This document shows, piece after piece, positions 1-64,000 of a stretch of DNA of 64,000 nt (within the stretch, counting starts at the first letter, position 1; each line of letters begins with the position of its first letter). The stretch is from Candidatus Cloacimonadota bacterium (GTDB lineage Bacteria > Cloacimonadota > Cloacimonadia > Cloacimonadales > Cloacimonadaceae), in the NCBI GenBank assembly GCA_029781115.1, contig JAKOXG010000009.1, forward strand, positions 62,001 to 126,000, written 5' to 3'. The position numbers were made by a program, and so were the translations under genes. The notes below the pieces were generated by a model that saw only the letters and a program-made list of their open reading frames with translations, was not told the DNA's origin and did no database searches.

Positions 1-20
1 GGTCTTTCTCCTAGTATTAT

Positions 21-182
21 TTATCTGTCTTTCAGGGCTTCTGGTGTTAGTTTAAATACCAGCCCGTTGTTTTTATGTTTTATTGGTAGCATTCTGCATA
101 GCTCGTTTTTCATCGTCACTATCCCGGCAAATAAGGCATCACAGGCCAGAATAAGAAACAGGAAAGTGATGTGTTTAGACAT
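21..182 (-). CDS. small secreted-peptide candidate (53 aa)
   Basis: A 53-codon frame starts one base after the TAG of the caspase-like gene (TAG-C-ATG), so it could be translated by re-initiation. It starts MSKHITFLFLILACDALFAG, which looks like a signal peptide, followed by a short basic stretch ending in LKDR. No separate ribosome binding site is visible. The last 35 bases and the following AGGAGAAAGACC resemble the leader of the caspase-like gene (2044-2090), so another gene of the same duplicated type probably starts just beyond base 1. No family is recognised. It could equally be the remnant of a duplicated gene. Confidence 0.35.
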   Translation of the reverse strand: MSKHITFLFLILACDALFAGIVTMKNELCRMLPIKHKNNGLVFKLTPEALKDR

Positions 183-183
183 G

Positions 184-2043
184 CTACTTGCTCAAGATAA
201 TCTGCTTATCACCGAATAAACGGGGTGTTTGTGTCCGATTGAATTGACGCAGGGTATAGCCGGGGATTCCATCGTCCCTATCGCCCAGCTCATTAAACAG
301 AGCCTGAACCGATATCGGGTTTTTCCCCTTGCCGAGGCTTTGCAGGGCTTTCATCAAATGATATGAAAACACGGTGTGGCCCTTATCCTCCATGATATTG
401 GCCACCTCATCTCCCTCCGAGCTCGTGATAACCACTCCATTGGTTGGCGAGAGGCTGCCTGATTTCAACCTTGTGGTTGGAGCCATTGTGCCTTTGCCCA
501 GCCCGCTGTAGCAAGCATCGATAAATAGCACATAGTTTTGCATGGGGATTTCTTCCAGATCCCTGATAATGCTCTTTACAGACACTCCTGGCCTCTTTTC
601 AGAATAAGGATTGCTGTCTGTGCCTAACAGATAGGAAAGGTTATCCCTGTTGCCTTGTTTGGTGATCCCATGGGAAAGAATATAGAGCAGCAGTTGGTCG
701 TTTTTCCTCACGATATTGGGGATCAGACCTTCATCGGGGTCTACCAGCTCTTCGAGCTGGCTGATGGTGTAATCCTTGTATTCGTAGATATTCGCTTCAT
801 TAACTCCCAGTGTCTGGGTCAGGTATTTTTTGAGCGTTTTAGCTGCGTTGGAGCCCACCTTGATCGGCTCAACCGATTCATCCCGGTAGTTTTCGTTGAT
901 CACCAGCACTGCTTTCAGATTGGGGTTCCTGACCTGGCGTTGGGGAATATTCCGATCCAATTCCGAAGGATTGTAGACCACACTTTGAGTGGCAACAGCA
1001 CTCCCCCGGGGATCGGGTGACAGGGTAAATGTTACCGGTAGTTCAATCTTATACTCACCGTCATCTGCCAGAATTTCTAAAATATGATGAGTGTCGCCTG
1101 GAATTGCGTTCTTCGTTGTTATCGGTATGGGCGCACTGTATGTTTCCCTGGCTTTGATATCGAAGGAGAAAGCAGAACCTGTAGACAAACCGGGATAGCT
1201 TCCTTTGGGTCTGAGAACCGCTTTCAGATTGTTACCATCAACTTCACTTGTATTTTCCAGCGTTAGCTTCAGATAACCACTATCTGACTGGAAAACACGA
1301 TCCCCTTCGGAGCCGCTTAATGCAAAGTCTGTTACATTTATAACCGGTACGTAAATCTTTTCCTTGTGGACTCTCCTTTGTTTGCCAACAGCAGATTTAT
1401 CCATAAACGAGATGTTGACGCCTGCGGATAGACTCAACCCAGAGTTGTTTGAGACTTCACGTATTGAGTTACCATAGTTGTAACCTTTTTCAGAATCCCT
1501 TACTAAAGTATATGATAGCTTGGCATAGAAAGCAGAACTCTGAACGCGTACACCAAGATCTAGGTAGGGAACAAAGGTAAGATTGTTACGTTCAGCATAC
1601 CCTCCAAAGAGGGCAGTTTCAAGAAAGGGATTAATTGTGAAGTATAATGGCTTTAAGCCGGAATCAGTATCATAACCAAATGCAAAAAACGGGTAATGAA
1701 CCATTGTAGGAAGGACTACAAGCCCTTCACCCGTTCTCTCAGCATACTTGTTCCAAGGGGCAGAGCTAGACTCCCTCCGATATTCGACTATTCTGTTTGA
1801 AAACCGTTGCCTTTTCCCAAACAAGCCTGGGGTAATAGTTATTCTGTCGGCAGGAGCGAAAGAATACGAGCATACACTCCACTCGCTACCTCCATTGGCC
1901 ATACCCACACTGCATATCGACCACGACGGACGATAGATATTCTTGTAAAGACCGGAGGTGTCATAGTAATACCCCTTCTGCTTTTGCGCTGCAATGCAGA
2001 CCACTGTCACTGTGATCAGCAGTGTAACTAATAGTTTCTTCAC
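184..2043 (-). CDS. secreted caspase-fold (peptidase C14-like) protein
   Basis: A 619-residue protein with an N-terminal signal peptide (residues 1-19, ending in IAAQ). Residues about 25-215 are aromatic-rich and beta-strand-like, without a recognised family. Residues about 235-345 look like an Ig-like beta domain. From about 370 to 619 there is a caspase/metacaspase fold: LKAVLVINENY opens the core, the catalytic His is in LYILSHG (H458) and the catalytic Cys in FIDACYSG (C511), so the dyad is intact. Known C14-like enzymes cleave after basic or acidic residues; the substrate here is unknown. The signal peptide places it outside the cytoplasm. It sits behind a sigma-54 promoter (2129-2144) with an AAGGAG ribosome binding site, and a two-component pair encoded upstream on the same strand is the likely controller. 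Confidence 0.85.
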   Translation of the reverse strand: MKKLLVTLLITVTVVCIAAQKQKGYYYDTSGLYKNIYRPSWSICSVGMANGGSEWSVCSYSFAPADRITITPGLFGKRQRFSNRIVEYRRESSSAPWNKYAERTGEGLVVLPTMVHYPFFAFGYDTDSGLKPLYFTINPFLETALFGGYAERNNLTFVPYLDLGVRVQSSAFYAKLSYTLVRDSEKGYNYGNSIREVSNNSGLSLSAGVNISFMDKSAVGKQRRVHKEKIYVPVINVTDFALSGSEGDRVFQSDSGYLKLTLENTSEVDGNNLKAVLRPKGSYPGLSTGSAFSFDIKARETYSAPIPITTKNAIPGDTHHILEILADDGEYKIELPVTFTLSPDPRGSAVATQSVVYNPSELDRNIPQRQVRNPNLKAVLVINENYRDESVEPIKVGSNAAKTLKKYLTQTLGVNEANIYEYKDYTISQLEELVDPDEGLIPNIVRKNDQLLLYILSHGITKQGNRDNLSYLLGTDSNPYSEKRPGVSVKSIIRDLEEIPMQNYVLFIDACYSGLGKGTMAPTTRLKSGSLSPTNGVVITSSEGDEVANIMEDKGHTVFSYHLMKALQSLGKGKNPISVQALFNELGDRDDGIPGYTLRQFNRTQTPRLFGDKQIILSK

Positions 2044-2084
2044 GTCTTTCTCCTTGTAGTTATTTATCTATCTTTCAAGTTTCT

Positions 2085-2110
2085 GATGCTGGTAAGAACA
2101 CCCAAGCATC
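2085..2110 (-). promoter_or_regulatory. 5'-end mRNA stem-loop of caspase-like gene
   Basis: On the minus strand this 26-nt segment begins GATGC and ends GCATC, with inner GGT/ACC pairing. It begins about 8 nt after the transcription start predicted from the sigma-54 promoter. A same-length element with the same ends and loop geometry lies at 5098-5123 in front of the lipoprotein gene. Conservation of the ends while the middle differs suggests an RNA structure, for example one protecting the 5' end. The function is inferred only. Confidence 0.5.
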
Positions 2111-2128
2111 ATTTTCTTCGGTTTTAGT

Positions 2129-2144
2129 AGCAAAGTCTATGCCA
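2129..2144 (-). promoter_or_regulatory. sigma-54 promoter of caspase-like gene
   Basis: The minus strand reads TGGCAT-AGACT-TTGCT, matching the sigma-54 consensus TGGCAC-N5-TTGC(A/T) with exactly ten bases between the invariant GG and GC. The start codon lies about 75 nt downstream of the predicted transcription start. A sigma-54 activator gene is encoded 3.8 kb upstream on the same strand, and a sister promoter is at 5136-5151. Confidence 0.75.
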
Positions 2145-2507
2145 ATTCATGCCAATTTCTTAACGTGTTGCCATATAGCCAATTAGCCGGAAAGCCCCAA
2201 ATCCTTCCGGTAGTGTTTTTACACCCCTGCCACCTCGGAATAGCTTCGATTTCCGTGCTTTTTCATCATCTTCGGCAGGCATGTTCCATCGCTTTTCCGC
2301 TTTAGGTGATGTTGCCGTTATGCTTTGCTAAGGCATTGATAATAAATGCTTTTTTCAAACTCTGGATTGGCTTGGCGGAAGGAGCTGGAGTTGATAATAA
2401 CCCAGTGCTTGCGAGTCTGGTCACTATCGGGGTGTAAATTTACCACCGTGGGGTGGTCTTTTTACCTCCCCCTCTCTCGATGGTGTTTTTCGTTTTCCGC
2501 ACATTAA

Positions 2508-2696
2508 CCCAGATTATGCAGTAGAATTCTTCCCCAAGTTGGGCTTTTGCCCCGTAACTCACCTCGCCCTCACTTACCCGCAGGGCGATGCCGTGGAGAT
2601 ACTCGGATTTTTCCTAAAGTGGCACCGAGTAATCACCGGGCGGCTAAGTAAGGAAGAGGAAGGGAGGGTCACACTGGAGCAACTGCATTATCTGGG
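2508..2696. mobile_element. 189-bp MITE with 15-bp TIRs and ATTAA target duplication
   Basis: The left end reads CCCAGATTATGCAGT and the right end ACTGCATTATCTGGG; these are inverted repeats with one mismatch in 15. ATTAA flanks both ends (2503-2507 and 2697-2701), a 5-bp target duplication. The element has no transposase frame of its own. It interrupts a recognisable host sequence, the activator-tail remnant, and the host homology resumes on the other side. A hairpin core at 2573-2653 is shared with 24939-25023. No transposase matching these ends was found in the window, so it would have to be mobilised in trans. Confidence 0.75.
2573..2653. repeat. hairpin repeat core, copy 1
   Basis: This stem-loop lies inside the MITE. 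It holds nested inverted repeats (ACTCGG/CCGAGT inside, CTTACCCGC/GCGGCTAAG outside) around GCCGTGGAGATACTCGG. It matches 24939-25023, where several paired positions differ on both arms. Confidence 0.6.
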
Positions 2697-2736
2697 ATTA
2701 ACAGGTTGTTCAGAAAGCCATTACCTTACTTGAGAC

Positions 2737-2764
2737 AAAAAACCCGGAGCTCAGTCCGGGTTTT
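2737..2764 (-). terminator. Rho-independent terminator of lipoprotein gene
   Basis: Stem CCCGGA/TCCGGG with a 6-nt loop, flanked by A and T tracts. Read on the minus strand it follows the stop codon of the 2858-5071 gene and ends in TTTTTTG. Confidence 0.75.
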
Positions 2765-2857
2765 ATAATAGAATTGTATCTCTAAACACTCGCGTGAATC
2801 AAATCCACGTGTGTGATTAACAATTATTCATATCGGCTAAATGATTACCTGGCTCCT

Positions 2858-5071
2858 CTAATTCTTGTGATGGCCAGTAAAATTACCGATAGGTTCCCAA
2901 ACATTTCCGGCACTTCGATTAGCGTCCATCGTTGTTTCTGTAACATTCTCAAAAAAGAAAGTATACTCTGCGGACGTGCCTTCTTGTAGCGTGAAAATTC
3001 TATATCGATTACCGTCAAAATGAGTGGTTTGAGGCCAGTAATAGAGGTTTCCAGTACGAATTCTATAGGGCGGGATGTCACGAATGGAGTAATTCCATAC
3101 ATTATTGGGATCATCATACCATTCTCCAAGGAGGATCGTAGGGAATTCGCATTCCTGGTAATCATCGTGAGAGATAATATATTCTGCTGTAGATATCGCG
3201 CTGGGAGTCCAACCATTTTTAAATGCCTTTGCCTTTATTGTTGTTGAGCTATTTACAGTTATTGGCGATGTGTATTCGGTCGAAGATTCGCTGGGGTCGC
3301 TCCCATCGGTAGTGTATCTTATTGTAGCTCCGCTGGTCGCACAACTGATCTGCACATTTTGGGCTGACGTGTAAGAACCTCCAGGCGGGTTGAAAGTGGG
3401 AGTAGCCACAGTATTTGGCTGTATATTTATTGTGTAGTTAGCAGATGCTATTTGGCTGTCCGTCCATCCCGCTTTGGTGCCCTTGGCTTTCAAGGTCCCC
3501 GTGGATGCGATATTTACCGGCGAAGTATATCGGGTAGATGGCATTGATCCATCGGTAGAGTAGTAGATCGTGGCTCCGGGCGTGGCGCAGGATATGGTGA
3601 CATTCTGTGCTGAGGTGTAGGTTCCTCCAGGTGGAGCGAAAGTAGGCGTTGCCACTGTTTGCGGTTGGTTTATAGTATATACAGCGGATGCGATTTGACT
3701 GTCTGTCCAACCTGATTTGGTGGCCTTGGCTTTCAAGGTCGCCGTGGATGGGATATTAACAGGCTTGGTATATCGAATGGAGGGCGTTGATCCGTCAATT
3801 GAGTAGTAGATCATGGCTCCGGGCGTGGCGCAGGATATGGTGACATTCTGTGCTGAGGTGTAAGCCCCCCCCCCAGGAGGATTGAAAGTAGGAGTGGCCA
3901 CCTGGTTTTGGCTTGCCTGGGCGAGGACGACGCTGTGGTTAATTATATTTGGCATAGTTGCGCTTTCTCCGTAATCAAAAACATTGAAGTGCACACCGGC
4001 ATCCACCATGTAACCTCCTGTAAGGGTCCACCAGGGAGTGGCGTTGATATCGGCGTCCAAATTGAGAATTCCCCGGGCATGAGCCCAAGGCCCGGCTATT
4101 CCGTATAAGTTTATCTCAAACCTGGGGCCAGCGTCCACAGTAGCGTTCATTGAAGCATCTACCACCGGAATGTCATAGTCAAAACCTAAATCCTTCTCAT
4201 AATAGCTAGTCCAATTGGGTTTCTGATACTCCAGCCCTGCCTCGACCGAAGCTGAGGCCGAAACCGTGGCTGTTACGTGTGCCTCTCCATAGGCGTCGAT
4301 GTTCAGTATAATAGTCACTCTGGGGACCAAAACTATAGGAACAGGAGGAGCTGCAGGCACAACGAATACAACCGGTGCAAAATCGTGTCTGATCAATTCG
4401 ACGGATCGCTGGTAATTGAATCTGCCATCTACATTGAGTTCCAAATCCCCTTCGGAAGTAACGAATGATCCGGCTTTGATATACTGCAAACCCCTTAGTA
4501 ACGATATCTTGGCTGCTAGCTCATAACCCAGAGTGAGATCGAGTTCACCATCCACATACATGGTTACATTGTTGCCCACGTTGAATTCCTCATCAATGAT
4601 GTAGTGGTAATTATACGGGTTTTTACTGTCATGGACGAATCTCACTCCATCAGTCAGAGCTTCGGATGATACAATGTCAGTGGTTTTGAGTGATTGAGTG
4701 GTATGAAAATCCAGTTGGTCAAAAGCATCGACCAATCTCGCCTGGCTGGTGTTTACTACAATCTGCCCATTTTGGGTCGAGGAACTCTCCACTTTGCGCA
4801 AGAGACCGTAGGGTGCGGCATCAGAAATCCCCGATACGATCACCTTGCCATTTTGATAAATATCTGGACTGGTTCCGGCTGGCAGCACGATCTGATCATC
4901 GGTAACCTCAATGATGGATTCGGCTTCAGTTTCATCCAATACCACCGCCTCATCGGCTACGACCGTCTCACCTTCTTCAGGCTCAGTCGGCTTCTTTTTT
5001 CCACAACTCAATGCTGTTATTACAAATATAACAGCGACGAAAAAGATTAAGGCTAATCTAAGCTTTCTCAT
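2858..5071 (-). CDS. lipoprotein with three CHB_HEX-type repeats
   Basis: A 737-residue lipoprotein. The N-terminus MRKLRLALIF...ITALSC gives a lipobox with Cys23, followed by a charged spacer. Residues about 60-390 are a beta-rich domain without a recognised family. Residues about 391-645 hold three tandem repeats of about 85 residues (VATPTFNPPGG..YTSAQNV..SCATPGA.IYYS.DGS.PS), typical of chitobiase/hexosaminidase C-terminal or Fn3-associated domains, usually cell-surface spacer or carbohydrate-associated modules. Residues 646-737 form a unique tail. The start is fixed by GGAGG seven bases upstream. It follows a sigma-54 promoter at 5136-5151. The first repeat is encoded across a run of ten C, which adds one residue (PPGGGAY) relative to the other two. 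A surface or periplasmic role is inferred. Confidence 0.8.
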   Translation of the reverse strand: MRKLRLALIFFVAVIFVITALSCGKKKPTEPEEGETVVADEAVVLDETEAESIIEVTDDQIVLPAGTSPDIYQNGKVIVSGISDAAPYGLLRKVESSSTQNGQIVVNTSQARLVDAFDQLDFHTTQSLKTTDIVSSEALTDGVRFVHDSKNPYNYHYIIDEEFNVGNNVTMYVDGELDLTLGYELAAKISLLRGLQYIKAGSFVTSEGDLELNVDGRFNYQRSVELIRHDFAPVVFVVPAAPPVPIVLVPRVTIILNIDAYGEAHVTATVSASASVEAGLEYQKPNWTSYYEKDLGFDYDIPVVDASMNATVDAGPRFEINLYGIAGPWAHARGILNLDADINATPWWTLTGGYMVDAGVHFNVFDYGESATMPNIINHSVVLAQASQNQVATPTFNPPGGGAYTSAQNVTISCATPGAMIYYSIDGSTPSIRYTKPVNIPSTATLKAKATKSGWTDSQIASAVYTINQPQTVATPTFAPPGGTYTSAQNVTISCATPGATIYYSTDGSMPSTRYTSPVNIASTGTLKAKGTKAGWTDSQIASANYTINIQPNTVATPTFNPPGGSYTSAQNVQISCATSGATIRYTTDGSDPSESSTEYTSPITVNSSTTIKAKAFKNGWTPSAISTAEYIISHDDYQECEFPTILLGEWYDDPNNVWNYSIRDIPPYRIRTGNLYYWPQTTHFDGNRYRIFTLQEGTSAEYTFFFENVTETTMDANRSAGNVWEPIGNFTGHHKN
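3865..3874. repeat. C10 homopolymer inside a coding repeat
   Basis: Ten consecutive C (G on the coding strand) lie in the first CHB_HEX-like repeat of the lipoprotein gene. The equivalent sites in the other two repeats lack the run and encode one residue fewer. Gain or loss of one base would truncate the protein near residue 405. Confidence 0.8.
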
Positions 5072-5097
5072 TTTGTACCTCCAGTACTGTTATTATT

Positions 5098-5123
5098 GAT
5101 GCTGGTAAAATCACCGAGGCATC
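5098..5123 (-). promoter_or_regulatory. 5'-end mRNA stem-loop of CHB_HEX lipoprotein gene
   Basis: Twenty-six nt on the minus strand, beginning GATGC and ending GCATC, with inner GGT/ACC pairing. It is the counterpart of 2085-2110. It begins within a few bases of the transcription start predicted from the sigma-54 promoter at 5136-5151. Confidence 0.5.
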
Positions 5124-5135
5124 GCCTCTTTTATG

Positions 5136-5151
5136 AGCAAAGCTTGCGCCA
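5136..5151 (-). promoter_or_regulatory. sigma-54 promoter of CHB_HEX lipoprotein gene
   Basis: The minus strand reads TGGCGC-AAGCT-TTGCT, with GG and GC ten bases apart, a near-consensus -24/-12 element. The flanking TTGGCACGAAT is shared with the promoter at 2129-2144, showing common descent by duplication. Confidence 0.75.
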
Positions 5152-5254
5152 ATTCGTGCCAAAGCCCCAACATGCTGCTATACGGACGGTTAGCCACAAA
5201 GCACTAAATTCCCTCCGGTAGTGTTTTTACCCCGCCAAGCCGAGATTAAAGTCC

Positions 5255-5505
5255 AACCCCATACCTCTTCATCTTCTTTATCAGTTTAGATTTAGCATAT
5301 TCTCTCGCTTTTGCAGTTTGAGTAATGTTGCCATCATGCTTAGCCAAGGCATCACTAATAAACGCTTTTCAAACTCCAACCTGGCGTGGCGGAAGGAGCC
5401 GGAGTTGATAATAGCTTGGTGCTTGCGGGCCGCTCATTACCGGGGTGTAAATCCACCACCGTGGAGTGGTCTTTTTACCGCCCCCCCCTACCCGACGGTG
5501 TTTCC
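5255..5505 (-). pseudogene. decayed 3' end of NtrC-type activator gene (remnant 2)
   Basis: Minus-strand sequence closely matching the last 250 bases of the intact activator gene (5850-6115). The segments encoding NITQTAKA and LIKKMKRYG and the SFRHAR tract are all recognisable. Single-base deletions shift the frame, for example at the FEKEF site, and a C-rich run near 5480 replaces coding sequence. It lies directly upstream of a sigma-54 promoter and lipoprotein gene, in the same arrangement as remnant 1. Confidence 0.75.
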
Positions 5506-5509
5506 CTTC

Positions 5510-5539
5510 CACGAATGTACACGAATTAACACGAATAAA
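5510..5539. repeat. three tandem 10-bp repeats (CACGAATNNA)
   Basis: CACGAATGTA, CACGAATTAA and CACGAATAAA follow each other without gaps between remnant 2 and the palindromic element at 5586. No function can be assigned. Confidence 0.6.
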
Positions 5540-5585
5540 GTATAAAAGTCCAGGGATGAACACGGTTTTACACGGATGGGCGGCA

Positions 5586-5696
5586 GTATGGTCGCTTGCC
5601 ACAGCGACCTTTAACGGCATTCGCTTGAATGCCGATGGAGACATCCGCTGCTTCGAAGAGAAGCGGTTAAAGCGGTACTTTGGAGAGTGGTCGTAC
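5586..5696 (+). repeat. four-hairpin palindromic element, copy 1
   Basis: The element starts GTATGGTCGCTTGCC and holds hairpins GGTCGCT/AGCGACC, GGCATTC/GAATGCC and CCGCT/AGCGG, then a degenerate fourth hairpin ending in GGTCGTAC. It aligns end to end with the 112-bp copies at 11380-11491 and 61666-61777 (inverted). Several stem positions differ by paired changes. Confidence 0.65.
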
Positions 5697-5786
5697 ATGA
5701 AGCAAGCGGCGCTTGCTGGCGGCGCTACGGCTAACGCCGGCTACAGGTTTGTGCGGTATGGAGAGCGAGACCATGTGAGGTTGGTC

Positions 5787-5825
5787 GGTGCGGCTTACGC
5801 CGGTACCTTCGGTGCGCAGCGAGCG
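5787..5825. repeat. 39-bp dispersed repeat, inverted copy at 9811-9849
   Basis: GGTGCGGCTTACGCCGGTAC begins a 39-bp tract that recurs in reverse orientation at 9811-9849 with one mismatch. It lies in the non-coding tail after the activator gene, next to the palindromic element. Confidence 0.65.
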
Positions 5826-5847
5826 ACCCTACAGAACACCCATACAT

Positions 5848-7188
5848 TCAGGGCTTAATCCCATACCTCTTCATCTTCTTTATCAAGTTCGATTTATCAT
5901 ATTCTATCGCTTTTGCAGTTTGAGTAATGTTGCCATCATGCTTAGCCAAGGCATTGATGATAAACTCTTTTTCAAACTCCTGCCTGGCGTGGCGGAAGGA
6001 GCTGGAGTTGATGACAGCCTGGCGTTTGCGAGCCCGCTCACTATCGGGGTGTAAATCCACCACCGCGATATGGTCATTTTTGGCATTTATTACACCCCTC
6101 TCGATGGTGTTTTTCAGTTCCCGCACGTTGCCATTCCAGGGTTGCTCAGAGAGCCATTGCATTGCCTGAGAAGATATTGGCTTCTGGGGCAGGTTGTTGG
6201 CTGCGGAAAAGCTATCCAGAAAGTAATTGGCCAAGGCGGGGATATCTTCCATCCTCTCCCGCAGCGGCGGGACATTGATTATCATAGTGCTGATCCTGTA
6301 ATAGAGGTCTTCCCGAAACAGATTGTCTTGGATAGCTTGCTGTAAATCACGGTTGGTATCGCAGATCACCCTGGTCTTGATGTTGAGTTTTTCCCCGCCG
6401 ATCTTTTGCACTTCGCCTTCCGATAAGACTCTGAGCAGCTTGGCCTGCACATGGAAGGGCAGCTCTCCGATCTCATTCAGGAAGATGGAGCTGCCGTCAG
6501 CATATTCAAAGAATCCCTTGCGTGCCTTCACAGCATGCGTAAATGCTCCCTGTTCATAACCGAATAGTTCCGCTTCTATCAGGTCATCCGGAATGGCACC
6601 GCAGTTTACGGTGATCAAGTTCCTATCGGCAACCTTGCTAAGTTTGTGGATTGCCCGCGCCACCAGCTCCTTCCCAGCTCCCGTTTCACCGGTAATCAGC
6701 ACAGGTGCATCAAATTTGGCTGCCCGGATGATATTTTCATACACAATCTGCATGGGCTGGGAATTGCCAATCATGCCAATAGCCTTGATAGCCAGGCTTT
6801 TATTACTCTCCTCCAGGTCGAGCTGACCCTCCTTGGCCATGATCTTAGCCATGACATGTTCCGGATGAATAGGCTTTTCGATAAAATCGGCAGCCCCGCA
6901 CCTCAAGGCACGGACTGCATCCGGGATATGCCCTTCTCCCGAGATCATAATCACGGTAGTCTCGGGGTGTTTTTCATGGGCAAAATCCAAGGCTTCATAT
7001 CCATCACTCAGGGACGGAAAGCATAAGTCTTGAAACAGAATATCTATTCTCCCCTGCTGCAAACAGTTGATGCAGGCACTCAAGCAATTGGCGGTATGCA
7101 CTTCGTAATCTGCCGCCGAGATGACGCTGTGCATGAGTTCACAAAAAACCTGATCATCGTCGGCGATCAGGACAACTGGCCTCTTCAT
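5848..7188 (-). CDS. NtrC-family sigma-54-dependent response regulator
   Basis: A 446-residue protein with the three NtrC modules. The receiver domain (4-118) has phospho-acceptor D54 in FQDLCFP. The AAA+ domain (about 137-370) has Walker A GETGAGKE at 167-174, an R-finger region FREDLYYRI at 291-299, and sensor II WNGNVREL. A Fis-type helix-turn-helix spans about 405-443. Two signature motifs are altered: the sigma-54 contact loop is GAFTHA (214-219) instead of GAFTGA, and Walker B is IFLNEI with Asn238 in place of the usual Asp. It overlaps the upstream kinase gene by ATGA, so the two form a cognate pair. The likely targets are the two sigma-54 promoters downstream. Copies of its 3' end occur twice in the flanking non-coding DNA. 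Confidence 0.9.
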   Translation of the reverse strand: MKRPVVLIADDDQVFCELMHSVISAADYEVHTANCLSACINCLQQGRIDILFQDLCFPSLSDGYEALDFAHEKHPETTVIMISGEGHIPDAVRALRCGAADFIEKPIHPEHVMAKIMAKEGQLDLEESNKSLAIKAIGMIGNSQPMQIVYENIIRAAKFDAPVLITGETGAGKELVARAIHKLSKVADRNLITVNCGAIPDDLIEAELFGYEQGAFTHAVKARKGFFEYADGSSIFLNEIGELPFHVQAKLLRVLSEGEVQKIGGEKLNIKTRVICDTNRDLQQAIQDNLFREDLYYRISTMIINVPPLRERMEDIPALANYFLDSFSAANNLPQKPISSQAMQWLSEQPWNGNVRELKNTIERGVINAKNDHIAVVDLHPDSERARKRQAVINSSSFRHARQEFEKEFIINALAKHDGNITQTAKAIEYDKSNLIKKMKRYGIKP

Positions 7189-9626
7189 TGGGTTTCTCCT
7201 ATGAGCAAGATTGATACCGTGGTTCCCACCCCTTCCTCACTGATCAGTTCAATTTCGCCGTGCATCGAGCTGAGTATCTTCTTCACTTCGGGCAAGCCAA
7301 TGCCGGTTCCACTCTGTTTGGTGGTGAAAAAGGGCTGCCAGATATCGGCAAGATATTTCTCAGGAATTCCGGTGCCACTGTCCTCAATCTCAATCAGGAC
7401 TTTACTGTCGGTTCGAGCGGTCAAGGAAACTCTGAGTAAGCCGCCCTCAGGCATGGATTCGATGGCATTTGTCAGCAGATTGACCATCACTTCTTCAAAG
7501 CGGATCGGCTCGATGAGAGCAGGCAACGAAGCCAAAGACCAGTCTTTGATAACTTTGATATTGGGTGGTATATAGAAACGGCTGATACTGTTTTCCAACC
7601 AAGGGACTATATCGATTACTTTGAGCTGATATTCTCCCATCTCGGAGAAGCGTTGAAAAGCTTGCGTAAAGATCTTGATCCGGTCCACTTCAGTTTTTAT
7701 CATTTCCCGCTTGGCTGTCTGCTCTGCGGGGTCAGGATTATTCTCCAAGATGTTAAGCGCAAGCAGGATGTTGGAGATATGCCTGCGAACGTGATGGGAA
7801 AGCCGCCTGGAAATTTCCGCCCATTGGACCTTCTCTGCACTGCAGTCAGTTACCTGTGCCGGAGCGGACAGCATGATCATAATCCTGCAAGGTAGATGGC
7901 ACAACCTGTGCATCAAAACATGGAGCATACGCTCAGAATCTTGGCCAGAACATACATCTTTGGTAGTTGAGGCTGCCACACTGCGGCAAAATGCCATCAT
8001 TTCTTTATACAGGCCTGGGTGATTGTTGGCTATCCAGTCGAGATCAATTCTCTCATCAACCTGACTATCACCGAGCAGGGAGAGCATCGCCGGATTTATC
8101 TTGATGATGCGACGCTTAGACACGATCATTACGCCCAGTTGAGTTTGACTCAGGAAGATGGCTTCCTTATTTCTCAATTGTGCTATCTTGAGCCCCATGA
8201 GAATCAAGGCAATCAGCATCAAGCCAAACAAAATCGGGAGTAATGATTCGACCCACTGCCAAAGTAAATGATACCAGGGTAACAGCTTGTAATCGTAGTA
8301 GTTAATCCCCGTGTGACAGGCTATCGCTATGCGCTTGGGTTTTTCTTTACCGTTCCGGATAATATCAGCTTTGTATTTTTCATCACTGGAGAAAGGATTA
8401 TCGATCCGGGCCTCCACTTTGAGAGAGCTATTCAGGATGATAAACTCATTATTGCCACCAAGCAGTAGAATCTCTTTTTTGTTATCATTATCTATGTCTT
8501 CGATGCTTTCGATCCGTCTGACGCTCATATCCAGATCATGCTTCACCATCTGGAGGTCTTTATCAAGGATGATCAAACCATTCAGTTTATTGCTCACGAA
8601 GATGTATTGCTCGTTGGATTCATCCAAATTCGTGATCAGAGGCCGGAATTCTCGTGTTATCGGAGTTTCAAATTCGTAGCGTCTCTCTGTGACAAACTTC
8701 CTCCCGGTTGGCTTGAGTATGCTGACCGAATTCTTGTGGTTATCCGTGCCCCAAGTATGGTCGATGCGGATGATTTCATTGTTGCCGTCATTATCGATAT
8801 CAACGGATTCCAGCAGCACCTGCCCATAGCCATCAAAGCATTTCTCCACAAAGATCATTTCGCCTTTTGTGTTGCAGGCAAAGATAGCGGGACTGTGGTC
8901 GCTGGTGCCATTGATGATATTTTGATTGTTCTTGAATGCCACCGTTGACGCAATCAAGTCCTTCTTGCCGTCCAGATCAAAATCTTCGTAGATCAAGCTG
9001 GAGATATTGGCTGCCGTATCGAGCTTCCACTTCAATCTTCCAGACATCAGGTCATAAACATAGATGCCTCTCGGGTTTGATCTATAGCCATCCGCTGCCA
9101 GGCAGACCAGTTCGGCTTCATCATCGCCGTCAATATCTTTTATCATCACCGGGGTAATATTCCCGGCCCATTGGTAGTTGGGCCCAAGGTCAAGTGAGTC
9201 TGTTCGGTCTATAGCCTGAAAATAGTATGTTGCCCGTTTAATCTTCTTTTCCCAGAGATACTTGGCAGCTTGCAGATATACCCTGTTGCCATCATTGAAG
9301 CTGTAGAAAAGCCAATTGGAATCATCGTATTCGTTGTAAAGCACCTTAAACGTCATAAGTGGGTGAGCCAAGGTTATCTGGCTGAAAATATCGGTGTTTT
9401 GATTCTTGATCAGGAAGGGCTGGTAATTGTTCTTATATTCGGCTACCACCAACAACTTGGCAACTTCATCCTCGCTTACATCCACAAAACGCCACTGCCG
9501 CATATACGTGTCAGGATTGATTGATTTATCCAAGACAAACTGATGCGAAGGGGACGCCGGATAAAAGCGGCATCCCTGCGTAAAAAACAGTAACACAACA
9601 AAAGTCAATAATATCCGTACTCTCAT
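7185..9626 (-). CDS. histidine kinase with extracytoplasmic FG-GAP/VCBS-type sensor
   Basis: An 813-residue protein. The N-terminus ends in FFTQGC, a possible lipobox (Cys19), or acts as a signal anchor. Residues about 30-440 contain repeats with Asp-rich calcium-type loops (DIDGDDEAE, DFDLDGKKD, DIDNDGNNE, DIDNDNKKE), as in FG-GAP/VCBS beta-propellers. A transmembrane helix lies at about 455-480 (LLPILFGLMLIALILMG). A short PAS-like segment (GVMIVSKRRIIKINP), a HisKA region with HHVRRHISN, and an HATPase_c domain (N-box NLLTNAIES, G1 DSGTGIP, G2 TGIGLPEV) follow. The Ca-binding-like propeller outside the cell is an unusual kinase input domain. It overlaps the response regulator gene by four bases. 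The ligand is unknown. Confidence 0.88.
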   Translation of the reverse strand: MRVRILLTFVVLLFFTQGCRFYPASPSHQFVLDKSINPDTYMRQWRFVDVSEDEVAKLLVVAEYKNNYQPFLIKNQNTDIFSQITLAHPLMTFKVLYNEYDDSNWLFYSFNDGNRVYLQAAKYLWEKKIKRATYYFQAIDRTDSLDLGPNYQWAGNITPVMIKDIDGDDEAELVCLAADGYRSNPRGIYVYDLMSGRLKWKLDTAANISSLIYEDFDLDGKKDLIASTVAFKNNQNIINGTSDHSPAIFACNTKGEMIFVEKCFDGYGQVLLESVDIDNDGNNEIIRIDHTWGTDNHKNSVSILKPTGRKFVTERRYEFETPITREFRPLITNLDESNEQYIFVSNKLNGLIILDKDLQMVKHDLDMSVRRIESIEDIDNDNKKEILLLGGNNEFIILNSSLKVEARIDNPFSSDEKYKADIIRNGKEKPKRIAIACHTGINYYDYKLLPWYHLLWQWVESLLPILFGLMLIALILMGLKIAQLRNKEAIFLSQTQLGVMIVSKRRIIKINPAMLSLLGDSQVDERIDLDWIANNHPGLYKEMMAFCRSVAASTTKDVCSGQDSERMLHVLMHRLCHLPCRIMIMLSAPAQVTDCSAEKVQWAEISRRLSHHVRRHISNILLALNILENNPDPAEQTAKREMIKTEVDRIKIFTQAFQRFSEMGEYQLKVIDIVPWLENSISRFYIPPNIKVIKDWSLASLPALIEPIRFEEVMVNLLTNAIESMPEGGLLRVSLTARTDSKVLIEIEDSGTGIPEKYLADIWQPFFTTKQSGTGIGLPEVKKILSSMHGEIELISEEGVGTTVSILLIGETQ

Positions 9627-9702
9627 TATTATCCTCTTGAGCTTATCAAGTTAACACATATTAGTCCACACCCCGTCATTGACGGAACTTTTTTCACCGG
9701 CA

Positions 9703-9731
9703 CCATTAATCTGAATACTATAATTTGTCAA
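9703..9731 (-). promoter_or_regulatory. candidate sigma-70 promoter of the kinase-regulator operon
   Basis: The minus strand has TTGACA, 17 bases, then TAATGG. The -35 is perfect and the -10 is weak. It lies about 75 bases before the kinase start codon. Confidence 0.45.
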
Positions 9732-9810
9732 CCAAATTTTCTGAATTTGCCCAGCAATACTTTTGGGGAGCTCATCTGCCGATTTTAGTCGTATCGCAAA
9801 AGGTAGCCGG

Positions 9811-9849
9811 CGCTCGCTGAGCACCGAAGGTACCGGCGTAAGCCGCACC
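9811..9849. repeat. 39-bp dispersed repeat (inverse of 5787-5825)
   Basis: The reverse complement of this tract equals 5787-5825 with one mismatch. Together with the neighbouring repeat at 9849-9917 it fills the gene-free stretch between the kinase gene and the lipoprotein genes. Confidence 0.6.
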
Positions 9850-9917
9850 GCCGCCAGCAGGCGCAGACTGCTTCCCCAACACAGCCCCATAAACACACCC
9901 AGCTACACCAAGAGCAT
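9849..9917. repeat. 69-bp dispersed repeat, inverted copy at 12653-12721
   Basis: The reverse complement reads ATGCTCTTGGTGTAGCTGGG and onward, matching 12653-12721 with few mismatches. The two copies flank the tandem lipoprotein pair in opposite orientation. The rest of 9918-10134 shows further GC-rich palindromes (GGCGCT/AGCGCC at about 10079-10096) but no gene. Confidence 0.65.
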
Positions 9918-10134
9918 CCGCATCTCCAACATGGGCGCAGCAGCTCTCCCTCACTCCCTCTCTCGCTCTCTCCCTCTTGCCGACCGTCTCGGCCGCATCT
10001 CCGAAATGAGCGTCAGCTACTGATGACTGCGGCGAAGCCCGCTTCACCTTTCAAAACATCAAGCTGCGCTTGATTGCGGCGCTATGGCAAGCGCCGGCTA
10101 CATTTGACAGTCGCTACAGCGAGCGCCCGTACAT

Positions 10135-10174
10135 AAAAAACCCGCCCAAGCGGCATGACAACCACTTGAGCAGG
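10135..10174 (-). terminator. terminator of lipoprotein paralogue 1
   Basis: A 13-bp stem (CCTGCTCAAGTGG with CCGCTTGGGCGGG on the minus strand) with an 8-base loop is followed by TTTTTT. A near-identical copy at 11492-11532 ends the neighbouring paralogue. Confidence 0.8.
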
Positions 10175-10308
10175 TTAATAATCTTGATCTCTTTGATAAG
10201 CGTTGCCGGCTGCTTCGGACTACCCAAAGTTCAGGTCTGAAGAGTCATGAACAAATCAATCATCTTATAGCCCTGCAGAGCCGTAATAAAAGTGCTTTCT
10301 CAACAGTC

Positions 10309-11100
10309 CTATTTGTGTCTCATTTTTAGCATTCTATCGAAGATCCGTTCATTATTTCGAGAGTACCAGTCATCGTCGCTTGAGATACAATCCTCAGCAT
10401 AGGCCACTATGATGCAATTACCATACTTCTTCAGATTATACTCTGCTATACACAACTCATAGTCTTCACCATCCGCGAGAAAAGTGTTCGCAGGAATTGT
10501 ATGTTTCCTTGCTGATGCATTGACGATCTCATAATAAAAATCTTGATCATCGTCATACCAAACATCTGTCTCAACGGCTTGAACGCGGTTGTTTTTGTCT
10601 GGAGTCAGTGTCCAGTTCAATGTTACTGGTTCCGTCCAATCAATAGGCTCGGGCAGATCCTGTAAGCTTGGGATTGAAGGCAATTTGATGGATGTGTTGA
10701 CCATTTCTACGTTATTATGAGTGAATTTGATGGCCAAAGATTCGCTATTTGGCAGCACAACGCCCTCTAAATTGTTTACAATTATGTATACATTCCCAAA
10801 TAAATCGTATACCTCAACCGGGACAGTCTGATCATTGATCACCAAACTAAAAGTATCATCCAGTGATATATCTGGCCCCGCATCAACTGCTACCCATACC
10901 AACAGATTGTCTCCCTCTTTCTCATACCCTAATACCATAGCCCGTTCAAAGCTCTGAACATATCTCTCGAATTGAATCCAGTTCTTGAAATCAGGAATGC
11001 CATCGTCGGGCTCAGTCGGCTTCTTTTTGCCACAACTCACTGCTGTTAACAAAAGCATAACAGCGACAACAAAGATTAAAGTTTGTCTCAGCTTACTCAT
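10309..11100 (-). CDS. lipoprotein of unknown function, tandem paralogue 1
   Basis: A 263-residue protein when started at MSKLRQTLIF, chosen because GGAGG lies seven bases upstream and a signal peptide with lipobox LLTAVSC follows directly. An in-frame ATG at 11187 would add 29 residues but lacks a signal-like start. After KKKPTEP the mature part is beta-rich, with the segments DDTFSLVINDQTVPVEV and IDWTEPVTLNWTLTPDKNN shared with the next gene. It ends in RNNERIFDRMLKMRHK. No family is recognised. Its first 30 codons are nearly the same as those of the CHB_HEX lipoprotein gene (2858-5071), although the mature parts are unrelated. It has its own sigma-70 promoter and terminator. Confidence 0.8.
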   Translation of the reverse strand: MSKLRQTLIFVVAVMLLLTAVSCGKKKPTEPDDGIPDFKNWIQFERYVQSFERAMVLGYEKEGDNLLVWVAVDAGPDISLDDTFSLVINDQTVPVEVYDLFGNVYIIVNNLEGVVLPNSESLAIKFTHNNVEMVNTSIKLPSIPSLQDLPEPIDWTEPVTLNWTLTPDKNNRVQAVETDVWYDDDQDFYYEIVNASARKHTIPANTFLADGEDYELCIAEYNLKKYGNCIIVAYAEDCISSDDDWYSRNNERIFDRMLKMRHK

Positions 11101-11237
11101 TTTGTACCTCCAGTACTTTTTTGATTGTTGAGTCTCTAATGTTGGAGTAAATTCCAACTTGTTATTAAAAGGGCTCTCTGAGGACATTTTGATATTCCTC
11201 GTTATTCACATCTATGCTTGGTCGACTTACCGACGGC

Positions 11238-11266
11238 ATTATTTTAACTATGATGATACTTGTCAA
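11238..11266 (-). promoter_or_regulatory. sigma-70 promoter of lipoprotein paralogue 1
   Basis: TTGACA, 17 bases, AATAAT on the minus strand. The 130-nt leader that follows is largely conserved in the next paralogue and includes a small TTGGA/TCCAA hairpin before the start codon. Confidence 0.7.
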
Positions 11267-11379
11267 GCTTTTTTATTTCCACTACCTTATGCGATGGAAT
11301 TGCCCCCTGCGGAGGGCGTAAGCTTTTTACTGGGATCCGCATGGCTCTGTTTTTTGGGTTTTCCACGGATGGGAGTCAT

Positions 11380-11491
11380 GTATGGTCGCTTGCCACAGCG
11401 ACCTTTTAACGGCACTCGAACGAGTGCCGATGAAAACATCCGTTGCTCCAGAGAGCAACGGTTAATTGGTCGCTACGGCGAGCGACCATAC
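11380..11491 (+). repeat. four-hairpin palindromic element, copy 2 (112 bp)
   Basis: The ends are GTATGGTCGCT and AGCGACCATAC. Inside are four hairpins in order: GGTCGCT/AGCGACC, GGCACTC/GAGTGCC, CCGTTGCTC/GAGCAACGG and GGTCGCT/AGCGACC. It lies upstream of the paralogue 1 promoter, directly against the terminator of paralogue 2. There is no coding capacity. Confidence 0.75.
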
Positions 11492-11532
11492 AAAAAAACC
11501 CGCCCAAGTGGCATGACAACCACTTGAGCAGG
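11492..11532 (-). terminator. terminator of lipoprotein paralogue 2
   Basis: A perfectly paired-looking 13-bp stem (CCTGCTCAAGTGG with CCACTTGGGCGGG) is followed by seven T on the minus strand. It is a duplicate of 10135-10174. Confidence 0.8.
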
Positions 11533-11621
11533 TTGATAATCTTGAGCTCTTTGATAAGTGTTACCGGCTGCTTCGGATTTCCCAAAGTTCAGGCCTGAAG
11601 AGGCGCAACCAGACTACTTTC

Positions 11622-12430
11622 TCAATCCTCTTGCTGGTGTCTCATTTCCCGCATTTTGTCGAATATCCGTTTATTATTTAGGGAGTATACCTCGTCTTCA
11701 TTTGAGACATAATCATTACAAGTGGCTATTACGAGACCATCACCATGTTTTTTTAGATTTATCTCCCATACACCCACGCCAAAATAGTCTGTATCATCGA
11801 GGGAAAAAGTATTTGCCGGAATTGCATATCGCCTTGCTGAAACATCAATCATCACTTCATGGCTATCCAAATGATAATCATTGAGCTCATTCTCACCATG
11901 GGCCAAAATAGCTTGAGCGTGGTTGTTTTTATTGGGTGCCAGTGACCATTTCACTGTGACAGGTTTTGTCCAATCAATAGTCTCGGGCAGATTCTGCATG
12001 CTTGGGTAAGAAGGCAGTTTGACTGATGTGTTGATTATATCTTCGTTATTACGTGTGAATCTGATAGCCAAAGATGTGCTATTTGGTAGCACAATCTCGT
12101 CATAATCGTTTATGACTATGAATGACTCTGCACCTATATTGCCTACCTCAACTGGGACATTCTGATTATTGACCATCAAAGTAAAAGTATCGTCTGGGGA
12201 CAAATCTGACTTACTGTCAAAATCAAACCAGACCTCCATGTCCTTTCCTGCTATCTCATACCCTAGGAAAAAAACCATCCAAAGCTATCACAATACGACT
12301 CAAATTGATCAAAATCTTGGAAATTGGGGAAGTCAACCTCAGGTTCGGTGGACTTTTTGCCGCAACTCGCTGCTGTCAGCAAAAGCATAATAGCGACCAT
12401 AAAGATCAGAGCTAATCTCAGCTTACTCAT
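11622..12430 (-). pseudogene. lipoprotein tandem paralogue 2, frameshifted at T7
   Basis: The gene starts at MSKLRLALIF with lipobox LLTAASC behind GGGAGG. The frame stops after about 58 residues at a run of seven T (12267-12273 on the coding strand), and the rest of the protein continues in another frame. Joined, the two parts align over their full length with paralogue 1, including DDTFTLMVNNQNVPVEV, IDWTKPVTVKWSLAPNKNN and the tail NNKRIFDKMREMRHQ. One extra T would restore the frame. It could be a recent null mutation, a slippage-based on/off switch, or a sequencing error in the homopolymer. The downstream part begins with an in-frame ATG but has no signal peptide. Confidence 0.8.
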
Positions 12431-12569
12431 TTTGTACCTCCCAGTACTTATTTGTAACTGTTGAGCCTCAAATGTTGGAGTAAATTCCAACTTGTTGTTA
12501 ACATGGCTTTTGAGGACATTTTAATATTCCTCGTTATTCACATCTATGCTTGGTTAAGCGAATTGCTGC

Positions 12570-12598
12570 ATTATCTTAACCCTGATGATACTTGTCAA
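12570..12598 (-). promoter_or_regulatory. sigma-70 promoter of lipoprotein paralogue 2
   Basis: TTGACA, 17 bases, GATAAT on the minus strand, in the same position relative to the gene as the promoter at 11238-11266. Most of the spacer is identical between the two. Confidence 0.7.
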
Positions 12599-12652
12599 GC
12601 TTTTTTATTTCACCTTATCTGCTGCGACGGGATTAACCCCTGCGGAGGGCGT

Positions 12653-12721
12653 ATGCTCTTGGTGTAGCTGGGTGTGGTTATGGGGCTGGGTTTGGGAAGC
12701 AGGCTGGCGCCTGCTGGCGGC
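12653..12721. repeat. 69-bp dispersed repeat (inverse of 9849-9917)
   Basis: It matches the reverse complement of 9849-9917 over its whole length with few mismatches, and lies upstream of the paralogue 2 promoter. Confidence 0.65.
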
Positions 12722-12790
12722 GCTATGGCAAGCGCCGGCTACATTTGGTCGCTATGGCAAGCGACCATACATGACTCCCATCCGTGGAAA
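12719..12790. repeat. two palindromes plus inverted copy of 11359-11403
   Basis: Hairpins GGCGCT/AGCGCC (12719-12736) and GGTCGCT/AGCGACC (12747-12766) lie in series. From 12747 to 12790 the reverse complement matches 11359-11403, covering the first hairpin of the 112-bp element and its upstream flank CCACGGATGGGAGTCATG. It looks like a truncated element. Confidence 0.65.
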
Positions 12791-12811
12791 AATCAGAAGC
12801 CCTAAAGCCAT

Positions 12812-13050
12812 ACGGATCTCGGCAAAAAAAGCAGGCCTTTTTGAAATAATTGCCCTATTTACACAATAGTGTAACCTAAAACCGCCTCTTTCGCCCCCTC
12901 TCAAATGCCGATTTCATGCGGCCTGCCAACCCCGCCCCTGCTGCTCTCCTGCTCCTCGAGTAAGTAACGAGTAGGGAAGCAGGCAGTTAGGAGGCAGAGG
13001 GTAGTGGAAGAAAAAACATCCCTGGGGAGGAGGCGAACCGATGCGAAAAG
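12812..13050 (+). repeat. ~240-bp dispersed repeat, copy 1
   Basis: Matching blocks in the same order occur at 52208-52445: AAAGCAGG, TTTTGAAATAATTGCCC, CCCCCTCTCAAATGCC, CAACCCCGCCCCTGCTGCTC, TCCTCGAGTAAGTAA and GTGAAAAGTCAA-like ends. No frame is conserved. Both copies lie between genes. The rest of the 900-base gap up to 13332 shows only the exporter promoter and its leader. Confidence 0.7.
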
Positions 13051-13218
13051 TCAAAATTATCGAAATATCGGGTTTGGGTCAAATAAAATAATGCCCAGTA
13101 AAACAGTAGGAGCTTCCAGAACAAAATGCAGATGTGTTTTACCCACATTTTTGGCGCAGATATTGCATGCAAAAGCCGGATGTCTTGATATGATATTCAC
13201 CATTTGCCAATTATTGTA

Positions 13219-13247
13219 TTGACAAATAGGCTCTTGCCATTTAAATA
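13219..13247 (+). promoter_or_regulatory. sigma-70 promoter of ABC exporter operon
   Basis: TTGACA, 17 bases, TAAATA. The leader downstream holds an inverted repeat CAACTCA/TGAGTTG (about 13276-13308) shortly before the GGAG ribosome binding site. Confidence 0.6.
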
Positions 13248-13332
13248 GCACACCAAACGCCAAATTGTGGTATCAACTCAGCTCATGATTCGCTTGAGTG
13301 AGTTGTGTTGATAAAATAAGAACGGAGTTTCA

Positions 13333-15084
13333 ATGCGAACTTTTGACTCGATTCTTCCCTATTTGCGGAAGAGTTACGGCAGGATCATTGGGGGCATCAT
13401 CATGTTGATCTTGGTGGACCTGATCCAATTGATCATGCCCAAAGTGATGCAATATGCCATCGACAGTTTACAGATGCGCACCATCGATCAGAAAGGCCTC
13501 TTTTGGATTGCTTTGTTGATCGTTGCGGGTGCTTTGGCGATCATGGCCTTGCGCTATTTTTGGCGTATCTTGATCATCGGTAATTCCTTCAGGATAGAGC
13601 GTCAATTGCGCCAGGATTTCTATGATCACCTCATGGGTTTGAGCCAGAACTTTTTCAACAAGAGTCAGACTGGTAACCTGATGGCCTATGCTACCAACGA
13701 TCTCAACGCAGTGAGGATGCTGTTTGGCATGGGTTTGATTGCAGCGATGGACATCGTGCTGATGACGGCTGCGTCTTTCAGTTTTATGGGAACCATCAAT
13801 TGGAAGCTCACAGCTTTGGCTGTGATTCCCATGCCGTTGCTTCCGCTTGCGATGGGCACTTTTGGCAAGAAGATGCACACCACTTTCCGTAAGGTGCAGG
13901 CGAGTTTTGCCTCCATGAGCGGCAGCATTCAGGAGAGTGTTTCCGGCATCCGCGTGGTGAAGGCTTTTGCTCAGGAGGAATCCGAGCTGGCCAAGATAGA
14001 CGATGTTTCCCTGAACTTTGTAAAGCAAAACATCTCGTTAGCCAAGATCGCCGGCATCTTCCATCCCTTCATGAACTTTGTGATCAGTATTTCGGTGATC
14101 GCCACACTCTATTTTGGTGGCAGAGCCGCCATCCGCGGCGAGATCACCATTGGCGAGTTTATCGCCTTTTTCCAATACCTGAATATGCTGGTTTGGCCGA
14201 TGATTGCCATCGGCTGGATCGTGGATATGTATCAGAGGGGTACGGCTTCGTTGCAGAGATTGAATGAAATCTTTGTGCTCAAACCCGAGATCACCGATGT
14301 TGATGCAGACCCCAGCATCACGGAACTCCAGGGATCGATAGAGTTTAGAAACCTCAGCTTCCGCTATGGCGAAAAATTGCCCTGGGTGCTCAAGGACATC
14401 AGTGCCGGCGTGGATTGCGGCGAGACCCTGGCAATCGTGGGGCCTACAGGTTGCGGAAAAACTACGCTGATAGAGCTGATTTCACGCATCTACGAACCGC
14501 CTGAGGGCAGCATCCTGATCGATGGAATACCGGTGCACAAAATACCGCTGAAGACGCTGCGGCAGGACATTGTGTTAGTGCCTCAGGATATCTTCCTCTT
14601 TTCAGAATCTTTGGCAGATAACATCCGTCTGGCAGATGCCAACGCTCCCATGGAGAAAGTTTATGAAGCGGCACGCATCGCTCAGGTATACGATGAAATC
14701 ATGGATTTTGAGCACAAATTTGACACGGTGGTCGGCGAGCGCGGCATCACGCTTTCCGGAGGTCAAAAGCAGCGTGTAGCCATCGCCCGGGCATTACTCA
14801 CAGACCCTAAAGTGTTGATCTTGGACGATGCGTTGAGTGCCGTGGATACCAAGACGGAACGCTTCATCCTGGAAAGTCTGATCGAAGCACGCCGAGGCAA
14901 AACCACGATTATCATTGCCCACCGCATCTCTTCCATCCAGCATGCGGACAAGATTATAGTCCTGGGTCAGGGCGACCTGCTGGAAAAAGGCAATCACGCC
15001 AGCCTGATGGCGCAGAAAGGTCTCTATTATGACCTCTACGAAAAACAGCGCATCCGCGCCAGACTGGAAGGAGAGGAGGAATAA
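13333..15084 (+). CDS. ABC exporter subunit with degenerate ATP site
   Basis: A 583-residue type IV ABC exporter half: six predicted membrane helices (about 1-310), then a nucleotide-binding domain. Walker A is GPTGCGKTT at 370-378, the signature LSGGQ is at 474-478, and Walker B is LILDD, where the usual catalytic Glu is Asp499. In heterodimeric exporters such as TM287/288 or BmrCD this Asp marks the subunit whose own site hydrolyses ATP poorly. The partner gene follows with a one-base stop/start overlap (TAATG), so the products are expected to form a heterodimer. The substrate (drug, lipid or peptide) cannot be read from the sequence. Confidence 0.92.
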   Translation: MRTFDSILPYLRKSYGRIIGGIIMLILVDLIQLIMPKVMQYAIDSLQMRTIDQKGLFWIALLIVAGALAIMALRYFWRILIIGNSFRIERQLRQDFYDHLMGLSQNFFNKSQTGNLMAYATNDLNAVRMLFGMGLIAAMDIVLMTAASFSFMGTINWKLTALAVIPMPLLPLAMGTFGKKMHTTFRKVQASFASMSGSIQESVSGIRVVKAFAQEESELAKIDDVSLNFVKQNISLAKIAGIFHPFMNFVISISVIATLYFGGRAAIRGEITIGEFIAFFQYLNMLVWPMIAIGWIVDMYQRGTASLQRLNEIFVLKPEITDVDADPSITELQGSIEFRNLSFRYGEKLPWVLKDISAGVDCGETLAIVGPTGCGKTTLIELISRIYEPPEGSILIDGIPVHKIPLKTLRQDIVLVPQDIFLFSESLADNIRLADANAPMEKVYEAARIAQVYDEIMDFEHKFDTVVGERGITLSGGQKQRVAIARALLTDPKVLILDDALSAVDTKTERFILESLIEARRGKTTIIIAHRISSIQHADKIIVLGQGDLLEKGNHASLMAQKGLYYDLYEKQRIRARLEGEEE

Positions 15085-17249
15085 TGCACGCAGGTGGTGG
15101 TGGACGCGGAGGCAGAGGGTTCGTTGCGGACGACGTCAAAGGCAAGATCTATGACCGTCGTCTCTATGCCAGATTACTCGTATATCTGAAGCCATATCTG
15201 AAGTGGGTGTTTCTCTCCCTCTTTGTGCTGCTCTTTGTGGCGGGTGCAGAGGTGATCATACCCTTGATCCAGCGCACTGCGATCGACGACCTCATCGTGT
15301 CCAGCAGATCGCTGTTGATCTTTGAAGATGAGGCGATGCCGCGGGATTTTGTGGCCAAATACAAGCTGCCGGCCAAACAGCAGTATCGCCATGAAAACAA
15401 AAACTTTGTGATTGTCAAATCCAGAGATAGAAACAAGATCAATAAGATTGATTTGGATGAGGTGACCAAGCAGGGTTATTTGACCTCTGGCAGCTTTTAT
15501 ATCATCAAAGGTGGGGCGGAAAAGGTCAGGATTTTAAGCAGATATATGCCACAGGTGCAAGAGCCGCATGCGGGCAAAAAGGGCACGGAAGGCTGGTTTA
15601 AGATCAGTGAGGATGAGATCGCCGTTCCGAAAGCACGCCTTGAAAAGATCCCGGGCAGAGACCGCTTTACATTGCGCAAGGAATCTGCGGATCAAATGAT
15701 CTGGCTGGCACTGATCTTCCTGGTGATCATCCTGTTGCGCTTCATCGGCGGCTACACTCAAAGTGTGGTAACGGCCTATTTCTCGCAGATGGCGATGAAT
15801 GACTTGCGACACGATGTATTTGCGCACCTGCAGAAGATGCCGGTGAAGTATTTTGATCAAAACCCGGTGGGGCGCTTGGTTACCAGGGTTACCAACGACG
15901 TGCGCGCCATAGATGAGATGCTGGCTTCCGGCGTGATCACCATCATCCAGGATGGCATCCTGATCGTGGCCATCATAATCCTGATGCTGGTTTTGGATTG
16001 GCAGCTGGCCTTGGTAAGCTTTACGCTGCTGCCCATCGTGATTGCGGTGATCGCAGAATTCAGACGACGCACCCGCGTGATCTACCGCGAAGTAAGGAAG
16101 CATCTTGCGGCTCTCAACTCCACTTTGGCTGAGCATATCAGCGGGCAGAAGATCATCCAACTCTTCAATCAATACAGCAATAAGCGGCAGGATTTTGTAA
16201 ATATCAATACCAAATACTTCAACACCTCCGTCAAACAGCTCAAGCTCTTTGCCTTCTTCAGACCCATCATTCATGTGTCATCACAGGTGGCCGTGGCTGT
16301 AATCATCTGGTATGGTGGTGGACAGGTGTTGCGTGATGTGATCACCATCGGGCTCTTGATGGCTTTCACGGAGTATATCCAAAAGCTGTTCAGGCCAATC
16401 AACGACTTCAGCGAAAAGTTCAATGTCCTGCAGGGTGCTTTGGCGGGTGCAGAGCGCATCTTCGACCTGATGGATCAGCCAACGGAGGAGTATCGGGAAA
16501 ACCTGCTCGCCGATATCAAGTTTGCAGGTGAGATCGAGTTTGACCACGTGTGGCTGGCCTACAATCCCGGTGAATGGGTGCTCAAGGACATCAGCTTCAA
16601 GATCAAACCCGGTGAAAAGATAGCCTTGGTGGGACACACTGGCAGCGGTAAGACCTCCATCGTAAACCTGATGCTGGGCATGTATCCATATCAAAAGGGC
16701 GAGATCCGCATAGATGGAAAGCCGCTCAGCAGCTATGCTTTGCACGATATCCGCGCCAATATCGGCATCGTGCAGCAGGATGTGTTTATCTTCAGCGGCA
16801 ATATCAGAGACAATATCGCACTCAACAACGATAAACTCACGGATGAAGAGGTGGTGCAGGTGGCCAAATATGTGAATGCGGACAAATTCATCTCCAAGCT
16901 GCCGCAGCAGTATCAGGAACCGGTGATGGAACGCGGAGCTACGCTTTCCACCGGACAGAGACAGCTGATCGCCTTTGCCAGAGTGCTGGCCTATGACCCC
17001 TCCATCTTTATCCTGGATGAAGCCACCTCAAATATCGATACCGAGACTGAACTGTTGATCCAAGACGCACTGAAAAAGATAGTGGAAAACCGCTCCTCCA
17101 TCATCATTGCGCACCGGCTCTCCACCATCCAGCATGTAGACCGCATCCTGGTGTTGCATAAAGGCGAATTGGTCGAGGAAGGATCGCACTTTGATCTGCT
17201 GGATAAGAAGGGGCTTTACTACGATCTTTACAGGCTGCAATACACTTGA
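15084..17249 (+). CDS. ABC exporter subunit with catalytic ATP site and extra extracytoplasmic insert
   Basis: A 721-residue partner of the preceding subunit. It starts with a glycine-rich MHAGGGGRGGRGF stretch. The first membrane helix (about 35-60) is followed by an insert of roughly 140 hydrophilic residues before the second (about 205), which is not usual for this family and would lie outside the membrane. The nucleotide-binding domain has Walker A GHTGSGKTS at 517-525, signature LSTGQ at 621-625 (Thr for Gly) and Walker B FILDE with catalytic Glu646. The altered signature pairs with the degenerate Walker B of the partner, as expected for one dead and one active site. The gene overlaps its partner by one base. 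Confidence 0.92.
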   Translation: MHAGGGGRGGRGFVADDVKGKIYDRRLYARLLVYLKPYLKWVFLSLFVLLFVAGAEVIIPLIQRTAIDDLIVSSRSLLIFEDEAMPRDFVAKYKLPAKQQYRHENKNFVIVKSRDRNKINKIDLDEVTKQGYLTSGSFYIIKGGAEKVRILSRYMPQVQEPHAGKKGTEGWFKISEDEIAVPKARLEKIPGRDRFTLRKESADQMIWLALIFLVIILLRFIGGYTQSVVTAYFSQMAMNDLRHDVFAHLQKMPVKYFDQNPVGRLVTRVTNDVRAIDEMLASGVITIIQDGILIVAIIILMLVLDWQLALVSFTLLPIVIAVIAEFRRRTRVIYREVRKHLAALNSTLAEHISGQKIIQLFNQYSNKRQDFVNINTKYFNTSVKQLKLFAFFRPIIHVSSQVAVAVIIWYGGGQVLRDVITIGLLMAFTEYIQKLFRPINDFSEKFNVLQGALAGAERIFDLMDQPTEEYRENLLADIKFAGEIEFDHVWLAYNPGEWVLKDISFKIKPGEKIALVGHTGSGKTSIVNLMLGMYPYQKGEIRIDGKPLSSYALHDIRANIGIVQQDVFIFSGNIRDNIALNNDKLTDEEVVQVAKYVNADKFISKLPQQYQEPVMERGATLSTGQRQLIAFARVLAYDPSIFILDEATSNIDTETELLIQDALKKIVENRSSIIIAHRLSTIQHVDRILVLHKGELVEEGSHFDLLDKKGLYYDLYRLQYT

Positions 17250-17319
17250 TTCACAATTAGTTGCACTTTTGGATTGGTTCTTGCATATTGACTGAATAGT
17301 GGACGGTGTTTTTTTGTTG

Positions 17320-17348
17320 TTGACAAAAATACGCTATCCCAATATAAA
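17320..17348 (+). promoter_or_regulatory. strong sigma-70 promoter of secreted protein gene
   Basis: TTGACA, 17 bases, TATAAA, with a consensus AAGGAGG ribosome binding site at about 17382 before the start codon. It is one of the best promoter matches in the window and suggests high expression. Confidence 0.75.
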
Positions 17349-17391
17349 GTGTCCAGATGCAATACTAACCTTGATTCAATAAGGAGGATCA

Positions 17392-20145
17392 ATGAAAAAG
17401 TGCTGGCTTATCTTGTTAGCCCTTACCGTTGTTACCGCCGTGTTTGCCTACGAAGTGGTAGCATGGCACGAAGATTTTGAAGGCGATATCAGTGAGTGGA
17501 CTCACTATGATGGCGCCGAAACTCCCAACATGTGGCACATCCACGAGTATGGCGGAGCCCAAGGCACCGTCTGGTGGATGGGAGACCCTGATCTTGCACA
17601 AGGAAACAATATTGGCGGCTATTATAGCGCTCAATACTTAGTGTTGGACACCCCGGCACGCACCCTGAATGCAAGCAATGCCACATTAACTTTTAAAATG
17701 CGTTACAAAGTGGAAGATCCCGGTGGAACCGGCAACTTTAACGTTTGGGATTCCATGAACATTCGTGTTTCCACCGATAATGGTACCACCTGGACAGTTA
17801 TCACCGGCACACCCGCCTATAGTGGCACTTCCAGCTATGCCTTTGGCCAGCAACATGGCGAAGGCCCCGGCATCCCTGCCTGGGGTGGCTCACTTCTGGA
17901 CTGGACTACCGCAACTTTTGACCTCAGTGCCTACGTGGGTCAGAGCGTGAAAGTGCGCTTTGCCTTCGCATCAGACCCCGCCTATGACACCACCGACGAC
18001 CGCAGCCTGTTTGGCATGATGGTGGACGACATCTCCTTTGGTGGCTACACCAACAACGGCGTGGATGACGGCCAAATGACCTACTGCAGCATGGTTCCCC
18101 TGGGTGGAGACCTCTGGCATCTTACCACAGACCCAGATGCTCCATCACCCACACATGTGATGAAATGCGGAAACCCCAATGGTACTTACAACCCCAATAT
18201 GTTCAACTTCCTGGTTAGCCCTGCAATCGAGCTGCCCGCCAGCGGCGATATCAAAGCTGACTTCATGCTCAAGGGTGATTACAGCGACTCCGGAACATTC
18301 CCCGATGTCGACTATCATGGCTGGGAAATCTCTGTCGATGGCGGAACAAGCTGGTTTGCCATGAGCAACCCCTATGGTGATCCCAGCGGATCAAACTATG
18401 TGTATTCCAGCCCTCCAACCTCATGGGGATCAATGCTGGACAGCTACAATGGCATAAATGGCTATATCTCAGACTACGCCGGCCAAACCGTACGTTTCCG
18501 CTGGTATTTCAAGAGCAATGACACTGTCAATGGCTGGGGCTACATGATCGATGACGTGAAAATCTATAACGATATCTACATCGAAGCTCCGTCAAACCTC
18601 ACCGCTGAAGTGGATGGGAACAATGTGGTCCTGAACTGGGAACTTGGCAGTTTTGGTGGCGGAGAAGAAGGCTGGCTCGGCTATTGCAGCGATGTTCTCT
18701 ATACCGGCATTGGAACTTCAAGTTACGCACCCTTTGAGGTAGCAATCAGATGGGATCCCAGTGGCGGTGAATATGGCATCAACCCCTACGTGGGAATGCA
18801 GGTCACCAAGATCAAATTCATCCCCGCATCATTGAACCCCGATTCACCCACTGTTTGCGATTATACCGTCCGCCTTTACACTGGAGCCACAGGCGAAATG
18901 GTCTATGAGCAGCCTGTACCTTCAGTTACTCCAAACGAATGGAACGAGATCGTGCTCACCACACCTTGGACCATCCCTCCGAGGGTAGCCGTGTGGGCTG
19001 GCTATCATAACGCCGTGACCAATGGTTATCCTGCCGGTTGCGATGATGGACCCGCAGTCAATGGCTATGGAAACATGATCAACATGGGTGGCTCCTGGTC
19101 TGCACTGCTCACTGATAATATTAACTACAACTGGAACATCAGAATGTACGTGCAGGATGCCAATGGCAAGGAGTATGTGCTTGGCAACAATCCAAATCGC
19201 GGCCGTGATGTCTCCTCCTATCAGATCTATCGCAACAGCATCCTGATCGACGAAAGAGACGGCAGCGCCACAACCTATACCGATCCGAATGTTGCCGGCG
19301 GATTGCACTCCTACTATGTGACCGCTAAATATGGCGAATATGAGTCTGGAGCTTCAAACACAGCTACCGTATTTGTCATACCGGATGACTATGCTGAACT
19401 CAACAACGACGATGGCACAGCTGAAGCCGGATTCAATATAGGCTCCCTCAACATGATGGGCAGCAAATACGAATATGGCCAAAAGGTGAAAATCGAATAT
19501 GCCAAGGTCTATGTTCACACCCCTACATCCGCAATCACGGTGCGTATCTACGACGACAATGGCCCTGACGGCATGCCCGGAGCCCAACAATTGGGTCAAT
19601 TCCAAATGGCCGCCACATCAGTGGTACAGGGTTGGAACTATATACCCATCACCAGCGATCTGACCATCGAAGATGGTACATTCTACGTGGTGATCTTGGA
19701 TGTGCCCAATTCCAACTTGATCGGCCTGGATACCTCAGCAAACGGCCATAGCTACACCAAGAAGAACACCGAGACCACATGGAAGCCTCTGACAACCGGT
19801 GAACTGATGATTCGTGCCATCGTGAAAACCTTCGGGGATGACAGCGATGAGAACGACATACCCATGCTCACCACCAAACTGGGTGGAAACTATCCTAACC
19901 CCTTCAATCCCGAAACCACCATCTCTTATAGCTTGAAGGAAAACCAAAACGTGAAGATCGAGATCTACAACGTGAAAGGTCAACTGGTGCGCACACTCGT
20001 GAACCAGCCTCAAACTGCAGGAGATCACACAGTGATCTGGACGGGAACCGACAACACAAACCGCCCTGTAGCCAGCGGATTGTATTATTACAAGATGACC
20101 GCCGGTAAATACAGCAGCAGTAAGAAGATGATTCTGATGAAATAA
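17392..20145 (+). CDS. secreted multidomain protein with FlgD-like C-terminal sorting domain
   Basis: A 917-residue protein with a signal peptide (MKKCWLILLALTVVTAVFAYE). It has two MAM/lectin-like jelly-roll segments (DFEGDISEWTHYD near 25, and about 195-400) containing paired DDISFGG and DDVKIYND strands, an fn3-like unit near 400, a beta domain at about 440-600, and another near 660-820. The C-terminus (about 838-917) has NYPNPFNPETTISY, a VKIEIYNVKGQLVRTL core and a final KKMILMK. This tail type is common to exported proteins of the FCB group and is thought to serve sorting to the cell surface. No catalytic motif was seen. It is probably an abundant surface or adhesive protein. Confidence 0.85.
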   Translation: MKKCWLILLALTVVTAVFAYEVVAWHEDFEGDISEWTHYDGAETPNMWHIHEYGGAQGTVWWMGDPDLAQGNNIGGYYSAQYLVLDTPARTLNASNATLTFKMRYKVEDPGGTGNFNVWDSMNIRVSTDNGTTWTVITGTPAYSGTSSYAFGQQHGEGPGIPAWGGSLLDWTTATFDLSAYVGQSVKVRFAFASDPAYDTTDDRSLFGMMVDDISFGGYTNNGVDDGQMTYCSMVPLGGDLWHLTTDPDAPSPTHVMKCGNPNGTYNPNMFNFLVSPAIELPASGDIKADFMLKGDYSDSGTFPDVDYHGWEISVDGGTSWFAMSNPYGDPSGSNYVYSSPPTSWGSMLDSYNGINGYISDYAGQTVRFRWYFKSNDTVNGWGYMIDDVKIYNDIYIEAPSNLTAEVDGNNVVLNWELGSFGGGEEGWLGYCSDVLYTGIGTSSYAPFEVAIRWDPSGGEYGINPYVGMQVTKIKFIPASLNPDSPTVCDYTVRLYTGATGEMVYEQPVPSVTPNEWNEIVLTTPWTIPPRVAVWAGYHNAVTNGYPAGCDDGPAVNGYGNMINMGGSWSALLTDNINYNWNIRMYVQDANGKEYVLGNNPNRGRDVSSYQIYRNSILIDERDGSATTYTDPNVAGGLHSYYVTAKYGEYESGASNTATVFVIPDDYAELNNDDGTAEAGFNIGSLNMMGSKYEYGQKVKIEYAKVYVHTPTSAITVRIYDDNGPDGMPGAQQLGQFQMAATSVVQGWNYIPITSDLTIEDGTFYVVILDVPNSNLIGLDTSANGHSYTKKNTETTWKPLTTGELMIRAIVKTFGDDSDENDIPMLTTKLGGNYPNPFNPETTISYSLKENQNVKIEIYNVKGQLVRTLVNQPQTAGDHTVIWTGTDNTNRPVASGLYYYKMTAGKYSSSKKMILMK

Positions 20146-20170
20146 GAGACCTGAAGTCTCAGATAGAAAT

Positions 20171-20198
20171 AGCCCGTGGCAACCCCACGGGCTTTTTT
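20171..20198 (+). terminator. Rho-independent terminator
   Basis: Stem AGCCCGTGG/CCACGGGCT followed by six T, 25 bases after the stop codon of the secreted protein gene. Confidence 0.9.
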
Positions 20199-20373
20199 AT
20201 TGAAGTAAATTTGGAGCAGGAAGCAGGCTCATGATCTGGACGGGGTATCTTGCTTCGAGAAAGGGATTGTGGATATAAAAGGAAGTGAAATCCCACCCGG
20301 GGACACCAAACCAATCTCCATTGCCAGTGCAGCCGGCAACCCTCTCACTCATTCATTGCTAACTGAAGGGCAG

Positions 20374-21021
20374 TTAGCTACCGTCTCTCAGCTGATAATA
20401 CCTTTGTTCAAACTTCTGCAAATCTGCCCAGGCGCCGTGTTTCCAATTTGGGTTGCGCAGCAGAGCGGCGGGATGATAGGTCACAAAGGCGGGGATATTT
20501 TGAAAGAGGTGTTCCCGCTTTCTCAGCTCGCCCATGTTTTCGCTGGTCTGCAATAAGGTTTGTGCCGCCACCAAGCCCATAAACAGCAGTAGCTTGGGCT
20601 GGATGATGGAGATCTGCTCCAAGAGATAGGGCAAGCAGGCAAGCCGCTCTTCCGGGAGAGGATTGCGGTTTGAGGGTGGGCGGCACTTGACGATATTGCC
20701 GATGTAGACCTCTTCCCTGCTCAGGTGGATGGCGGCCAACATTTTGGTGAGGAGCTCGCCGGCTTTTCCCACAAAAGGGCGCCCGCTTAGGTCTTCGGAT
20801 GCTCCGGGCCCCTCACCGATAATCATGATAAATGCGTCGGGATTGCCCTCCCCATACACCAGTTTGGTTCTGCCTTTGGCCAGCTCACACTTTTGACAAT
20901 TCCGGTATCTGGCCGCCAATTCATCGAGGCGCTGACCCTTTTGGCACACCGGGGGATATACTTCTTTGATCCCGCTTTGCAGCAACAATTCGAGCTGTTG
21001 CTTGATGACTTTATTCAGCAT
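20374..21021 (-). CDS. uracil-DNA glycosylase, family 4 (Fe-S)
   Basis: A 215-residue protein. Four cysteines for the [4Fe-4S] cluster are visible: C42 and C45 (CQKC), C113 (VKCRPP) and C129 (ACLPYL). The active-site motif GEGPGASED (69-77) and the C-terminal motif TYHPAALLRNPNWK are typical of family 4 enzymes, which remove uracil from DNA to start base excision repair. The stop codon lies inside an 8-bp inverted repeat (GCTAACTG/CAGTTAGC, 20358-20378) that may act as a terminator. It follows the short gene 21022-21444 with no gap and is probably co-transcribed with gmk. Confidence 0.9.
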   Translation of the reverse strand: MLNKVIKQQLELLLQSGIKEVYPPVCQKGQRLDELAARYRNCQKCELAKGRTKLVYGEGNPDAFIMIIGEGPGASEDLSGRPFVGKAGELLTKMLAAIHLSREEVYIGNIVKCRPPSNRNPLPEERLACLPYLLEQISIIQPKLLLFMGLVAAQTLLQTSENMGELRKREHLFQNIPAFVTYHPAALLRNPNWKHGAWADLQKFEQRYYQLRDGS

Positions 21022-21444
21022 TTACTCGTCGTCTTCGCCGTCGTCATCCTCATCGTCATCATATTCGTCATCATAATCATCCAAATCCATATCTTCATCG
21101 TCATCATCGCCAAAGGGGTTCTTGGGTTCCGGTTCCGGGTCTGGAGGCAGCACACTGAGGGTTTCACTTACGTCTTTGAGGTCACTCTCAGATTCGTCAT
21201 CCTCTTCGTTTGTCACCTGGCTTTGGCTCATGGCGAGTGCAGCTTCTTCGATATCGCTCAGATAATCCGGCACATCGTTGTCGGCCACGTGTTCCATGGC
21301 TACGACGGCGACTTTCTTTCCAAACTTGTCACGCACGTAGCTTGGTAGTTGAGAAAGACGGCCTGCTTCCAATTTGGAGAGCAGACAAAACATATAGTTC
21401 ATGTCCGCCTTTTGCAGGAAGTCTTCAATCTTTTTGTCTATCAT
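21022..21444 (-). CDS. short acidic-tailed protein, possibly RNA polymerase omega
   Basis: A 140-residue protein lying between guanylate kinase and uracil-DNA glycosylase genes, where many bacteria carry rpoZ directly after gmk. The first 60 residues (ADMNYMFCLLSKLEAGRL, then KKVAVVAMEHVADNDV) follow the omega pattern of a helix with an R-L/A-R stretch, then a strand with an AL-E-like motif, but similarity is weak. Residues 75-140 are a low-complexity acidic tail of Asp and Glu, which omega does not normally have. The start is supported by AGGAG five bases upstream and lies 20 bases inside the end of gmk. The assignment rests mainly on context. Confidence 0.55.
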   Translation of the reverse strand: MIDKKIEDFLQKADMNYMFCLLSKLEAGRLSQLPSYVRDKFGKKVAVVAMEHVADNDVPDYLSDIEEAALAMSQSQVTNEEDDESESDLKDVSETLSVLPPDPEPEPKNPFGDDDDEDMDLDDYDDEYDDDEDDDGEDDE

Positions 21445-22060
21445 GTTTTTCTCCTAAGAATGTGAGTGCAGGGGCCTTGTAGCGGCACATCTTGTTTTCT
21501 TCAGCCTTGATGATGTTTAAGACGTCATCAACTGCATTTTCCAGAACGTCGTTGATCACCAGATATTGGTATTCCGGCAATCTCTGCAGCTCTGCTTCAG
21601 CTTCACTCAGGCGCTTTTGGATCTCCTGCGGGCTATCCGTCCCCCGGGCTCTGAGTCTTGCTTCCAAGACCTCCAAAGAGGGCGGTAAAATGAATATCCT
21701 GATGCATGGAACCTCGGTCTCACCAATCTGGTGAGCACCTTGAACATCTATATCCATGATCACATGTTTGCCGGCTTTCAGCTGGCTCTGGATGTAGCTG
21801 ATCGAGGTGCCATACCAGTTGCCAAACACCTGGGCACACTCCAGGAAGTCGCCCTGCTGTTTGCGCTGCAAAAACTCCGCTTCGCTCACAAAGTGGTAGT
21901 GCACTCCATCCACTTCAACGCCTCTGGGAGGCCGTGTGGTGTAGGATATGGAGTATTCCACCTTGGGATACAACTCGCGTATCCTACTCAAAATGGTGCT
22001 CTTACCTCCTCCAGAAGGAGCGGAGAGGATGATCAGGAAATTGGGTTCTTTGGTGATCAC
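21425..22060 (-). CDS. gmk: guanylate kinase
   Basis: A 211-residue enzyme that converts GMP and ATP to GDP and ADP. The P-loop is SAPSGGGKST (13-22); the GMP-binding segment includes SYTTRPPRGVEVDGVHYHF, and DIDVQGAHQI is the Walker B-like motif. The length matches the family. The 3' end overlaps the start of the next gene by 20 bases, indicating translational coupling. GcvH is encoded 17 bases upstream on the same strand. Confidence 0.95.
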   Translation of the reverse strand: MITKEPNFLIILSAPSGGGKSTILSRIRELYPKVEYSISYTTRPPRGVEVDGVHYHFVSEAEFLQRKQQGDFLECAQVFGNWYGTSISYIQSQLKAGKHVIMDIDVQGAHQIGETEVPCIRIFILPPSLEVLEARLRARGTDSPQEIQKRLSEAEAELQRLPEYQYLVINDVLENAVDDVLNIIKAEENKMCRYKAPALTFLGEKHDRQKD

Positions 22061-22077
22061 TTGCGGTGCGGCTATTA

Positions 22078-22458
22078 TCAGCCTTCAACCATCCTGCGAT
22101 AGTCCAAAGCACTCATCAGCTTTTCTATCTCTTCGCGGGAAGAGATGCGGATCTTGAAGAGCCAGCCGTCTTCAAAGGCGGATTTGTTGACCAATTCAGG
22201 GCTGTCTTCCACGTCAACGTTCTTCTCTTCAATCTTGCCGCTCAGAGGAGCATTCAGGTCTTCCACCGCTTTCACAGCTTCGATGGAACCGCAAGGCTCG
22301 TCTGCCGAAACTTTGGTGCCCACTTCGGGGAGCTCGACAAACACGATGTCGCCCAGCTCGCTTTGGGCAAAGTCGGTAATGCCGACGGTGGCAATATCGT
22401 CTTGGATTCTAATCCATTCATGGCTTTCTGTGTAGTATAAATCTTCGGGTAAGTGCAT
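22078..22458 (-). CDS. gcvH: glycine cleavage system H protein
   Basis: A 126-residue lipoyl carrier protein. The lipoylation site is K63 in SIEAVKAVEDLNAP. The N-terminal HEWIR and the GDIVFVELPEVG stretch are classic for GcvH. It shuttles the aminomethyl group between the P, T and L proteins, none of which is encoded in this window. A good GGAGG precedes the start, and the upstream region has a TATAAT box without a clear -35. Confidence 0.95.
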   Translation of the reverse strand: MHLPEDLYYTESHEWIRIQDDIATVGITDFAQSELGDIVFVELPEVGTKVSADEPCGSIEAVKAVEDLNAPLSGKIEEKNVDVEDSPELVNKSAFEDGWLFKIRISSREEIEKLMSALDYRRMVEG

Positions 22459-22600
22459 GGGTTTCCTCCATAGGGTTATGTATTATATAGTATTTAAACC
22501 AAGAGTTCTGGCAGCGATTTTGTGTCAAGTATTACTTATCGCTGAGCGGTGCAAAGTCTTTTAATATCAATGGGTTTGCTGTTTTATCCTAATAGAAGAC

Positions 22601-22637
22601 GCAAGGGGTGAAACCGGGTCGCCTCGTCACCCCTTGC
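22601..22637 (-). terminator. stem-loop after oligopeptidase gene
   Basis: A perfect 10-bp stem GCAAGGGGTG/CACCCCTTGC lies just after the stop codon of the M3 peptidase gene. No T run follows on the minus strand, so termination is likely but not certain. Confidence 0.5.
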
Positions 22638-22654
22638 GAAATGTGCAAATATAC

Positions 22655-24739
22655 TTAGATCAAGCCATCCCGCTTGAGGAGGGCATCGGGATCGGGCTTG
22701 CGACCGGCAAAGGCAACGAAGAGATCCATGGGATGGAAGGCGTTGCCTCTGGCTAAGATATTGTCTCTGAATCTATTGGCTGTAGCTGCATCAAAGATTC
22801 CATGCTCTTTGAAGATGCTCCAGGCGTCTGCTTCCAGGGCTTCAGCCCACTTGTAGCTGTAATAGCCTGCAGAATAGCCACCGGCAAAGATGTGAGCAAA
22901 AGAACAGCTCATATTGTAGCCCGGTACCGCAGGTAAGAAGCGGAAGGGTTCAATTGCCTCATCTTCAAATGCATTGACGTCTTGGATGCTTTCCGGATCG
23001 GTGGTGTGCCAAGCCAAGTCGAGATTTGCATAGCGAACCTGGGTCACGTTGGCAACCCCCGCCTGGAAGTTTTTGGCAGCGATCATCTTTTCGAGCAGCT
23101 CGTCCGGCAAAGGCTCGCCAGTCTCATAATGACGGGCAAAGAGGGCTAAGGCTTCCTTTTCATAGAGCCAGTTTTCCATGATCTGGCTGGGAAGCTCCAC
23201 AAAATCCCACAGCACTCCCGTGCCGGAAAGGCCGCTGTAATAACCATCCGCCAGCAGGCCATGCAATCCATGACCAAATTCGTGGAAGATGGTGCGCACT
23301 TCACCGATGCGTAAAAGCGAAGGCTGCTCGGGCGTGGAAGGCGTGAGCGAGGCAACGATGGAGACCATGGGACGACGGAAACCATCGCTGTGCAAGCCCT
23401 GGCCTTGGAAGGAGGTCATCCAGGCACCGCCACGCTTGGTATCCCTGGGAAAGAGGTCCATATACATGAGCCCCAGATAGCTGCCGTCCCTGTCGTGCAC
23501 TTCCCAAGTGGTGACGTCGGGATGGTAAGTGGGGACGTCGTCCACCTGCTTGACCTTGATGCCATAGATGTGTTCTGCCACCACAAAGAGACCTTCGAGC
23601 ACATTTTCCACCTTGAACCAGGGACGCAACTCTTCGGGATCATACTCAAACAGCTTTTCTTCCAACTTGTTTGAATAGTAGTTAAAATCCCATGGCATCA
23701 GCTCTTCCAGGCCGTCCAGCTCACGTGCAAAGTCCTGCACCTGTTTCACTTCCTCGCGGGCGGCGGGCATGGCGATCTTGTGGATCCTATCCAAAAACTC
23801 CTGCACGTTTTCCTTGCTCTCGGCCATTCTCTCCGAGATCACATAATCTGCATGAGTTTCAAAGCCGAGCAGAGCGGCTTTTTCTTTGCGCAGTTTAAGC
23901 GTCTGTTTGATGATCTCCTGGTTGTCAAATTCATCGTTGAAAGCCTTGGAACCATTGGCACGATGCACCTTTTCACGGAGCTCCCTATTGCGACAATGGG
24001 TGAGCAGCGGTATAAAGCTGGAGGGCTGCAAGGTGAAGACCCAGCCACCGTCCTTGCCTTTGAGCTTGGCGGTGTGAGCGGCTTGTGCCAATGCTGTAGC
24101 CGGCATACCTTCCACGTCTTTGGGATCGGTGACGTGAAGCTCAAATTTGTTGACCGCTTGCAGCACGTTGTTGCTAAATTGAGGGCTGAGCTTGGAGAGC
24201 TCCATTGAGATTTCGGTAAAGCGCTTTTTATCCTCGTCAGACAGCAGTGCGCCACCGCGGATGAAACTCTTGTAATTGCGCTCGATCAGTCTATAGCGTT
24301 CAGCCGCTTTGAGCGCTTCTTTGTCCTTCAAGTCTTTGGGGATGGCGGGCTTGGGTTTGCCCTCCACCTCGGCCTTGTAAACTGCGTTTACACGCTCAAA
24401 GATCTTGGGATCGGTGGAAATACTGGTGCTGAACTGGGAAAGCAGAGGAGAAATCTCCTGAGCCAAGGCTTTGAGTTCAGGACCAGACTCCGCAGAATGA
24501 AGATTGAAGTAGATAGTGGAGACGTAGTCCAACTGCTCTCCAGCCATATCCAAAGCCAATACCGTGTTTTCAAAGGTGGGAGGCTCAGGGTTGTTTCTGA
24601 TAGCTTCGATCTCCGCCTTCGCCTCTTCCAAAGCTGCCTTGATCGCAGGCAAAAAGTGCTCTGTCTTGAAAAGAGGGAAAGGGATAGCCTTGAGACGATG
24701 TGTGTTTTCACGTTTCAAAAGAGGGTTTGTGTCTTGCAT
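22655..24739 (-). CDS. M3 family oligopeptidase (Dcp/OpdA-like)
   Basis: A 694-residue zinc metallopeptidase. The HEFGH motif (H486-H490) carries the zinc ligands and the catalytic Glu. The N-terminal helical region (KAIPFPLFKTEHFLPAI, then NPEPPTFENTVLAL) is characteristic of the peptidyl-dipeptidase Dcp/oligopeptidase A branch. No signal peptide is seen, so it should act on short peptides in the cytoplasm. The start is supported by AAGGAAG. It stands alone between a stem-loop and the tRNA region. Confidence 0.92.
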   Translation of the reverse strand: MQDTNPLLKRENTHRLKAIPFPLFKTEHFLPAIKAALEEAKAEIEAIRNNPEPPTFENTVLALDMAGEQLDYVSTIYFNLHSAESGPELKALAQEISPLLSQFSTSISTDPKIFERVNAVYKAEVEGKPKPAIPKDLKDKEALKAAERYRLIERNYKSFIRGGALLSDEDKKRFTEISMELSKLSPQFSNNVLQAVNKFELHVTDPKDVEGMPATALAQAAHTAKLKGKDGGWVFTLQPSSFIPLLTHCRNRELREKVHRANGSKAFNDEFDNQEIIKQTLKLRKEKAALLGFETHADYVISERMAESKENVQEFLDRIHKIAMPAAREEVKQVQDFARELDGLEELMPWDFNYYSNKLEEKLFEYDPEELRPWFKVENVLEGLFVVAEHIYGIKVKQVDDVPTYHPDVTTWEVHDRDGSYLGLMYMDLFPRDTKRGGAWMTSFQGQGLHSDGFRRPMVSIVASLTPSTPEQPSLLRIGEVRTIFHEFGHGLHGLLADGYYSGLSGTGVLWDFVELPSQIMENWLYEKEALALFARHYETGEPLPDELLEKMIAAKNFQAGVANVTQVRYANLDLAWHTTDPESIQDVNAFEDEAIEPFRFLPAVPGYNMSCSFAHIFAGGYSAGYYSYKWAEALEADAWSIFKEHGIFDAATANRFRDNILARGNAFHPMDLFVAFAGRKPDPDALLKRDGLI

Positions 24740-24938
24740 GCAACTTCCTTGTATTTTTATTCTTTACCCATATAATAAGCAAGCTCGCAAGTGAGGCAAG
24801 GGATTATTTTGCTTGCGTGGTAGTTAACAGCAGCCGGAAGTGTGGATTTGCCTTTTTGGTGAGCGTGGATAGGCTTTGATGCCTGTAATGCCATCGGCAT
24901 TCGCTGTGATACTTTATGGAGTCCTCACTCACCTGTTG

Positions 24939-25023
24939 CTTACTTACCCGCCCGGAGATGCCGTGGAGATACTCGGGTTTTTCCCGGGAGGCTCCGGGTA
25001 ATCTCCGGGAGGCTGAGCAAGGA
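24939..25023. repeat. hairpin repeat core, copy 2
   Basis: A long imperfect hairpin: CCCGGAGAT (24951-24959) pairs with ATCTCCGGG (25001-25009), and CTTACTTA pairs roughly with TGAGCAAG outside it. The loop GCCGTGGAGATACTCGG is the same as in the MITE core at 2573-2653, but the MITE ends are absent. The rest of the gene-free stretch 24740-25208 shows no frame; a TTGACA at 25168-25173 may be the -35 of the tRNA cluster, without a good -10. Confidence 0.6.
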
Positions 25024-25208
25024 AGAACTGAGTAATGCGCTTTTACCAGGTGGGCAATCTTCAGGTATCAGCTGCAACATTGGCATTTTACTCCGGAAGG
25101 ATTAAACTTCGTTTATGCCAAACCATAGGCTGCTTCTGCCTTGCGGAAGGAGCAAAATAAATAGTTCTTGACAAAAAGGGCGGATCCAAAAAAATGGTAG
25201 GACATCAG

Positions 25209-25284
<76 letters not shown>

Positions 25285-25349
25285 TTTTTTGCGTGTGATA
25301 AATCCGGCCCATGTCAGCCGGATTTGTTGTGATACATTTAAAAGCTTGT

Positions 25350-25426
25350 GGCGGTGTAGCTCAGTTGGTTAGAGCGTCGGAATCATAATCCGCAGGTCCG
25401 GGGTTCAAATCCCTGCGCCGCTACCA
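25350..25426 (+). tRNA. tRNA with CAT anticodon (elongator Met, or Ile if lysidinylated)
   Basis: A 77-nt cloverleaf with encoded CCA and anticodon loop ATCATAA. The acceptor stem GGCGGTG pairs with CGCCGCT. It lacks the initiator hallmarks. Sequence alone does not separate elongator Met from tRNA-Ile2, whose CAT is modified by TilS. Confidence 0.88.
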
Positions 25427-25463
25427 GTTTTTTGTAGTTTGGTATAGCCAGAGCTATCCATGC

Positions 25464-25540
25464 GCGCCAGTAGCTCAGTAGGATAGAGCAGCAGCCTTCT
25501 AAGCTGCGGGTCAGGGGTTCGAATCCCTTCTGGCGTGCCA
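25464..25540 (+). tRNA. tRNA-Arg (TCT)
   Basis: A 77-nt cloverleaf with encoded CCA. Anticodon loop CTTCTAA; acceptor GCGCCAG pairs with CTGGCGT. Confidence 0.92.
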
Positions 25541-25565
25541 CTTTTTAAAAAGACACTTTTTACGC

Positions 25566-25641
25566 GGTGGATGTAGTTCAATGGCAGAGCACCGGATTGT
25601 GGTTCCGGCTGTTGGGGGTTCGAGTCCCCTCATCCACCCCA
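25566..25641 (+). tRNA. tRNA-His (GTG)
   Basis: A cloverleaf with anticodon loop TTGTGGT, acceptor GTGGATG/CATCCAC and the extra G at position -1 facing C73, typical for histidine. CCA is encoded. The ROK kinase start codon lies only ten bases downstream. Confidence 0.93.
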
Positions 25642-25651
25642 TTTTTATATC

Positions 25652-26581
25652 ATGAAGCTTATCGACAACAATCTTTACATTGGTTTTGACATTGGCGCAT
25701 CCTCTGTAAAATGGGGCTATGGAAATTGTCAACAGGGTTTACTATGCTTTGAAAGTGTGATTATAAGTGACAAAACCCTGTCTGGGTTCCAAAATCTCTT
25801 TGCAGACATCATCAACAAAGTTGACAGTAAAATCGGTCTAACCGGTATCAAGGGCATAGGAATAGGCACACCGGGGACGATTGAACGGAAAAGTGGAAAA
25901 CTTTTGGGCGTAAACCCCAATTTGCAGTTTTGGACCGAGATCTCCCCCGCCATACTCATCGATGAAAAACTGAACCTTCCTGTGGTCTATGATAACGATG
26001 CAAACCTGATGTGCCTGGGCGAAGCTTCGCTACTGGAGCCAGATTTGGACGTTGTCGGCATCACCATCGGCAGCGGTATCGGCAGCGGCTATGTGAGAGG
26101 GGGCAAGGTCTTTCACGGCAGTCACGGCTTTGGGATGGAGCTGGGGCACATCACTGTGGTAGCCGATGGCGAACCCTGCAACTGCGGCCGCAAGGGCTGT
26201 CTGGAAGCCTATGCATCCATAGAGGGCATCAAATCACGGGCTAAGAGACAGCTAAAATATAGTGATGCTTTGGCTTGGAATTTGCACGACATTTTGCACA
26301 ATGCCAAAGACGATCAGCGTTTGCAAGGTTTTATCCAAGAAGGAGAGCGGCTTTTGGCCAAAAGCTTGGCCAATCTCTGCGTGGTTTTGGATCCCGATGT
26401 CATCCTGCTGGGAGGTGGCGGAACCGAGGGAGGCCTCTACAGCCTCGAGAGGATGGAAAACATTTTCTCTGAGAGCCTGCCGGGCATCAATCGCAGCAAC
26501 ACCTCGATCAGATGCGCATCTTTGGGAAACAAGGCCGGCGTTTTGGGAGCCATCGTCTTAGCAGAGCGTGAAATAGTTTGA
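25652..26581 (+). CDS. ROK family sugar kinase (glucokinase-like)
   Basis: A 309-residue protein. The ATP-binding motif GFDIGASSVKWG is at the N-terminus. The sugar-binding and catalytic region includes the Asp of DNDANLMCLGEA, followed by GSGIGSGYV. HITVVADGEPCNCGRKGCLEAYAS holds the ROK zinc motif. No DNA-binding helix-turn-helix is present, so it is a kinase rather than a ROK repressor. It probably phosphorylates glucose or a related hexose. It starts directly after the tRNA-His gene, with no clear ribosome binding site, and may depend on the tRNA promoter. Confidence 0.9.
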   Translation: MKLIDNNLYIGFDIGASSVKWGYGNCQQGLLCFESVIISDKTLSGFQNLFADIINKVDSKIGLTGIKGIGIGTPGTIERKSGKLLGVNPNLQFWTEISPAILIDEKLNLPVVYDNDANLMCLGEASLLEPDLDVVGITIGSGIGSGYVRGGKVFHGSHGFGMELGHITVVADGEPCNCGRKGCLEAYASIEGIKSRAKRQLKYSDALAWNLHDILHNAKDDQRLQGFIQEGERLLAKSLANLCVVLDPDVILLGGGGTEGGLYSLERMENIFSESLPGINRSNTSIRCASLGNKAGVLGAIVLAEREIV

Positions 26582-26639
26582 GTTTAGGAACACTATGTGC
26601 ATGCAGTATTGAGTATAAACTTTTTTAAAAGGAGTAACC

Positions 26640-26996
26640 ATGAAAAACCTGCGTTTAAAACTCGTCGTGACGGTAGCATTGCTCGTACTCGTTGTGAGCT
26701 TGTCCGGCCTGAAAGTAGCTTTTTTGCGGGCCTTTGATATAGTCCCAAATCCTATGGAGCATTTGTGCCAGATCACCGTCAATGTTGATCGACCGATGAC
26801 ACTCAATATCCGGATTGAGGACACTAAAGGGCAAACAGTCAAAAACCTGCATTATGGTTATGTAATCAGGGGCATCAGTTTGAGCTGGGATCGTTTTGAC
26901 AACAATGGCAACTACACCCCGAAAGGCACCTACAGAGTGGTGGTAAGCACCAACGATCGCTACACATCTACCCTCAAGACCCTGATATTGAAATAA
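26640..26996 (+). CDS. stand-alone FlgD-like Ig domain protein with signal peptide
   Basis: A 118-residue protein. Residues 1-22 form a signal peptide or anchor (MKNLRLKLVVTVALLVLVVS). The rest is one FlgD-like Ig fold: a central MTLNIRIEDTKGQTVKNL strand, then SLSWDRFDNNGNYTPKGTYRVVV and the closing strand TLKTLILK. This is the same fold that ends the large secreted proteins at 17392 and 47481, but here it is a complete small protein. An AAGGAG lies before the start and a strong terminator follows, so it is an independent gene. The role is unknown. Confidence 0.8.
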   Translation: MKNLRLKLVVTVALLVLVVSLSGLKVAFLRAFDIVPNPMEHLCQITVNVDRPMTLNIRIEDTKGQTVKNLHYGYVIRGISLSWDRFDNNGNYTPKGTYRVVVSTNDRYTSTLKTLILK

Positions 26997-27033
26997 GACA
27001 TCAAAAGCCTTTTTAAAAGTTTTGGAGAACGAA

Positions 27034-27063
27034 GGAGTCCCCGTGGAGGGACTCCATTTTTTT
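27034..27063 (+). terminator. Rho-independent terminator
   Basis: Stem GGAGTCCC/GGGACTCC with a six-base loop, followed by a run of seven T. Confidence 0.9.
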
Positions 27064-27238
27064 GTCTTGAGTGAGATAGGTTCCTCTGTTTATGCCTGTT
27101 CTGGGTATTGCAGGCTTGGGGATAGACAATTTTGCTTCATAAAAGATACGCTCTTTGGCATTTAAAGCTTGACAAAATTCCCCAGATAGAAAAACATACC
27201 TTGAGTTTGGAGAAAACTGCTTAAAGAGATATAAGTTA

Positions 27239-27385
27239 ATGAGAACCAAAGAGATGGCATTGCCCCTCAAGGCCTTTTACAGGGCGGTGTTTGGCAACAA
27301 GACCGCCCGGGTGAATATCGTTCATAAACTTTACATCCCAAAGCTTAAGGCACCTCTTTTGTCTCACTTTACGCCCTATCTCTGA
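27239..27385 (+). CDS. 48-aa ORF upstream of fabI
   Basis: A 48-residue basic frame (MRTKEMALPLKAFYRAVFGN at its start) ends 17 bases before the fabI start codon. It has no strong ribosome binding site and no recognised family. It could be a small protein or leader peptide, or chance. The remainder of 27064-27238 shows nothing identifiable. Confidence 0.3.
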   Translation: MRTKEMALPLKAFYRAVFGNKTARVNIVHKLYIPKLKAPLLSHFTPYL

Positions 27386-27402
27386 ACAATTAGGAGTAAA
27401 CG

Positions 27403-28170
27403 ATGATAAATATGAAAGGAAAGACGGCACTTGTTTTGGGCGTAGCCAACCAGCGCTCAATTGCCTACTCTATTGCCAAAGCCCTCAGCTCGGCAGGTGC
27501 AGAGCTGATCCTGAGCTATGCAAACGCCACATTGGCCAAAAGAGTGGAGCCAATTGCAGCGGAGCTGGGTGCCAAGCTCATCATCGAATGCGATCTCACC
27601 AGCGATGCAGCCATCCAGAACATGGGCAACAAGATCAGAGAACGCTATGATAGCTTGGACTGCCTCGTCCACAGCGTCGCCGCTGCGCAGGCTGATGAGC
27701 TCAACAAACCTTTCCATCACACCAGCCGCCAAGGCTTTGGCTTGGCTCTGGATATCAGCGTTTATACCTTGATCGCAGCTGTTAAAGAACTGGAAAGCCT
27801 GCTGAAGCCAGGCAGCAGCGTGCTGACCCTCACCTATTTTGGAGCGCAAAAGGTGGTGCCAAATTATGGCATGATGGGAGTGGCAAAAGCGGCTTTGGAA
27901 GCATGTGTGCGCTATCTTGCCTACAGCATGGGTGAGCATGGCGTGCGCGTGAATGCCATCTCCGCCGGGCCCTTGAGAACGCTCTCCACCGCCGCTATTT
28001 CCGGCATCAGCGAGCTGCAAAAACGAATCGAAAAGACCTCCCCCTTACAACGTAACATTATCCACGAAGAAGTAGCCAAATCTGCTCTCTACCTGCTTTC
28101 GGACCTTTCCAGCGGCGTGAGCGGTGAAGTGCATTTCGTGGATGCAGGCATGAATATAATGGCCTATTAG
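27403..28170 (+). CDS. fabI: enoyl-[acyl-carrier-protein] reductase (NADH)
   Basis: A 255-residue short-chain dehydrogenase of the FabI type, which reduces the enoyl-ACP double bond in the last step of the fatty-acid elongation cycle. The N-terminal cofactor motif is LGVANQRSIAYSIA. The catalytic residues Y145, Y155 and K162 lie in TYFGAQKVVPNYGMMGVAKAA, with spacing identical to E. coli FabI. The start is placed at MINMKG because AGGAG lies seven bases upstream. The amidohydrolase gene follows after 21 bases. Confidence 0.93.
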   Translation: MINMKGKTALVLGVANQRSIAYSIAKALSSAGAELILSYANATLAKRVEPIAAELGAKLIIECDLTSDAAIQNMGNKIRERYDSLDCLVHSVAAAQADELNKPFHHTSRQGFGLALDISVYTLIAAVKELESLLKPGSSVLTLTYFGAQKVVPNYGMMGVAKAALEACVRYLAYSMGEHGVRVNAISAGPLRTLSTAAISGISELQKRIEKTSPLQRNIIHEEVAKSALYLLSDLSSGVSGEVHFVDAGMNIMAY

Positions 28171-28191
28171 CTTAGGCAAAGAGATAAATGA

Positions 28192-29466
28192 ATGAAACTA
28201 TTTAAACACGTCCTATTACCCACCTCTTCCAAGGCTCTGAAAAAAGTCAATGTGCTATTTGACGAACAGATCATCAAGATCTCAAATGCAGAGATCGAGA
28301 TCGAGGAGCCTTATGACGAAATTGACCTTTCGGGACGCATCCTGCTTCCCGGAGCTGTAGACCCTCATTGTCACATCGTGAGTGACGTTGACCCTCAAGC
28401 CCAGATTACGCACATCAGCCGTTTGGCTCTTTTGGGCGGTTGGACTTGCATGGCCGAGCTGAGTTATCACAACCCGCAGCCCATCTTTGACATGCGCAAT
28501 ATGAACCACCTGAAGAGTCAGATCGACTCCTCGTCTTTTGTGGCTATGCCTTTTTGGGGCAATGTGGAGATAGAAAACTATCCCTATCACGCAGAAAGCG
28601 CCCTGGAGCTTTGGACGCGTGGCGCCTTGGGATTGGCCATCTTTTCGCCTTCGCCAAACGATGCAATCACCGAGCTGAGCTTTGACGAAATCATGGACCT
28701 CTTTATGGATATCTATGAGAGCGATACCGCTTTCACCTTCCAAGGCTGGGATCAAGAAAATCACTCCAAAGCGTCTGATGCTGCGCAAAGAGATGCCATC
28801 CGCAAAGTGCTGCGCCGCATGCAGGAAAATCCCATCCATATTCCAAGGGTCAATGCCTGGGAGACAATTGAGTTTGTAAACACCATCTCCAAAAGGTCAG
28901 ATATCTCCTTCTCCATGAACATGTTGAACCTGATGCAACTCTTTGAAACCGGTGTGCAAAGCAAGGTCAATTTCGACTTTGGCACAGAAGAAGAAAGACT
29001 GGAACTGATGCGCCTGGTACACACCAATAAACTTTATACCGTCTCGCACAATGCCGGTATCTGCGATGAAGAACAAGAGCCACTCTTTGCCTGTGAGGCA
29101 CCAGACCTGATGCCCTACAGCTACCTTTGGATGCTGAGCGAGCTGTGGAAAAAGCGCAGAATCCCCCTGGCAACCGTGATCAAGATGATCAGTGAAAACC
29201 CCGCCAAACGCTTGGGCATCTATCCCGAAAAAGGCTGCCTTGCCGTCGGTTCGGATGCCGACTTTGTGATCCTGGACCCCACCGTCAATACCATGATGCC
29301 ACTGAATGACAATCAGGAGATTGAGCTGGAAGGGCACATAGATTCGGTGTGGATCAAGGGCGAAATGGCGGTGGAAAAAGGCGAAATCTTGGAGCGTCGC
29401 GGTGGTTACCTGCCACGTATGCACACGCCCAGACGCCGCCACAACAAACGCTCTTGGATCTCATAA
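28192..29466 (+). CDS. dihydroorotase-like amidohydrolase, probably with altered metal site
   Basis: A 424-residue protein of the dihydroorotase/allantoinase/dihydropyrimidinase superfamily. The first metal motif H-x-H is present (LLPGAVDPHCHI), as are the late motif VSHNAG and the closing KGCLAVGSDADFVILD and GHIDSVWIKGE segments typical of the family. The position of the carboxylated Lys that bridges the two metals in many members reads GALGLAIFSPSPND, with no Lys. It could thus be a one-metal enzyme or a non-catalytic homologue. It sits between fabI and tldE; no pyrimidine gene is adjacent. Confidence 0.75.
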   Translation: MKLFKHVLLPTSSKALKKVNVLFDEQIIKISNAEIEIEEPYDEIDLSGRILLPGAVDPHCHIVSDVDPQAQITHISRLALLGGWTCMAELSYHNPQPIFDMRNMNHLKSQIDSSSFVAMPFWGNVEIENYPYHAESALELWTRGALGLAIFSPSPNDAITELSFDEIMDLFMDIYESDTAFTFQGWDQENHSKASDAAQRDAIRKVLRRMQENPIHIPRVNAWETIEFVNTISKRSDISFSMNMLNLMQLFETGVQSKVNFDFGTEEERLELMRLVHTNKLYTVSHNAGICDEEQEPLFACEAPDLMPYSYLWMLSELWKKRRIPLATVIKMISENPAKRLGIYPEKGCLAVGSDADFVILDPTVNTMMPLNDNQEIELEGHIDSVWIKGEMAVEKGEILERRGGYLPRMHTPRRRHNKRSWIS

Positions 29467-29487
29467 GTATAGACAGGAAAACAAAGC

Positions 29488-30813
29488 ATGGACTTGATAA
29501 CATATCTCAAAGACCAATTGACGCTGCAACCACAACTGCTCTGGGTGCTCTACGATCAAAGCTGGAGCACAGACTTCCTGCGCTTTTACCGGAGCCAGAC
29601 AAACTACAACATCAGCAAAGACAACCAGACCCTTTCTATTTCCCTCTATAAAGATAAGAGGAGCTATTACTTCACCATCTATGAGCCCACCAGGGATAAG
29701 ATAGATGCAGCACTGAAAGAAGCTCTGGAAATCTTGGATAAACTGCCACCTGACCCGGATTTTGTGGATTTGGAAGATGACCTCACTCTGGCAGAACCCA
29801 GGGAAGTGGTAAACAATATCGAGCAAGTTCCACTGGAGCTCAAGACCGCTATCCTCAACCGCATTGCGTCAGCCGTAAAGCCACATGGATTCGAGATCTA
29901 TGGCACTTTTATCTGCAACTTCAGTCACTACAGGATGATCAGCAGCAACAAACTGGATAAAAGCAGCAGTAGCTCGCCTATCTACCTGGAAGTGAAGGCG
30001 GTGCACAAAGATAGTGAGATTACAGTGTTGCAGAGCTTTGGCGGCGAGGATTTTGCCAAGTTTGATGAAGCGGAATTCATTTACGGGCTCCTGAACAAGA
30101 TAGAGCACTGTAAAAACCCGGTGGTTGACGTGGAAGCGGGAGAATATGACGTGATCCTGGCGCCCAGATGCGTGGCGGAATTTATGCAGTATCTCAGCTG
30201 GTGCATGGATGCCAGAAGCTACGATGAGCGCGACAGCTATTTTGAGGACAAGCTCAACGTCCAGGTATTTCCGCCTCATATCTCCATCACGGATGATCCC
30301 ACCGATCCGGATCTGATTCGCCAGGATTATGGCTCGGGTGGCCACATCTACAGACCTCTGAAGCTGATAGAAAACGGTGTATTTAAAGCCTTTATGTGTG
30401 ACAACTACTATCATCATAAGACGGGTCTGCCCAAAAACGGTAATCAGGGAAGCTGCCTCAGCATTGCGCCCGGCGAAAGCAGCCTCGAAGAGATGATCAA
30501 GAGCGTCAAAAACGGGCTCTACATCTCCAGTCTGCACTATATGAACTTTATCAATATGAAAGAGACGTCCATCACCGGGCTCACCCGGGACGGCACCTTC
30601 CTGATCAAAGATGGCAAGATCGTGAACGTGGTAAATTCCCTGCGCTTTACCGAGCGCATTGATCGCATCCTAAATAACGTGATCGCTCTGGAAAACAGGG
30701 CGCATACCACCGCTTTTTCGGACAACTACAGTTACTTTGATATCAGTAGCACCAAAGCGCCGCATGCCCTCATCAAAGACTTTCAGATAAGCTCGTCCAC
30801 TCACACCATTTAG
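29488..30813 (+). CDS. tldE: TldE/PmbA-family protein (metalloprotease partner)
   Basis: A 441-residue protein directly upstream of tldD. It has the TldE fold signature (YDVILAPRCVAEFMQYLSW; DDPTDPDLIRQDYGSGG; ISSLHYMNFINMKETSITGLTRDGTFLIKDGKIV) and lacks a HExxxH motif, as expected for the non-catalytic subunit. TldD and TldE form a heterodimeric peptidase that degrades unfolded peptides and trims ribosomal or modified peptides in known systems. The gap to tldD is ten bases. No modified-peptide precursor was recognised nearby. Confidence 0.85.
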   Translation: MDLITYLKDQLTLQPQLLWVLYDQSWSTDFLRFYRSQTNYNISKDNQTLSISLYKDKRSYYFTIYEPTRDKIDAALKEALEILDKLPPDPDFVDLEDDLTLAEPREVVNNIEQVPLELKTAILNRIASAVKPHGFEIYGTFICNFSHYRMISSNKLDKSSSSSPIYLEVKAVHKDSEITVLQSFGGEDFAKFDEAEFIYGLLNKIEHCKNPVVDVEAGEYDVILAPRCVAEFMQYLSWCMDARSYDERDSYFEDKLNVQVFPPHISITDDPTDPDLIRQDYGSGGHIYRPLKLIENGVFKAFMCDNYYHHKTGLPKNGNQGSCLSIAPGESSLEEMIKSVKNGLYISSLHYMNFINMKETSITGLTRDGTFLIKDGKIVNVVNSLRFTERIDRILNNVIALENRAHTTAFSDNYSYFDISSTKAPHALIKDFQISSSTHTI

Positions 30814-30823
30814 GAGCCAGATC

Positions 30824-32263
30824 ATGGAACATAAAATCAAAAGCATCATCCAAAAACTCAACCTCGATAGGATCCAATTTGCCGATGCACGCATCACCAT
30901 CACCGACAACGAGAGCATCTACTTTTCCAATGGCTTTCTAAGAGACTTTTCTTCCAACAAGGAATCCATCAACGTGGGCGTCCGCGTGTTGATCCGAGGC
31001 TGTTGGGGCTTTGCCGGGAGCAATGACCTTTCGGAAGCATCCATTGAGCGCATGATCAAGACAGCCATCACCAACGCAGAAAGCGGCAGCAATTTCAAGA
31101 CAGAGCCGGAGAACTTTCCCGCACTGCCAGCTACGAAGGCTGAATATATCTTCACACCGGAGATCAACCCCTTCCAGATGGACAAAGAGGAAAAGCTCGA
31201 CTATCTGGGCAAGCTTGCCACCGCCATCAAGCCGCAAGGGAAGATCGTCTATTCCATGTTGGTGGCTGTGTTTGAACGCCAGGAAAAGTATTATGCCAAC
31301 AGCGAAGGAAGCTATAGCCACACCGTGTATTACAACACCATGCCCATGATGCTCGTTTCAGCTTCCGATGGACAGCAAAACCAGAGCCGCACCTGGCCTG
31401 GCGATATGAGCGGCGGCAGAGCTGGCTTTGAGCAGTTTTATCACTACGATTTTGAAAACAATACCGAGAGGATCATCAAAGAAGCTACAGACCTGCTCAA
31501 GGCACCTACGGTGAGCGAGAAGCAGGCAGATATCATCATAGGCGGCAGCCACTTGGCTTTGCAGCTCCACGAATCCGTGGGACACGCAACCGAGGCAGAC
31601 CGCATCTTCGGCATGGAGATATCGTATGCCGGTAAAACCTTTGTAAAACCCGAGATGCTGGGCAAATTCCGCTATGGCTCGCCTGTGGTTAATATCTATT
31701 CGGATAGCACAGACCCGCGTGGTATGGGTTTCCATCCCATGGACGATGAAGGCGTGCCCGGCAAGAAAGTGGACATCATCAGCCAAGGTATACTCAAAGA
31801 CCTGCAAAGCTCACGCTATATAGCTCACAAACTGGGCTTGGAACCCTCTTCAAATATGAAAGCCAGCTTTGCGGACGACTTCCCGCTGGTGCGCATGACA
31901 AACTGCTGCCTTGCACCGGGAAAGGGAAGCCTCGATGAGCTTATCGCCTCCACCGAAAGAGGCTACCTGGTAGATTTTACCAAAACTTGGAGCATTGATG
32001 ACAACCGTAACAACTTCCAATTTACCACCGAGATCGGCTACCGGATCGAGGACGGCAGGATAGTGGGAATCGTGAAGGAACCCACCTACTATGGCATCAC
32101 ACAGCCATTTTGGAACGCCTGTGACGCCGTCTGTGGTGAAGAAGAATGGCAGTATTATGGCACCTTCAGTTGTGGAAAGGGCGAGCCTGGACAATCCATG
32201 CTGCTCTCACACGGAGTTGCGCCAGCAAGATTTAGAAATGTGGATATGATAGTGAAGATTTAG
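30824..32263 (+). CDS. tldD: TldD-family metalloprotease subunit
   Basis: A 479-residue protein with the TldD zinc motif HESVGH (H249-H253), giving two His ligands and the catalytic Glu. The segments ADARITITDNESIYFSNG, MGFHPMDDEGVPGKKV and VDFTKTWSIDDNRNNFQF are family features. It forms the catalytic half of the TldD/TldE peptidase with the product of the preceding gene. It is probably the last gene of the fabI-amidohydrolase-tldE-tldD operon; 120 bases separate it from the next gene. Confidence 0.88.
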   Translation: MEHKIKSIIQKLNLDRIQFADARITITDNESIYFSNGFLRDFSSNKESINVGVRVLIRGCWGFAGSNDLSEASIERMIKTAITNAESGSNFKTEPENFPALPATKAEYIFTPEINPFQMDKEEKLDYLGKLATAIKPQGKIVYSMLVAVFERQEKYYANSEGSYSHTVYYNTMPMMLVSASDGQQNQSRTWPGDMSGGRAGFEQFYHYDFENNTERIIKEATDLLKAPTVSEKQADIIIGGSHLALQLHESVGHATEADRIFGMEISYAGKTFVKPEMLGKFRYGSPVVNIYSDSTDPRGMGFHPMDDEGVPGKKVDIISQGILKDLQSSRYIAHKLGLEPSSNMKASFADDFPLVRMTNCCLAPGKGSLDELIASTERGYLVDFTKTWSIDDNRNNFQFTTEIGYRIEDGRIVGIVKEPTYYGITQPFWNACDAVCGEEEWQYYGTFSCGKGEPGQSMLLSHGVAPARFRNVDMIVKI

Positions 32264-32384
32264 CGCTTTTGCTGCCCCATCAATGCGTTTGGCAGCTTTA
32301 GCTATACGCAGGGTATGGGTCTACAGCAAGTCCTCAACCTTCCTACTATAATCATGGAAATATCTTTTCAAGAGGAAAACTAAT

Positions 32385-33491
32385 ATGACACCTGACGAAG
32401 ATTTTGGAATCTTTCACGGCTTAACGCCTGAGAACGTTGAAAACATTACCAAAAACCTAACCCGCATCAGCTTTAGTAAAGGTGAAGCCATCATCAGCGA
32501 ACATGCGGAAGGCGACAACCTGTTCTATATCAACAGTGGCAAGGTGGAAATCAGCAAAGACATTGAGAACGACGACAATCTCTTTGCCCGGCTTTCTGTC
32601 CTGGGACCCGGGGATTTCTTTGGTGAGATGAGCCTGATCAACGATGCACCCAGGAGCGCATCGGCTGTTGCTCTGGAAGATGTGGAGCTGATGGTGATGC
32701 CCAAGGAAGCCTTTATGGATATCACCTTCAGCCACCCGATAGTGATGTTTAACCTGATCCGCACCCTGTCCGGTCGACTCAGGGATACCAACGATAAGTT
32801 TATCGAGCTGATGAATCAGATGATCAGCAAAAACCGCCTGATGGCCATCGGCATGGCTGCCAGCAAGATCATCCACGATATCAAATCTCCCTTCACGGTG
32901 ATCGTGCTCACAGCACAGCTGATCGAAAACCTGTTCCCGGATGCGGCAGAACACACCCAAAACATTATCTCGCAGACCAAGCTGGTGGATCAGATGGTGC
33001 GCGAGACCTTGGATTTTGCCAAGGGTACCGAGGTGCAACCCTTGATCCAGCAGATAGATCTGCAAGCTTACTTGCTGGGAATCAAGAACACCTACGGAAC
33101 TTCCCTGAAGGGACGGGATGTGGAGCTCATCATCGAAAACAATGTGAGTGAGCCGGTCTACTTTGATGGCAACAAAATGCGCAGAGTGTTGATCAATCTG
33201 CTCAAAAACTCATCGGAAGCCCTCCAAGATCAGGGCACCATCACCATCAAAACCAGTCTCTCCGCCGGATGGCTGCAGATCAGCATGATCGATGATGGCC
33301 CCGGCATTCCTGAAGAGATACGCTCCGAGCTGTTTCAACCCTTTATCACACACAACAAAGCCTATGGAACCGGCCTCGGTTTGGCTATCTGCAAAAAGAT
33401 AGTTTTAGAACATCGCGGCCGCTTGGAATACATGCCAGTTCAGCCTCATGGCAGTCGTTTCGACATCCGCATTCCCCAGAATCTAAAATAA
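32385..33491 (+). CDS. soluble histidine kinase with N-terminal cNMP-binding domain
   Basis: A 368-residue protein. Residues about 15-135 form a cyclic-nucleotide-binding fold (LFYINSGKVEIS; GPGDFFGEMSLINDAPRSASAVA, the phosphate-binding cassette with its conserved Arg). A short linker leads to a HisKA region with the phospho-acceptor in SKIIHDIKSPF (about 164-170). The HATPase_c domain has N-box RRVLINLLKNSSEAL, DDGPGIPEE and YGTGLGLAICKK. There are no membrane helices, so it should sense a nucleotide or an internal signal in the cytoplasm. No response regulator is adjacent, so its partner is unknown. Confidence 0.9.
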   Translation: MTPDEDFGIFHGLTPENVENITKNLTRISFSKGEAIISEHAEGDNLFYINSGKVEISKDIENDDNLFARLSVLGPGDFFGEMSLINDAPRSASAVALEDVELMVMPKEAFMDITFSHPIVMFNLIRTLSGRLRDTNDKFIELMNQMISKNRLMAIGMAASKIIHDIKSPFTVIVLTAQLIENLFPDAAEHTQNIISQTKLVDQMVRETLDFAKGTEVQPLIQQIDLQAYLLGIKNTYGTSLKGRDVELIIENNVSEPVYFDGNKMRRVLINLLKNSSEALQDQGTITIKTSLSAGWLQISMIDDGPGIPEEIRSELFQPFITHNKAYGTGLGLAICKKIVLEHRGRLEYMPVQPHGSRFDIRIPQNLK

Positions 33492-33511
33492 AGACTTGTC
33501 AAAAAAGGGGC

Positions 33512-33540
33512 TTACAATTTCATGGCACTACAAATAGAAT
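33512..33540 (+). promoter_or_regulatory. candidate sigma-70 promoter of rpmB
   Basis: TTACAA, 17 bases, TAGAAT, ending 15 bases before the rpmB start codon. The leader would be very short. Confidence 0.4.
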
Positions 33541-33555
33541 TATGGACGGTGAAAA

Positions 33556-33753
33556 ATGTCAAGAATATGTAATATCTGTGGAAAAGGGGCTCAGGTTGGC
33601 AACTATCGCTCCCACGCACTGAACGCCACCAAGCGCCGCTTTTTCCCCAACTTACACGAAGTAAGAGTCAGCATTGACGGTGGCTCTAAAAGGATAAAAG
33701 TCTGCAGTTCTTGCCTCAAGGCAAATAAAGTCCGCAAGGTCGTCAGAGGCTAA
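33556..33753 (+). CDS. rpmB: 50S ribosomal protein L28
   Basis: A 65-residue protein with the L28 pattern [20 protein letters not shown] and [12 protein letters not shown]. Two CxxC pairs (C5/C8 and C50/C53) make it the zinc-binding form. The gene stands alone with a strong terminator 57 bases downstream. Confidence 0.95.
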
Positions 33754-33809
33754 ATCTCCACTGATCGGCATGCGATGAAGCATGACTATTTAGGGCACCT
33801 TTGCATTTG

Positions 33810-33852
33810 GTATTGGGAATAGCCTATTGAAGCCTATTCCCAATACTTTTTA
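33810..33852 (+). terminator. Rho-independent terminator of rpmB
   Basis: A perfect 13-bp stem GTATTGGGAATAG/CTATTCCCAATAC followed by five T. Confidence 0.9.
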
Positions 33853-33889
33853 TGGCTGATAAAACAACAACATGAAAAAGGAGTAAGCG

Positions 33890-34876
33890 ATGTCCATAGA
33901 AGATGTACACCAGCATGTATTGGACAGCTCCGCCATTTTGGATGAGGTGTTTAGCGAGATTGGCACTGTGATCGTGGGGCAGGAGCACATCCTCCGCAGG
34001 CTGATCATCGGTATATTGGTCAATGGACATGTCTTGATCGAGGGAGTTCCCGGCTTGGCCAAAACCTTGATCGTAAGCACATTGGCTGCTGTCTTTGATG
34101 CTGAAAACAAGCGCATCCAATTCACGCCTGATCTCTTGCCTGCCGACATCACAGGCACTCTGATCTACGACCAACGCAGTGGGGAATTCAAGCCCAAGAA
34201 AGGGCCTATCTTCAGCAACTTTATCCTGGCGGATGAGATCAACCGCGCACCCTCAAAGGTTCAGAGCGCACTGCTGGAAGCCATGCAGGAGCGCCAGGTA
34301 ACCATCGGTGATCACAGCTACAACCTTCCCTTCCCCTTCTTTGTGATGGCTACGCAAAACCCCATCGAGCAAGAAGGCACCTACCCTCTGCCCGAAGCTC
34401 AGGTGGATAGATTCCTCTTCAAACTCAAGATCGGCTACCCCAGTCTGCAAGAGGAGCGCCTCATCATCGACAGGATGGTAAACGATGACGAAATCAAGGT
34501 GAATAAAGTGCTCTCCCCCACTCACTTGGCTGAGATGCAGAAGGTGGTGAAGCTGATTTATATGGAGGATAAACTCAAGGACTATATCCTCAGCTTGGTG
34601 CATGCCACCAGGCATCCCGAACGCTTTGCCAAGATCAGCTCTCTCAACGGCTTGATCGAATATGGCGCCTCACCCAGAGCCAGCATCTTTATGGCGCGGG
34701 CAGCCAAGGCGCATGCCTATCTCGATCACCGTGCCTACGTGATCCCAGACGATATCAAAGCGATTGCCAGAGACATCCTCAGGCACAGAGTCATCCTTTC
34801 CTACGAGGCAGAAGCGGAAGAGCTCACCTCCGATGCCATCATCAACCGCATCCTGGACGAGGTCGAAGTTCCCTGA
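33890..34876 (+). CDS. MoxR-family AAA+ ATPase
   Basis: A 328-residue MoxR ATPase, first gene of the Bat operon. Walker A is GVPGLAKT (52-59), Walker B FILADEINRAP, and sensor 1 MATQNPIEQEGTYPLPEAQ, a MoxR hallmark. MoxR proteins act as chaperone-like partners for VWA-domain proteins, here BatA and BatB. AAGGAG precedes the start. The DUF58 gene follows after 17 bases. Confidence 0.93.
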   Translation: MSIEDVHQHVLDSSAILDEVFSEIGTVIVGQEHILRRLIIGILVNGHVLIEGVPGLAKTLIVSTLAAVFDAENKRIQFTPDLLPADITGTLIYDQRSGEFKPKKGPIFSNFILADEINRAPSKVQSALLEAMQERQVTIGDHSYNLPFPFFVMATQNPIEQEGTYPLPEAQVDRFLFKLKIGYPSLQEERLIIDRMVNDDEIKVNKVLSPTHLAEMQKVVKLIYMEDKLKDYILSLVHATRHPERFAKISSLNGLIEYGASPRASIFMARAAKAHAYLDHRAYVIPDDIKAIARDILRHRVILSYEAEAEELTSDAIINRILDEVEVP

Positions 34877-34893
34877 AGGAAGGGGAAGCAATC

Positions 34894-35784
34894 TTGCTCA
34901 CCCGCACTCCCGCTGAGATCCTGAGAAGGATACACAAGATAGAGATCCACAGCCGCAGAAAGGTCTCTGAGGCTTTCAGTGGCGAATATCACTCCAGCTT
35001 CAAGGGGCAAGGCCTGGAGTTTTCCGAGCTGCGGGAATATCAATATGGAGACTGCCATCGCAATATAGACTGGAACGTGAGCGCCCGCTTGGGTTCGCCT
35101 TACGTGAAGCTCTACGTGGAGACGCGGGAACTGAATGTGGTATTTCTGGTGGACGTCTCCGCATCGCTCAGCTTTGGCACCAGAGTAATGCTCAAAAAGG
35201 AGAAGCAGGCAGAGCTGGTAGCCCTGCTGGCCTTCTCAGCTCTTTCCAACAACGATAAGGTGGGCATGATCATGTTTTCAGATCTGCCGGAAAAGTATCT
35301 CCCACCGCGCAAAGGACGCAACCGAGCCCTGCAGATGCTGCGTGACATCCTCTATTACAAGCCCCAAAACACACGCACCAACCTCGCTGCTGCCTTTGAA
35401 TATGCCAACCTCATCCTCAAAAAGCGCAGCATCATCTTTGTGCTTTCAGACTTTGCGGACAAGGATTTCATCGACCCCCTGGCTATCCTCGCCAGACGCC
35501 ACGATGTGGTGGCTCTGCAGGTGTTGGATGAAGCAGAACGGCAGCTGCCCAAAGCCGGCATCCTCAATCTCTATGATCCCGAAACCGGCTTTGCCATGCA
35601 TGTAAACAGCTCTGATCCCTTCTTGAGAAGCAGATATAAAGCCTCTTTTGATGCCGAGCAGAAAGCACTGAGCAAAGAGCTCAAGCGCGCCAAGGTGGAT
35701 CACCTGTGCTTTTACCCCTCAGATGAGGTGAGCCACATCCTCAGAGAGTTCTTCCAAAAGCGCAAACGCATGCGGGGTGCCTGA
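34894..35784 (+). CDS. DUF58 domain protein of the Bat operon
   Basis: A 296-residue DUF58 protein that starts with TTG, supported by AAGGAAGGGG just upstream. The conserved motif FSELREYQYGDCHRNIDWNVSARLG is followed by a VWA-like fold with VFLVDVSASLSFG. DUF58 proteins always neighbour MoxR ATPases and are taken to be adaptors or substrates. The stop is immediately followed by the ATG of the next gene. Confidence 0.92.
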   Translation: MLTRTPAEILRRIHKIEIHSRRKVSEAFSGEYHSSFKGQGLEFSELREYQYGDCHRNIDWNVSARLGSPYVKLYVETRELNVVFLVDVSASLSFGTRVMLKKEKQAELVALLAFSALSNNDKVGMIMFSDLPEKYLPPRKGRNRALQMLRDILYYKPQNTRTNLAAAFEYANLILKKRSIIFVLSDFADKDFIDPLAILARRHDVVALQVLDEAERQLPKAGILNLYDPETGFAMHVNSSDPFLRSRYKASFDAEQKALSKELKRAKVDHLCFYPSDEVSHILREFFQKRKRMRGA

Positions 35785-36714
35785 ATGAAGAGAATCCTTG
35801 CTTTGCTGGTATTGATAGGCCTTAGCTGCCTGCTACTGGCAGACGCAAACATCATCCAAAGCTTGGAAAACGACGATGACCTCAGCGTGGGAGACCGCTT
35901 TCACCTCAACCTCAGGGCCGAATATGCCCTCAACAAAGTAGTGGTGCCAGACACACTGACAAACTTCAAGGTGATAGAGGTCAAACGCATCACGGAAGCA
36001 GGTTTGCCGGCTCACTTCAGACTCACCATCGTGCCATTGCTCCCCGGTTATCACAGCTTTCCATCCCTGCAAGTGCAGCCGGTGGATAGCGGCAATCCCA
36101 TCGCCTACACGGATCGTTTCCGCATCAATATCGTGCCTGTGAGAGCGGAATCGGACACTACTCTGGTGGACATCAAAGCACCGCTCAAGTATCCCTACCA
36201 AAGCCCGGCCTGGCTCTATATCTTGGCGCTGGTTCTGCTGCTGGTATCAACCCTCCTCTTCTTTTGGTTTGGACGCAAGAAACGGGAACCGGAACAGATC
36301 AAACCAACCCCAGCACCAGCACCCAAGCTGCCAAACTGGAAGAAAGCGCTGGAGAAACTTATCGCCCTGCAGGAAAGAGACCTGCTGAGCAGGGATATGA
36401 CAATCCAACACCACTACGAGCTTTCATGGATTCTGAGGGAATTCATCATGTATGAATACCGCATCGCTGCACTGGAGATGACCACCTTTGAGATCAGAGA
36501 AGCCATCAGCAGGGTAGGCATCCTGAAAGCTGACGAAGTTAACCGCTTTTTGACCTTCTGTGACATGGCCAAATTTGCCAAGCACAAGCCCAGCCCCGAA
36601 GAGACCAAAGCCATGGAAGAGTGGCTCAAAAACTATCTGCTGGCCTTTGAGGTGATCGAGGCACAGAAGCTGCTCAACAAGCCTCAGGGAGAGATCAATG
36701 CTGCAAATCGCTAA
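35785..36714 (+). CDS. Bat-operon membrane protein (DUF4381-like)
   Basis: A 309-residue protein with a signal peptide (MKRILALLVLIGLSCLLLAD), a beta-rich extracytoplasmic domain (about 25-125) and a single transmembrane helix (WLYILALVLLLVSTLLFFWF, about 143-164). A cytoplasmic helical tail (about 185-300) has the YELSWILREFIMYEY segment found in proteins that sit between DUF58 and BatA genes in Bacteroidota. It is probably a scaffold of the Bat membrane complex. It overlaps batA by 17 bases. Confidence 0.8.
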   Translation: MKRILALLVLIGLSCLLLADANIIQSLENDDDLSVGDRFHLNLRAEYALNKVVVPDTLTNFKVIEVKRITEAGLPAHFRLTIVPLLPGYHSFPSLQVQPVDSGNPIAYTDRFRINIVPVRAESDTTLVDIKAPLKYPYQSPAWLYILALVLLLVSTLLFFWFGRKKREPEQIKPTPAPAPKLPNWKKALEKLIALQERDLLSRDMTIQHHYELSWILREFIMYEYRIAALEMTTFEIREAISRVGILKADEVNRFLTFCDMAKFAKHKPSPEETKAMEEWLKNYLLAFEVIEAQKLLNKPQGEINAANR

Positions 36715-37696
36715 ACCCTGGCTGCTGCTCACCCTGCTGTTTATCCCGCTGTATTGGCTCATCAAGCGTTACCACACCAAAAAGCACCAATTGCGCCTGC
36801 CCTTCCCCAAGCTGATGGAAATCTCCATGCTTTCCGGCTCCGGCAGGTATTGGGCTTACTTCTACCCCGTTTTGCGCAGTCTCATCCTCTTAGCCTTGGT
36901 CTTGGCGCTGATTCAACCCCGCTTCGGTCGCGGCATCAAAGATAGCAGCAACGCGGGCGTAGACATAGTCCTCGCTTTAGACATCAGCGGCTCCATGTTG
37001 GCAGAAGATTTCAAGCCTACAAACCGCCTCAAAGCCGCTGTAAATGTGGCAGAACAGATGGTGAAGCAGCGCCCCAACGACCGCTTTTCTCTGGTAGCCT
37101 TCAGCGAATATGCCCTCACGCAAAGCCCTCTCACCTTTGACCACGCCGCTGTGTTAGACCAACTGGGCAAGCTGGAAGTCAATCTGCAAGCTTCCGGCAC
37201 CGCCATCGGAATGGGACTGGCAAAATCTGTCGCCCGGCTCAAAAGCAGCCAAGCCAAGAGCAAGGTGATTATCCTGATCACAGACGGTGTCAATAATACC
37301 GGTGAGATCGATCCCATCAGCGCAGCACACATGGCTGGAGCTCACAAGATCAAGGTCTATCCCATCGGCGTAGGTAGCGGTGGCTTGGTGGATTTCCCTT
37401 TTTCAGACCCTATCTTTGGCAAGACATATCGCAAGACCTATATTGAGCTTGATATGCACACCCTGGATCGCATTGCCCAGATCACGGGCACCAAGCAAGC
37501 ATCCATGGCCACCAATAGTCACGAATTGTCAGAAATCATGTCCCAGATCGATGAGATGGAAAAGACGGATTACCAGGTGCGTCTCAACTACATCTACAGC
37601 GAAAGGTTTATGTGGTTCCTCTGGATCGCCTTCTGTCTGCTCGTGATTGAAATCTTTTGCCGGCTATATCTTAAGCCCGTGCTGCCGGAGCTGTGA
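36698..37696 (+). CDS. batA: BatA, VWA-domain membrane protein
   Basis: A 332-residue protein with N-terminal membrane helices (8-21 and about 55-73), a von Willebrand A domain with an intact MIDAS start DISGS (D95, S97, S99), and a C-terminal membrane helix (RFMWFLWIAFCLLVIEIF). It matches BatA/aerotolerance proteins. MIDAS metal binding implies ligand-dependent contact with partner proteins in the Bat complex. It overlaps the preceding gene and batB. Confidence 0.92.
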   Translation: MLQIAKPWLLLTLLFIPLYWLIKRYHTKKHQLRLPFPKLMEISMLSGSGRYWAYFYPVLRSLILLALVLALIQPRFGRGIKDSSNAGVDIVLALDISGSMLAEDFKPTNRLKAAVNVAEQMVKQRPNDRFSLVAFSEYALTQSPLTFDHAAVLDQLGKLEVNLQASGTAIGMGLAKSVARLKSSQAKSKVIILITDGVNNTGEIDPISAAHMAGAHKIKVYPIGVGSGGLVDFPFSDPIFGKTYRKTYIELDMHTLDRIAQITGTKQASMATNSHELSEIMSQIDEMEKTDYQVRLNYIYSERFMWFLWIAFCLLVIEIFCRLYLKPVLPEL

Positions 37697-38670
37697 TGCA
37701 ACTGATCAACCCTCAGCTCAGCTTTCTCTTTTTGGTGGTGTTAGTCGCTCTGCTGCTGCTTTTCTTCAGCAACAGACGCCGCCGTAAACGCATGGCGCAG
37801 TATGCCGATGAACACATCACCAGCCACTACATGGCGGACATCTCACCCTTCAACTCGCTGATGAAGAAGCTGCTGCTCATCCTGGCTCTCGCTTTCATCA
37901 TCATGGCCTTGATCAGGCCGCAATGGGACCACGAAACCCGTGAAACCCAAAACCTCGGCCTTGACATCATCTTCTGCGTAGACATCTCGCGCAGCATGGA
38001 CGCCCAAGACGTCTCTCCTTCCCGCCTCGAACTGGCTAAATTGCTACTGCAATCACTGCTGGAAAAGATGGAGTCAGATCGTGTGGGCATCATCACTTTT
38101 GCCGGCTTGGCCTCGCTGGAATGCCCACTCACCGATGATCACAGCAGTGCCAGGATGGTGCTCAACAGCCTCAGCACTGCAGACGCCATCCGTGAAGGCA
38201 GCAACATGCAGGACGCCATCAATGTAGCAGAGAAGGCCTTTTACGCCGCATCTGGAAATGGAGTCCTGGTGTTGGTCTCAGACGGTGAGGATTTGGAAGG
38301 CTTTTCCGCGGGCAGGGTCTCACGTTTAGCCGCCAGCGGGATCAAGGTCTTCACCCTCAGCGTAGGAACCGAAGCAGGCACCGTGGTCTATCACCCCGTC
38401 CTCAACGAAGAAGCCTTCACGCGGGCAAACCTGGAAAACATGCAGAAGATCGCCTCCTTGGGCGGAGGCAACCACTATAGCGTGAGTGCGTCGGAATCCG
38501 CCTCCGAGATGATCCTGACCGGGCTCAGAGAAGGCAGCCAGGCAGAGCTGCGCTCAAACCTGATCAGCGGCCTGAAAGAGCAATACCACATCTTTGCCTT
38601 TATCGCCCTGGTTTTACTCATCGTCGAGAGCCTCATCATCCCCTTCAAGCCCAAAACAAAGCCATCATGA
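37696..38670 (+). CDS. batB: BatB, VWA-domain membrane protein
   Basis: A second VWA protein of 324 residues. A GTG at 37693 is in frame, but the ATG at 37696, overlapping the batA stop as TGATG, is the more likely start. Two membrane helices precede the VWA domain, whose MIDAS reads DISRS (D97, S99, S101 counting from the GTG). A last helix (YHIFAFIALVLLIVESLII) closes the protein. The stop overlaps the next ATG as ATGA. Confidence 0.92.
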   Translation: MQLINPQLSFLFLVVLVALLLLFFSNRRRRKRMAQYADEHITSHYMADISPFNSLMKKLLLILALAFIIMALIRPQWDHETRETQNLGLDIIFCVDISRSMDAQDVSPSRLELAKLLLQSLLEKMESDRVGIITFAGLASLECPLTDDHSSARMVLNSLSTADAIREGSNMQDAINVAEKAFYAASGNGVLVLVSDGEDLEGFSAGRVSRLAASGIKVFTLSVGTEAGTVVYHPVLNEEAFTRANLENMQKIASLGGGNHYSVSASESASEMILTGLREGSQAELRSNLISGLKEQYHIFAFIALVLLIVESLIIPFKPKTKPS

Positions 38671-39263
38671 AAAAGCTCAAACCTGCCCAAAAGATAGTGC
38701 TGATCTGCTTTGCGGTCATCTTGCTATTGCTGTGTGCCGAGCTGTTACTGCGTCCCCGTGCCAGCAAAAACACCCTCGCCACTCTGCTCTACAATTGGCA
38801 GAAATACCGCTCCGCAAGCAAGATCTGGGATCCTTTGGCAGAGGAGCATGACTCTGATGCCATCCCCAAAGGAAACGCAGCCAAGGCACGCTATAGACAG
38901 GGTGATTATGACAGTGCTGACCAGCTCTTGGATGAGGCCTTGAAAGACAAAGAACTCGCTCAGCTTCACTACGACAGAGGCAATGCTCAGTATCGCAAGG
39001 ATGACCTGGACAAGGCTTTAGAGAGCTACAAGGCGGCGATGCTGGCCGATCCTGATGACCAGGACGCCAAGAGCAATTATGAGCTGGTGCTCAATCGCAA
39101 GGGCTACAAAAAACCACAGAAAGAGGATCACGAGGAAGATCGGGAGCAGGACACACCTCAGAACGACTATGACAACACGCTCAATGCCCTGGACGAACAG
39201 GAATCCTTAGACCGGCAAAAGCAGGAACATCAAGCCCAAATCCCCAAGGAGAGATGGTGGTGA
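38667..39263 (+). CDS. batC: BatC, TPR membrane protein
   Basis: A 198-residue protein with one N-terminal membrane helix (IVLICFAVILLLLCAELLL). TPR units at about 70-140 (KARYRQGDYDSADQLLDEAL; LHYDRGNAQYRKDDLDKALE; YKAAMLADPDDQDAKSNYEL) are followed by a highly charged tail rich in Glu, Asp, Lys and Gln. This is the usual BatC layout. It overlaps batB by four bases and batD by ten. Confidence 0.9.
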   Translation: MKKLKPAQKIVLICFAVILLLLCAELLLRPRASKNTLATLLYNWQKYRSASKIWDPLAEEHDSDAIPKGNAAKARYRQGDYDSADQLLDEALKDKELAQLHYDRGNAQYRKDDLDKALESYKAAMLADPDDQDAKSNYELVLNRKGYKKPQKEDHEEDREQDTPQNDYDNTLNALDEQESLDRQKQEHQAQIPKERWW

Positions 39264-40990
39264 AGAAGCTCTTACCCTTGCTGATCCTGATGCTGTGCCA
39301 GTCTGCCCTCCAAGCCCAGCCCAACGTGAGCGTGAAAAGCTCGGTAAACAAGCATACCCTCTATCTCTCAGACACCTTGGTGCATACCGTGCGCATCACC
39401 ACGGATTCAAATCACAATATCCCCGCTCCTGCCGCACCCGTAGTAGACGGCCTCAGATTGATCAATCAAAGCAGCTCCACAGAATCCAGAATGAGCATCG
39501 TGAACATGAAATACGAGCGCAGCATCGTCTACAACTACCTCTTTTATTACAAACCCACGCGCACCGGTCGTATCACCATCCCTCAAACCAAGGTCACGGT
39601 CAAAAACACCGTCTATTACAGCCAATCCATCACAGTAGAGGTCGTCGCCGGTGGCGGCTCCTCTCCTTCAACCGATCCCTACGATCCTTTTGGTATGTAT
39701 GAAGACACCCCCATGCCAGAGGGAGAATCCTTTGTGATGCCCATTCCCGAAGCCAAAAGCGTCTTTGTGGGCGAACCGGTGATAGTGGCCTATTATCTCT
39801 ATACCACGCAGGAAGTTCGCTCGCTCAACCTCACCGAAGAGAAGGATTTTGAGGGCTATGGGAAGTCGCTCTATGAACAGCCCCAAAACCTCAGTTTTGA
39901 GCGTGTCAACTACCGCCAACAGAGCTTCAAGCGCAGCCTGCTCAAGAAGATGGTGCTCTATCCCCATCTGGCCAAGCAGATTCAGGTTCCCCAGTTGGTA
40001 GGCTCCATTCGCTACCTGCGCTATGGCTTCCAAAACCGTGGCTTTCGGTCTGAACCCGCCCATATCCAGGTCAAGGAACTGCCCCCGGGCGCACCCAAGG
40101 GCTATACCGGCGCCGTCGGGGTGTTCAATCTCAGCCAGAGGTTATCCGATCAAACTCTCAAGCTCGGCGAAGCCGTCGTGCTCACCATTCAGATCAACGG
40201 CAAAGGCAATTTCAATCAATTCACCGCCCCCAAATATCAGTCCACACCCGCATTTCAGGTATCCACACCCAAAATCAAAGACCAGCTCACTTCTGGCATC
40301 AAAGGCGTGCGGCTTTTGCAATACACCATCATCCCCAAGGTCAAAGGCGATATCAAGCTCCCTGCCTTCAAGTTTTCTTGGCTGGATTCCAAGACGGGTA
40401 AATACATGAGCTTCAGCACCAAAGAGCAGACCCTCAACGTGAAGCCCGGCTCAGCCAGCCCCGGTTCCCAACCCTCCAAGACCTTGAAAGAGCTGCAAAT
40501 GCTGGGGCTCAGCGGCAAGACCAGCTACCAAAACCAAGACCCCATCTACCTCAGCTGGTGGTTTTGGCTCATCCTCGCTCTCATCTTGCTCAGCCTCATC
40601 CCTTCCCTCTATCTGCACAATCAGCGCAGACAAAAGGCCAAAGACCCCAAGAAATGGCAGAGCAAACAGCTGCAGCTCACCCTCAAACAAGAGCTGCACA
40701 GGGCTATTCAGGCTGCCCATGATAGAGACCCGGAGTTCTATCACATTGCCCAAAGTGCGATCCAAAACTACCTGAACACCAAATACGACCTCCCTGCCCA
40801 TCTTTGCCAGGCAGAGCTCATGGAAGCACTCGCCCAAAACGGCGTGGATGCCGAGCTGATCGCCTTGATCTCATCCTTTTTCACCCAAATCCAAGCTGCC
40901 AGATATGCCCCCGCTACTCATGAGCAGGACCACTTCCAGCAGCTTGCCAAGACTTTTGAGCAGATCGTAACTGCATTGGAGCAAGCATGA
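39254..40990 (+). CDS. batD: BatD, oxygen-tolerance family protein
   Basis: A 578-residue protein with a signal peptide (LLPLLILMLCQSALQAQ). A long extracytoplasmic region of beta-sandwich domains includes the BatD signatures DTLVHTVRITTDSN and LINQSSSTES. One membrane helix lies at about 435-452 (WWFWLILALILLSLIPSLYL), and the cytoplasmic tail is helical. GTG at 39260 is an alternative start. BatD is the largest exposed partner of the Bat complex. Confidence 0.9.
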   Translation: MVVKKLLPLLILMLCQSALQAQPNVSVKSSVNKHTLYLSDTLVHTVRITTDSNHNIPAPAAPVVDGLRLINQSSSTESRMSIVNMKYERSIVYNYLFYYKPTRTGRITIPQTKVTVKNTVYYSQSITVEVVAGGGSSPSTDPYDPFGMYEDTPMPEGESFVMPIPEAKSVFVGEPVIVAYYLYTTQEVRSLNLTEEKDFEGYGKSLYEQPQNLSFERVNYRQQSFKRSLLKKMVLYPHLAKQIQVPQLVGSIRYLRYGFQNRGFRSEPAHIQVKELPPGAPKGYTGAVGVFNLSQRLSDQTLKLGEAVVLTIQINGKGNFNQFTAPKYQSTPAFQVSTPKIKDQLTSGIKGVRLLQYTIIPKVKGDIKLPAFKFSWLDSKTGKYMSFSTKEQTLNVKPGSASPGSQPSKTLKELQMLGLSGKTSYQNQDPIYLSWWFWLILALILLSLIPSLYLHNQRRQKAKDPKKWQSKQLQLTLKQELHRAIQAAHDRDPEFYHIAQSAIQNYLNTKYDLPAHLCQAELMEALAQNGVDAELIALISSFFTQIQAARYAPATHEQDHFQQLAKTFEQIVTALEQA

Positions 40991-41736
40991 AGCGCACCCT
41001 CTTTGCCCTCCTCCTTGTGCTTTGCATGGTAAGTTTAACAGCCCAAAACGCCATCAGTTCCTCCATCGTGGACTCCTCTGCGGTCAGTGAAGACCAGCTA
41101 CTGCTCTCGAAATTGGAAAAGATAGAGCAACAGGGCATCAAGGATGCCGATCTCTACTATGACATAGGCGTATGCCACCACCGCTTGGGCAACATCGGCT
41201 ACGCCACGCTCTATTACCTGCGCGCTTTGAATCTTAACAGCGCCCACCAAGCGAGTCAACACAACCTAAACGTATTGAAGAAGCTCAACCCCGAAGCCTT
41301 TGAGCCGGACAACCTCTATCTGCTCGAACTGCTAAAGCGCATCATCGCTTGGTTAAATTACCCCCGCTTGGCCGTTTTGATCCTGATCTTCACACTCTTT
41401 GTGGTGATTTGCATCAATTGGCTGCTCCACCTCAAACCCGACTCTGAAAAAGGCCCGCCCGTCTTGCTGCTCAGCCTCAGTTCGCTGTTTTTGCTCATCT
41501 TCGGCCTCGCTCTACCCCTCAAGATGCACAGTGTTAAAAATGATACCAGAGCCGTGGTCGTGAGCCCGCAAGCATCCGGTTTTATCTATGAAAAGCCCGA
41601 CGACAGCTCCACACCCATTCCCCAAGCGTCCATCGTGAAAATCATAGATCAACGCTCAGGCATCTATCAGGTGAGAACCCCATCTGGAGCCATTGTTTGG
41701 ATGAATGCAGACGACCTTGGGAAGGTAATGCCTTGA
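40987..41736 (+). CDS. batE: BatE, TPR and SH3-like membrane protein
   Basis: A 249-residue protein with a signal peptide (MKRTLFALLLVLCMVSLTAQ) and a TPR-like helical pair (LYYDIGVCHHRLGNIGYATLYYLRAL). Two membrane helices (LAVLILIFTLFVVICINWLL; VLLLSLSSLFLLIFGLAL) precede a C-terminal SH3b-like domain (AVVVSPQASGFIYEKPDDSS; YQVRTPSGAIVWMNADDLG). It is the last gene of the operon and overlaps batD as ATGA. Confidence 0.88.
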   Translation: MKRTLFALLLVLCMVSLTAQNAISSSIVDSSAVSEDQLLLSKLEKIEQQGIKDADLYYDIGVCHHRLGNIGYATLYYLRALNLNSAHQASQHNLNVLKKLNPEAFEPDNLYLLELLKRIIAWLNYPRLAVLILIFTLFVVICINWLLHLKPDSEKGPPVLLLSLSSLFLLIFGLALPLKMHSVKNDTRAVVVSPQASGFIYEKPDDSSTPIPQASIVKIIDQRSGIYQVRTPSGAIVWMNADDLGKVMP

Positions 41737-41866
41737 CGATGCAAGGTGCGGATACAGCTCATTTTAGCCCTGAGCAAAAGAAAAAGCTTGCCTTTAATGG
41801 CTATTCAGAAAATATGGCATACTAGATTGGAATTTTGTCCAAAACAGTTTAAGGAGCCTCACAGAA

Positions 41867-42235
41867 ATGTTTAAATTAGACGATGTACACTTGGAAGCAG
41901 CTCAAGCTATTGCAGCTGCACACAGAACCAAAAAGAGCTGCGACACCTGTTATGATCGTGGCTGGATAGGCGTGAGCGAGCAAAACCTTTTGGTGCTCTG
42001 CACGCGCTGTGTCGACATGGAAACCGCCATGGAAAAGTGGAAGGAATATGTGAGCCAGCATGAAGACCTCAAGGAACACTTTAGCGAGCTCTTTGAAGAG
42101 ACCGGTGTGGAAGACAAACAGGAGGATTCCGGCTCCGCTATGCCCACCAGAAACGAACACAGGAAAGACCACATCAAGGCCACTCAGACCTTTGTCCCCG
42201 GCCAAAAGCGCACCGGAAGAGCCAAAAAGATTTGA
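41867..42235 (+). CDS. small Cys-pair (zinc-ribbon-like) protein
   Basis: A 122-residue protein preceded by AAGGAG. Two CxxC pairs, CDTC (C25/C28) and CTRC (about C46/C49), suggest a bound zinc ion. The rest is a helical acidic segment (EKWKEYVSQHEDLKEHFSEL) and a basic tail ending GRAKKI. The family is not recognised. It lies 46 bases upstream of ileS and may share its transcript. Confidence 0.7.
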   Translation: MFKLDDVHLEAAQAIAAAHRTKKSCDTCYDRGWIGVSEQNLLVLCTRCVDMETAMEKWKEYVSQHEDLKEHFSELFEETGVEDKQEDSGSAMPTRNEHRKDHIKATQTFVPGQKRTGRAKKI

Positions 42236-42281
42236 ACAACCATAGAAAGTTAAACTACCAAGGATAGCGATAAAATCAGAC

Positions 42282-45200
42282 ATGTATAAAAGCATAGACC
42301 TAAAGCAGAAAGCAAGCGTTCTCGAGGCAGAGGTACGCAGATATTGGGAAGAGCATTCTCTGGCGAAGCAGAGTGAGGATTTTCGCGAGGGATGCCCCAA
42401 ATTCATCTTTTATGAAGGCCCACCCACCGCAAACGGCAAGCCCGGCATCCACCATGTGATGGCACGCACCCTCAAGGACGTGGTGTGCAGATACAAGACC
42501 ATGACCGGCTTCCAGGTAAAACGCAAGGCCGGCTGGGATACGCACGGCCTGCCCGTGGAAATTGAGGTGGAAAAGCTCTTGGGCTTGGAAGACAAAAAAG
42601 CCATCGAAGAATATGGCTTGGAAAAGTTTTGCCAGCAGTGCCGCGCCTCTGTATTCAGCTATGAAAAGCTGTGGCGAGAGATGACGGAACTGATGGGATA
42701 TTGGATAGACCTCGATGATCCCTACATCACCCTCACAAACGACTATATAGAAAGCGTCTGGTGGATACTGAACAACCTCCACGAACGCGACCTCATCTAC
42801 AAAGCACACCGCATCGTGCCATTTTGCCCAGGCTGCGGCACCCCGCTTTCTTCCCACGAAGTAGCTCAAGGCTACCGCGATGTGGAAGACCCCAGCGTCT
42901 TTATCAGGTTCAAAGCGCTTGATGAAGAAAACACCAGCTATTTAGCCTGGACCACCACGCCTTGGACGCTGATCTCCAACGTCGCCCTGGCCGTAAACCC
43001 GGATGAGGCCTATGTAAAAGTGCGCTACCAAGACGAATACCTGATCTTGGCCAAAGCGCGCCTTGAGGTTTTGAAAGAAGAATACGAGATTGTCTCCGAA
43101 TTCACCGGCAAAGAGCTGGAACACAGATCCTATCAGCCTCTCTTTGAGTTTATCCCCGTAGATAAAAAGGCCTGGATCATCGGGCTGGCAGATTACGTCA
43201 GCATGGAAGACGGCACCGGCATCGTGCACACCGCACCTGCATTTGGTCAGGACGACTACACCCTGGGACGCAAATACGACCTGCCTTTTGTGCAACCCGT
43301 GGATGAAGAAGGCAAATTCATCGACCTCGTGACTCCTTGGGCGGGAATCTTTGTGAAAGATGCGGATAAAGACATCATCCGCCACCTCAGAGAAAGCGGC
43401 GCCCTCTTCAGAAGAGAGCAGGTGCTGCACAGCTACCCACACTGCTGGCGCTGCCGCAAACCCCTCATCTATTACGCCCGTGACAGCTGGTATATCCGCA
43501 CCACCCACTTCAAAGATCAACTGATCGAAAACAACCGCCACATCAAGTGGTATCCCAGCTTTGTGGGAGAAAAGCGCTTTGGTGAATGGCTGGAAAACAA
43601 CGTCGATTGGGCTCTCTCGCGTGACCGCTTTTGGGGAACTCCCCTCAACATCTGGGTCTGTGAGAGTTGCAACCACAAAAAGTCCATCGGCTCCATCGCA
43701 GATTTGATCAAGGAAGGACACCTCACCGACGGCTCCAAAGTGCCTGACGACATAGAACTACACCGCCCTTACATCGATGATGTGGTGCTGGATTGCCCCG
43801 AGTGCGGCGGCAAGATGCAGCGCACCCCCGAAGTGATAGACTGCTGGTTTGATAGCGGCAGCATGCCTTTTGCCCAATGGCATTGGCCTTTTGAAAATGC
43901 CGACCGCTTTGATAGCGAGCTCTTCCCCGCCGACTTCATCTCCGAGGGCATAGACCAGACCCGCGGTTGGTTTTATTCCATGCTCACCATCTCCACCATG
44001 ATCAAAGGCGTATCCAGCTTCAACAGCTGTTTGGTAAACGACCTGATTCTGGACAAGAATGGCCAAAAGATGAGCAAAACCCGCGGCAACACCGTAGACC
44101 CCATCGCCCTCATGCAAGAACACGGAGCCGACGCCATCAGATGGTATCTCTTGGCAGTGAGTCCCCCTTGGGTGCCCACGCGCTTTGACGTGGAAGGCGT
44201 CAAAGAGACCAATTCCAAGTTTATCGGCACCCTCAAAAACGTCTACTCCTTCTATGCCACCTATGCCAATATCGATGGCTTTGATGCCTCTCAATACGAC
44301 GGCAGTGCAAAAAGAGCCGCCGAGGTAGACCGCTGGATTATCTCCCGCTATCATACTCTGGTGAGCCAAGTGCGTGACTGGATGGAGGTCTATGAATTTT
44401 CCAAGGTCACCCGCGCCATCCAAGACTTTGTGATCGACGAAGTCTCCAACTGGTTTGTGCGCCGCAGCCGCAGAAGATTCTGGGCGCTCGAGCTCACCCA
44501 AGACAAGCAGGAAGCCTATCTCACGCTCTATGAGATGCTTCTGGGTGTAGCCAAGCTCATCGCCCCCTTTGCCCCCTACCTGGCAGAAGAGCTGTTCCGC
44601 AACCTCAAAGGTGGCCCCAGCGTGCATCTTTGCGACTACCCTGTCGCCGACCCCAGCCAGATAGATAAAAAGCTGGAAGAAGAGATGCGCCTGATTATAG
44701 ACATCGTGGGCTTGGGACGTGCCGCCCGCAATGCCTGTCAGATCAAGATCCGCCAACCTCTGAAGACCATGTATGTCCCCGCCAGAACCAAAGATACCGT
44801 GATGCGGATGTTTGACCTCATCCAGGAAGAGGTAAATATCCACGAGATCAACTTTGTGGAAGATGACGACGACTTTGTGAGCTTTGAGCTCAAGGCAGAT
44901 TTCAAGGTAATGGGCCCCAAATATGGCAAACTGATGAAATCCATCACCGCTGCCCTCAGCAAGCTCAAAGGCCAGGATGTCTTGGCCGTTCACGCCAAAG
45001 GCGAGAGCTATCCCCTGACAGTGGAAGGCCAGACCATCGACCTACTCCCCGAAGACATCATCGCCCACATCATCCCCAAAGAAGGCTATGTTTTTGAAAG
45101 CATCAAGGATATCTTCGTCGCCCTGGATACCAAGCTCACCGACGAACTGCTGCGCGAAGGCTATGCCAGAGAGCTGATCAACAAGATTCAATTTACACGC

Positions 45201-45407
45201 AAGGAACAGGATTTTGAGATCATGGACCGCGTGAAAGTAATCATCAATGCGGATGCCGACATCCAAGCTGCCGTGAATGAGCATAAGAGTTTTATCATGA
45301 ACGAAACACTCTGCGACGAGCTTGAATTCACCAGCGAAGACGGCGGCATTGCCCCACTGGACATCAACGGCAAAGAAGTGCAATTGCAGGTGTTTAAGGT
45401 AAGATAA
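42282..45407 (+). CDS. ileS: isoleucyl-tRNA synthetase
   Basis: A 1,041-residue class I synthetase that charges tRNA-Ile. The HIGH motif reads GIHH (55-58, PPTANGKPGIHHVMAR) and KMSKS reads KMSKT (596-600). The editing domain is present (TTPWTLISNVALAVNP). A cysteine group in the middle (CESC, CPECGG) and the length suit the longer eukaryote-like IleRS type that is often mupirocin-resistant. No T-box leader was seen upstream. The next gene starts directly at the stop codon. Confidence 0.95.
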   Translation: MYKSIDLKQKASVLEAEVRRYWEEHSLAKQSEDFREGCPKFIFYEGPPTANGKPGIHHVMARTLKDVVCRYKTMTGFQVKRKAGWDTHGLPVEIEVEKLLGLEDKKAIEEYGLEKFCQQCRASVFSYEKLWREMTELMGYWIDLDDPYITLTNDYIESVWWILNNLHERDLIYKAHRIVPFCPGCGTPLSSHEVAQGYRDVEDPSVFIRFKALDEENTSYLAWTTTPWTLISNVALAVNPDEAYVKVRYQDEYLILAKARLEVLKEEYEIVSEFTGKELEHRSYQPLFEFIPVDKKAWIIGLADYVSMEDGTGIVHTAPAFGQDDYTLGRKYDLPFVQPVDEEGKFIDLVTPWAGIFVKDADKDIIRHLRESGALFRREQVLHSYPHCWRCRKPLIYYARDSWYIRTTHFKDQLIENNRHIKWYPSFVGEKRFGEWLENNVDWALSRDRFWGTPLNIWVCESCNHKKSIGSIADLIKEGHLTDGSKVPDDIELHRPYIDDVVLDCPECGGKMQRTPEVIDCWFDSGSMPFAQWHWPFENADRFDSELFPADFISEGIDQTRGWFYSMLTISTMIKGVSSFNSCLVNDLILDKNGQKMSKTRGNTVDPIALMQEHGADAIRWYLLAVSPPWVPTRFDVEGVKETNSKFIGTLKNVYSFYATYANIDGFDASQYDGSAKRAAEVDRWIISRYHTLVSQVRDWMEVYEFSKVTRAIQDFVIDEVSNWFVRRSRRRFWALELTQDKQEAYLTLYEMLLGVAKLIAPFAPYLAEELFRNLKGGPSVHLCDYPVADPSQIDKKLEEEMRLIIDIVGLGRAARNACQIKIRQPLKTMYVPARTKDTVMRMFDLIQEEVNIHEINFVEDDDDFVSFELKADFKVMGPKYGKLMKSITAALSKLKGQDVLAVHAKGESYPLTVEGQTIDLLPEDIIAHIIPKEGYVFESIKDIFVALDTKLTDELLREGYARELINKIQFTRKEQDFEIMDRVKVIINADADIQAAVNEHKSFIMNETLCDELEFTSEDGGIAPLDINGKEVQLQVFKVR

Positions 45408-47429
45408 ATGACAGATGTTGCCGGCCCTGACCAGAAATTCTGCAGCAATTGTGGCAAGAGCTTGGCTGAAAACGCCAAGTTCTGTGCTTTCTGCGGTGAG
45501 CAGGTAGCCCAGATCAAACCCAGAAAGCCCGAGCCCAAACCGGAAGATGAGCCACGCAGACCCGTAAGGAAACGCTCCCCCATCATCACTTTTGATACTT
45601 TGGCCGAAGGAGACGTCTTCCGTGGCTTTCGCATCACCGAAGTGCTCAACAAGGATGAAGAGGGCATCAAATACTATGCCTACAAAAACGACATCAAGTA
45701 TGTATTGAAGGTGTTTCACAAGTCCCGCCTGGCAAATCCCGAAAAGGTCTATGCCCTGCAAATGCGCCTGCAGGGATTGCTCAATCTGGATCATCCCAAC
45801 ATCGCCAAAACCGATGAGGCAGACCTGACAACCAATCCAGCCTATATGGCCACCCGTTTTGTGCAGGGCATCAGCATGAACAGGCTCAAGAAACTGCACC
45901 CGGAACAGGTGACCGAGACCCTGATCCGCAAGATAGCCATCCAGCTGATGCTGGCAGCCAAAGAGATCCGCAAACAAGGCCTTAGCCTCGATAGATTGAG
46001 TGCCTCGGGCATGATGCTGGACAAAGACGAAAACCTCGTGCTGCTCTCCAGCAGTTTGCACTTTGAGGACAACGACGAACGCGAAGACATCTTCAACATC
46101 GCCGGCATCTTGGCCCGCCTTGCCTGCGATCACCCCTTGGCCGATACCCTCTATGGAAACGACTTGCTGAGGGAAGTCAAATTCCGCTATATCCCCGGCA
46201 TCACCATCAGCTTCAACAAAGTATTGGCCGAATGCCTGCATCGCAACATCCTGCAACGTTATGCAGGTATAGACCTGATCTTGGAGCACCTGCGCACTTT
46301 ACCAAATATCGAGGACGACGAAATCTGCACCACACCCCTCGATACCAACATCCCCAACGTCAAAAATAAAGCCGAAATACCCAAGATGGGGCCTGAATGG
46401 GGATTTATCGCCCTGGTAGCCGTTGCCGTCATCGTGGTAGCCCTGTTTTTGTTTACCAACCTCTTCAGCATCCTGTTCAAAGGTTCGGATAAACCTTTCA
46501 CCTTCACCGGTATCGTCCCCGCCCAGGATTCTATCAAGGTGATCACCAACAATCACGACCCTGCTTACGGCTCGCAACAACCCATGCAAACCGAATATGG
46601 CGCCCTGAAAGCTTCCCTGAGAGAAGGGCAAAGATTTGATGTCGATAGATATGGCCTCAGCCCCAACATCCCGGATGCAACAACCGGCTCCAAACAGACC
46701 CCACACCAAGCAGCCATGCCCTCACATATGGTGCGCTTGGATTCCGGATCCTTTGGCTTTGGACGCCTGAAAGAAAACCTGAACCACAATGTATCTCTAA
46801 ACAGCTTTTACATCAGCCGTTATGAAGTGACGCAAGCGCAGTGGAACAAGAGAATGACACCGGCAAACGTGAGCACCGTGGGCGACAATCTGCCGGTAGA
46901 CAACGTCAGCTGGATGAACATCATCCTCTACTGCAACGCCATCAGCAAATCAGACGGCTTGGAACCTGCCTACACCCTGGATTACAGCACCAAACCACCC
47001 AAAGTTAGCTGCGACTTCAACGCCAATGGCTGGCGCCTACCCACGGAAGCAGAATGGGAATTTGCCGCCAAAGCAGGCGCACTCTTCGATTACAGCGGCT
47101 CAGACACCCCGGATGATGTGGCCTGGTATAGAGACAACAGCGTCGGCCGTGTCAGACCCCCAGGCGGCAAAAAAGCCAACGCCAATGGACTTTACGACAT
47201 GAGCGGCAACGTCTCCGAATGGTGCTGGGATTGGTATGATGCCTCTTACACCCGCTCCCTACAGCAATTCATCAACCCCAGCGGGCCCAGCAGCGGCAGC
47301 CAGAGAGTGATCCGCGGCGGCAACGTCATGAATGGAGAAGGACGCAACCTCAACATCATCTACCGGGAAAAAGGCAACCCCAATCGAGGTATCCCCTACG
47401 TGGGCTTCCGGTTGGTGAGAAGCAAATAA
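45408..47429 (+). CDS. zinc ribbon - pseudokinase - TM - FGE-sulfatase fusion
   Basis: A 673-residue protein of unusual make-up. Residues 12-29 form a zinc ribbon (CSNC, CAFC). Residues about 60-310 resemble a Ser/Thr protein kinase: the ATP Lys is in YVLKVF and a C-lobe is visible. However, the glycine-rich loop is absent, the HRD loop reads LSLDRLSASGMMLD and the DFG site reads LLSSSLHF, so it should be catalytically dead. A transmembrane helix follows at about 330-350 (FIALVAVAVIVVALFLF). The C-terminal domain is FGE-sulfatase/SUMF1-type (YEVTQAQW; WRLPTEAEWEFAAKAG; NGLYDMSGNVSEWCWD; RVIRGG; VGFRLVR). The start codon touches the ileS stop. It may be a surface-exposed FGE domain controlled from inside. 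Confidence 0.8.
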   Translation: MTDVAGPDQKFCSNCGKSLAENAKFCAFCGEQVAQIKPRKPEPKPEDEPRRPVRKRSPIITFDTLAEGDVFRGFRITEVLNKDEEGIKYYAYKNDIKYVLKVFHKSRLANPEKVYALQMRLQGLLNLDHPNIAKTDEADLTTNPAYMATRFVQGISMNRLKKLHPEQVTETLIRKIAIQLMLAAKEIRKQGLSLDRLSASGMMLDKDENLVLLSSSLHFEDNDEREDIFNIAGILARLACDHPLADTLYGNDLLREVKFRYIPGITISFNKVLAECLHRNILQRYAGIDLILEHLRTLPNIEDDEICTTPLDTNIPNVKNKAEIPKMGPEWGFIALVAVAVIVVALFLFTNLFSILFKGSDKPFTFTGIVPAQDSIKVITNNHDPAYGSQQPMQTEYGALKASLREGQRFDVDRYGLSPNIPDATTGSKQTPHQAAMPSHMVRLDSGSFGFGRLKENLNHNVSLNSFYISRYEVTQAQWNKRMTPANVSTVGDNLPVDNVSWMNIILYCNAISKSDGLEPAYTLDYSTKPPKVSCDFNANGWRLPTEAEWEFAAKAGALFDYSGSDTPDDVAWYRDNSVGRVRPPGGKKANANGLYDMSGNVSEWCWDWYDASYTRSLQQFINPSGPSSGSQRVIRGGNVMNGEGRNLNIIYREKGNPNRGIPYVGFRLVRSK

Positions 47430-47447
47430 ACTCACATATAAAGTTTA

Positions 47448-47472
47448 AAGCCGGCTCATTTCGAGCCGGCTT
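47448..47472. terminator. bidirectional terminator between convergent genes
   Basis: Stem AAGCCGGCTC/GAGCCGGCTT with A and T tracts on both sides. It serves the plus-strand fusion gene and the minus-strand secreted protein gene. Confidence 0.85.
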
Positions 47473-47480
47473 TCTTTATT

Positions 47481-50400
47481 TTACTTTATCAACATCATCT
47501 TGGACGCTTTCTGATACCCCGGAGCACTCATCCGAATCAGATACGCTCCACTGGCCAAGTTGCGCCCATCATTGTCTTTGCCATCAAAGACCCGCTTATA
47601 ATGCCCCGTATCATGGGCTTCATTTATCAAGGTTCTCACCAATTGGCCTCTGATGTTATATATTTGCAGCTTCACCTTTCCCGGCTCCTTCACGCTGTAA
47701 CTGATGGTAGTTTCAGGGTTGAAGGGATTGGGATAGTTTCCATTCAGGGCGGTGGCCACCACCGGAACCTGCGGCTCACCACTTGCTTCAATCAGGGTAA
47801 AATCCAGTTTGGTAAAGAGCCCAGCACCTACTATCACATTTTCCACCACGGCACCATCAAAACCTTTGGCAAAGACTCTCACACTGCGGTTGCTCACAGG
47901 AACCATGAGGCTGTATTCACCCTCGGAGTTTGTGGTAGCCATCAGCCTGCCGCTGACAATTGAAACTCCAGCTATGGGGGTGCCGATTTTGCTCATCACT
48001 TTGCCTACTATCTTGCCGGTGCGCACATTGTTGGTGAGGATACCTGAGAAGCAGGGCAAAGAAGCACTGCCATCTGTGTAAACTGTTTTGACAGCCCAAC
48101 GGTAATCTCCATCGGGAAGTGTGGACCAACTGGTATCAGTCACTCCCAAATCATCATCGGTTTTAGTGATCAAGCGAGTCCAAGCAGCCTCATTTTGCTC
48201 GTGACCAGCTTGCAACCTGTAAACCTCGTATCCAGCCAGCTCAAATCTTCCTGCAGCTTGCCAGGAAACAAGCACAGCATCATCGCCATTATCAACTGCC
48301 ACCCCTACTTCGGCTGCTCCAGCGGGATAAACCGCGATCTGGAAGTCAGGAGTCCGGTTATTGCCCGCAAATTCATCGCCGGCCAGCTCCACCTTACCAT
48401 AGATGCTGATTTCACCTAAGGTGTCAGGCGTCCAGGGCAGCTCTATCTCCAGGCTCTGTTTGCTGCGGATAGGGGGCCCGGCTACACTGGCAAGTTGCAC
48501 CTCGTCTGGCCCCATCAGCTTCACGGTGTAGTTGCTCTGATCTGCACTGCCATAGTTTTTGATGCGGAAGGTACGACTGGAATTGCTACCCAGCACAGCA
48601 CTACTCTCGCCGCTGATGCTTAAAGCAGCCAGCTCATGCTCACAGGCATCTTCATTGCACAAGAAGCTTACCTGAGGGAAGATCCCCGTGAGTGTGGTGG
48701 TGGGCGGGTTGAGGAGATCTATGTTGCGCTTGGAACCGGCAATCCGGCTGCGGCCATCGCCCAGATCCTGACACCTGAACTGGAGCCTGCCGACATACAT
48801 AGACGACGTGGTATCCCAAGGACGGTAAAACATCATCACCAGGTTTCCGCCCGTATACACATAGGGCGTCTGGAAGTTGATATGTACATAGCTTTCTCCA
48901 CGGGGATAGGCTACAGTCCCATCGTAAACCAAAGTCATCTCAGATGTGGGGATAAAGCCTGCACTCAGGTTGTTTTGGAAGGTGCTGGTCAGAAAGATCT
49001 TGGTAGGTCTGGTCAGGCTGTACTCGAAATCGTTGTAAAGCGTCATGGCATTGATGGTTCCGCTCGCCAGGTCCAGCTCTTCGGCGCGATAGAGTGATTG
49101 GCAGACGTAAGTGTAGTAGCGGAAGTCTATGGGCACACTATCGAGCTTATCGCCGGCACCGATGTTTACGAGATGCATACCTGCGGGCAGGACTTCCACC
49201 TCGAGCGTATTGGTGCAGGGGAAGTTTAGATTGATTCCATTCAGCTCCACCTTGCCGTAGATCTCGATCTGTCCCTCCGCGGTGGGAGTCCAGGGGATGA
49301 CCACCTCGGCAAAAGCACCGCTTTCAATGAGCGGCCCATTCACCATGGCCAGCTCGGTATCGTCTGGCCCCATCAGCTTTAACTGGTAGTTGGCTTGGGC
49401 ATTGGTGCCGCCGTTTCTGATGCGCATGGTGTAGTGTGACGTCTCCCCCACCACAGCGGGATGCGGACCGCTGAGCTTCAGGGCGCAGAGCCGGTCTTCT
49501 GCCCCACCCCAAGCAAAATGCATCATGATATTTGGCACCTGTGTGAATATATCATAAAAACCCGGGTTTTCCGGAGGGTTGTACCACCATGTTTTTTGGC
49601 GTGGATAACCGCAGTTTGTACAACTGAACTGAGGCGTATTTGTCCCGCTTGTTAGCCTGCGGCTGGTTTCTACAACAACGACAAGATTCCCACCTGTATA
49701 GTAAAAAGGACCGTCCAGTTCAAACATCTGCCAACCCAAAGCACCGGGAGTATATCGGCCTTGTTTGACCAGTTGCAATTGTCCTGGCGACGGAGGCAAT
49801 ATCACATTTTCTATTGTGTCATCCATGGTATTTTGAAGATAAATCTTGTATTCTGCCTCGGAGTTACCGACTTCAGTACAATCCCACGCCAGCATGTCTA
49901 TAAGGCCAACACCACTTATCTGATCTGAAGTATAGAGGGAAGCTGAGCTATGACGACCTTCTGCAATTATGAAAGGCACGAGTTGACTCCATATGCCATC
50001 CCCTATGGTGACGACACCGGGAAGCGTTACATTTGCAAGCAGCTCAACCTCATGGATCTCCCCGTTATAATCCAAGCGCAGGGCAGCAGAGATGGGGCCT
50101 GGCGTAACACCCGCTAATGTGATTGGGACATCCACATGCTGCGAAGCACCAAGAGACATGGGCAGATTCACCAAATCAAATGAGAACTCATCCGCATTGG
50201 GGCCGATGATGCTGAGATTTGCTGCGGATATATCCATGGTCACGCCGCCCATATTGGTAATCGTCACGTTTTGAGTGGCCGGCTCACCATTGATTGTTAC
50301 TCTGTAATCCAAAACCAGTGGCAACATCCTCACGATGGCGCTGGCGGGTATCTCCCCAAACCGCAGCATGATATTGGGTATTCCGTCTGTTGGGTAGCCA

Positions 50401-51788
50401 TTAGGGGGTGTGTTGGGGTCTATGCTCTCATCTCTGTTGTGGACCAGGCTACGGCATTGCCCTGGCGTAGCTGTGCTGTAAAAGTATGAGGATTCACAGC
50501 CTCCGTATCGATTTTTCTCATAGACGGCGACCACCAGATTGTCTGTATTGTTGTATAAAAATGGATAGTCCAGCTCAATCTCAAACCAACCGGTGACGCC
50601 GGGGAAATTCATATGGCCATCGAAGACCAAGGTCATTTCATTCACCGGAACCCAGTCCTGGCCATCAGAAAACTCCGTCTTGTCGGTATGACCCATATAA
50701 ATCATCCAATCATAGCCGTGAATATATGACGCTTGCCCATTCCAATAGTAAGCCATTTTCTCGATGCGTTGATTGGCTACATCTATCTCGGATTGCAGAA
50801 TGATGCTCTGAGAATAGCTATGTTTATGAGAAGGATCCATGGGCAGCCCGAGGTCTTCGCTTTTGTCCCCCAAAGCAACCCCGGGCTCCACTGTGAAGGC
50901 TCCCGTTGTCGAAGGAGGTGAGACCCCGATATTGTTTCTGGCCACCACATACCAATTGTGAACTCCTGCTTCCAGACCATTGAGGACGTATCGGGTGCCC
51001 GGCTGGTTTTCACTCACCAAAACGCCATCAATATACACATCATAACCACTTGCATCCGGCTCCGATGCGGGAGAATAATAGTTATTTGTGTGGGGTAAAA
51101 TCCAATCCAGGGATTGACCATTTACCACGGTTTCCTGATCTGCAGGGCTCCTCAGCTCGGGCGCAACCGGCACTTCGGTATCCGGAAACACAAGTTGCAG
51201 GGCAGGGAATAGTCGTGTCACATACTCCGCATCGGGCGGGTTATTGATGTCGATGTCAACGCTGTAATAATCCCGACACATCAACGCACTATAAGAATCA
51301 GAATTATCATGCCCCCAACTCACGCTGCCAACCCGGTCATAATTGGCTGCAAACACAGCCACCACCAAATTGTCGGTATTGTTGTAAACAAAAGGCGTGT
51401 CCAAGATAAACTCTATCCACTCTCTATTTCCGGGCGGTAGGGTGACGGGAACATTGCCGGAGAACACCTCGGTCAGATTTGCAATAGGCTCCCAATCTGA
51501 TGTGGAGGCAAAAGCTGCATCCTGGATATGGCCCAGGTAGATCTTCCAAAACTGGCTATTGTTCAAGCTGCCATTGGCTGATCCTTTATGAAAAAACCTG
51601 AGCTTGGATATCTCGCCTTCATGATTGATCTTGGTTTGTGGATAGATCACCTGGCTATAACTGGAATGATGCCTGGTGCTCACCGGAAAGTCGGTCTGCT
51701 CCCGAAAAGGCCTCACCACGGTAACCGTGGCAGCACCAAGACTCAAGACCAGCACCAGCAAAAGGGTCAAAGTTGTTAGTCGTTTCAT
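47481..51788 (-). CDS. large secreted repeat protein with FlgD-like C-terminal sorting domain
   Basis: A 1,435-residue protein with a signal peptide (LTTLTLLLVLVLSLGAATV). It has four copies of a roughly 160-residue beta domain, recognisable by YSQ.I opening strands, an IYLGH/IYMGH strand, an EMTLVFDG or similar turn, and NLVVAVF/NLVVVVE near the end. An fn3 unit follows the first copy, a CARDB-like unit (LSGPHPAVVGETSHYTMRIR) precedes and follows the fourth, and a carboxypeptidase-regulatory-like unit (GKVMSKIGTPIAGVSIVSGR) follows. The tail has NYPNPFNPETTISY, GKVKLQIYNIRGQLVRTL and KASKMMLIK, the same sorting domain as the protein at 17392. It is probably a cell-surface protein. No enzyme motif was seen. 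Confidence 0.85.
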   Translation of the reverse strand: MKRLTTLTLLLVLVLSLGAATVTVVRPFREQTDFPVSTRHHSSYSQVIYPQTKINHEGEISKLRFFHKGSANGSLNNSQFWKIYLGHIQDAAFASTSDWEPIANLTEVFSGNVPVTLPPGNREWIEFILDTPFVYNNTDNLVVAVFAANYDRVGSVSWGHDNSDSYSALMCRDYYSVDIDINNPPDAEYVTRLFPALQLVFPDTEVPVAPELRSPADQETVVNGQSLDWILPHTNNYYSPASEPDASGYDVYIDGVLVSENQPGTRYVLNGLEAGVHNWYVVARNNIGVSPPSTTGAFTVEPGVALGDKSEDLGLPMDPSHKHSYSQSIILQSEIDVANQRIEKMAYYWNGQASYIHGYDWMIYMGHTDKTEFSDGQDWVPVNEMTLVFDGHMNFPGVTGWFEIELDYPFLYNNTDNLVVAVYEKNRYGGCESSYFYSTATPGQCRSLVHNRDESIDPNTPPNGYPTDGIPNIMLRFGEIPASAIVRMLPLVLDYRVTINGEPATQNVTITNMGGVTMDISAANLSIIGPNADEFSFDLVNLPMSLGASQHVDVPITLAGVTPGPISAALRLDYNGEIHEVELLANVTLPGVVTIGDGIWSQLVPFIIAEGRHSSASLYTSDQISGVGLIDMLAWDCTEVGNSEAEYKIYLQNTMDDTIENVILPPSPGQLQLVKQGRYTPGALGWQMFELDGPFYYTGGNLVVVVETSRRLTSGTNTPQFSCTNCGYPRQKTWWYNPPENPGFYDIFTQVPNIMMHFAWGGAEDRLCALKLSGPHPAVVGETSHYTMRIRNGGTNAQANYQLKLMGPDDTELAMVNGPLIESGAFAEVVIPWTPTAEGQIEIYGKVELNGINLNFPCTNTLEVEVLPAGMHLVNIGAGDKLDSVPIDFRYYTYVCQSLYRAEELDLASGTINAMTLYNDFEYSLTRPTKIFLTSTFQNNLSAGFIPTSEMTLVYDGTVAYPRGESYVHINFQTPYVYTGGNLVMMFYRPWDTTSSMYVGRLQFRCQDLGDGRSRIAGSKRNIDLLNPPTTTLTGIFPQVSFLCNEDACEHELAALSISGESSAVLGSNSSRTFRIKNYGSADQSNYTVKLMGPDEVQLASVAGPPIRSKQSLEIELPWTPDTLGEISIYGKVELAGDEFAGNNRTPDFQIAVYPAGAAEVGVAVDNGDDAVLVSWQAAGRFELAGYEVYRLQAGHEQNEAAWTRLITKTDDDLGVTDTSWSTLPDGDYRWAVKTVYTDGSASLPCFSGILTNNVRTGKIVGKVMSKIGTPIAGVSIVSGRLMATTNSEGEYSLMVPVSNRSVRVFAKGFDGAVVENVIVGAGLFTKLDFTLIEASGEPQVPVVATALNGNYPNPFNPETTISYSVKEPGKVKLQIYNIRGQLVRTLINEAHDTGHYKRVFDGKDNDGRNLASGAYLIRMSAPGYQKASKMMLIK

Positions 51789-52207
51789 GGCTCTCTCCTA
51801 TCGTCATCTAAAAGACTATCACTTCTTTATAATTAACACTCTTCTCTTTGGTTAGCCCAGCTTTTGGCATCAAGCTGCGGCATCACCACAACCAAAAAAC
51901 TCAGTGATCACTTGAGATCACGCACCTTTTTAGCATCTCATCCTCCTCATGCGAAAAAGGTCTTCCTATACCCAAGTAAACCGAAGCACAATTCATTCCA
52001 AAAAACGGGAATAATTCAAATAATATAGCCGGATTGGCATTTGAGCACGAAATGAAGAGCAGCAACAGCCCGATAAGCTCCTCTCTCAGAAAACTCTCCC
52101 GTGCCACCCACATCTGTTACTTTTTCCCTTGGGGAAAAGCAAGTCTTTAAGCCCCTTATTTGCTCAAAAATCGGGCTCAATTTTCCGATATCTTCCCCTC
52201 GGACGCA

Positions 52208-52445
52208 CGGCGAAAAAGCAGGTCGTTTTGAAATAATTGCCCTTTCCATAGAATTAAGTTGCACAATATTGCCTTTTGCGCCCCCTCTCAAATGCCCATT
52301 CCATGCGGACTCCCAACCCCGCCCCTGCTGCTCTCCTGCTCCTCGAGTAAGTAAGCAGCAGGAAAGTAGTAGGTTAGGAGCAGGAGCCGAGGGGAAGTTT
52401 TGACACCTCTCGGAGGGTGGTCGTCCACCGTGAAAAGTCAATATT
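52208..52445 (+). repeat. ~240-bp dispersed repeat, copy 2
   Basis: It matches 12812-13050 in the same orientation, with the same block order. An inverted repeat CTCCTGCTCCT/AGGAGCAGGAG lies in its middle (about 52334-52386). The rest of the gene-free stretch 51789-52565 shows no frame or other repeat that could be identified. Confidence 0.7.
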
Positions 52446-52472
52446 CGCTTCAAGCATCGGTTTTGTGCAAAT

Positions 52473-52503
52473 AAAAAACGCCTACCAAAACAGTAGGCGT
52501 TCT
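52473..52503 (-). terminator. Rho-independent terminator of the SIMPL gene
   Basis: Stem AACGCCTAC/GTAGGCGTT; on the minus strand it is followed by TTTTTTATTTG. Confidence 0.85.
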
Positions 52504-52565
52504 CAAACCTTGAAAGGGTGCGTCCGAACAAAAGCGGGCGCTACCCTCTCGCAATCTTCCTTGTC

Positions 52566-53345
52566 TTAGAGTTCAAATTCTGCGGTCACGGTCACCGAGA
52601 TGCTCTTGGCTTTGGTTGAGGTGTTGTAAAATCCATAGTCAGAGACATCTGTGGAGTAGGGTTCGGTGATCTGGAACACACCTGAGCGGGCTGTTTTGAG
52701 TTTTCCCAATCTGGTTTTGGCGGAGGAGGTGACTTCCTTGGCGCGGGCCAAGGCGTCTTTGGTGGCGGCGCCGATCAGCTCCTTTTTCAGATCCGGCAAT
52801 TTGCTATATAGGTATTGCAGATCGCTGCGCTGCACCAGCAAACCTCTATCGGCAAAGAAGGAGGGATCGAGGGCGATAGCTTCCGCCTTGGCGATGTCAT
52901 GACTGAGCAGGTAGAGGCTTTGGTTTACGTTGTAGCCTGTGATTTGGCCAAAATTGCTATAATATGGACTGCTGGTAGGTGGCTGGATCTCGATGTCCTT
53001 ATCCTTCATGCCTTTTTCGATCAGATAGGCTTTGAAATCGTTCACATCCTTGGTGAGGCTTTTGTAAGCTTCTTTCAGCCCCTCAGAGGAGGCGTCCTTT
53101 TGCAGGGTAAGATTCCACTTTACCATGTCGGATTCAAATTGCTTGCTGGCATAACCCACCACGCGCAAGCCGCGCTCCACCTTGCGGCTTTCCAGGAAGA
53201 AGTTGCCAAAGATGGCGAGGCCAACGATGAAAGCGATGGCGGCAATGACTATGCCTCTATTGGGGGCTTTTTCTGAATCGAGCAGGCTCCAAAGCACGAG
53301 ACCCACTACGACGACTGCGGCTATGATATTGATGATCAGCAACAT
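52566..53345 (-). CDS. SIMPL-domain (DUF541) protein
   Basis: A 259-residue protein with one or two N-terminal membrane helices (IINIIAAVVVVGLVLWSLL; GIVIAAIAFIVGLAIFGNFF) and a SIMPL fold from about 60 (RVVGYASKQFESDMVKWNL; VNDFKAYLIEKGMKDKDIEI; DALARAKEVTSSAKTRLGKL; closing SISVTVTAEFEL). SIMPL proteins sit in the membrane or periplasm and have no firmly assigned reaction. It lies directly downstream of tsaE (one-base gap) and ends at a terminator. Confidence 0.85.
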   Translation of the reverse strand: MLLIINIIAAVVVVGLVLWSLLDSEKAPNRGIVIAAIAFIVGLAIFGNFFLESRKVERGLRVVGYASKQFESDMVKWNLTLQKDASSEGLKEAYKSLTKDVNDFKAYLIEKGMKDKDIEIQPPTSSPYYSNFGQITGYNVNQSLYLLSHDIAKAEAIALDPSFFADRGLLVQRSDLQYLYSKLPDLKKELIGAATKDALARAKEVTSSAKTRLGKLKTARSGVFQITEPYSTDVSDYGFYNTSTKAKSISVTVTAEFEL

Positions 53346-53346
53346 A

Positions 53347-53811
53347 TCATATCTCCTTGTTTTGTATATATTCTTTTAGTATTACCAGATATTCCGGCTC
53401 TCCCTGCACCTTTAGTTTTCGCTTCTCGCCATCATATTCAAAATGGAGGCAAAGGGTTTGGTAAGGGAGCAGTTGTTCAGCGATCTGCGGCCATTCAATT
53501 GCCGTAATGCCGTTTTCCATGATGTCAAAAAGCCCCAGGTCCATCAGCTCATGCGGCTCCCTGATGCGATAAAGGTCGAGGTGATAGAGGGGCAGGCGCC
53601 CGCTGTGATACTCCTTGAGCATCACAAAAGAGGGGCTGTCTATATCTTCCTGTATCCCAAGGGCTTGCCCCAAAGCTTGGACAAAGGTGGTTTTGCCACT
53701 ACCCAGATCTCCGTAGAGGCAGATCACGTCTCCACGTTTGAGCGGTGGTTGCAGCTTTCTGGCAAAGTCCACCGTATCTTGCAGGGTGTCTAAGTTTAAG
53801 GTCAAAGTCAT
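53347..53811 (-). CDS. tsaE: tRNA threonylcarbamoyladenosine biosynthesis ATPase TsaE
   Basis: A 154-residue protein when started at MTLTLNLDTL, a length usual for TsaE; an in-frame ATG at 53880 would add 23 residues with no similarity to the family. Walker A is GDLGSGKTT (34-42). SPSFVMLKEYHSGRLPLYHLDLYRI and ITAIEWPQIAEQLL are family motifs. TsaE helps TsaB and TsaD make t6A37 on ANN-decoding tRNAs. Confidence 0.92.
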   Translation of the reverse strand: MTLTLNLDTLQDTVDFARKLQPPLKRGDVICLYGDLGSGKTTFVQALGQALGIQEDIDSPSFVMLKEYHSGRLPLYHLDLYRIREPHELMDLGLFDIMENGITAIEWPQIAEQLLPYQTLCLHFEYDGEKRKLKVQGEPEYLVILKEYIQNKEI

Positions 53812-53964
53812 GTGTTTATCCTGTTTATCGTTGCAAACTTGCGTTTTGATTTGAAATGATGAAGTTAGGTCGATTCCCACTATCTATCCCCAATCCATGT
53901 AAAACGCTTACCAAAAGAAGTGAAAAGCAACCCAACCGGGGATATAGAAAAATGAGGCGGCCTA

Positions 53965-53993
53965 TTTGGTCAAGTAATTTAGTAAAAACTATG
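53965..53993. repeat. direct repeat upstream of TetR gene, copy 1
   Basis: TTTGGTCAAGTAATTTAGTA begins a tract matching 54095-54121 (TTTGGT-GAA-TA-TTTAGTAAAAAC-ATG). The pair lies in the AT-rich gap between tsaE and the TetR-type gene, 102 bases apart. Confidence 0.5.
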
Positions 53994-54094
53994 AATTTGA
54001 GGGGAAGTGGCTGAAATGAGTTGCCTGCAATCAAGGCAGCGGAGCGATTAATTGTTAGAAGCGTAATCCTATATACAGTATAGCATTGCAAGAT

Positions 54095-54121
54095 TTTGGT
54101 GAATATTTAGTAAAAACAATG
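54095..54121. repeat. direct repeat upstream of TetR gene, copy 2
   Basis: The second copy of the TTTAGTAAAAAC-containing repeat ends right at a TTGACA (54123-54128) that may be the -35 of the TetR gene promoter. This position would suit an operator, but no inverted symmetry is seen. Confidence 0.45.
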
Positions 54122-54184
54122 CTTGACATTCTCGTAGATTTCATTAAAGTTACATCCAGAGCAACAACTGAAAAGGAGAAAGGT

Positions 54185-54772
54185 ATGGAACTCACGCAAA
54201 GCCAGGAAGACATCCTGCAGGCAGCTATCAAAGTGATCGCCCGCAAGGGCTATAAGGGCCTCACCACAAATGTTTTAACCAAAGAACTCAAGATCAGCGA
54301 AGCTGAGTTGGCTCATCATTTTGGCAGCATAGATAAACTGGTTGAGACTATCCTGGAATACTTTGATGATCTCTCCGACCTCGTTATGGTGGAAATTGAG
54401 AACGCCGAGCTCGAACCCTTGGAGAAGATTCATCGCCTTATTTTGGACCGGTATCATCTATTCAACGTGCAACGCGACCTGACGATGGTTATGCTTTCTA
54501 CGGAGATATTCTATTACGATCGCATCAAGGACCAACGGATTAGCAAGATCATGGGCAAACACGGGAAACACATCACCTCTTGTTTGAAAGAAGCTCAAGC
54601 TCAGGGTAGCGTTGATCCCGGCGTCGACCCGTTACAGTTGTTCCGAATAATAGTCGGTTCCACAAAGTTCTTGGTGTCGCAGTGGAACCTGAGTGGCCAG
54701 AAGTTCGATCTGGTGGCAGAGGGTGAAAAACTCTTTCAGACGATCAGGAAACTCATAGAAGTGCCTCAATAA
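54185..54772 (+). CDS. TetR-family transcriptional regulator
   Basis: A 195-residue protein starting at MELTQSQEDILQAAIKVIARKG, chosen for the AAGGAG upstream and the usual TetR start; a longer frame adds 33 residues without similarity. The helix-turn-helix spans about 20-55 (GYKGLTTNVLTKELKISEAELAHHFGSIDKLVETIL). The ligand-binding half is helical. The ligand and targets are unknown; the gene is flanked by divergent tsaE and convergent porX. It probably controls itself, since two direct repeats lie in its promoter region. Confidence 0.88.
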   Translation: MELTQSQEDILQAAIKVIARKGYKGLTTNVLTKELKISEAELAHHFGSIDKLVETILEYFDDLSDLVMVEIENAELEPLEKIHRLILDRYHLFNVQRDLTMVMLSTEIFYYDRIKDQRISKIMGKHGKHITSCLKEAQAQGSVDPGVDPLQLFRIIVGSTKFLVSQWNLSGQKFDLVAEGEKLFQTIRKLIEVPQ

Positions 54773-54848
54773 ACCGCAACATTGTCATTTTCGACGCCGA
54801 TACCGACGTCTCCGTCGTCGTGACTTGTTTCTTTACTTTTTCTACTCA

Positions 54849-54875
54849 GGCGGGGTTATTTAGCCCCGCTTTTTT
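54849..54875 (+). terminator. terminator of TetR-type gene
   Basis: Stem GCGGGG/CCCCGC followed by six T. Confidence 0.8.
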
Positions 54876-54913
54876 GCATTCTCTGCAAAAAGCTCTGGAG
54901 CTGCTTGGCATGA

Positions 54914-54944
54914 GAAAACGGCCTCAAGAGCTGAAGCCGTTTTC
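54914..54944 (-). terminator. terminator of porX operon
   Basis: Stem GAAAACGGC/GCCGTTTTC; on the minus strand it follows the porX stop codon. Confidence 0.75.
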
Positions 54945-54962
54945 ATCTGTTTTATAGTTTTA

Positions 54963-56528
54963 TCAGGTTTGTCTTTTCTTTGGTCTGCAAGTAGCCACCG
55001 GCAACACCATTTCTTCCAGAGACACGCCTCCGTGTTGGAAGGTGCCGTTGTATTGCCTTTGATATTGGTGATAGGCGTTTGGGTAGACGAAGTAGTAATC
55101 GTCCTTGGCAAAGATAAAGTTGTCCACGATGCTCTTGGTGGGCAGTCCATATTCGGATGGCCTCTTGGCGTAGATGGCGTGGCGGTCGTTGGCGGTGAGG
55201 TTTTTACCCTCTTTGTAGCGCACCGTGACGGATGCGTCCCTATCGCCCACCACCTGCGTGGCACGGTTTACCTTGATGGAGCCATGGTCGGTGGAAATGA
55301 CGCAGATGGCATCCTGCTTGGCGATCAGCTTGAGTGCTTCATAGAGCGATGAATGCAAAAACCAGTGTTTGGTGAAGGCGCGCAGACCTTCTTCGTGAGG
55401 GATGGCTTCTTGCAGGATCTGATCACGTGAGCGGTGATGCGCCAGCAGGTCAAGGAAGTTGTAGACCAGGACTACGAGGTTTTCCTTGTTCCAGGTCTCT
55501 ATCTTGCGCAGCACGTAGTTGCCTTCTTCCATGTTAAAGATTTTCACATATTTGCTGCCGGGATCGAGATTGAAGCCCAGGTCTTTGATGTGTTCATCCA
55601 GCAGCTGATGCTCGTTTCTGTTGCGGCTGTTGTCCATTTCGTTTGAAGCAACCCAGTATTCGGGGAATCTTTTGGCGATATCTATGGGCAAAAGGCCGCT
55701 GAAGATAGAGTTGCGGGAATAGGGTGTGGCTGTGGGCAGGATGGAGTAGTAGAGGTCCATCTCCTCATCAAACAGCTCCTGGATGTAAGGTTGGATAGCT
55801 AAATATTGGTCAAGGCGCATGCAGTCTACAATGATGAGGTAGACGGGCACACCTTCATCAAAATGCGGCGCCACATACTGGCTGATCAGGTCGAAGGAGA
55901 GGTTTGGCCTGTCATCGCTCACTAACCAAGCCTTGTAGTTGCGCTCTACAAAGTTTGTAAATTCGGTGTTGCAATTGCGCTTTTCCAAAAAGTGGGTCTG
56001 GCGCAGGCCGTCATCGTTCACTTCGTCAATGCGCAGTTCCCAAAAGGACATTTCACGGTAGATATTGGCCCAGTCTTCCCAGCTGGGGTTGTCGAAAAGC
56101 CTTTGGTTGAGCTGTGACATGTAGCGCGAGTATTGCTCGCCTATCTGGTTTGCACGGATCTGGTCTGCCTGGAATATCCTCTTGATGGAGAGGATGATCT
56201 GGTTGGGGTTGATGGGTTTGATCAAATAGTCCGAGATTTGAGAGGCGATGGCTTTGTCCATCAGGCCTTCTTCCTCGCTTTTGGTCACCATCATGATGGG
56301 TAAAGAGTGGTTTATGCGTTTGATCTCCTGCAGAGTCGTGAGCCCATCCAAGCCGGGCATCATTTCGTCCAGGATCACTAAGTCATATTTTTGTTCGACA
56401 ACCTGTTCGATAGCGTCTGCGCCATTGTTGCAGGTGTCCACTTGGTAGTTGCGCTCTTCCAAAAAGAGCACAAATGGCTTGAGTAGTTCGATTTCATCGT
56501 CTACCCAGAGTATTCTCATCTGTTTCAT
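54963..56528 (-). CDS. porX: PorX-type response regulator with PglZ domain
   Basis: A 521-residue protein. The receiver domain (1-120) has acidic residues D10/D11, phospho-acceptor D54 (LDEMMPG) and Lys in YLIKP. A helical linker follows. The PglZ (alkaline-phosphatase fold) domain spans about 215-515, with metal-site candidates D235 in LIIVDCMRLD, TATPYSRN at 266-273 and the late VISTDHGS. This is the layout of PorX, which in Bacteroidota answers the kinase PorY, controls type IX secretion genes and binds zinc. FlgD-tailed secreted proteins elsewhere in the window fit such a role. No PorY gene is adjacent. It overlaps the upstream gene as ATGA. Confidence 0.88.
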   Translation of the reverse strand: MKQMRILWVDDEIELLKPFVLFLEERNYQVDTCNNGADAIEQVVEQKYDLVILDEMMPGLDGLTTLQEIKRINHSLPIMMVTKSEEEGLMDKAIASQISDYLIKPINPNQIILSIKRIFQADQIRANQIGEQYSRYMSQLNQRLFDNPSWEDWANIYREMSFWELRIDEVNDDGLRQTHFLEKRNCNTEFTNFVERNYKAWLVSDDRPNLSFDLISQYVAPHFDEGVPVYLIIVDCMRLDQYLAIQPYIQELFDEEMDLYYSILPTATPYSRNSIFSGLLPIDIAKRFPEYWVASNEMDNSRNRNEHQLLDEHIKDLGFNLDPGSKYVKIFNMEEGNYVLRKIETWNKENLVVLVYNFLDLLAHHRSRDQILQEAIPHEEGLRAFTKHWFLHSSLYEALKLIAKQDAICVISTDHGSIKVNRATQVVGDRDASVTVRYKEGKNLTANDRHAIYAKRPSEYGLPTKSIVDNFIFAKDDYYFVYPNAYHQYQRQYNGTFQHGGVSLEEMVLPVATCRPKKRQT

Positions 56529-57154
56529 GGCGTATCCTCGTTGTTGGTTTGCAGTTCAGTCTCGAAAGCGCGCTGTCTTTCTTTGACCACCTTTTTCACC
56601 GATTCCTCATCGGCATCCTGAAAATAGAGAGCGAGTTTAAAATTTAGGTCTGTACGCGAGCAATTGAACCATGCTAACATCTTCTCCATATATTGATCTA
56701 CAAAGACCTTCTTGAGGTCTTTCTCATCTTCTTTGTTTTGTTCCTTGTATTCCTTGATGTGCGCCCGCAGGTCTTTCATGGGCATCTCGGCAGCCAAATC
56801 CACCCAAGCGTCACGCTCAGTCCAGTCCGCCTTTTTGACCAAAGGACGGATCATCTGCAACCGGTCAAAGCCGATGTCTTTGAGGGTGCCTTCGTCCACG
56901 TCCATCTCATCGATGAAAAGGTCAAAGGTCTGCACCAGCTTGCCACCCAGGGTGCCGCTGAGTTTATATTCGGATTCGATAAAGTCTTTAAAGCTTTCAT
57001 AACCCTTGAAGATAAAGAGTTTGCCCCGTTTGATGTCCGAGAGCAGCTCACCCAAGGTGATGAAGTTGTCCTCCAGCCTTTGGCTGAGCTTGGCTACGGC
57101 GTTGAATTTCTCGTCTGGGGTCATGTTTTCGCTGCGAATAGAAACGTCTTTCAT
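56525..57154 (-). CDS. helical protein of unknown function co-encoded with porX
   Basis: A 209-residue protein, fully helical in appearance and highly charged, without signal peptide or membrane segment. LGELLSDIKRGKLFIFKGYESFKDFIESEYKLS recalls segments of small DNA-associated or phage-type proteins in which a helical bundle precedes a helix-turn-helix, but no family is certain. It overlaps porX by four bases (ATGA), so the products are probably made in equal amounts and may interact. panB lies 11 bases upstream. Confidence 0.7.
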   Translation of the reverse strand: MKDVSIRSENMTPDEKFNAVAKLSQRLEDNFITLGELLSDIKRGKLFIFKGYESFKDFIESEYKLSGTLGGKLVQTFDLFIDEMDVDEGTLKDIGFDRLQMIRPLVKKADWTERDAWVDLAAEMPMKDLRAHIKEYKEQNKEDEKDLKKVFVDQYMEKMLAWFNCSRTDLNFKLALYFQDADEESVKKVVKERQRAFETELQTNNEDTP

Positions 57155-57165
57155 AATGTATTTCC

Positions 57166-57969
57166 TTATTTGACTGGGTAATATGTATTTTCCTCACCGG
57201 GGAAGCTGCCGCCCTTCACTTCTGAGGCATAGGCGTCCAAAGCTTGGATGCTCAGCTTTTCCAGCTTGGCGTAAACTTTCACAAATTTGGCGGGTTTGGC
57301 GGTGAAACCCATGATATCGTGCCAGACCAGCACCTGACCATCCGTGTAGCGTCCCGCACCGATGCCAATGGTGGGGATGCGAAGCTGCTCGGTGATCTCT
57401 TTGCCCAAGAGCTCGGGAACCCCCTCCAGCACTAACATGAAGGCGCCGGCTTCCTGAATGGCTAAAGCCTGACGGATCAGCTCGGTATGCGCTTCAGAGC
57501 TCTTACCCTGAACCTTGTAGCCGCCAAAGCGATGCACACTCTGGGGCGTGAGGCCGATGTGCCCGCAGACGGGGATTTCGCAATCCACGATGGCTTCAAT
57601 GGCTGCGATGCGGGAAGGTGAGCCGCCTTCCAGCTTCACGGCGTTGGCCTTACCTTGCACCATCAGGTCTGCTGCATTGAGCTTTGCTTCTTCGGGATTG
57701 TGGTAGCTCATGAAAGGCATGTCCACCACGATAAAGGTCTCCGGAGCGCCTCGACGCGTGGCTATCGTGTGGTGGATCATCTGATCCACATCTACATCGA
57801 GAGTGGTTTCATAGCCCAGCACGGTCATACCGACGCTGTCACCCACCAAAATGAGATCAACTGCGCTCTGAGCCACAGCTTTTCCCATGGCGTAGTCGTA
57901 AGCGGTGATCATCACGATCTTCTCGCCCTGATCCTTCATCTTCTGAAAGTCTGTCACGGTTTTAGTCAT
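57166..57969 (-). CDS. panB: 3-methyl-2-oxobutanoate hydroxymethyltransferase
   Basis: A 267-residue PanB, first enzyme of pantothenate synthesis, which transfers a hydroxymethyl group from methylene-THF to ketoisovalerate. The start is placed at MTKTVTDFQKMK because AGGAAGGA precedes it and the length fits; a longer frame adds 18 residues. The metal-binding Asp is in LVGDSVGM (D44), and GHIGLTPQSVHRFGGYKVQGK is a hallmark. panC and panD are not in the window. Confidence 0.94.
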   Translation of the reverse strand: MTKTVTDFQKMKDQGEKIVMITAYDYAMGKAVAQSAVDLILVGDSVGMTVLGYETTLDVDVDQMIHHTIATRRGAPETFIVVDMPFMSYHNPEEAKLNAADLMVQGKANAVKLEGGSPSRIAAIEAIVDCEIPVCGHIGLTPQSVHRFGGYKVQGKSSEAHTELIRQALAIQEAGAFMLVLEGVPELLGKEITEQLRIPTIGIGAGRYTDGQVLVWHDIMGFTAKPAKFVKVYAKLEKLSIQALDAYASEVKGGSFPGEENTYYPVK

Positions 57970-58543
57970 TATCTGTTCCTTCCTGTTCGGTGTCATAAAT
58001 GTCATCATCACGCTGAGGGGCATCCGACTCGATCATGTTTGTGCTCGAGCTTTTGCCGATCATCATGTCATAGAGTATCTGGCCGTTTACATACCAGCCC
58101 AAAAGGCGTCCGCGCACACGGCCCTGATAGTAGTTTGCGCTCATTGCCGGCTTAAAGCCCTGATACCACATGTATTTAGGGCCATGTAACTGCCCTTGAT
58201 ACAGGTGGATCACGTTCTTGAGCTCGCCCTTGGTATAGCGCTCATAAGCCACCCCGCTAAAAAGCTGTCCTTCAAGCGTATAGAGGCTATCAGCAAGCTG
58301 CAACTGTGAGACAGACACAGCGTCTTGAGGAAGCTGATAACTCTTGAGGGATAAATACTCATCGGAGCTGCTTTGAGCTGCCAAAGTGGAGATGCTCAGC
58401 GTGGCAATGAAAACGAAAACCAAACAATGCTTCAGCCCCAGGTTGTGCTTTAGACCTATCTTTTGGGGGCGAAGCTGAACACCCAAGCGTGTGAGACACA
58501 TTTTTGCACATGTGCCTTTCACGTCAATCTTTATTTTCAGCAT
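57962..58543 (-). CDS. secreted MORN/YwqK-like repeat protein
   Basis: A 193-residue protein. A hydrophobic signal-like segment (HCLVFVFIATLSISTLAAQ) lies at about 39-57, which is late for a signal peptide. An alternative start closer to it was not found, but the ATG at 58543 has AAAGGA upstream. Residues about 85-165 hold MORN-like repeats (GVAYERYTKGELKNVIHLYQ; GPKYMWYQGFKPAMSANYY; GRLLGWYVNGQILYD). The acidic tail overlaps the panB start region by eight bases. The role is unknown. Confidence 0.7.
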   Translation of the reverse strand: MLKIKIDVKGTCAKMCLTRLGVQLRPQKIGLKHNLGLKHCLVFVFIATLSISTLAAQSSSDEYLSLKSYQLPQDAVSVSQLQLADSLYTLEGQLFSGVAYERYTKGELKNVIHLYQGQLHGPKYMWYQGFKPAMSANYYQGRVRGRLLGWYVNGQILYDMMIGKSSSTNMIESDAPQRDDDIYDTEQEGTDND

Positions 58544-58573
58544 CTGTCTATCCTTTTGCTGGAATATGGTGTC

Positions 58574-61132
58574 TTAGTTGTTATCTTGCTGGTGTATCAC
58601 CTGCTCGTCCAAGCTCTTACGCTTTTTGCTAAGCTGGAGAGCCAAACCGGCGATCAGGATCAGAGTGGTGCCCAAGATACCGGCCAAGCTGAGCTTGACG
58701 CTCTTGGAGTAGCTTTCCGGCTTGAAGCTGAGCTCCAGCTTGTGACTTCCGGCGGGAATCTTGAAGGAGCGCAGGGCGTGGTTGGCCACATAAATGGGGA
58801 TTTCCTGGCCATCCAGATAAGCTTTCCAACCTGCAGGATAGTAGACTTCGCTGCTCACCATCAGGGCATCCTTATCCGTGTAAAGCTCATATTCCAGGGT
58901 GTGCATCTCGCTCTTGGTCTGCTTTACCCAAGCAGAATCGGGTGCAGCGATGCCGGCAATCGGCTCTTCCACATAAGCCACGTGCGCAGGATCAAAGTCC
59001 TCACGCGCCATCAAGCTGAGGGTAGAATCTGCATCGGCAATGTGGATGGCTTTGTCTACAAACCAAGCGCGGGGCAGCACTTGCGTGTTTTCATAGACGG
59101 TGAGGCCTTCTTGCGAGGTAAAGACGGGCTTGATATGAGTCAGCACGTCATCGGCAGGAATCTGATCCGGAATCAGGAAGTATTTGGCATTGAGCATGTT
59201 GAGCACGGGCATGGGCGTTTCCTTGAGCTCGCCTGTCTGCGCCGACTGGCTGAGGTTTATCAGGTATCTAAGCCACTGGCCTGGCCTTTGCGTGGCTGCA
59301 TCGCCATCGATGAGCTTCATGATGTTTTCATAACGCTGCAATTTGGCGGCGGAATAGCCGGTGATAATCTGGTGATAATAGGCATATTCGCCGGTGGGCT
59401 TGGGCAGCCTGCCCTCTGTAAAAGCGTTTTGGGTGATGGGATAGACCCGGTAGTTGCTCTTATCCTGCATGAGAAAATCGTCATAATCCAGAGCGGCAAA
59501 CTTGCCGTGGTAGTCCTGCTCGGGATACAAATCCTTCAGATGCTTGCCGGTATATACCCACAGATCTACGAAGATGATGCCGGCGATCAGCAGCATGAAG
59601 GCAGTTTTGGGCAGCTTTTTGATGTTGTGCAGATAGGCTATTCCCATGCTCACGGTCAAAAAGAGGAAGCTGAGGATACCGCTCTTGTAGAGCAAATCCA
59701 GCCTTTCCAAGCGCATGTGGTCTGGCAGCTCGGTGAGACCGTGTTGCGCCAGTTGGCTTAGTTCCCGCTCAGAAGTAAAGGAGAGGCCGCCAAAGACGGT
59801 TTTGGCCAAAGCTAACCAGAGCACAAAGATCGCACCCGAAATCCAGAACAGTCTCAGCAGTAGCTTGCCATATTTGGCGTCGCCGACCTTGTCCAACAGT
59901 GTGTCCAAGCCCAATGCGGCCAGGAGCACGGCGTTGAGCTGCACCATCACCAAGATCATGGAAGGCACCCTGAACTTATTGAAGAAAGGCAAATACTTGA
60001 GGAAGAGGTCGGAAATGGCGGGTGCAAAGCTGCCGAAAGACATGATGGTGAAGATGGCGGAGGTGATCCAGAGGAAGATGGCGGTTTTGCGGTTTTTGGG
60101 TGTGGTAAGCGCAATGATGCCAAGCGCTAAGACCACGATGCCAAAGTAGTTGTAAACCTGCGTGAAAGGCATGAAGCCCCAGTAGGTCTGGTTGATGCCA
60201 CCAAAGGCATCGGGAACGATGAAGCTCAAGATTTCCAGGGGATGGAAGCTCCAGCCTTGGGCATAGGCGGTATCCAGCCCGCTTGAGCCGCCACGCATGG
60301 TGTAATGGCTGTATTCCATCGTGGAAAGATAGGGATTCATCACAGCTAAGGCGGTGAGCCCAAAGGCGAGTGCTGCAAGCAACGTAAAGAGCCAGAAGTC
60401 TTTATGCTCCTTATTCACTATGCTTTGGATCAGCTGCCAGATCCAATACATACCGATGAAGAGATAGAGATAGTAGGTGATCTGGGGATGGTTTTCACGC
60501 AATTGAACGATCAGCGTGGAAGCCAAGAGTCCCAAGCCCAGGAGCCCCGGCTTTTTCCGCAGGTAAAACAGCGCCCAGAGCACCCAGGGCACATACATCA
60601 TGGCTCGGAACTTGGTGTTGTGCCCGATCTCCAACAGCCCTACCCAATGGCAGGAAAAGACAAAGGCGATGGCGCCAATAAAGCAAATGTAGGGATCCAG
60701 CTTCCACTGGCGCAGCAGCAGGAACACTCCCAAGCCGCCCAAAAAGAGCAGGAAGATGCGCCAGTTCATGATCCGGCCCAGGAAGTTGATCACGCTTTCC
60801 AAAAAGGGAATGCGGTTTGGGAAACTGATCATGTAAGCAGGCATGCCACTGAACATGCTCTGAGTCCAGAGAGCGCGATCCGAGTGCGTTTTATTGTATT
60901 CGATGATGCTTTGAGCGGCACCTTGCCACTGAGTGATGTCTGTGGCGATGGGAGTCTGTTTGCCAAAAGCAATGGGAAAATAGAGCAAAGCCAGCAGCAA
61001 AAACAGCACTGCCACCAGAATCCAGCTCAGGTGTTTTTGGAAGTTGGCGTTACTGGCCAGCGCTCCAAGCTTATTATCTGCTTGGACTTGCGGCTTTCTT
61101 TGGTATTTGGGCTTGACAGATTTGCGGTTCAT
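58574..61132 (-). CDS. YfhO-family polytopic membrane protein
   Basis: An 852-residue protein with about a dozen membrane helices, beginning at HLSWILVAVLFLLLALLYFPIAF and ending with TLILIAGLALQL. After a first helix there is the conserved loop TDITQWQGAAQSIIEY and LWTQSMFSGMPAYMISFPN. A large extracytoplasmic domain (about 530-815) contains LPRAWFVDKA and AHVAYVEEP. These are marks of the YfhO family, GT-C-like glycosyltransferases that in Gram-positives decorate teichoic acids. In this organism the acceptor is unknown. A TTGACC-17-TCTTAT promoter precedes it. Confidence 0.88.
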   Translation of the reverse strand: MNRKSVKPKYQRKPQVQADNKLGALASNANFQKHLSWILVAVLFLLLALLYFPIAFGKQTPIATDITQWQGAAQSIIEYNKTHSDRALWTQSMFSGMPAYMISFPNRIPFLESVINFLGRIMNWRIFLLFLGGLGVFLLLRQWKLDPYICFIGAIAFVFSCHWVGLLEIGHNTKFRAMMYVPWVLWALFYLRKKPGLLGLGLLASTLIVQLRENHPQITYYLYLFIGMYWIWQLIQSIVNKEHKDFWLFTLLAALAFGLTALAVMNPYLSTMEYSHYTMRGGSSGLDTAYAQGWSFHPLEILSFIVPDAFGGINQTYWGFMPFTQVYNYFGIVVLALGIIALTTPKNRKTAIFLWITSAIFTIMSFGSFAPAISDLFLKYLPFFNKFRVPSMILVMVQLNAVLLAALGLDTLLDKVGDAKYGKLLLRLFWISGAIFVLWLALAKTVFGGLSFTSERELSQLAQHGLTELPDHMRLERLDLLYKSGILSFLFLTVSMGIAYLHNIKKLPKTAFMLLIAGIIFVDLWVYTGKHLKDLYPEQDYHGKFAALDYDDFLMQDKSNYRVYPITQNAFTEGRLPKPTGEYAYYHQIITGYSAAKLQRYENIMKLIDGDAATQRPGQWLRYLINLSQSAQTGELKETPMPVLNMLNAKYFLIPDQIPADDVLTHIKPVFTSQEGLTVYENTQVLPRAWFVDKAIHIADADSTLSLMAREDFDPAHVAYVEEPIAGIAAPDSAWVKQTKSEMHTLEYELYTDKDALMVSSEVYYPAGWKAYLDGQEIPIYVANHALRSFKIPAGSHKLELSFKPESYSKSVKLSLAGILGTTLILIAGLALQLSKKRKSLDEQVIHQQDNN

Positions 61133-61169
61133 GGGAGAAAATCCTTATCTTATAATAATCGTTTGAGGC

Positions 61170-61198
61170 ATAAGAATTGCAGCGGCCTTATCGGTCAA
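61170..61198 (-). promoter_or_regulatory. candidate sigma-70 promoter of YfhO gene
   Basis: On the minus strand TTGACC is followed after 17 bases by TCTTAT. It lies 38 bases before the YfhO start codon and faces away from the thioesterase gene. Confidence 0.4.
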
Positions 61199-61233
61199 GC
61201 ACTAATTTGAAATTATGCCCAGGAGACAAGCAA

Positions 61234-61629
61234 ATGATATACACATACAAAAAGCGCATCTATGGCTTTGAATGCGACGTCTACGGCCATCTGAATAACG
61301 CCGCTTACCTCAATCTCTTGGAGGCAGCCCGCGCCGAGGCCTTGATAGAAATGGGACTCTCCATCACCAAATTGCGGGAGATGAACCTGCAGATCTTTAT
61401 CGTGGGATTTGAGCTGAAGTATATTAAAGGCATCGACCTTGAGGATATCGTGGAGGTAAAGACCTACACCACCTCCCTGAGCAGACTCAGATCCAGATGG
61501 AAACAGGAAATCTACAACAGCAGTGGCGACTTGTGCTTCACCGCTGAGATGGACGCCGTCTTTGCCAGTGAGGGAAAAGCGAAGAGATTGCCACCGGAGG
61601 CAATGGAGATCTTGCAAAGGAGTATGTAG
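61234..61629 (+). CDS. acyl-CoA thioesterase, hotdog fold (4HBT)
   Basis: A 131-residue protein starting at MIYTYKKRIYGF, chosen for AGGAG upstream; a longer frame adds 19 residues outside the fold. CDVYGHLNNAAYLNLLEAARAEAL holds the Asp of the active site and the D-x-x-GH-x-N pattern of 4-hydroxybenzoyl-CoA thioesterase-type enzymes. The strands FIVGFELKYIKGIDLEDIVEV follow. It probably hydrolyses an acyl-CoA; the substrate is unknown. It is transcribed divergently from YfhO. Confidence 0.88.
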   Translation: MIYTYKKRIYGFECDVYGHLNNAAYLNLLEAARAEALIEMGLSITKLREMNLQIFIVGFELKYIKGIDLEDIVEVKTYTTSLSRLRSRWKQEIYNSSGDLCFTAEMDAVFASEGKAKRLPPEAMEILQRSM

Positions 61630-61665
61630 GGTCGGTCGCCGGACCGACCATTTGCCGCTGCTCCT

Positions 61666-61777
61666 GTATGGTCGCTTGCCATAGCGACCAATTAACCGCT
61701 GCTCTCTGGAGCAGCGGATATTATCAAACGGCACTCAGCGAGTGCCTCCATAAGGTCGCTTCGGCGAGCGACCATAC
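61666..61777 (-). repeat. four-hairpin palindromic element, copy 3 (112 bp, inverted)
   Basis: On the minus strand the order is GGTCGCTC/GAAGCGACC, GGCACTC/GAGTGCC, CCGCTGCTC/GAGCAGCGG, GGTCGCT/AGCGACC, with ends GTATGGTCGC and GCGACCATAC. It is exactly as long as copy 2. Another simple palindrome, GGTCGGTC/GACCGACC, lies just before it at 61630-61649. Confidence 0.75.
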
Positions 61778-61821
61778 TGCGGCGGTTCAGCGACGGCTGG
61801 CTACAACGAGTCGCAAGCATG

Positions 61822-61850
61822 AAAAAAGGGGCGAAACTTGTCCGCCCCTG
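61822..61850 (-). terminator. terminator of the rpsB-tsf-pyrH-frr operon
   Basis: Stem GGGGCG/CGCCCC; on the minus strand it is followed by TTTTTT, 25 bases after the frr stop codon. Confidence 0.85.
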
Positions 61851-61874
61851 ATGTTCATAATAACCGGCTTAGCC

Positions 61875-62429
61875 TTACACTTCCATGATCTCTTTCTCTT
61901 TGGCTTTTTCGGCTTCATCCATCTTATTGATCCATTCATCAGTGATTTCCTGCAGGTCTTTGAGCAGTTTATGCTGTTGGTCTTCACTGATCTCGGAATC
62001 CTTTTCCATCTTCTTGGCTTGGTCGTTTGACTCGCGGCGGATGTTTCTTACATTGATTCTCGCTTCTTCGGTGAGCTTTTTCAAGCCCTTCACGATGTCT
62101 TTGCGTTTCTCTTCTGTAAGTGGCTGGAAAGGCAGGCGGATGACGTTGCCGTCGTTTTCGGGTGTGACGCCCAGGTTTGCAGCCAGGATGGCTTTTTCGA
62201 TGTCTGCCAAGGTGGTTTTATCCCAAGGTTGGATCACGATGAGCCTTGCTTCGGGAATGGAGATGTTGGCAAGCTGTTTGATAGCTTGAGGTTGGCCGTA
62301 ATAGTTTATATGGATGTCGTCCAAGACGGAAGCGCTTGCTCTGCCTGTGCGCACCTTTGAGTATTGGTGCAGCAGGCTTTCAAAGGCTTTCTGCATCTTT
62401 TCGGTGGTTTCTTGTTTGAGAGTTTCCAT
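61875..62429 (-). CDS. frr: ribosome recycling factor
   Basis: A 184-residue RRF, which splits post-termination ribosomes together with EF-G. The family motifs VRTGRASASVLDDIHINYYG, TLADIEKAILAANLGVTPEN and RINVRNIRRESNDQAKK are all present, with normal length. It is the last gene of the conserved operon, 23 bases after pyrH. Confidence 0.96.
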   Translation of the reverse strand: METLKQETTEKMQKAFESLLHQYSKVRTGRASASVLDDIHINYYGQPQAIKQLANISIPEARLIVIQPWDKTTLADIEKAILAANLGVTPENDGNVIRLPFQPLTEEKRKDIVKGLKKLTEEARINVRNIRRESNDQAKKMEKDSEISEDQQHKLLKDLQEITDEWINKMDEAEKAKEKEIMEV

Positions 62430-62452
62430 GTTTTATACCTCTTTTGGCTCAG

Positions 62453-63175
62453 TTAAGGGTGAATGTAGGTTCCCACGTCGGTATTGGTGATGGCTTCCTC
62501 AAGCTTGTCTATATGGCACACCTTGAGGGCAAGCTTGTTTTCCTGAGCCAAGGAAAAGGCTGTCATATCCATCACACCCAGGCCTTTGGTGATACATTCT
62601 TGATAGCTTGCAGAAGCGATGAACTCTGCATTTTTATCCGTCGCAGGATCGCCTGTATAAAGGCCGTCTACCTTGGTGGCTTTGAGCATCAAATCCATCT
62701 TGAGCTCTATGGCTCTGAGCACGGCGGCGGTGTCAGTGGTGAAAAAGGGTGCACTCGTGCCACCGGCCAAAAAGCAGATCTGACCTTCTGACAGGGCTTG
62801 CTTAGCAGCTTTCGGAGTGTAAAACCTTGCCACTTTATCCATCTGCAATGCGGTGAACACGGCAGCAGGATAGTTTTTATTCTTCAAGATTTCAGCTAAA
62901 TAGAGCGCATTTTGGACCGTGGCAAGCATGCCGATATTGTCCAAAGAACATCTATCCAAGCTTTGGTTTTTCCATTTTCCACCCCTGAAGATGTTGCCAC
63001 CTCCGATCACAATGCCCAAGCTGTAGCCCAGACGCTTGATGGAGATAATATCGTTTGTGAGCTTATCCACCACAGCATCGTCAAAGCCGAATCCTTTGCT
63101 ACCGGCCAAGACTTCACCGCTCAATTTGAGCATGATGCTGTGAACTTTCTGGGGTTGATATACTGGTTTTGACAT
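62453..63175 (-). CDS. pyrH: UMP kinase
   Basis: A 240-residue bacterial UMP kinase of the amino-acid-kinase fold, making UDP from UMP. LKLSGEVLAG carries the catalytic Lys, GIVIGGGNIFRG binds the phosphates, and DLMLKATKVDGLYTGDPATDKNA closes the ATP site. It lies between tsf and frr, as in most bacteria. Confidence 0.96.
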   Translation of the reverse strand: MSKPVYQPQKVHSIMLKLSGEVLAGSKGFGFDDAVVDKLTNDIISIKRLGYSLGIVIGGGNIFRGGKWKNQSLDRCSLDNIGMLATVQNALYLAEILKNKNYPAAVFTALQMDKVARFYTPKAAKQALSEGQICFLAGGTSAPFFTTDTAAVLRAIELKMDLMLKATKVDGLYTGDPATDKNAEFIASASYQECITKGLGVMDMTAFSLAQENKLALKVCHIDKLEEAITNTDVGTYIHP

Positions 63176-63224
63176 AGTTGTATTCTTCCTTCAGCGGCGG
63201 TTCAGCGACCGCCCGTACAGGGGC

Positions 63225-63824
63225 TTACTCTTCACCCAAAGCAAATCTGGCAAAGCGGGCAATCTGGATATTCTCACCCGTAGAAGTGATTGCATCCGTG
63301 ATCAAGTCTTTCACAGTGCGCTTCTCTTGGCTGATCAGCTCTTGATCCAAAAGGGCGTTCTCGGCGCAAAACTTCCTGATGTGGCCTTCCACGATCTTTT
63401 CGATAAACTCGGGCTTTTTGCCATCGAGGACAGCCTTGTTGTGGGCGATTTCCCTCTCTTTATCGAGGATTGCAGGGTCTATTGCATCAGCGGAAACTGC
63501 CAAAGGATTAGTTGCTGCGATCTGCAGGCAGATTTCTTCTGCCAAGGCTTTAAACTGATCAGTTCTGGCCACGAAGTCGGTCTCGCAGTTGATCTCCAGG
63601 AGCACACCAACCTTGTTGTTGAAGTGGATGTAGGAGTGGATAAGGCCTTCCTTGGTAGCGCGGGAGGCTCTGCTTTCGGCTTTGGTGATGCCTCTCTCAC
63701 GCAGGTATTTGATGGCGGCATCGACGTCACCATTGGTCTCTTTCAAAGCGTTGCGACACTCCATCATGCCAACACCGGTACGGTCGCGTAATTCTTTTAC
63801 CATTGCTGCTGTTATTTCAGACAT
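63225..63824 (-). CDS. tsf: elongation factor Ts (short form)
   Basis: A 199-residue EF-Ts, the nucleotide exchange factor of EF-Tu. It has the N-terminal UBA-like domain (AAMVKELRDRTGVGMMECRNAL) and the TDFVAR contact motif. It is about 80 residues shorter than the E. coli protein, as in Thermus. AAGGAG precedes the start. Confidence 0.95.
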   Translation of the reverse strand: MSEITAAMVKELRDRTGVGMMECRNALKETNGDVDAAIKYLRERGITKAESRASRATKEGLIHSYIHFNNKVGVLLEINCETDFVARTDQFKALAEEICLQIAATNPLAVSADAIDPAILDKEREIAHNKAVLDGKKPEFIEKIVEGHIRKFCAENALLDQELISQEKRTVKDLITDAITSTGENIQIARFARFALGEE

Positions 63825-63850
63825 TGTTTCTCCTTAAAGTTTTGTATTAA

Positions 63851-63879
63851 GGCGGGCTGCCTTGTGTAAAGCGCCCGCC
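63851..63879 (-). promoter_or_regulatory. stem-loop between rpsB and tsf
   Basis: Stem GGCGGGC/GCCCGCC with a 15-base loop in the intergenic gap. On the minus strand it is followed by TTAATAC, without a T run. It may be an attenuator, a processing site or an S2/EF-Ts autoregulatory element. Confidence 0.45.
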
Positions 63880-63896
63880 TGTGGTTAATAATCGTG

Positions 63897-64000
63897 TTAG
63901 TCCGCTTTCAAAACGGGAACTTCTGCCGCTTCTGCAGCAGCCAAGACTTCTTCATCAAAGCGTTCGGCGGCTTCATCTTCTTCGCCTTCAGCTTCGGCCT
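63897..64000 (-). CDS. rpsB: 30S ribosomal protein S2, C-terminal part (cut by window edge)
   Basis: The last 33 codons of a frame that runs off the window: an acidic Glu/Ala-rich tail ending VPVLKAD, with stop TAA. The position directly before tsf and the acidic tail fit RpsB. The diagnostic core of S2 is outside the window, so the call rests on gene order. Confidence 0.8.
   Translation of the reverse strand, partial: AEAEGEEDEAAERFDEEVLAAAEAAEVPVLKAD

Follow-up and report, generated by a model that had tools for sequence, protein, structure and literature searches.

Within a 64,000-nucleotide stretch of DNA from a Candidatus Cloacimonadota bacterium, hereafter called the window, fragments of the 3' end of an NtrC-type activator gene (hereafter called tails) stand in front of sigma-54 promoters, and the question raised by this locus is why a promoter should be accompanied by a piece of a regulator gene. 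The activator, the tails, the promoters and their targets are all on the minus strand, and the genome searched comprised 2.25 Mb. The tails are best read as relics that have been retained as enhancer DNA, more than as a recombination handle; they contain a putative binding site of the activator, which family members conserve within the activator gene and which appears to have been kept in the decayed tails. For the model as a whole, comprising a kinase-activator pair, dyad sites, duplication of a tail-enhancer-promoter unit and, in relatives, two RNAs called R2 and R1, we estimate a probability of about 70%.

The activator gene and its decayed 3' copies

The activator gene (5848-7188, minus strand) encodes an NtrC-type response regulator whose receiver, Sigma54_activat AAA+ and Fis-type helix-turn-helix domains were each assigned by Pfam above cut-off and by motifs. 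Beside it is a gene for a sensor histidine kinase (7185-9626, minus strand) with a lipoprotein-type N-terminus, an FG-GAP-like sensor, a PAS domain and an HATPase domain (Pfam HATPase_c, E 2e-22; the FG-GAP and PAS matches were weak). This gene is the partner of the activator in relatives too, with orthologous pairs of about 50% identity across the family. The nearest relative, a sister species (G002), has an activator that is 93% identical. Between the two species dN/dS was 0.10 for the kinase, 0.05 for the whole activator gene and 0.04 over its AAA+ domain, values indicating that the activator is under strong purifying selection.

In the initial annotation, two regions of the window, 2235-2735 and 5255-5505, had been taken for decayed copies of the activator 3' end, each directly followed by a near-consensus sigma-54 promoter and a gene with a secreted product. 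Pairwise alignment with the activator 3' end was significant for both regions and the arrangement was confirmed, with a correction to the extent and state of the copies. Tail 2 (5255-5503, minus strand) aligns from 5476 to 5255 with activator DNA 6080-5857 and is 87% identical over 224 bp (E 3e-72). Tail 1 (2280-2505, resuming at 2706-2735 past an insertion, minus strand) is 77% identical (E 8e-45), and its flanks are collinear with the activator. Both are pseudogene fragments with stops, frameshifts and raised dN/dS that cover at most about 100 C-terminal residues of the activator, and tail 1 is split by a MITE-like element of 194 bp (2504-2701) with TTAA duplications and terminal inverted repeats. 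The whole-genome search (2.25 Mb) placed the activator 3' end at three positions only, namely the activator, tail 1 and tail 2, and no fourth copy was found. The two tails align with each other at 72% identity over 419 bp, across the intergenic region and the promoter, and this homology ends at the same point in both (2084 and 5097), just short of each target gene. An assembly duplicate was considered as the source of the tails and judged unlikely, the copies being 13-28% divergent and the sister genome having one. A partial copy of the MITE-like element is present at 24927-25026. In another genome of the same genus (G005), the tail-1 query gave 41 genome matches, mostly to the MITE-like stretch.

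The tails could be mere relics: after duplication of two complete kinase-activator-promoter-target modules, loss of the additional activators would have left functionless 3' scars. Their pseudogene state fits such a history, as does the further breakage of tail 1 by the MITE-like element. Against it, nothing beyond the last ~100 codons is present at either site, and the sister's tail begins at nearly the same codon as the window tails. Related genomes with full-length activators at the tail sites were looked for, and none was found among the genomes searched.

The pS of tail 2 is 0.27 to the activator of its own genome and 0.47 to that of the sister; for the sister's tail the values are 0.38 to its own activator and 0.46 to that of the window. 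In each case the tail is closer to the activator of its own genome, yet derived changes are common to all tails. Since local gene conversion would explain both patterns, the initial suggestion that the activator tail served as a recombination handle is kept in play. On that account, homology to the activator 3' end would drive repeated recombination or gene conversion that moved the promoter. Independent duplications fit the tail patterns too, however; relatives with the same activator-promoter junction carry no tail copies, and dispersed repeats around the locus would be equally good recombination substrates. We therefore regard a handle as a possible but unlikely explanation of the tails, which as putative binding-site DNA would be more than that. 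A dispersed GC-rich repeat block of 343 bp (5506-5848), with similar copies in the window and in the sister, now separates tail 2 from the stop codon of the activator. Related GC-rich pieces are found at 9811-9874, 10060-10102, 11357-11465, 12696-12791 and 61666-61783, and the same repeat family also lies behind the sister's activator.

Sigma-54 promoters and enhancer-like sites

The promoters P1 (TGGCATAGACTTTGCT, 2129-2144, minus strand) and P2 (TGGCGCAAGCTTTGCT, 5136-5151, minus strand) were recognized by sequence match, and TGGC-N7-TTGC with the GG/GC spacing is exact in both. An extended promoter 27-mer, TTGGCNNNNNTTGGCNNNNNNTTTGCT, has exactly two occurrences in the genome, at P1 and P2 (control 0), and with the 27-mer confined to these two sites a chance origin of the promoters was rejected. 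A second TTGGCA-like -24 element lies about 10 bp upstream of each promoter (2144-2155 and 5151-5162).

In relatives, a 17-bp palindrome, GTGGTA-N5-TACCAC, is found within the activator 3' coding sequence, in many of them 209-221 bp before the stop and over the codons V-V-D-F-T-T. In many relatives a sigma-54-type promoter also stands just behind the activator, with a second copy of the palindrome about 72 bp upstream of it, at a palindrome-to-promoter distance of 78-82 bp start to start; P1, P2 and the sister's promoter fit this spacing when it is measured from centre to promoter. The pattern of palindrome, 57-70 bp and sigma-54 promoter was matched 15 times in 50 family genomes (reversed control pattern, 0), with 11 of the 15 matches just behind this activator. 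In 14 family relatives the activator is full-length, and behind it lie the enhancer palindrome and, at a fixed distance, a sigma-54-like promoter identified by scoring.

The window carries an imperfect form of the family palindrome, with a 4-bp centre. Within the activator coding sequence the enhancer-like site is GGTGGTGGATTTACACCCC (6046-6064, minus strand), homologous to GTGGTAGATTTTACCAC of relatives, and synonymous diversity over its codons is the lowest in the activator gene, the six lowest windows starting at codons 375-380. Motif search and alignment located an identical site in tail 2 (5442-5460, minus strand) and the form GGTGGTAAATTTACACCCC in tail 1 (2429-2447, minus strand). The promoter-proximal copies are in the opposite orientation: that of P1 (2209-2227, minus strand) is exact and inverted, with its centre about 73 bp from the -24 element, and that of P2 (5217-5235, minus strand) was placed by motif search and alignment, has two mismatches and is inverted, with its centre about 74 bp from the -24 element. 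When the motif GGTRGTGNWTTTACACCCC was searched in the 2.25 Mb with at most two mismatches, six places were found (control 0). Five belong to these units, namely one in the activator gene, one in each tail and one about 73-74 bp (centre to promoter) upstream of each of P1 and P2; the sixth lies elsewhere. Alignment also revealed an extra enhancer-like half site, GTAAAAAGACCAC, in tail 2 (5466-5478, minus strand) and in tail 1 (2453-2465, minus strand); this half site, a putative binding site, is lacking in the activator gene. A site-like block, GTAAAAAnnCCAC, is common to the three tails of the window species and its sister and is missing from the activator gene.

In a five-way alignment of the two activators and three tails of these species, no other 19-bp stretch is as conserved as the site (17/19 positions versus 122/210 elsewhere, p = 0.005, for a site fixed beforehand from relatives and one small alignment). 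No part of the tails is better conserved than the enhancer-like block; this and the gained block that they share both count against functionless scars, and with the truncation noted above make such relics quite unlikely. Retention of the tails as enhancer DNA remains the preferred reading.

The likeness to other enhancer-binding proteins of the NtrC family extends to the receiver-AAA+-Fis architecture, the 17-bp dyad with its 5-bp centre and a promoter about 70 bp away. This system differs in having one site inside the activator's own coding sequence, kept across the family, and the window protein differs in its GAFTHA loop and Walker B asparagine. The GAFTGA loop, which contacts sigma-54, reads GAFTHA in the window activator and its sister, compared with GAFTGA in nearly all relatives, and the Walker B motif of both reads FLNE (asparagine) instead of FLDE; neither GAFTHA nor the Walker B asparagine was found among 80 distant homologs. 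These changes could have altered the sigma-54 contact or ATP hydrolysis of the window activator, and they are the main caution on sigma-54 activation by this protein. P1 and P2 might thus answer to another enhancer-binding protein, and further NtrC-type genes are present elsewhere in the window genome. Such an assignment is improbable in view of the purifying selection on the activator's AAA+ domain, the position of most family palindrome-promoter matches just behind this activator and the specificity of the intragenic sites to this activator gene. The window genome contains an rpoN gene.

In the preferred model, the sensor kinase would phosphorylate the NtrC-type activator encoded beside it. 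The activator would bind dyad sites inside the 3' end of its own gene and about 72-74 bp upstream of the sigma-54 promoter and, once bound, would contact sigma-54 RNA polymerase at the promoter. With one putative enhancer site lying inside the activator gene, any copy of the regulated promoter that works would take the activator tail along. The model is built on sequence, that is, on homology and tail decay, the motif and spacing of the sites, the sequences of the promoters, the purifying selection seen in the activator gene, and the complementarity of R1 and R2; it is from these that we infer binding of the activator to its sites and dependence of the promoters on sigma-54.

Target genes in the window and in the sister species

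The N-terminal Sec or lipoprotein signals of the P1 and P2 target products were identified by eye. Downstream of P2 is a gene (2858-5071, minus strand) for a secreted lipoprotein with three CHB_HEX_C_1/Fn3-associated repeats (Pfam E 8e-61) and a lipobox, LSCGKK, read by eye. The signal-peptide and leader region is duplicated between lipoprotein genes, the copies at 4971-5101 and 11000-11130 being 83% identical. A third lipoprotein gene (12490-11622) is split in two frames, and its relative in the sister is in one frame (L037 7593-8399).

Downstream of P1 is a gene (184-2043, minus strand) for a secreted caspase-like protein (SHG ... DACYSG). The product had no Pfam hit (the Peptidase_C14 profile was unmatched) and no match in PDB sequences, and with neither a profile nor a PDB sequence to support a caspase assignment, the caspase reading is by motif, from His-Gly and Asp-Ala-Cys motifs seen by eye only. 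A 79% paralog adjoins this gene, which heads a same-strand gene run extending left of the window. Among the genes tested further left, three have Peptidase_C14 and two of these also have an FGE-sulfatase domain; the run is possibly read from P1. The same-strand run left of the window (L036 1370-17001) encodes secreted caspase/FGE-sulfatase, LPP20-like and DUF4384 proteins.

The sister has a single tail at the same position behind its activator, followed by the promoter TGGCCCCGACCTTGCT and a different downstream gene, and the window's caspase-like gene is absent from the sister genome; the tail-promoter unit therefore stays and its target changes. The proposal that the activator-target junction had been duplicated and had gained new targets holds insofar as the unit was copied to positions ahead of unrelated genes. 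The number and order of the duplications are poorly constrained because only one genome other than that of the window, the sister's (86% complete), has a tail copy, and any order assigned to them is inferred. In the window lineage, the tail-enhancer-promoter unit would have been duplicated to positions ahead of the secreted lipoprotein gene and ahead of the secreted caspase/FGE-type run, with the tail reading frames decaying and the enhancer sites being kept. An enhancer in the coding tail of an activator would leave a recognizable scar beside each promoter copy, so that regulon expansion could be read from genomes, and would offer a concrete, testable route for regulon growth.

The palindrome-promoter arrangement also occurs away from the activator in four relatives (L170, L171, L172 and L177). 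Three of the four precede genes for secreted proteins with Pfam FGE-sulfatase, Peptidase_C10 and CARDB domains, and the fourth, in the genus of the window species, precedes a gene for a lipoprotein-like protein (by eye). From these gene neighborhoods, this regulator seems repeatedly to control secreted proteases and FGE-type proteins.

Predicted R2 and R1 RNAs in relatives

Downstream of the palindrome-spaced promoter, no substantial open reading frame is present in the 14 relatives (the longest has 43 codons), and a predicted terminator follows the promoter in 12 of the 14, mostly after about 100-330 nt. The promoter behind the activator in most relatives thus appears to drive a terminator-ended RNA, R2, without a protein gene. 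The ancestral order had initially been given as activator, sigma-54 promoter and target gene; the order stood, with palindrome and promoter behind the activator in the 14 relatives, but the promoter probably served a small RNA ancestrally, and not a secreted protein gene.

R2 contains repeated CTGTAGG-type sites. Read from the opposite strand, the same 15-mer forms the 5' end of another RNA, R1. R1 (about 75 nt) has a TTGACA promoter, a nearly invariant stretch of about 32 nt (AGCCUACAGACCCUACAUAGAAUGCCCUCCGA) and a terminator hairpin. A covariance model found it in 50 of 50 family genomes, with 1-11 matches in each and often in multiple copies, and it is also present in several neighboring families of the order. 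The hairpin covaries, with both sides changed in 9 of 14 pairs (0 of 500 shuffles as high). Neither RNA had an Rfam match, and the two would thus be families new to Rfam: R1, from all 50 family genomes searched, and R2, from the ancestral promoter and with repeated R1-antisense sites. Across the R2 sequences, 65 8-mers are antisense to the R1 core; shuffles gave 3.25 (maximum 10 of 200), and the opposite strand gave 2. R2 thus resembles a sponge that would titrate R1 by base pairing, and R1 itself could pair through CCCUCC with ribosome-binding sites.

A secreted-protein gene often follows R1 at a distance of 19-31 nt, and in that position R1 might act in cis as a leader. We favor a separate RNA because some R1 copies have no gene nearby, because the TTGACA promoter and the terminator are constant, and because R2 contains antisense sites. 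R2 was looked for in the window and in the sister and was not found, and the P1 and P2 leaders have no antisense R1 site, a scattered 9-mer in the repeat block at 5825 being the one match. Two R1 copies of the window genome were read and have a changed 5' end (AUCAUACAG and AGCAUACAG), a change that, for these two copies only, would be consistent with pairing having relaxed once R2 was lost.

In most relatives, then, the single promoter behind the activator would drive the non-coding R2, whose repeated sites would titrate R1. Extended to the whole family, the proposal is that a two-component system, acting through an enhancer in the regulator gene, switches on a sponge, R2, that titrates the universal and often multicopy R1, and that the window lineage lost the sponge, multiplied the enhancer-promoter together with the tail, and exapted it for secreted protease-type genes. 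We hold this extension tentatively, as somewhat short of an even chance.

The closest working parallel is the CbrA-CbrB-CrcZ system of Pseudomonas and Azotobacter, in which an NtrC-type regulator directly activates the sigma-54 promoter of a regulatory RNA just downstream of the regulator gene; CrcZ titrates Hfq/Crc, and the CbrB-type regulator controls other genes too (PMC8871633). The likeness, seen in sequence in the 14 relatives, consists of a two-component NtrC-type regulator, a sigma-54 promoter and a predicted RNA directly behind the regulator gene; the window and its sister, where no R2 was found, lack the RNA part. The system described here would work like CbrAB-CrcZ and is not a member of it. 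No sequence relationship of R1 or R2 to CrcZ was found by Rfam matching. CrcZ titrates the Hfq/Crc proteins, whereas the sites in R2 of the relatives are antisense to an RNA, R1. Further differences are that the regulator gene itself contains an enhancer-like site, that the promoter was multiplied with the tail in the window lineage, and that in this lineage, without R2, the duplicated promoters would drive secreted-protein genes. If the model is true, it describes a CrcZ-like switch in which the partner that is titrated is an RNA instead of a protein; the bacteria concerned are known here from genome sequence alone.

The enterobacterial QseEF(GlrKR)-GlmY system is described as a two-component system with a sigma-54-activated small RNA beside the kinase and regulator genes, QseF binding upstream activating sequences (PMC6075780, PMC8745638). 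The likeness is a sigma-54-activated small RNA adjoining two-component genes, and the difference is that GlmY lies upstream of the kinase gene, whereas R2 lies behind the activator in relatives. GlmY acts as a protein decoy. We know of no enhancer within the regulator coding sequence of that system.

The two R1 loci read in the window genome are G000:C10:248958-249034 and G000:C3:56497-56573 (L230 and L231), and those of other family genomes are among L185-L249. Viral contigs were also searched for the R1 core, and two contigs matched.
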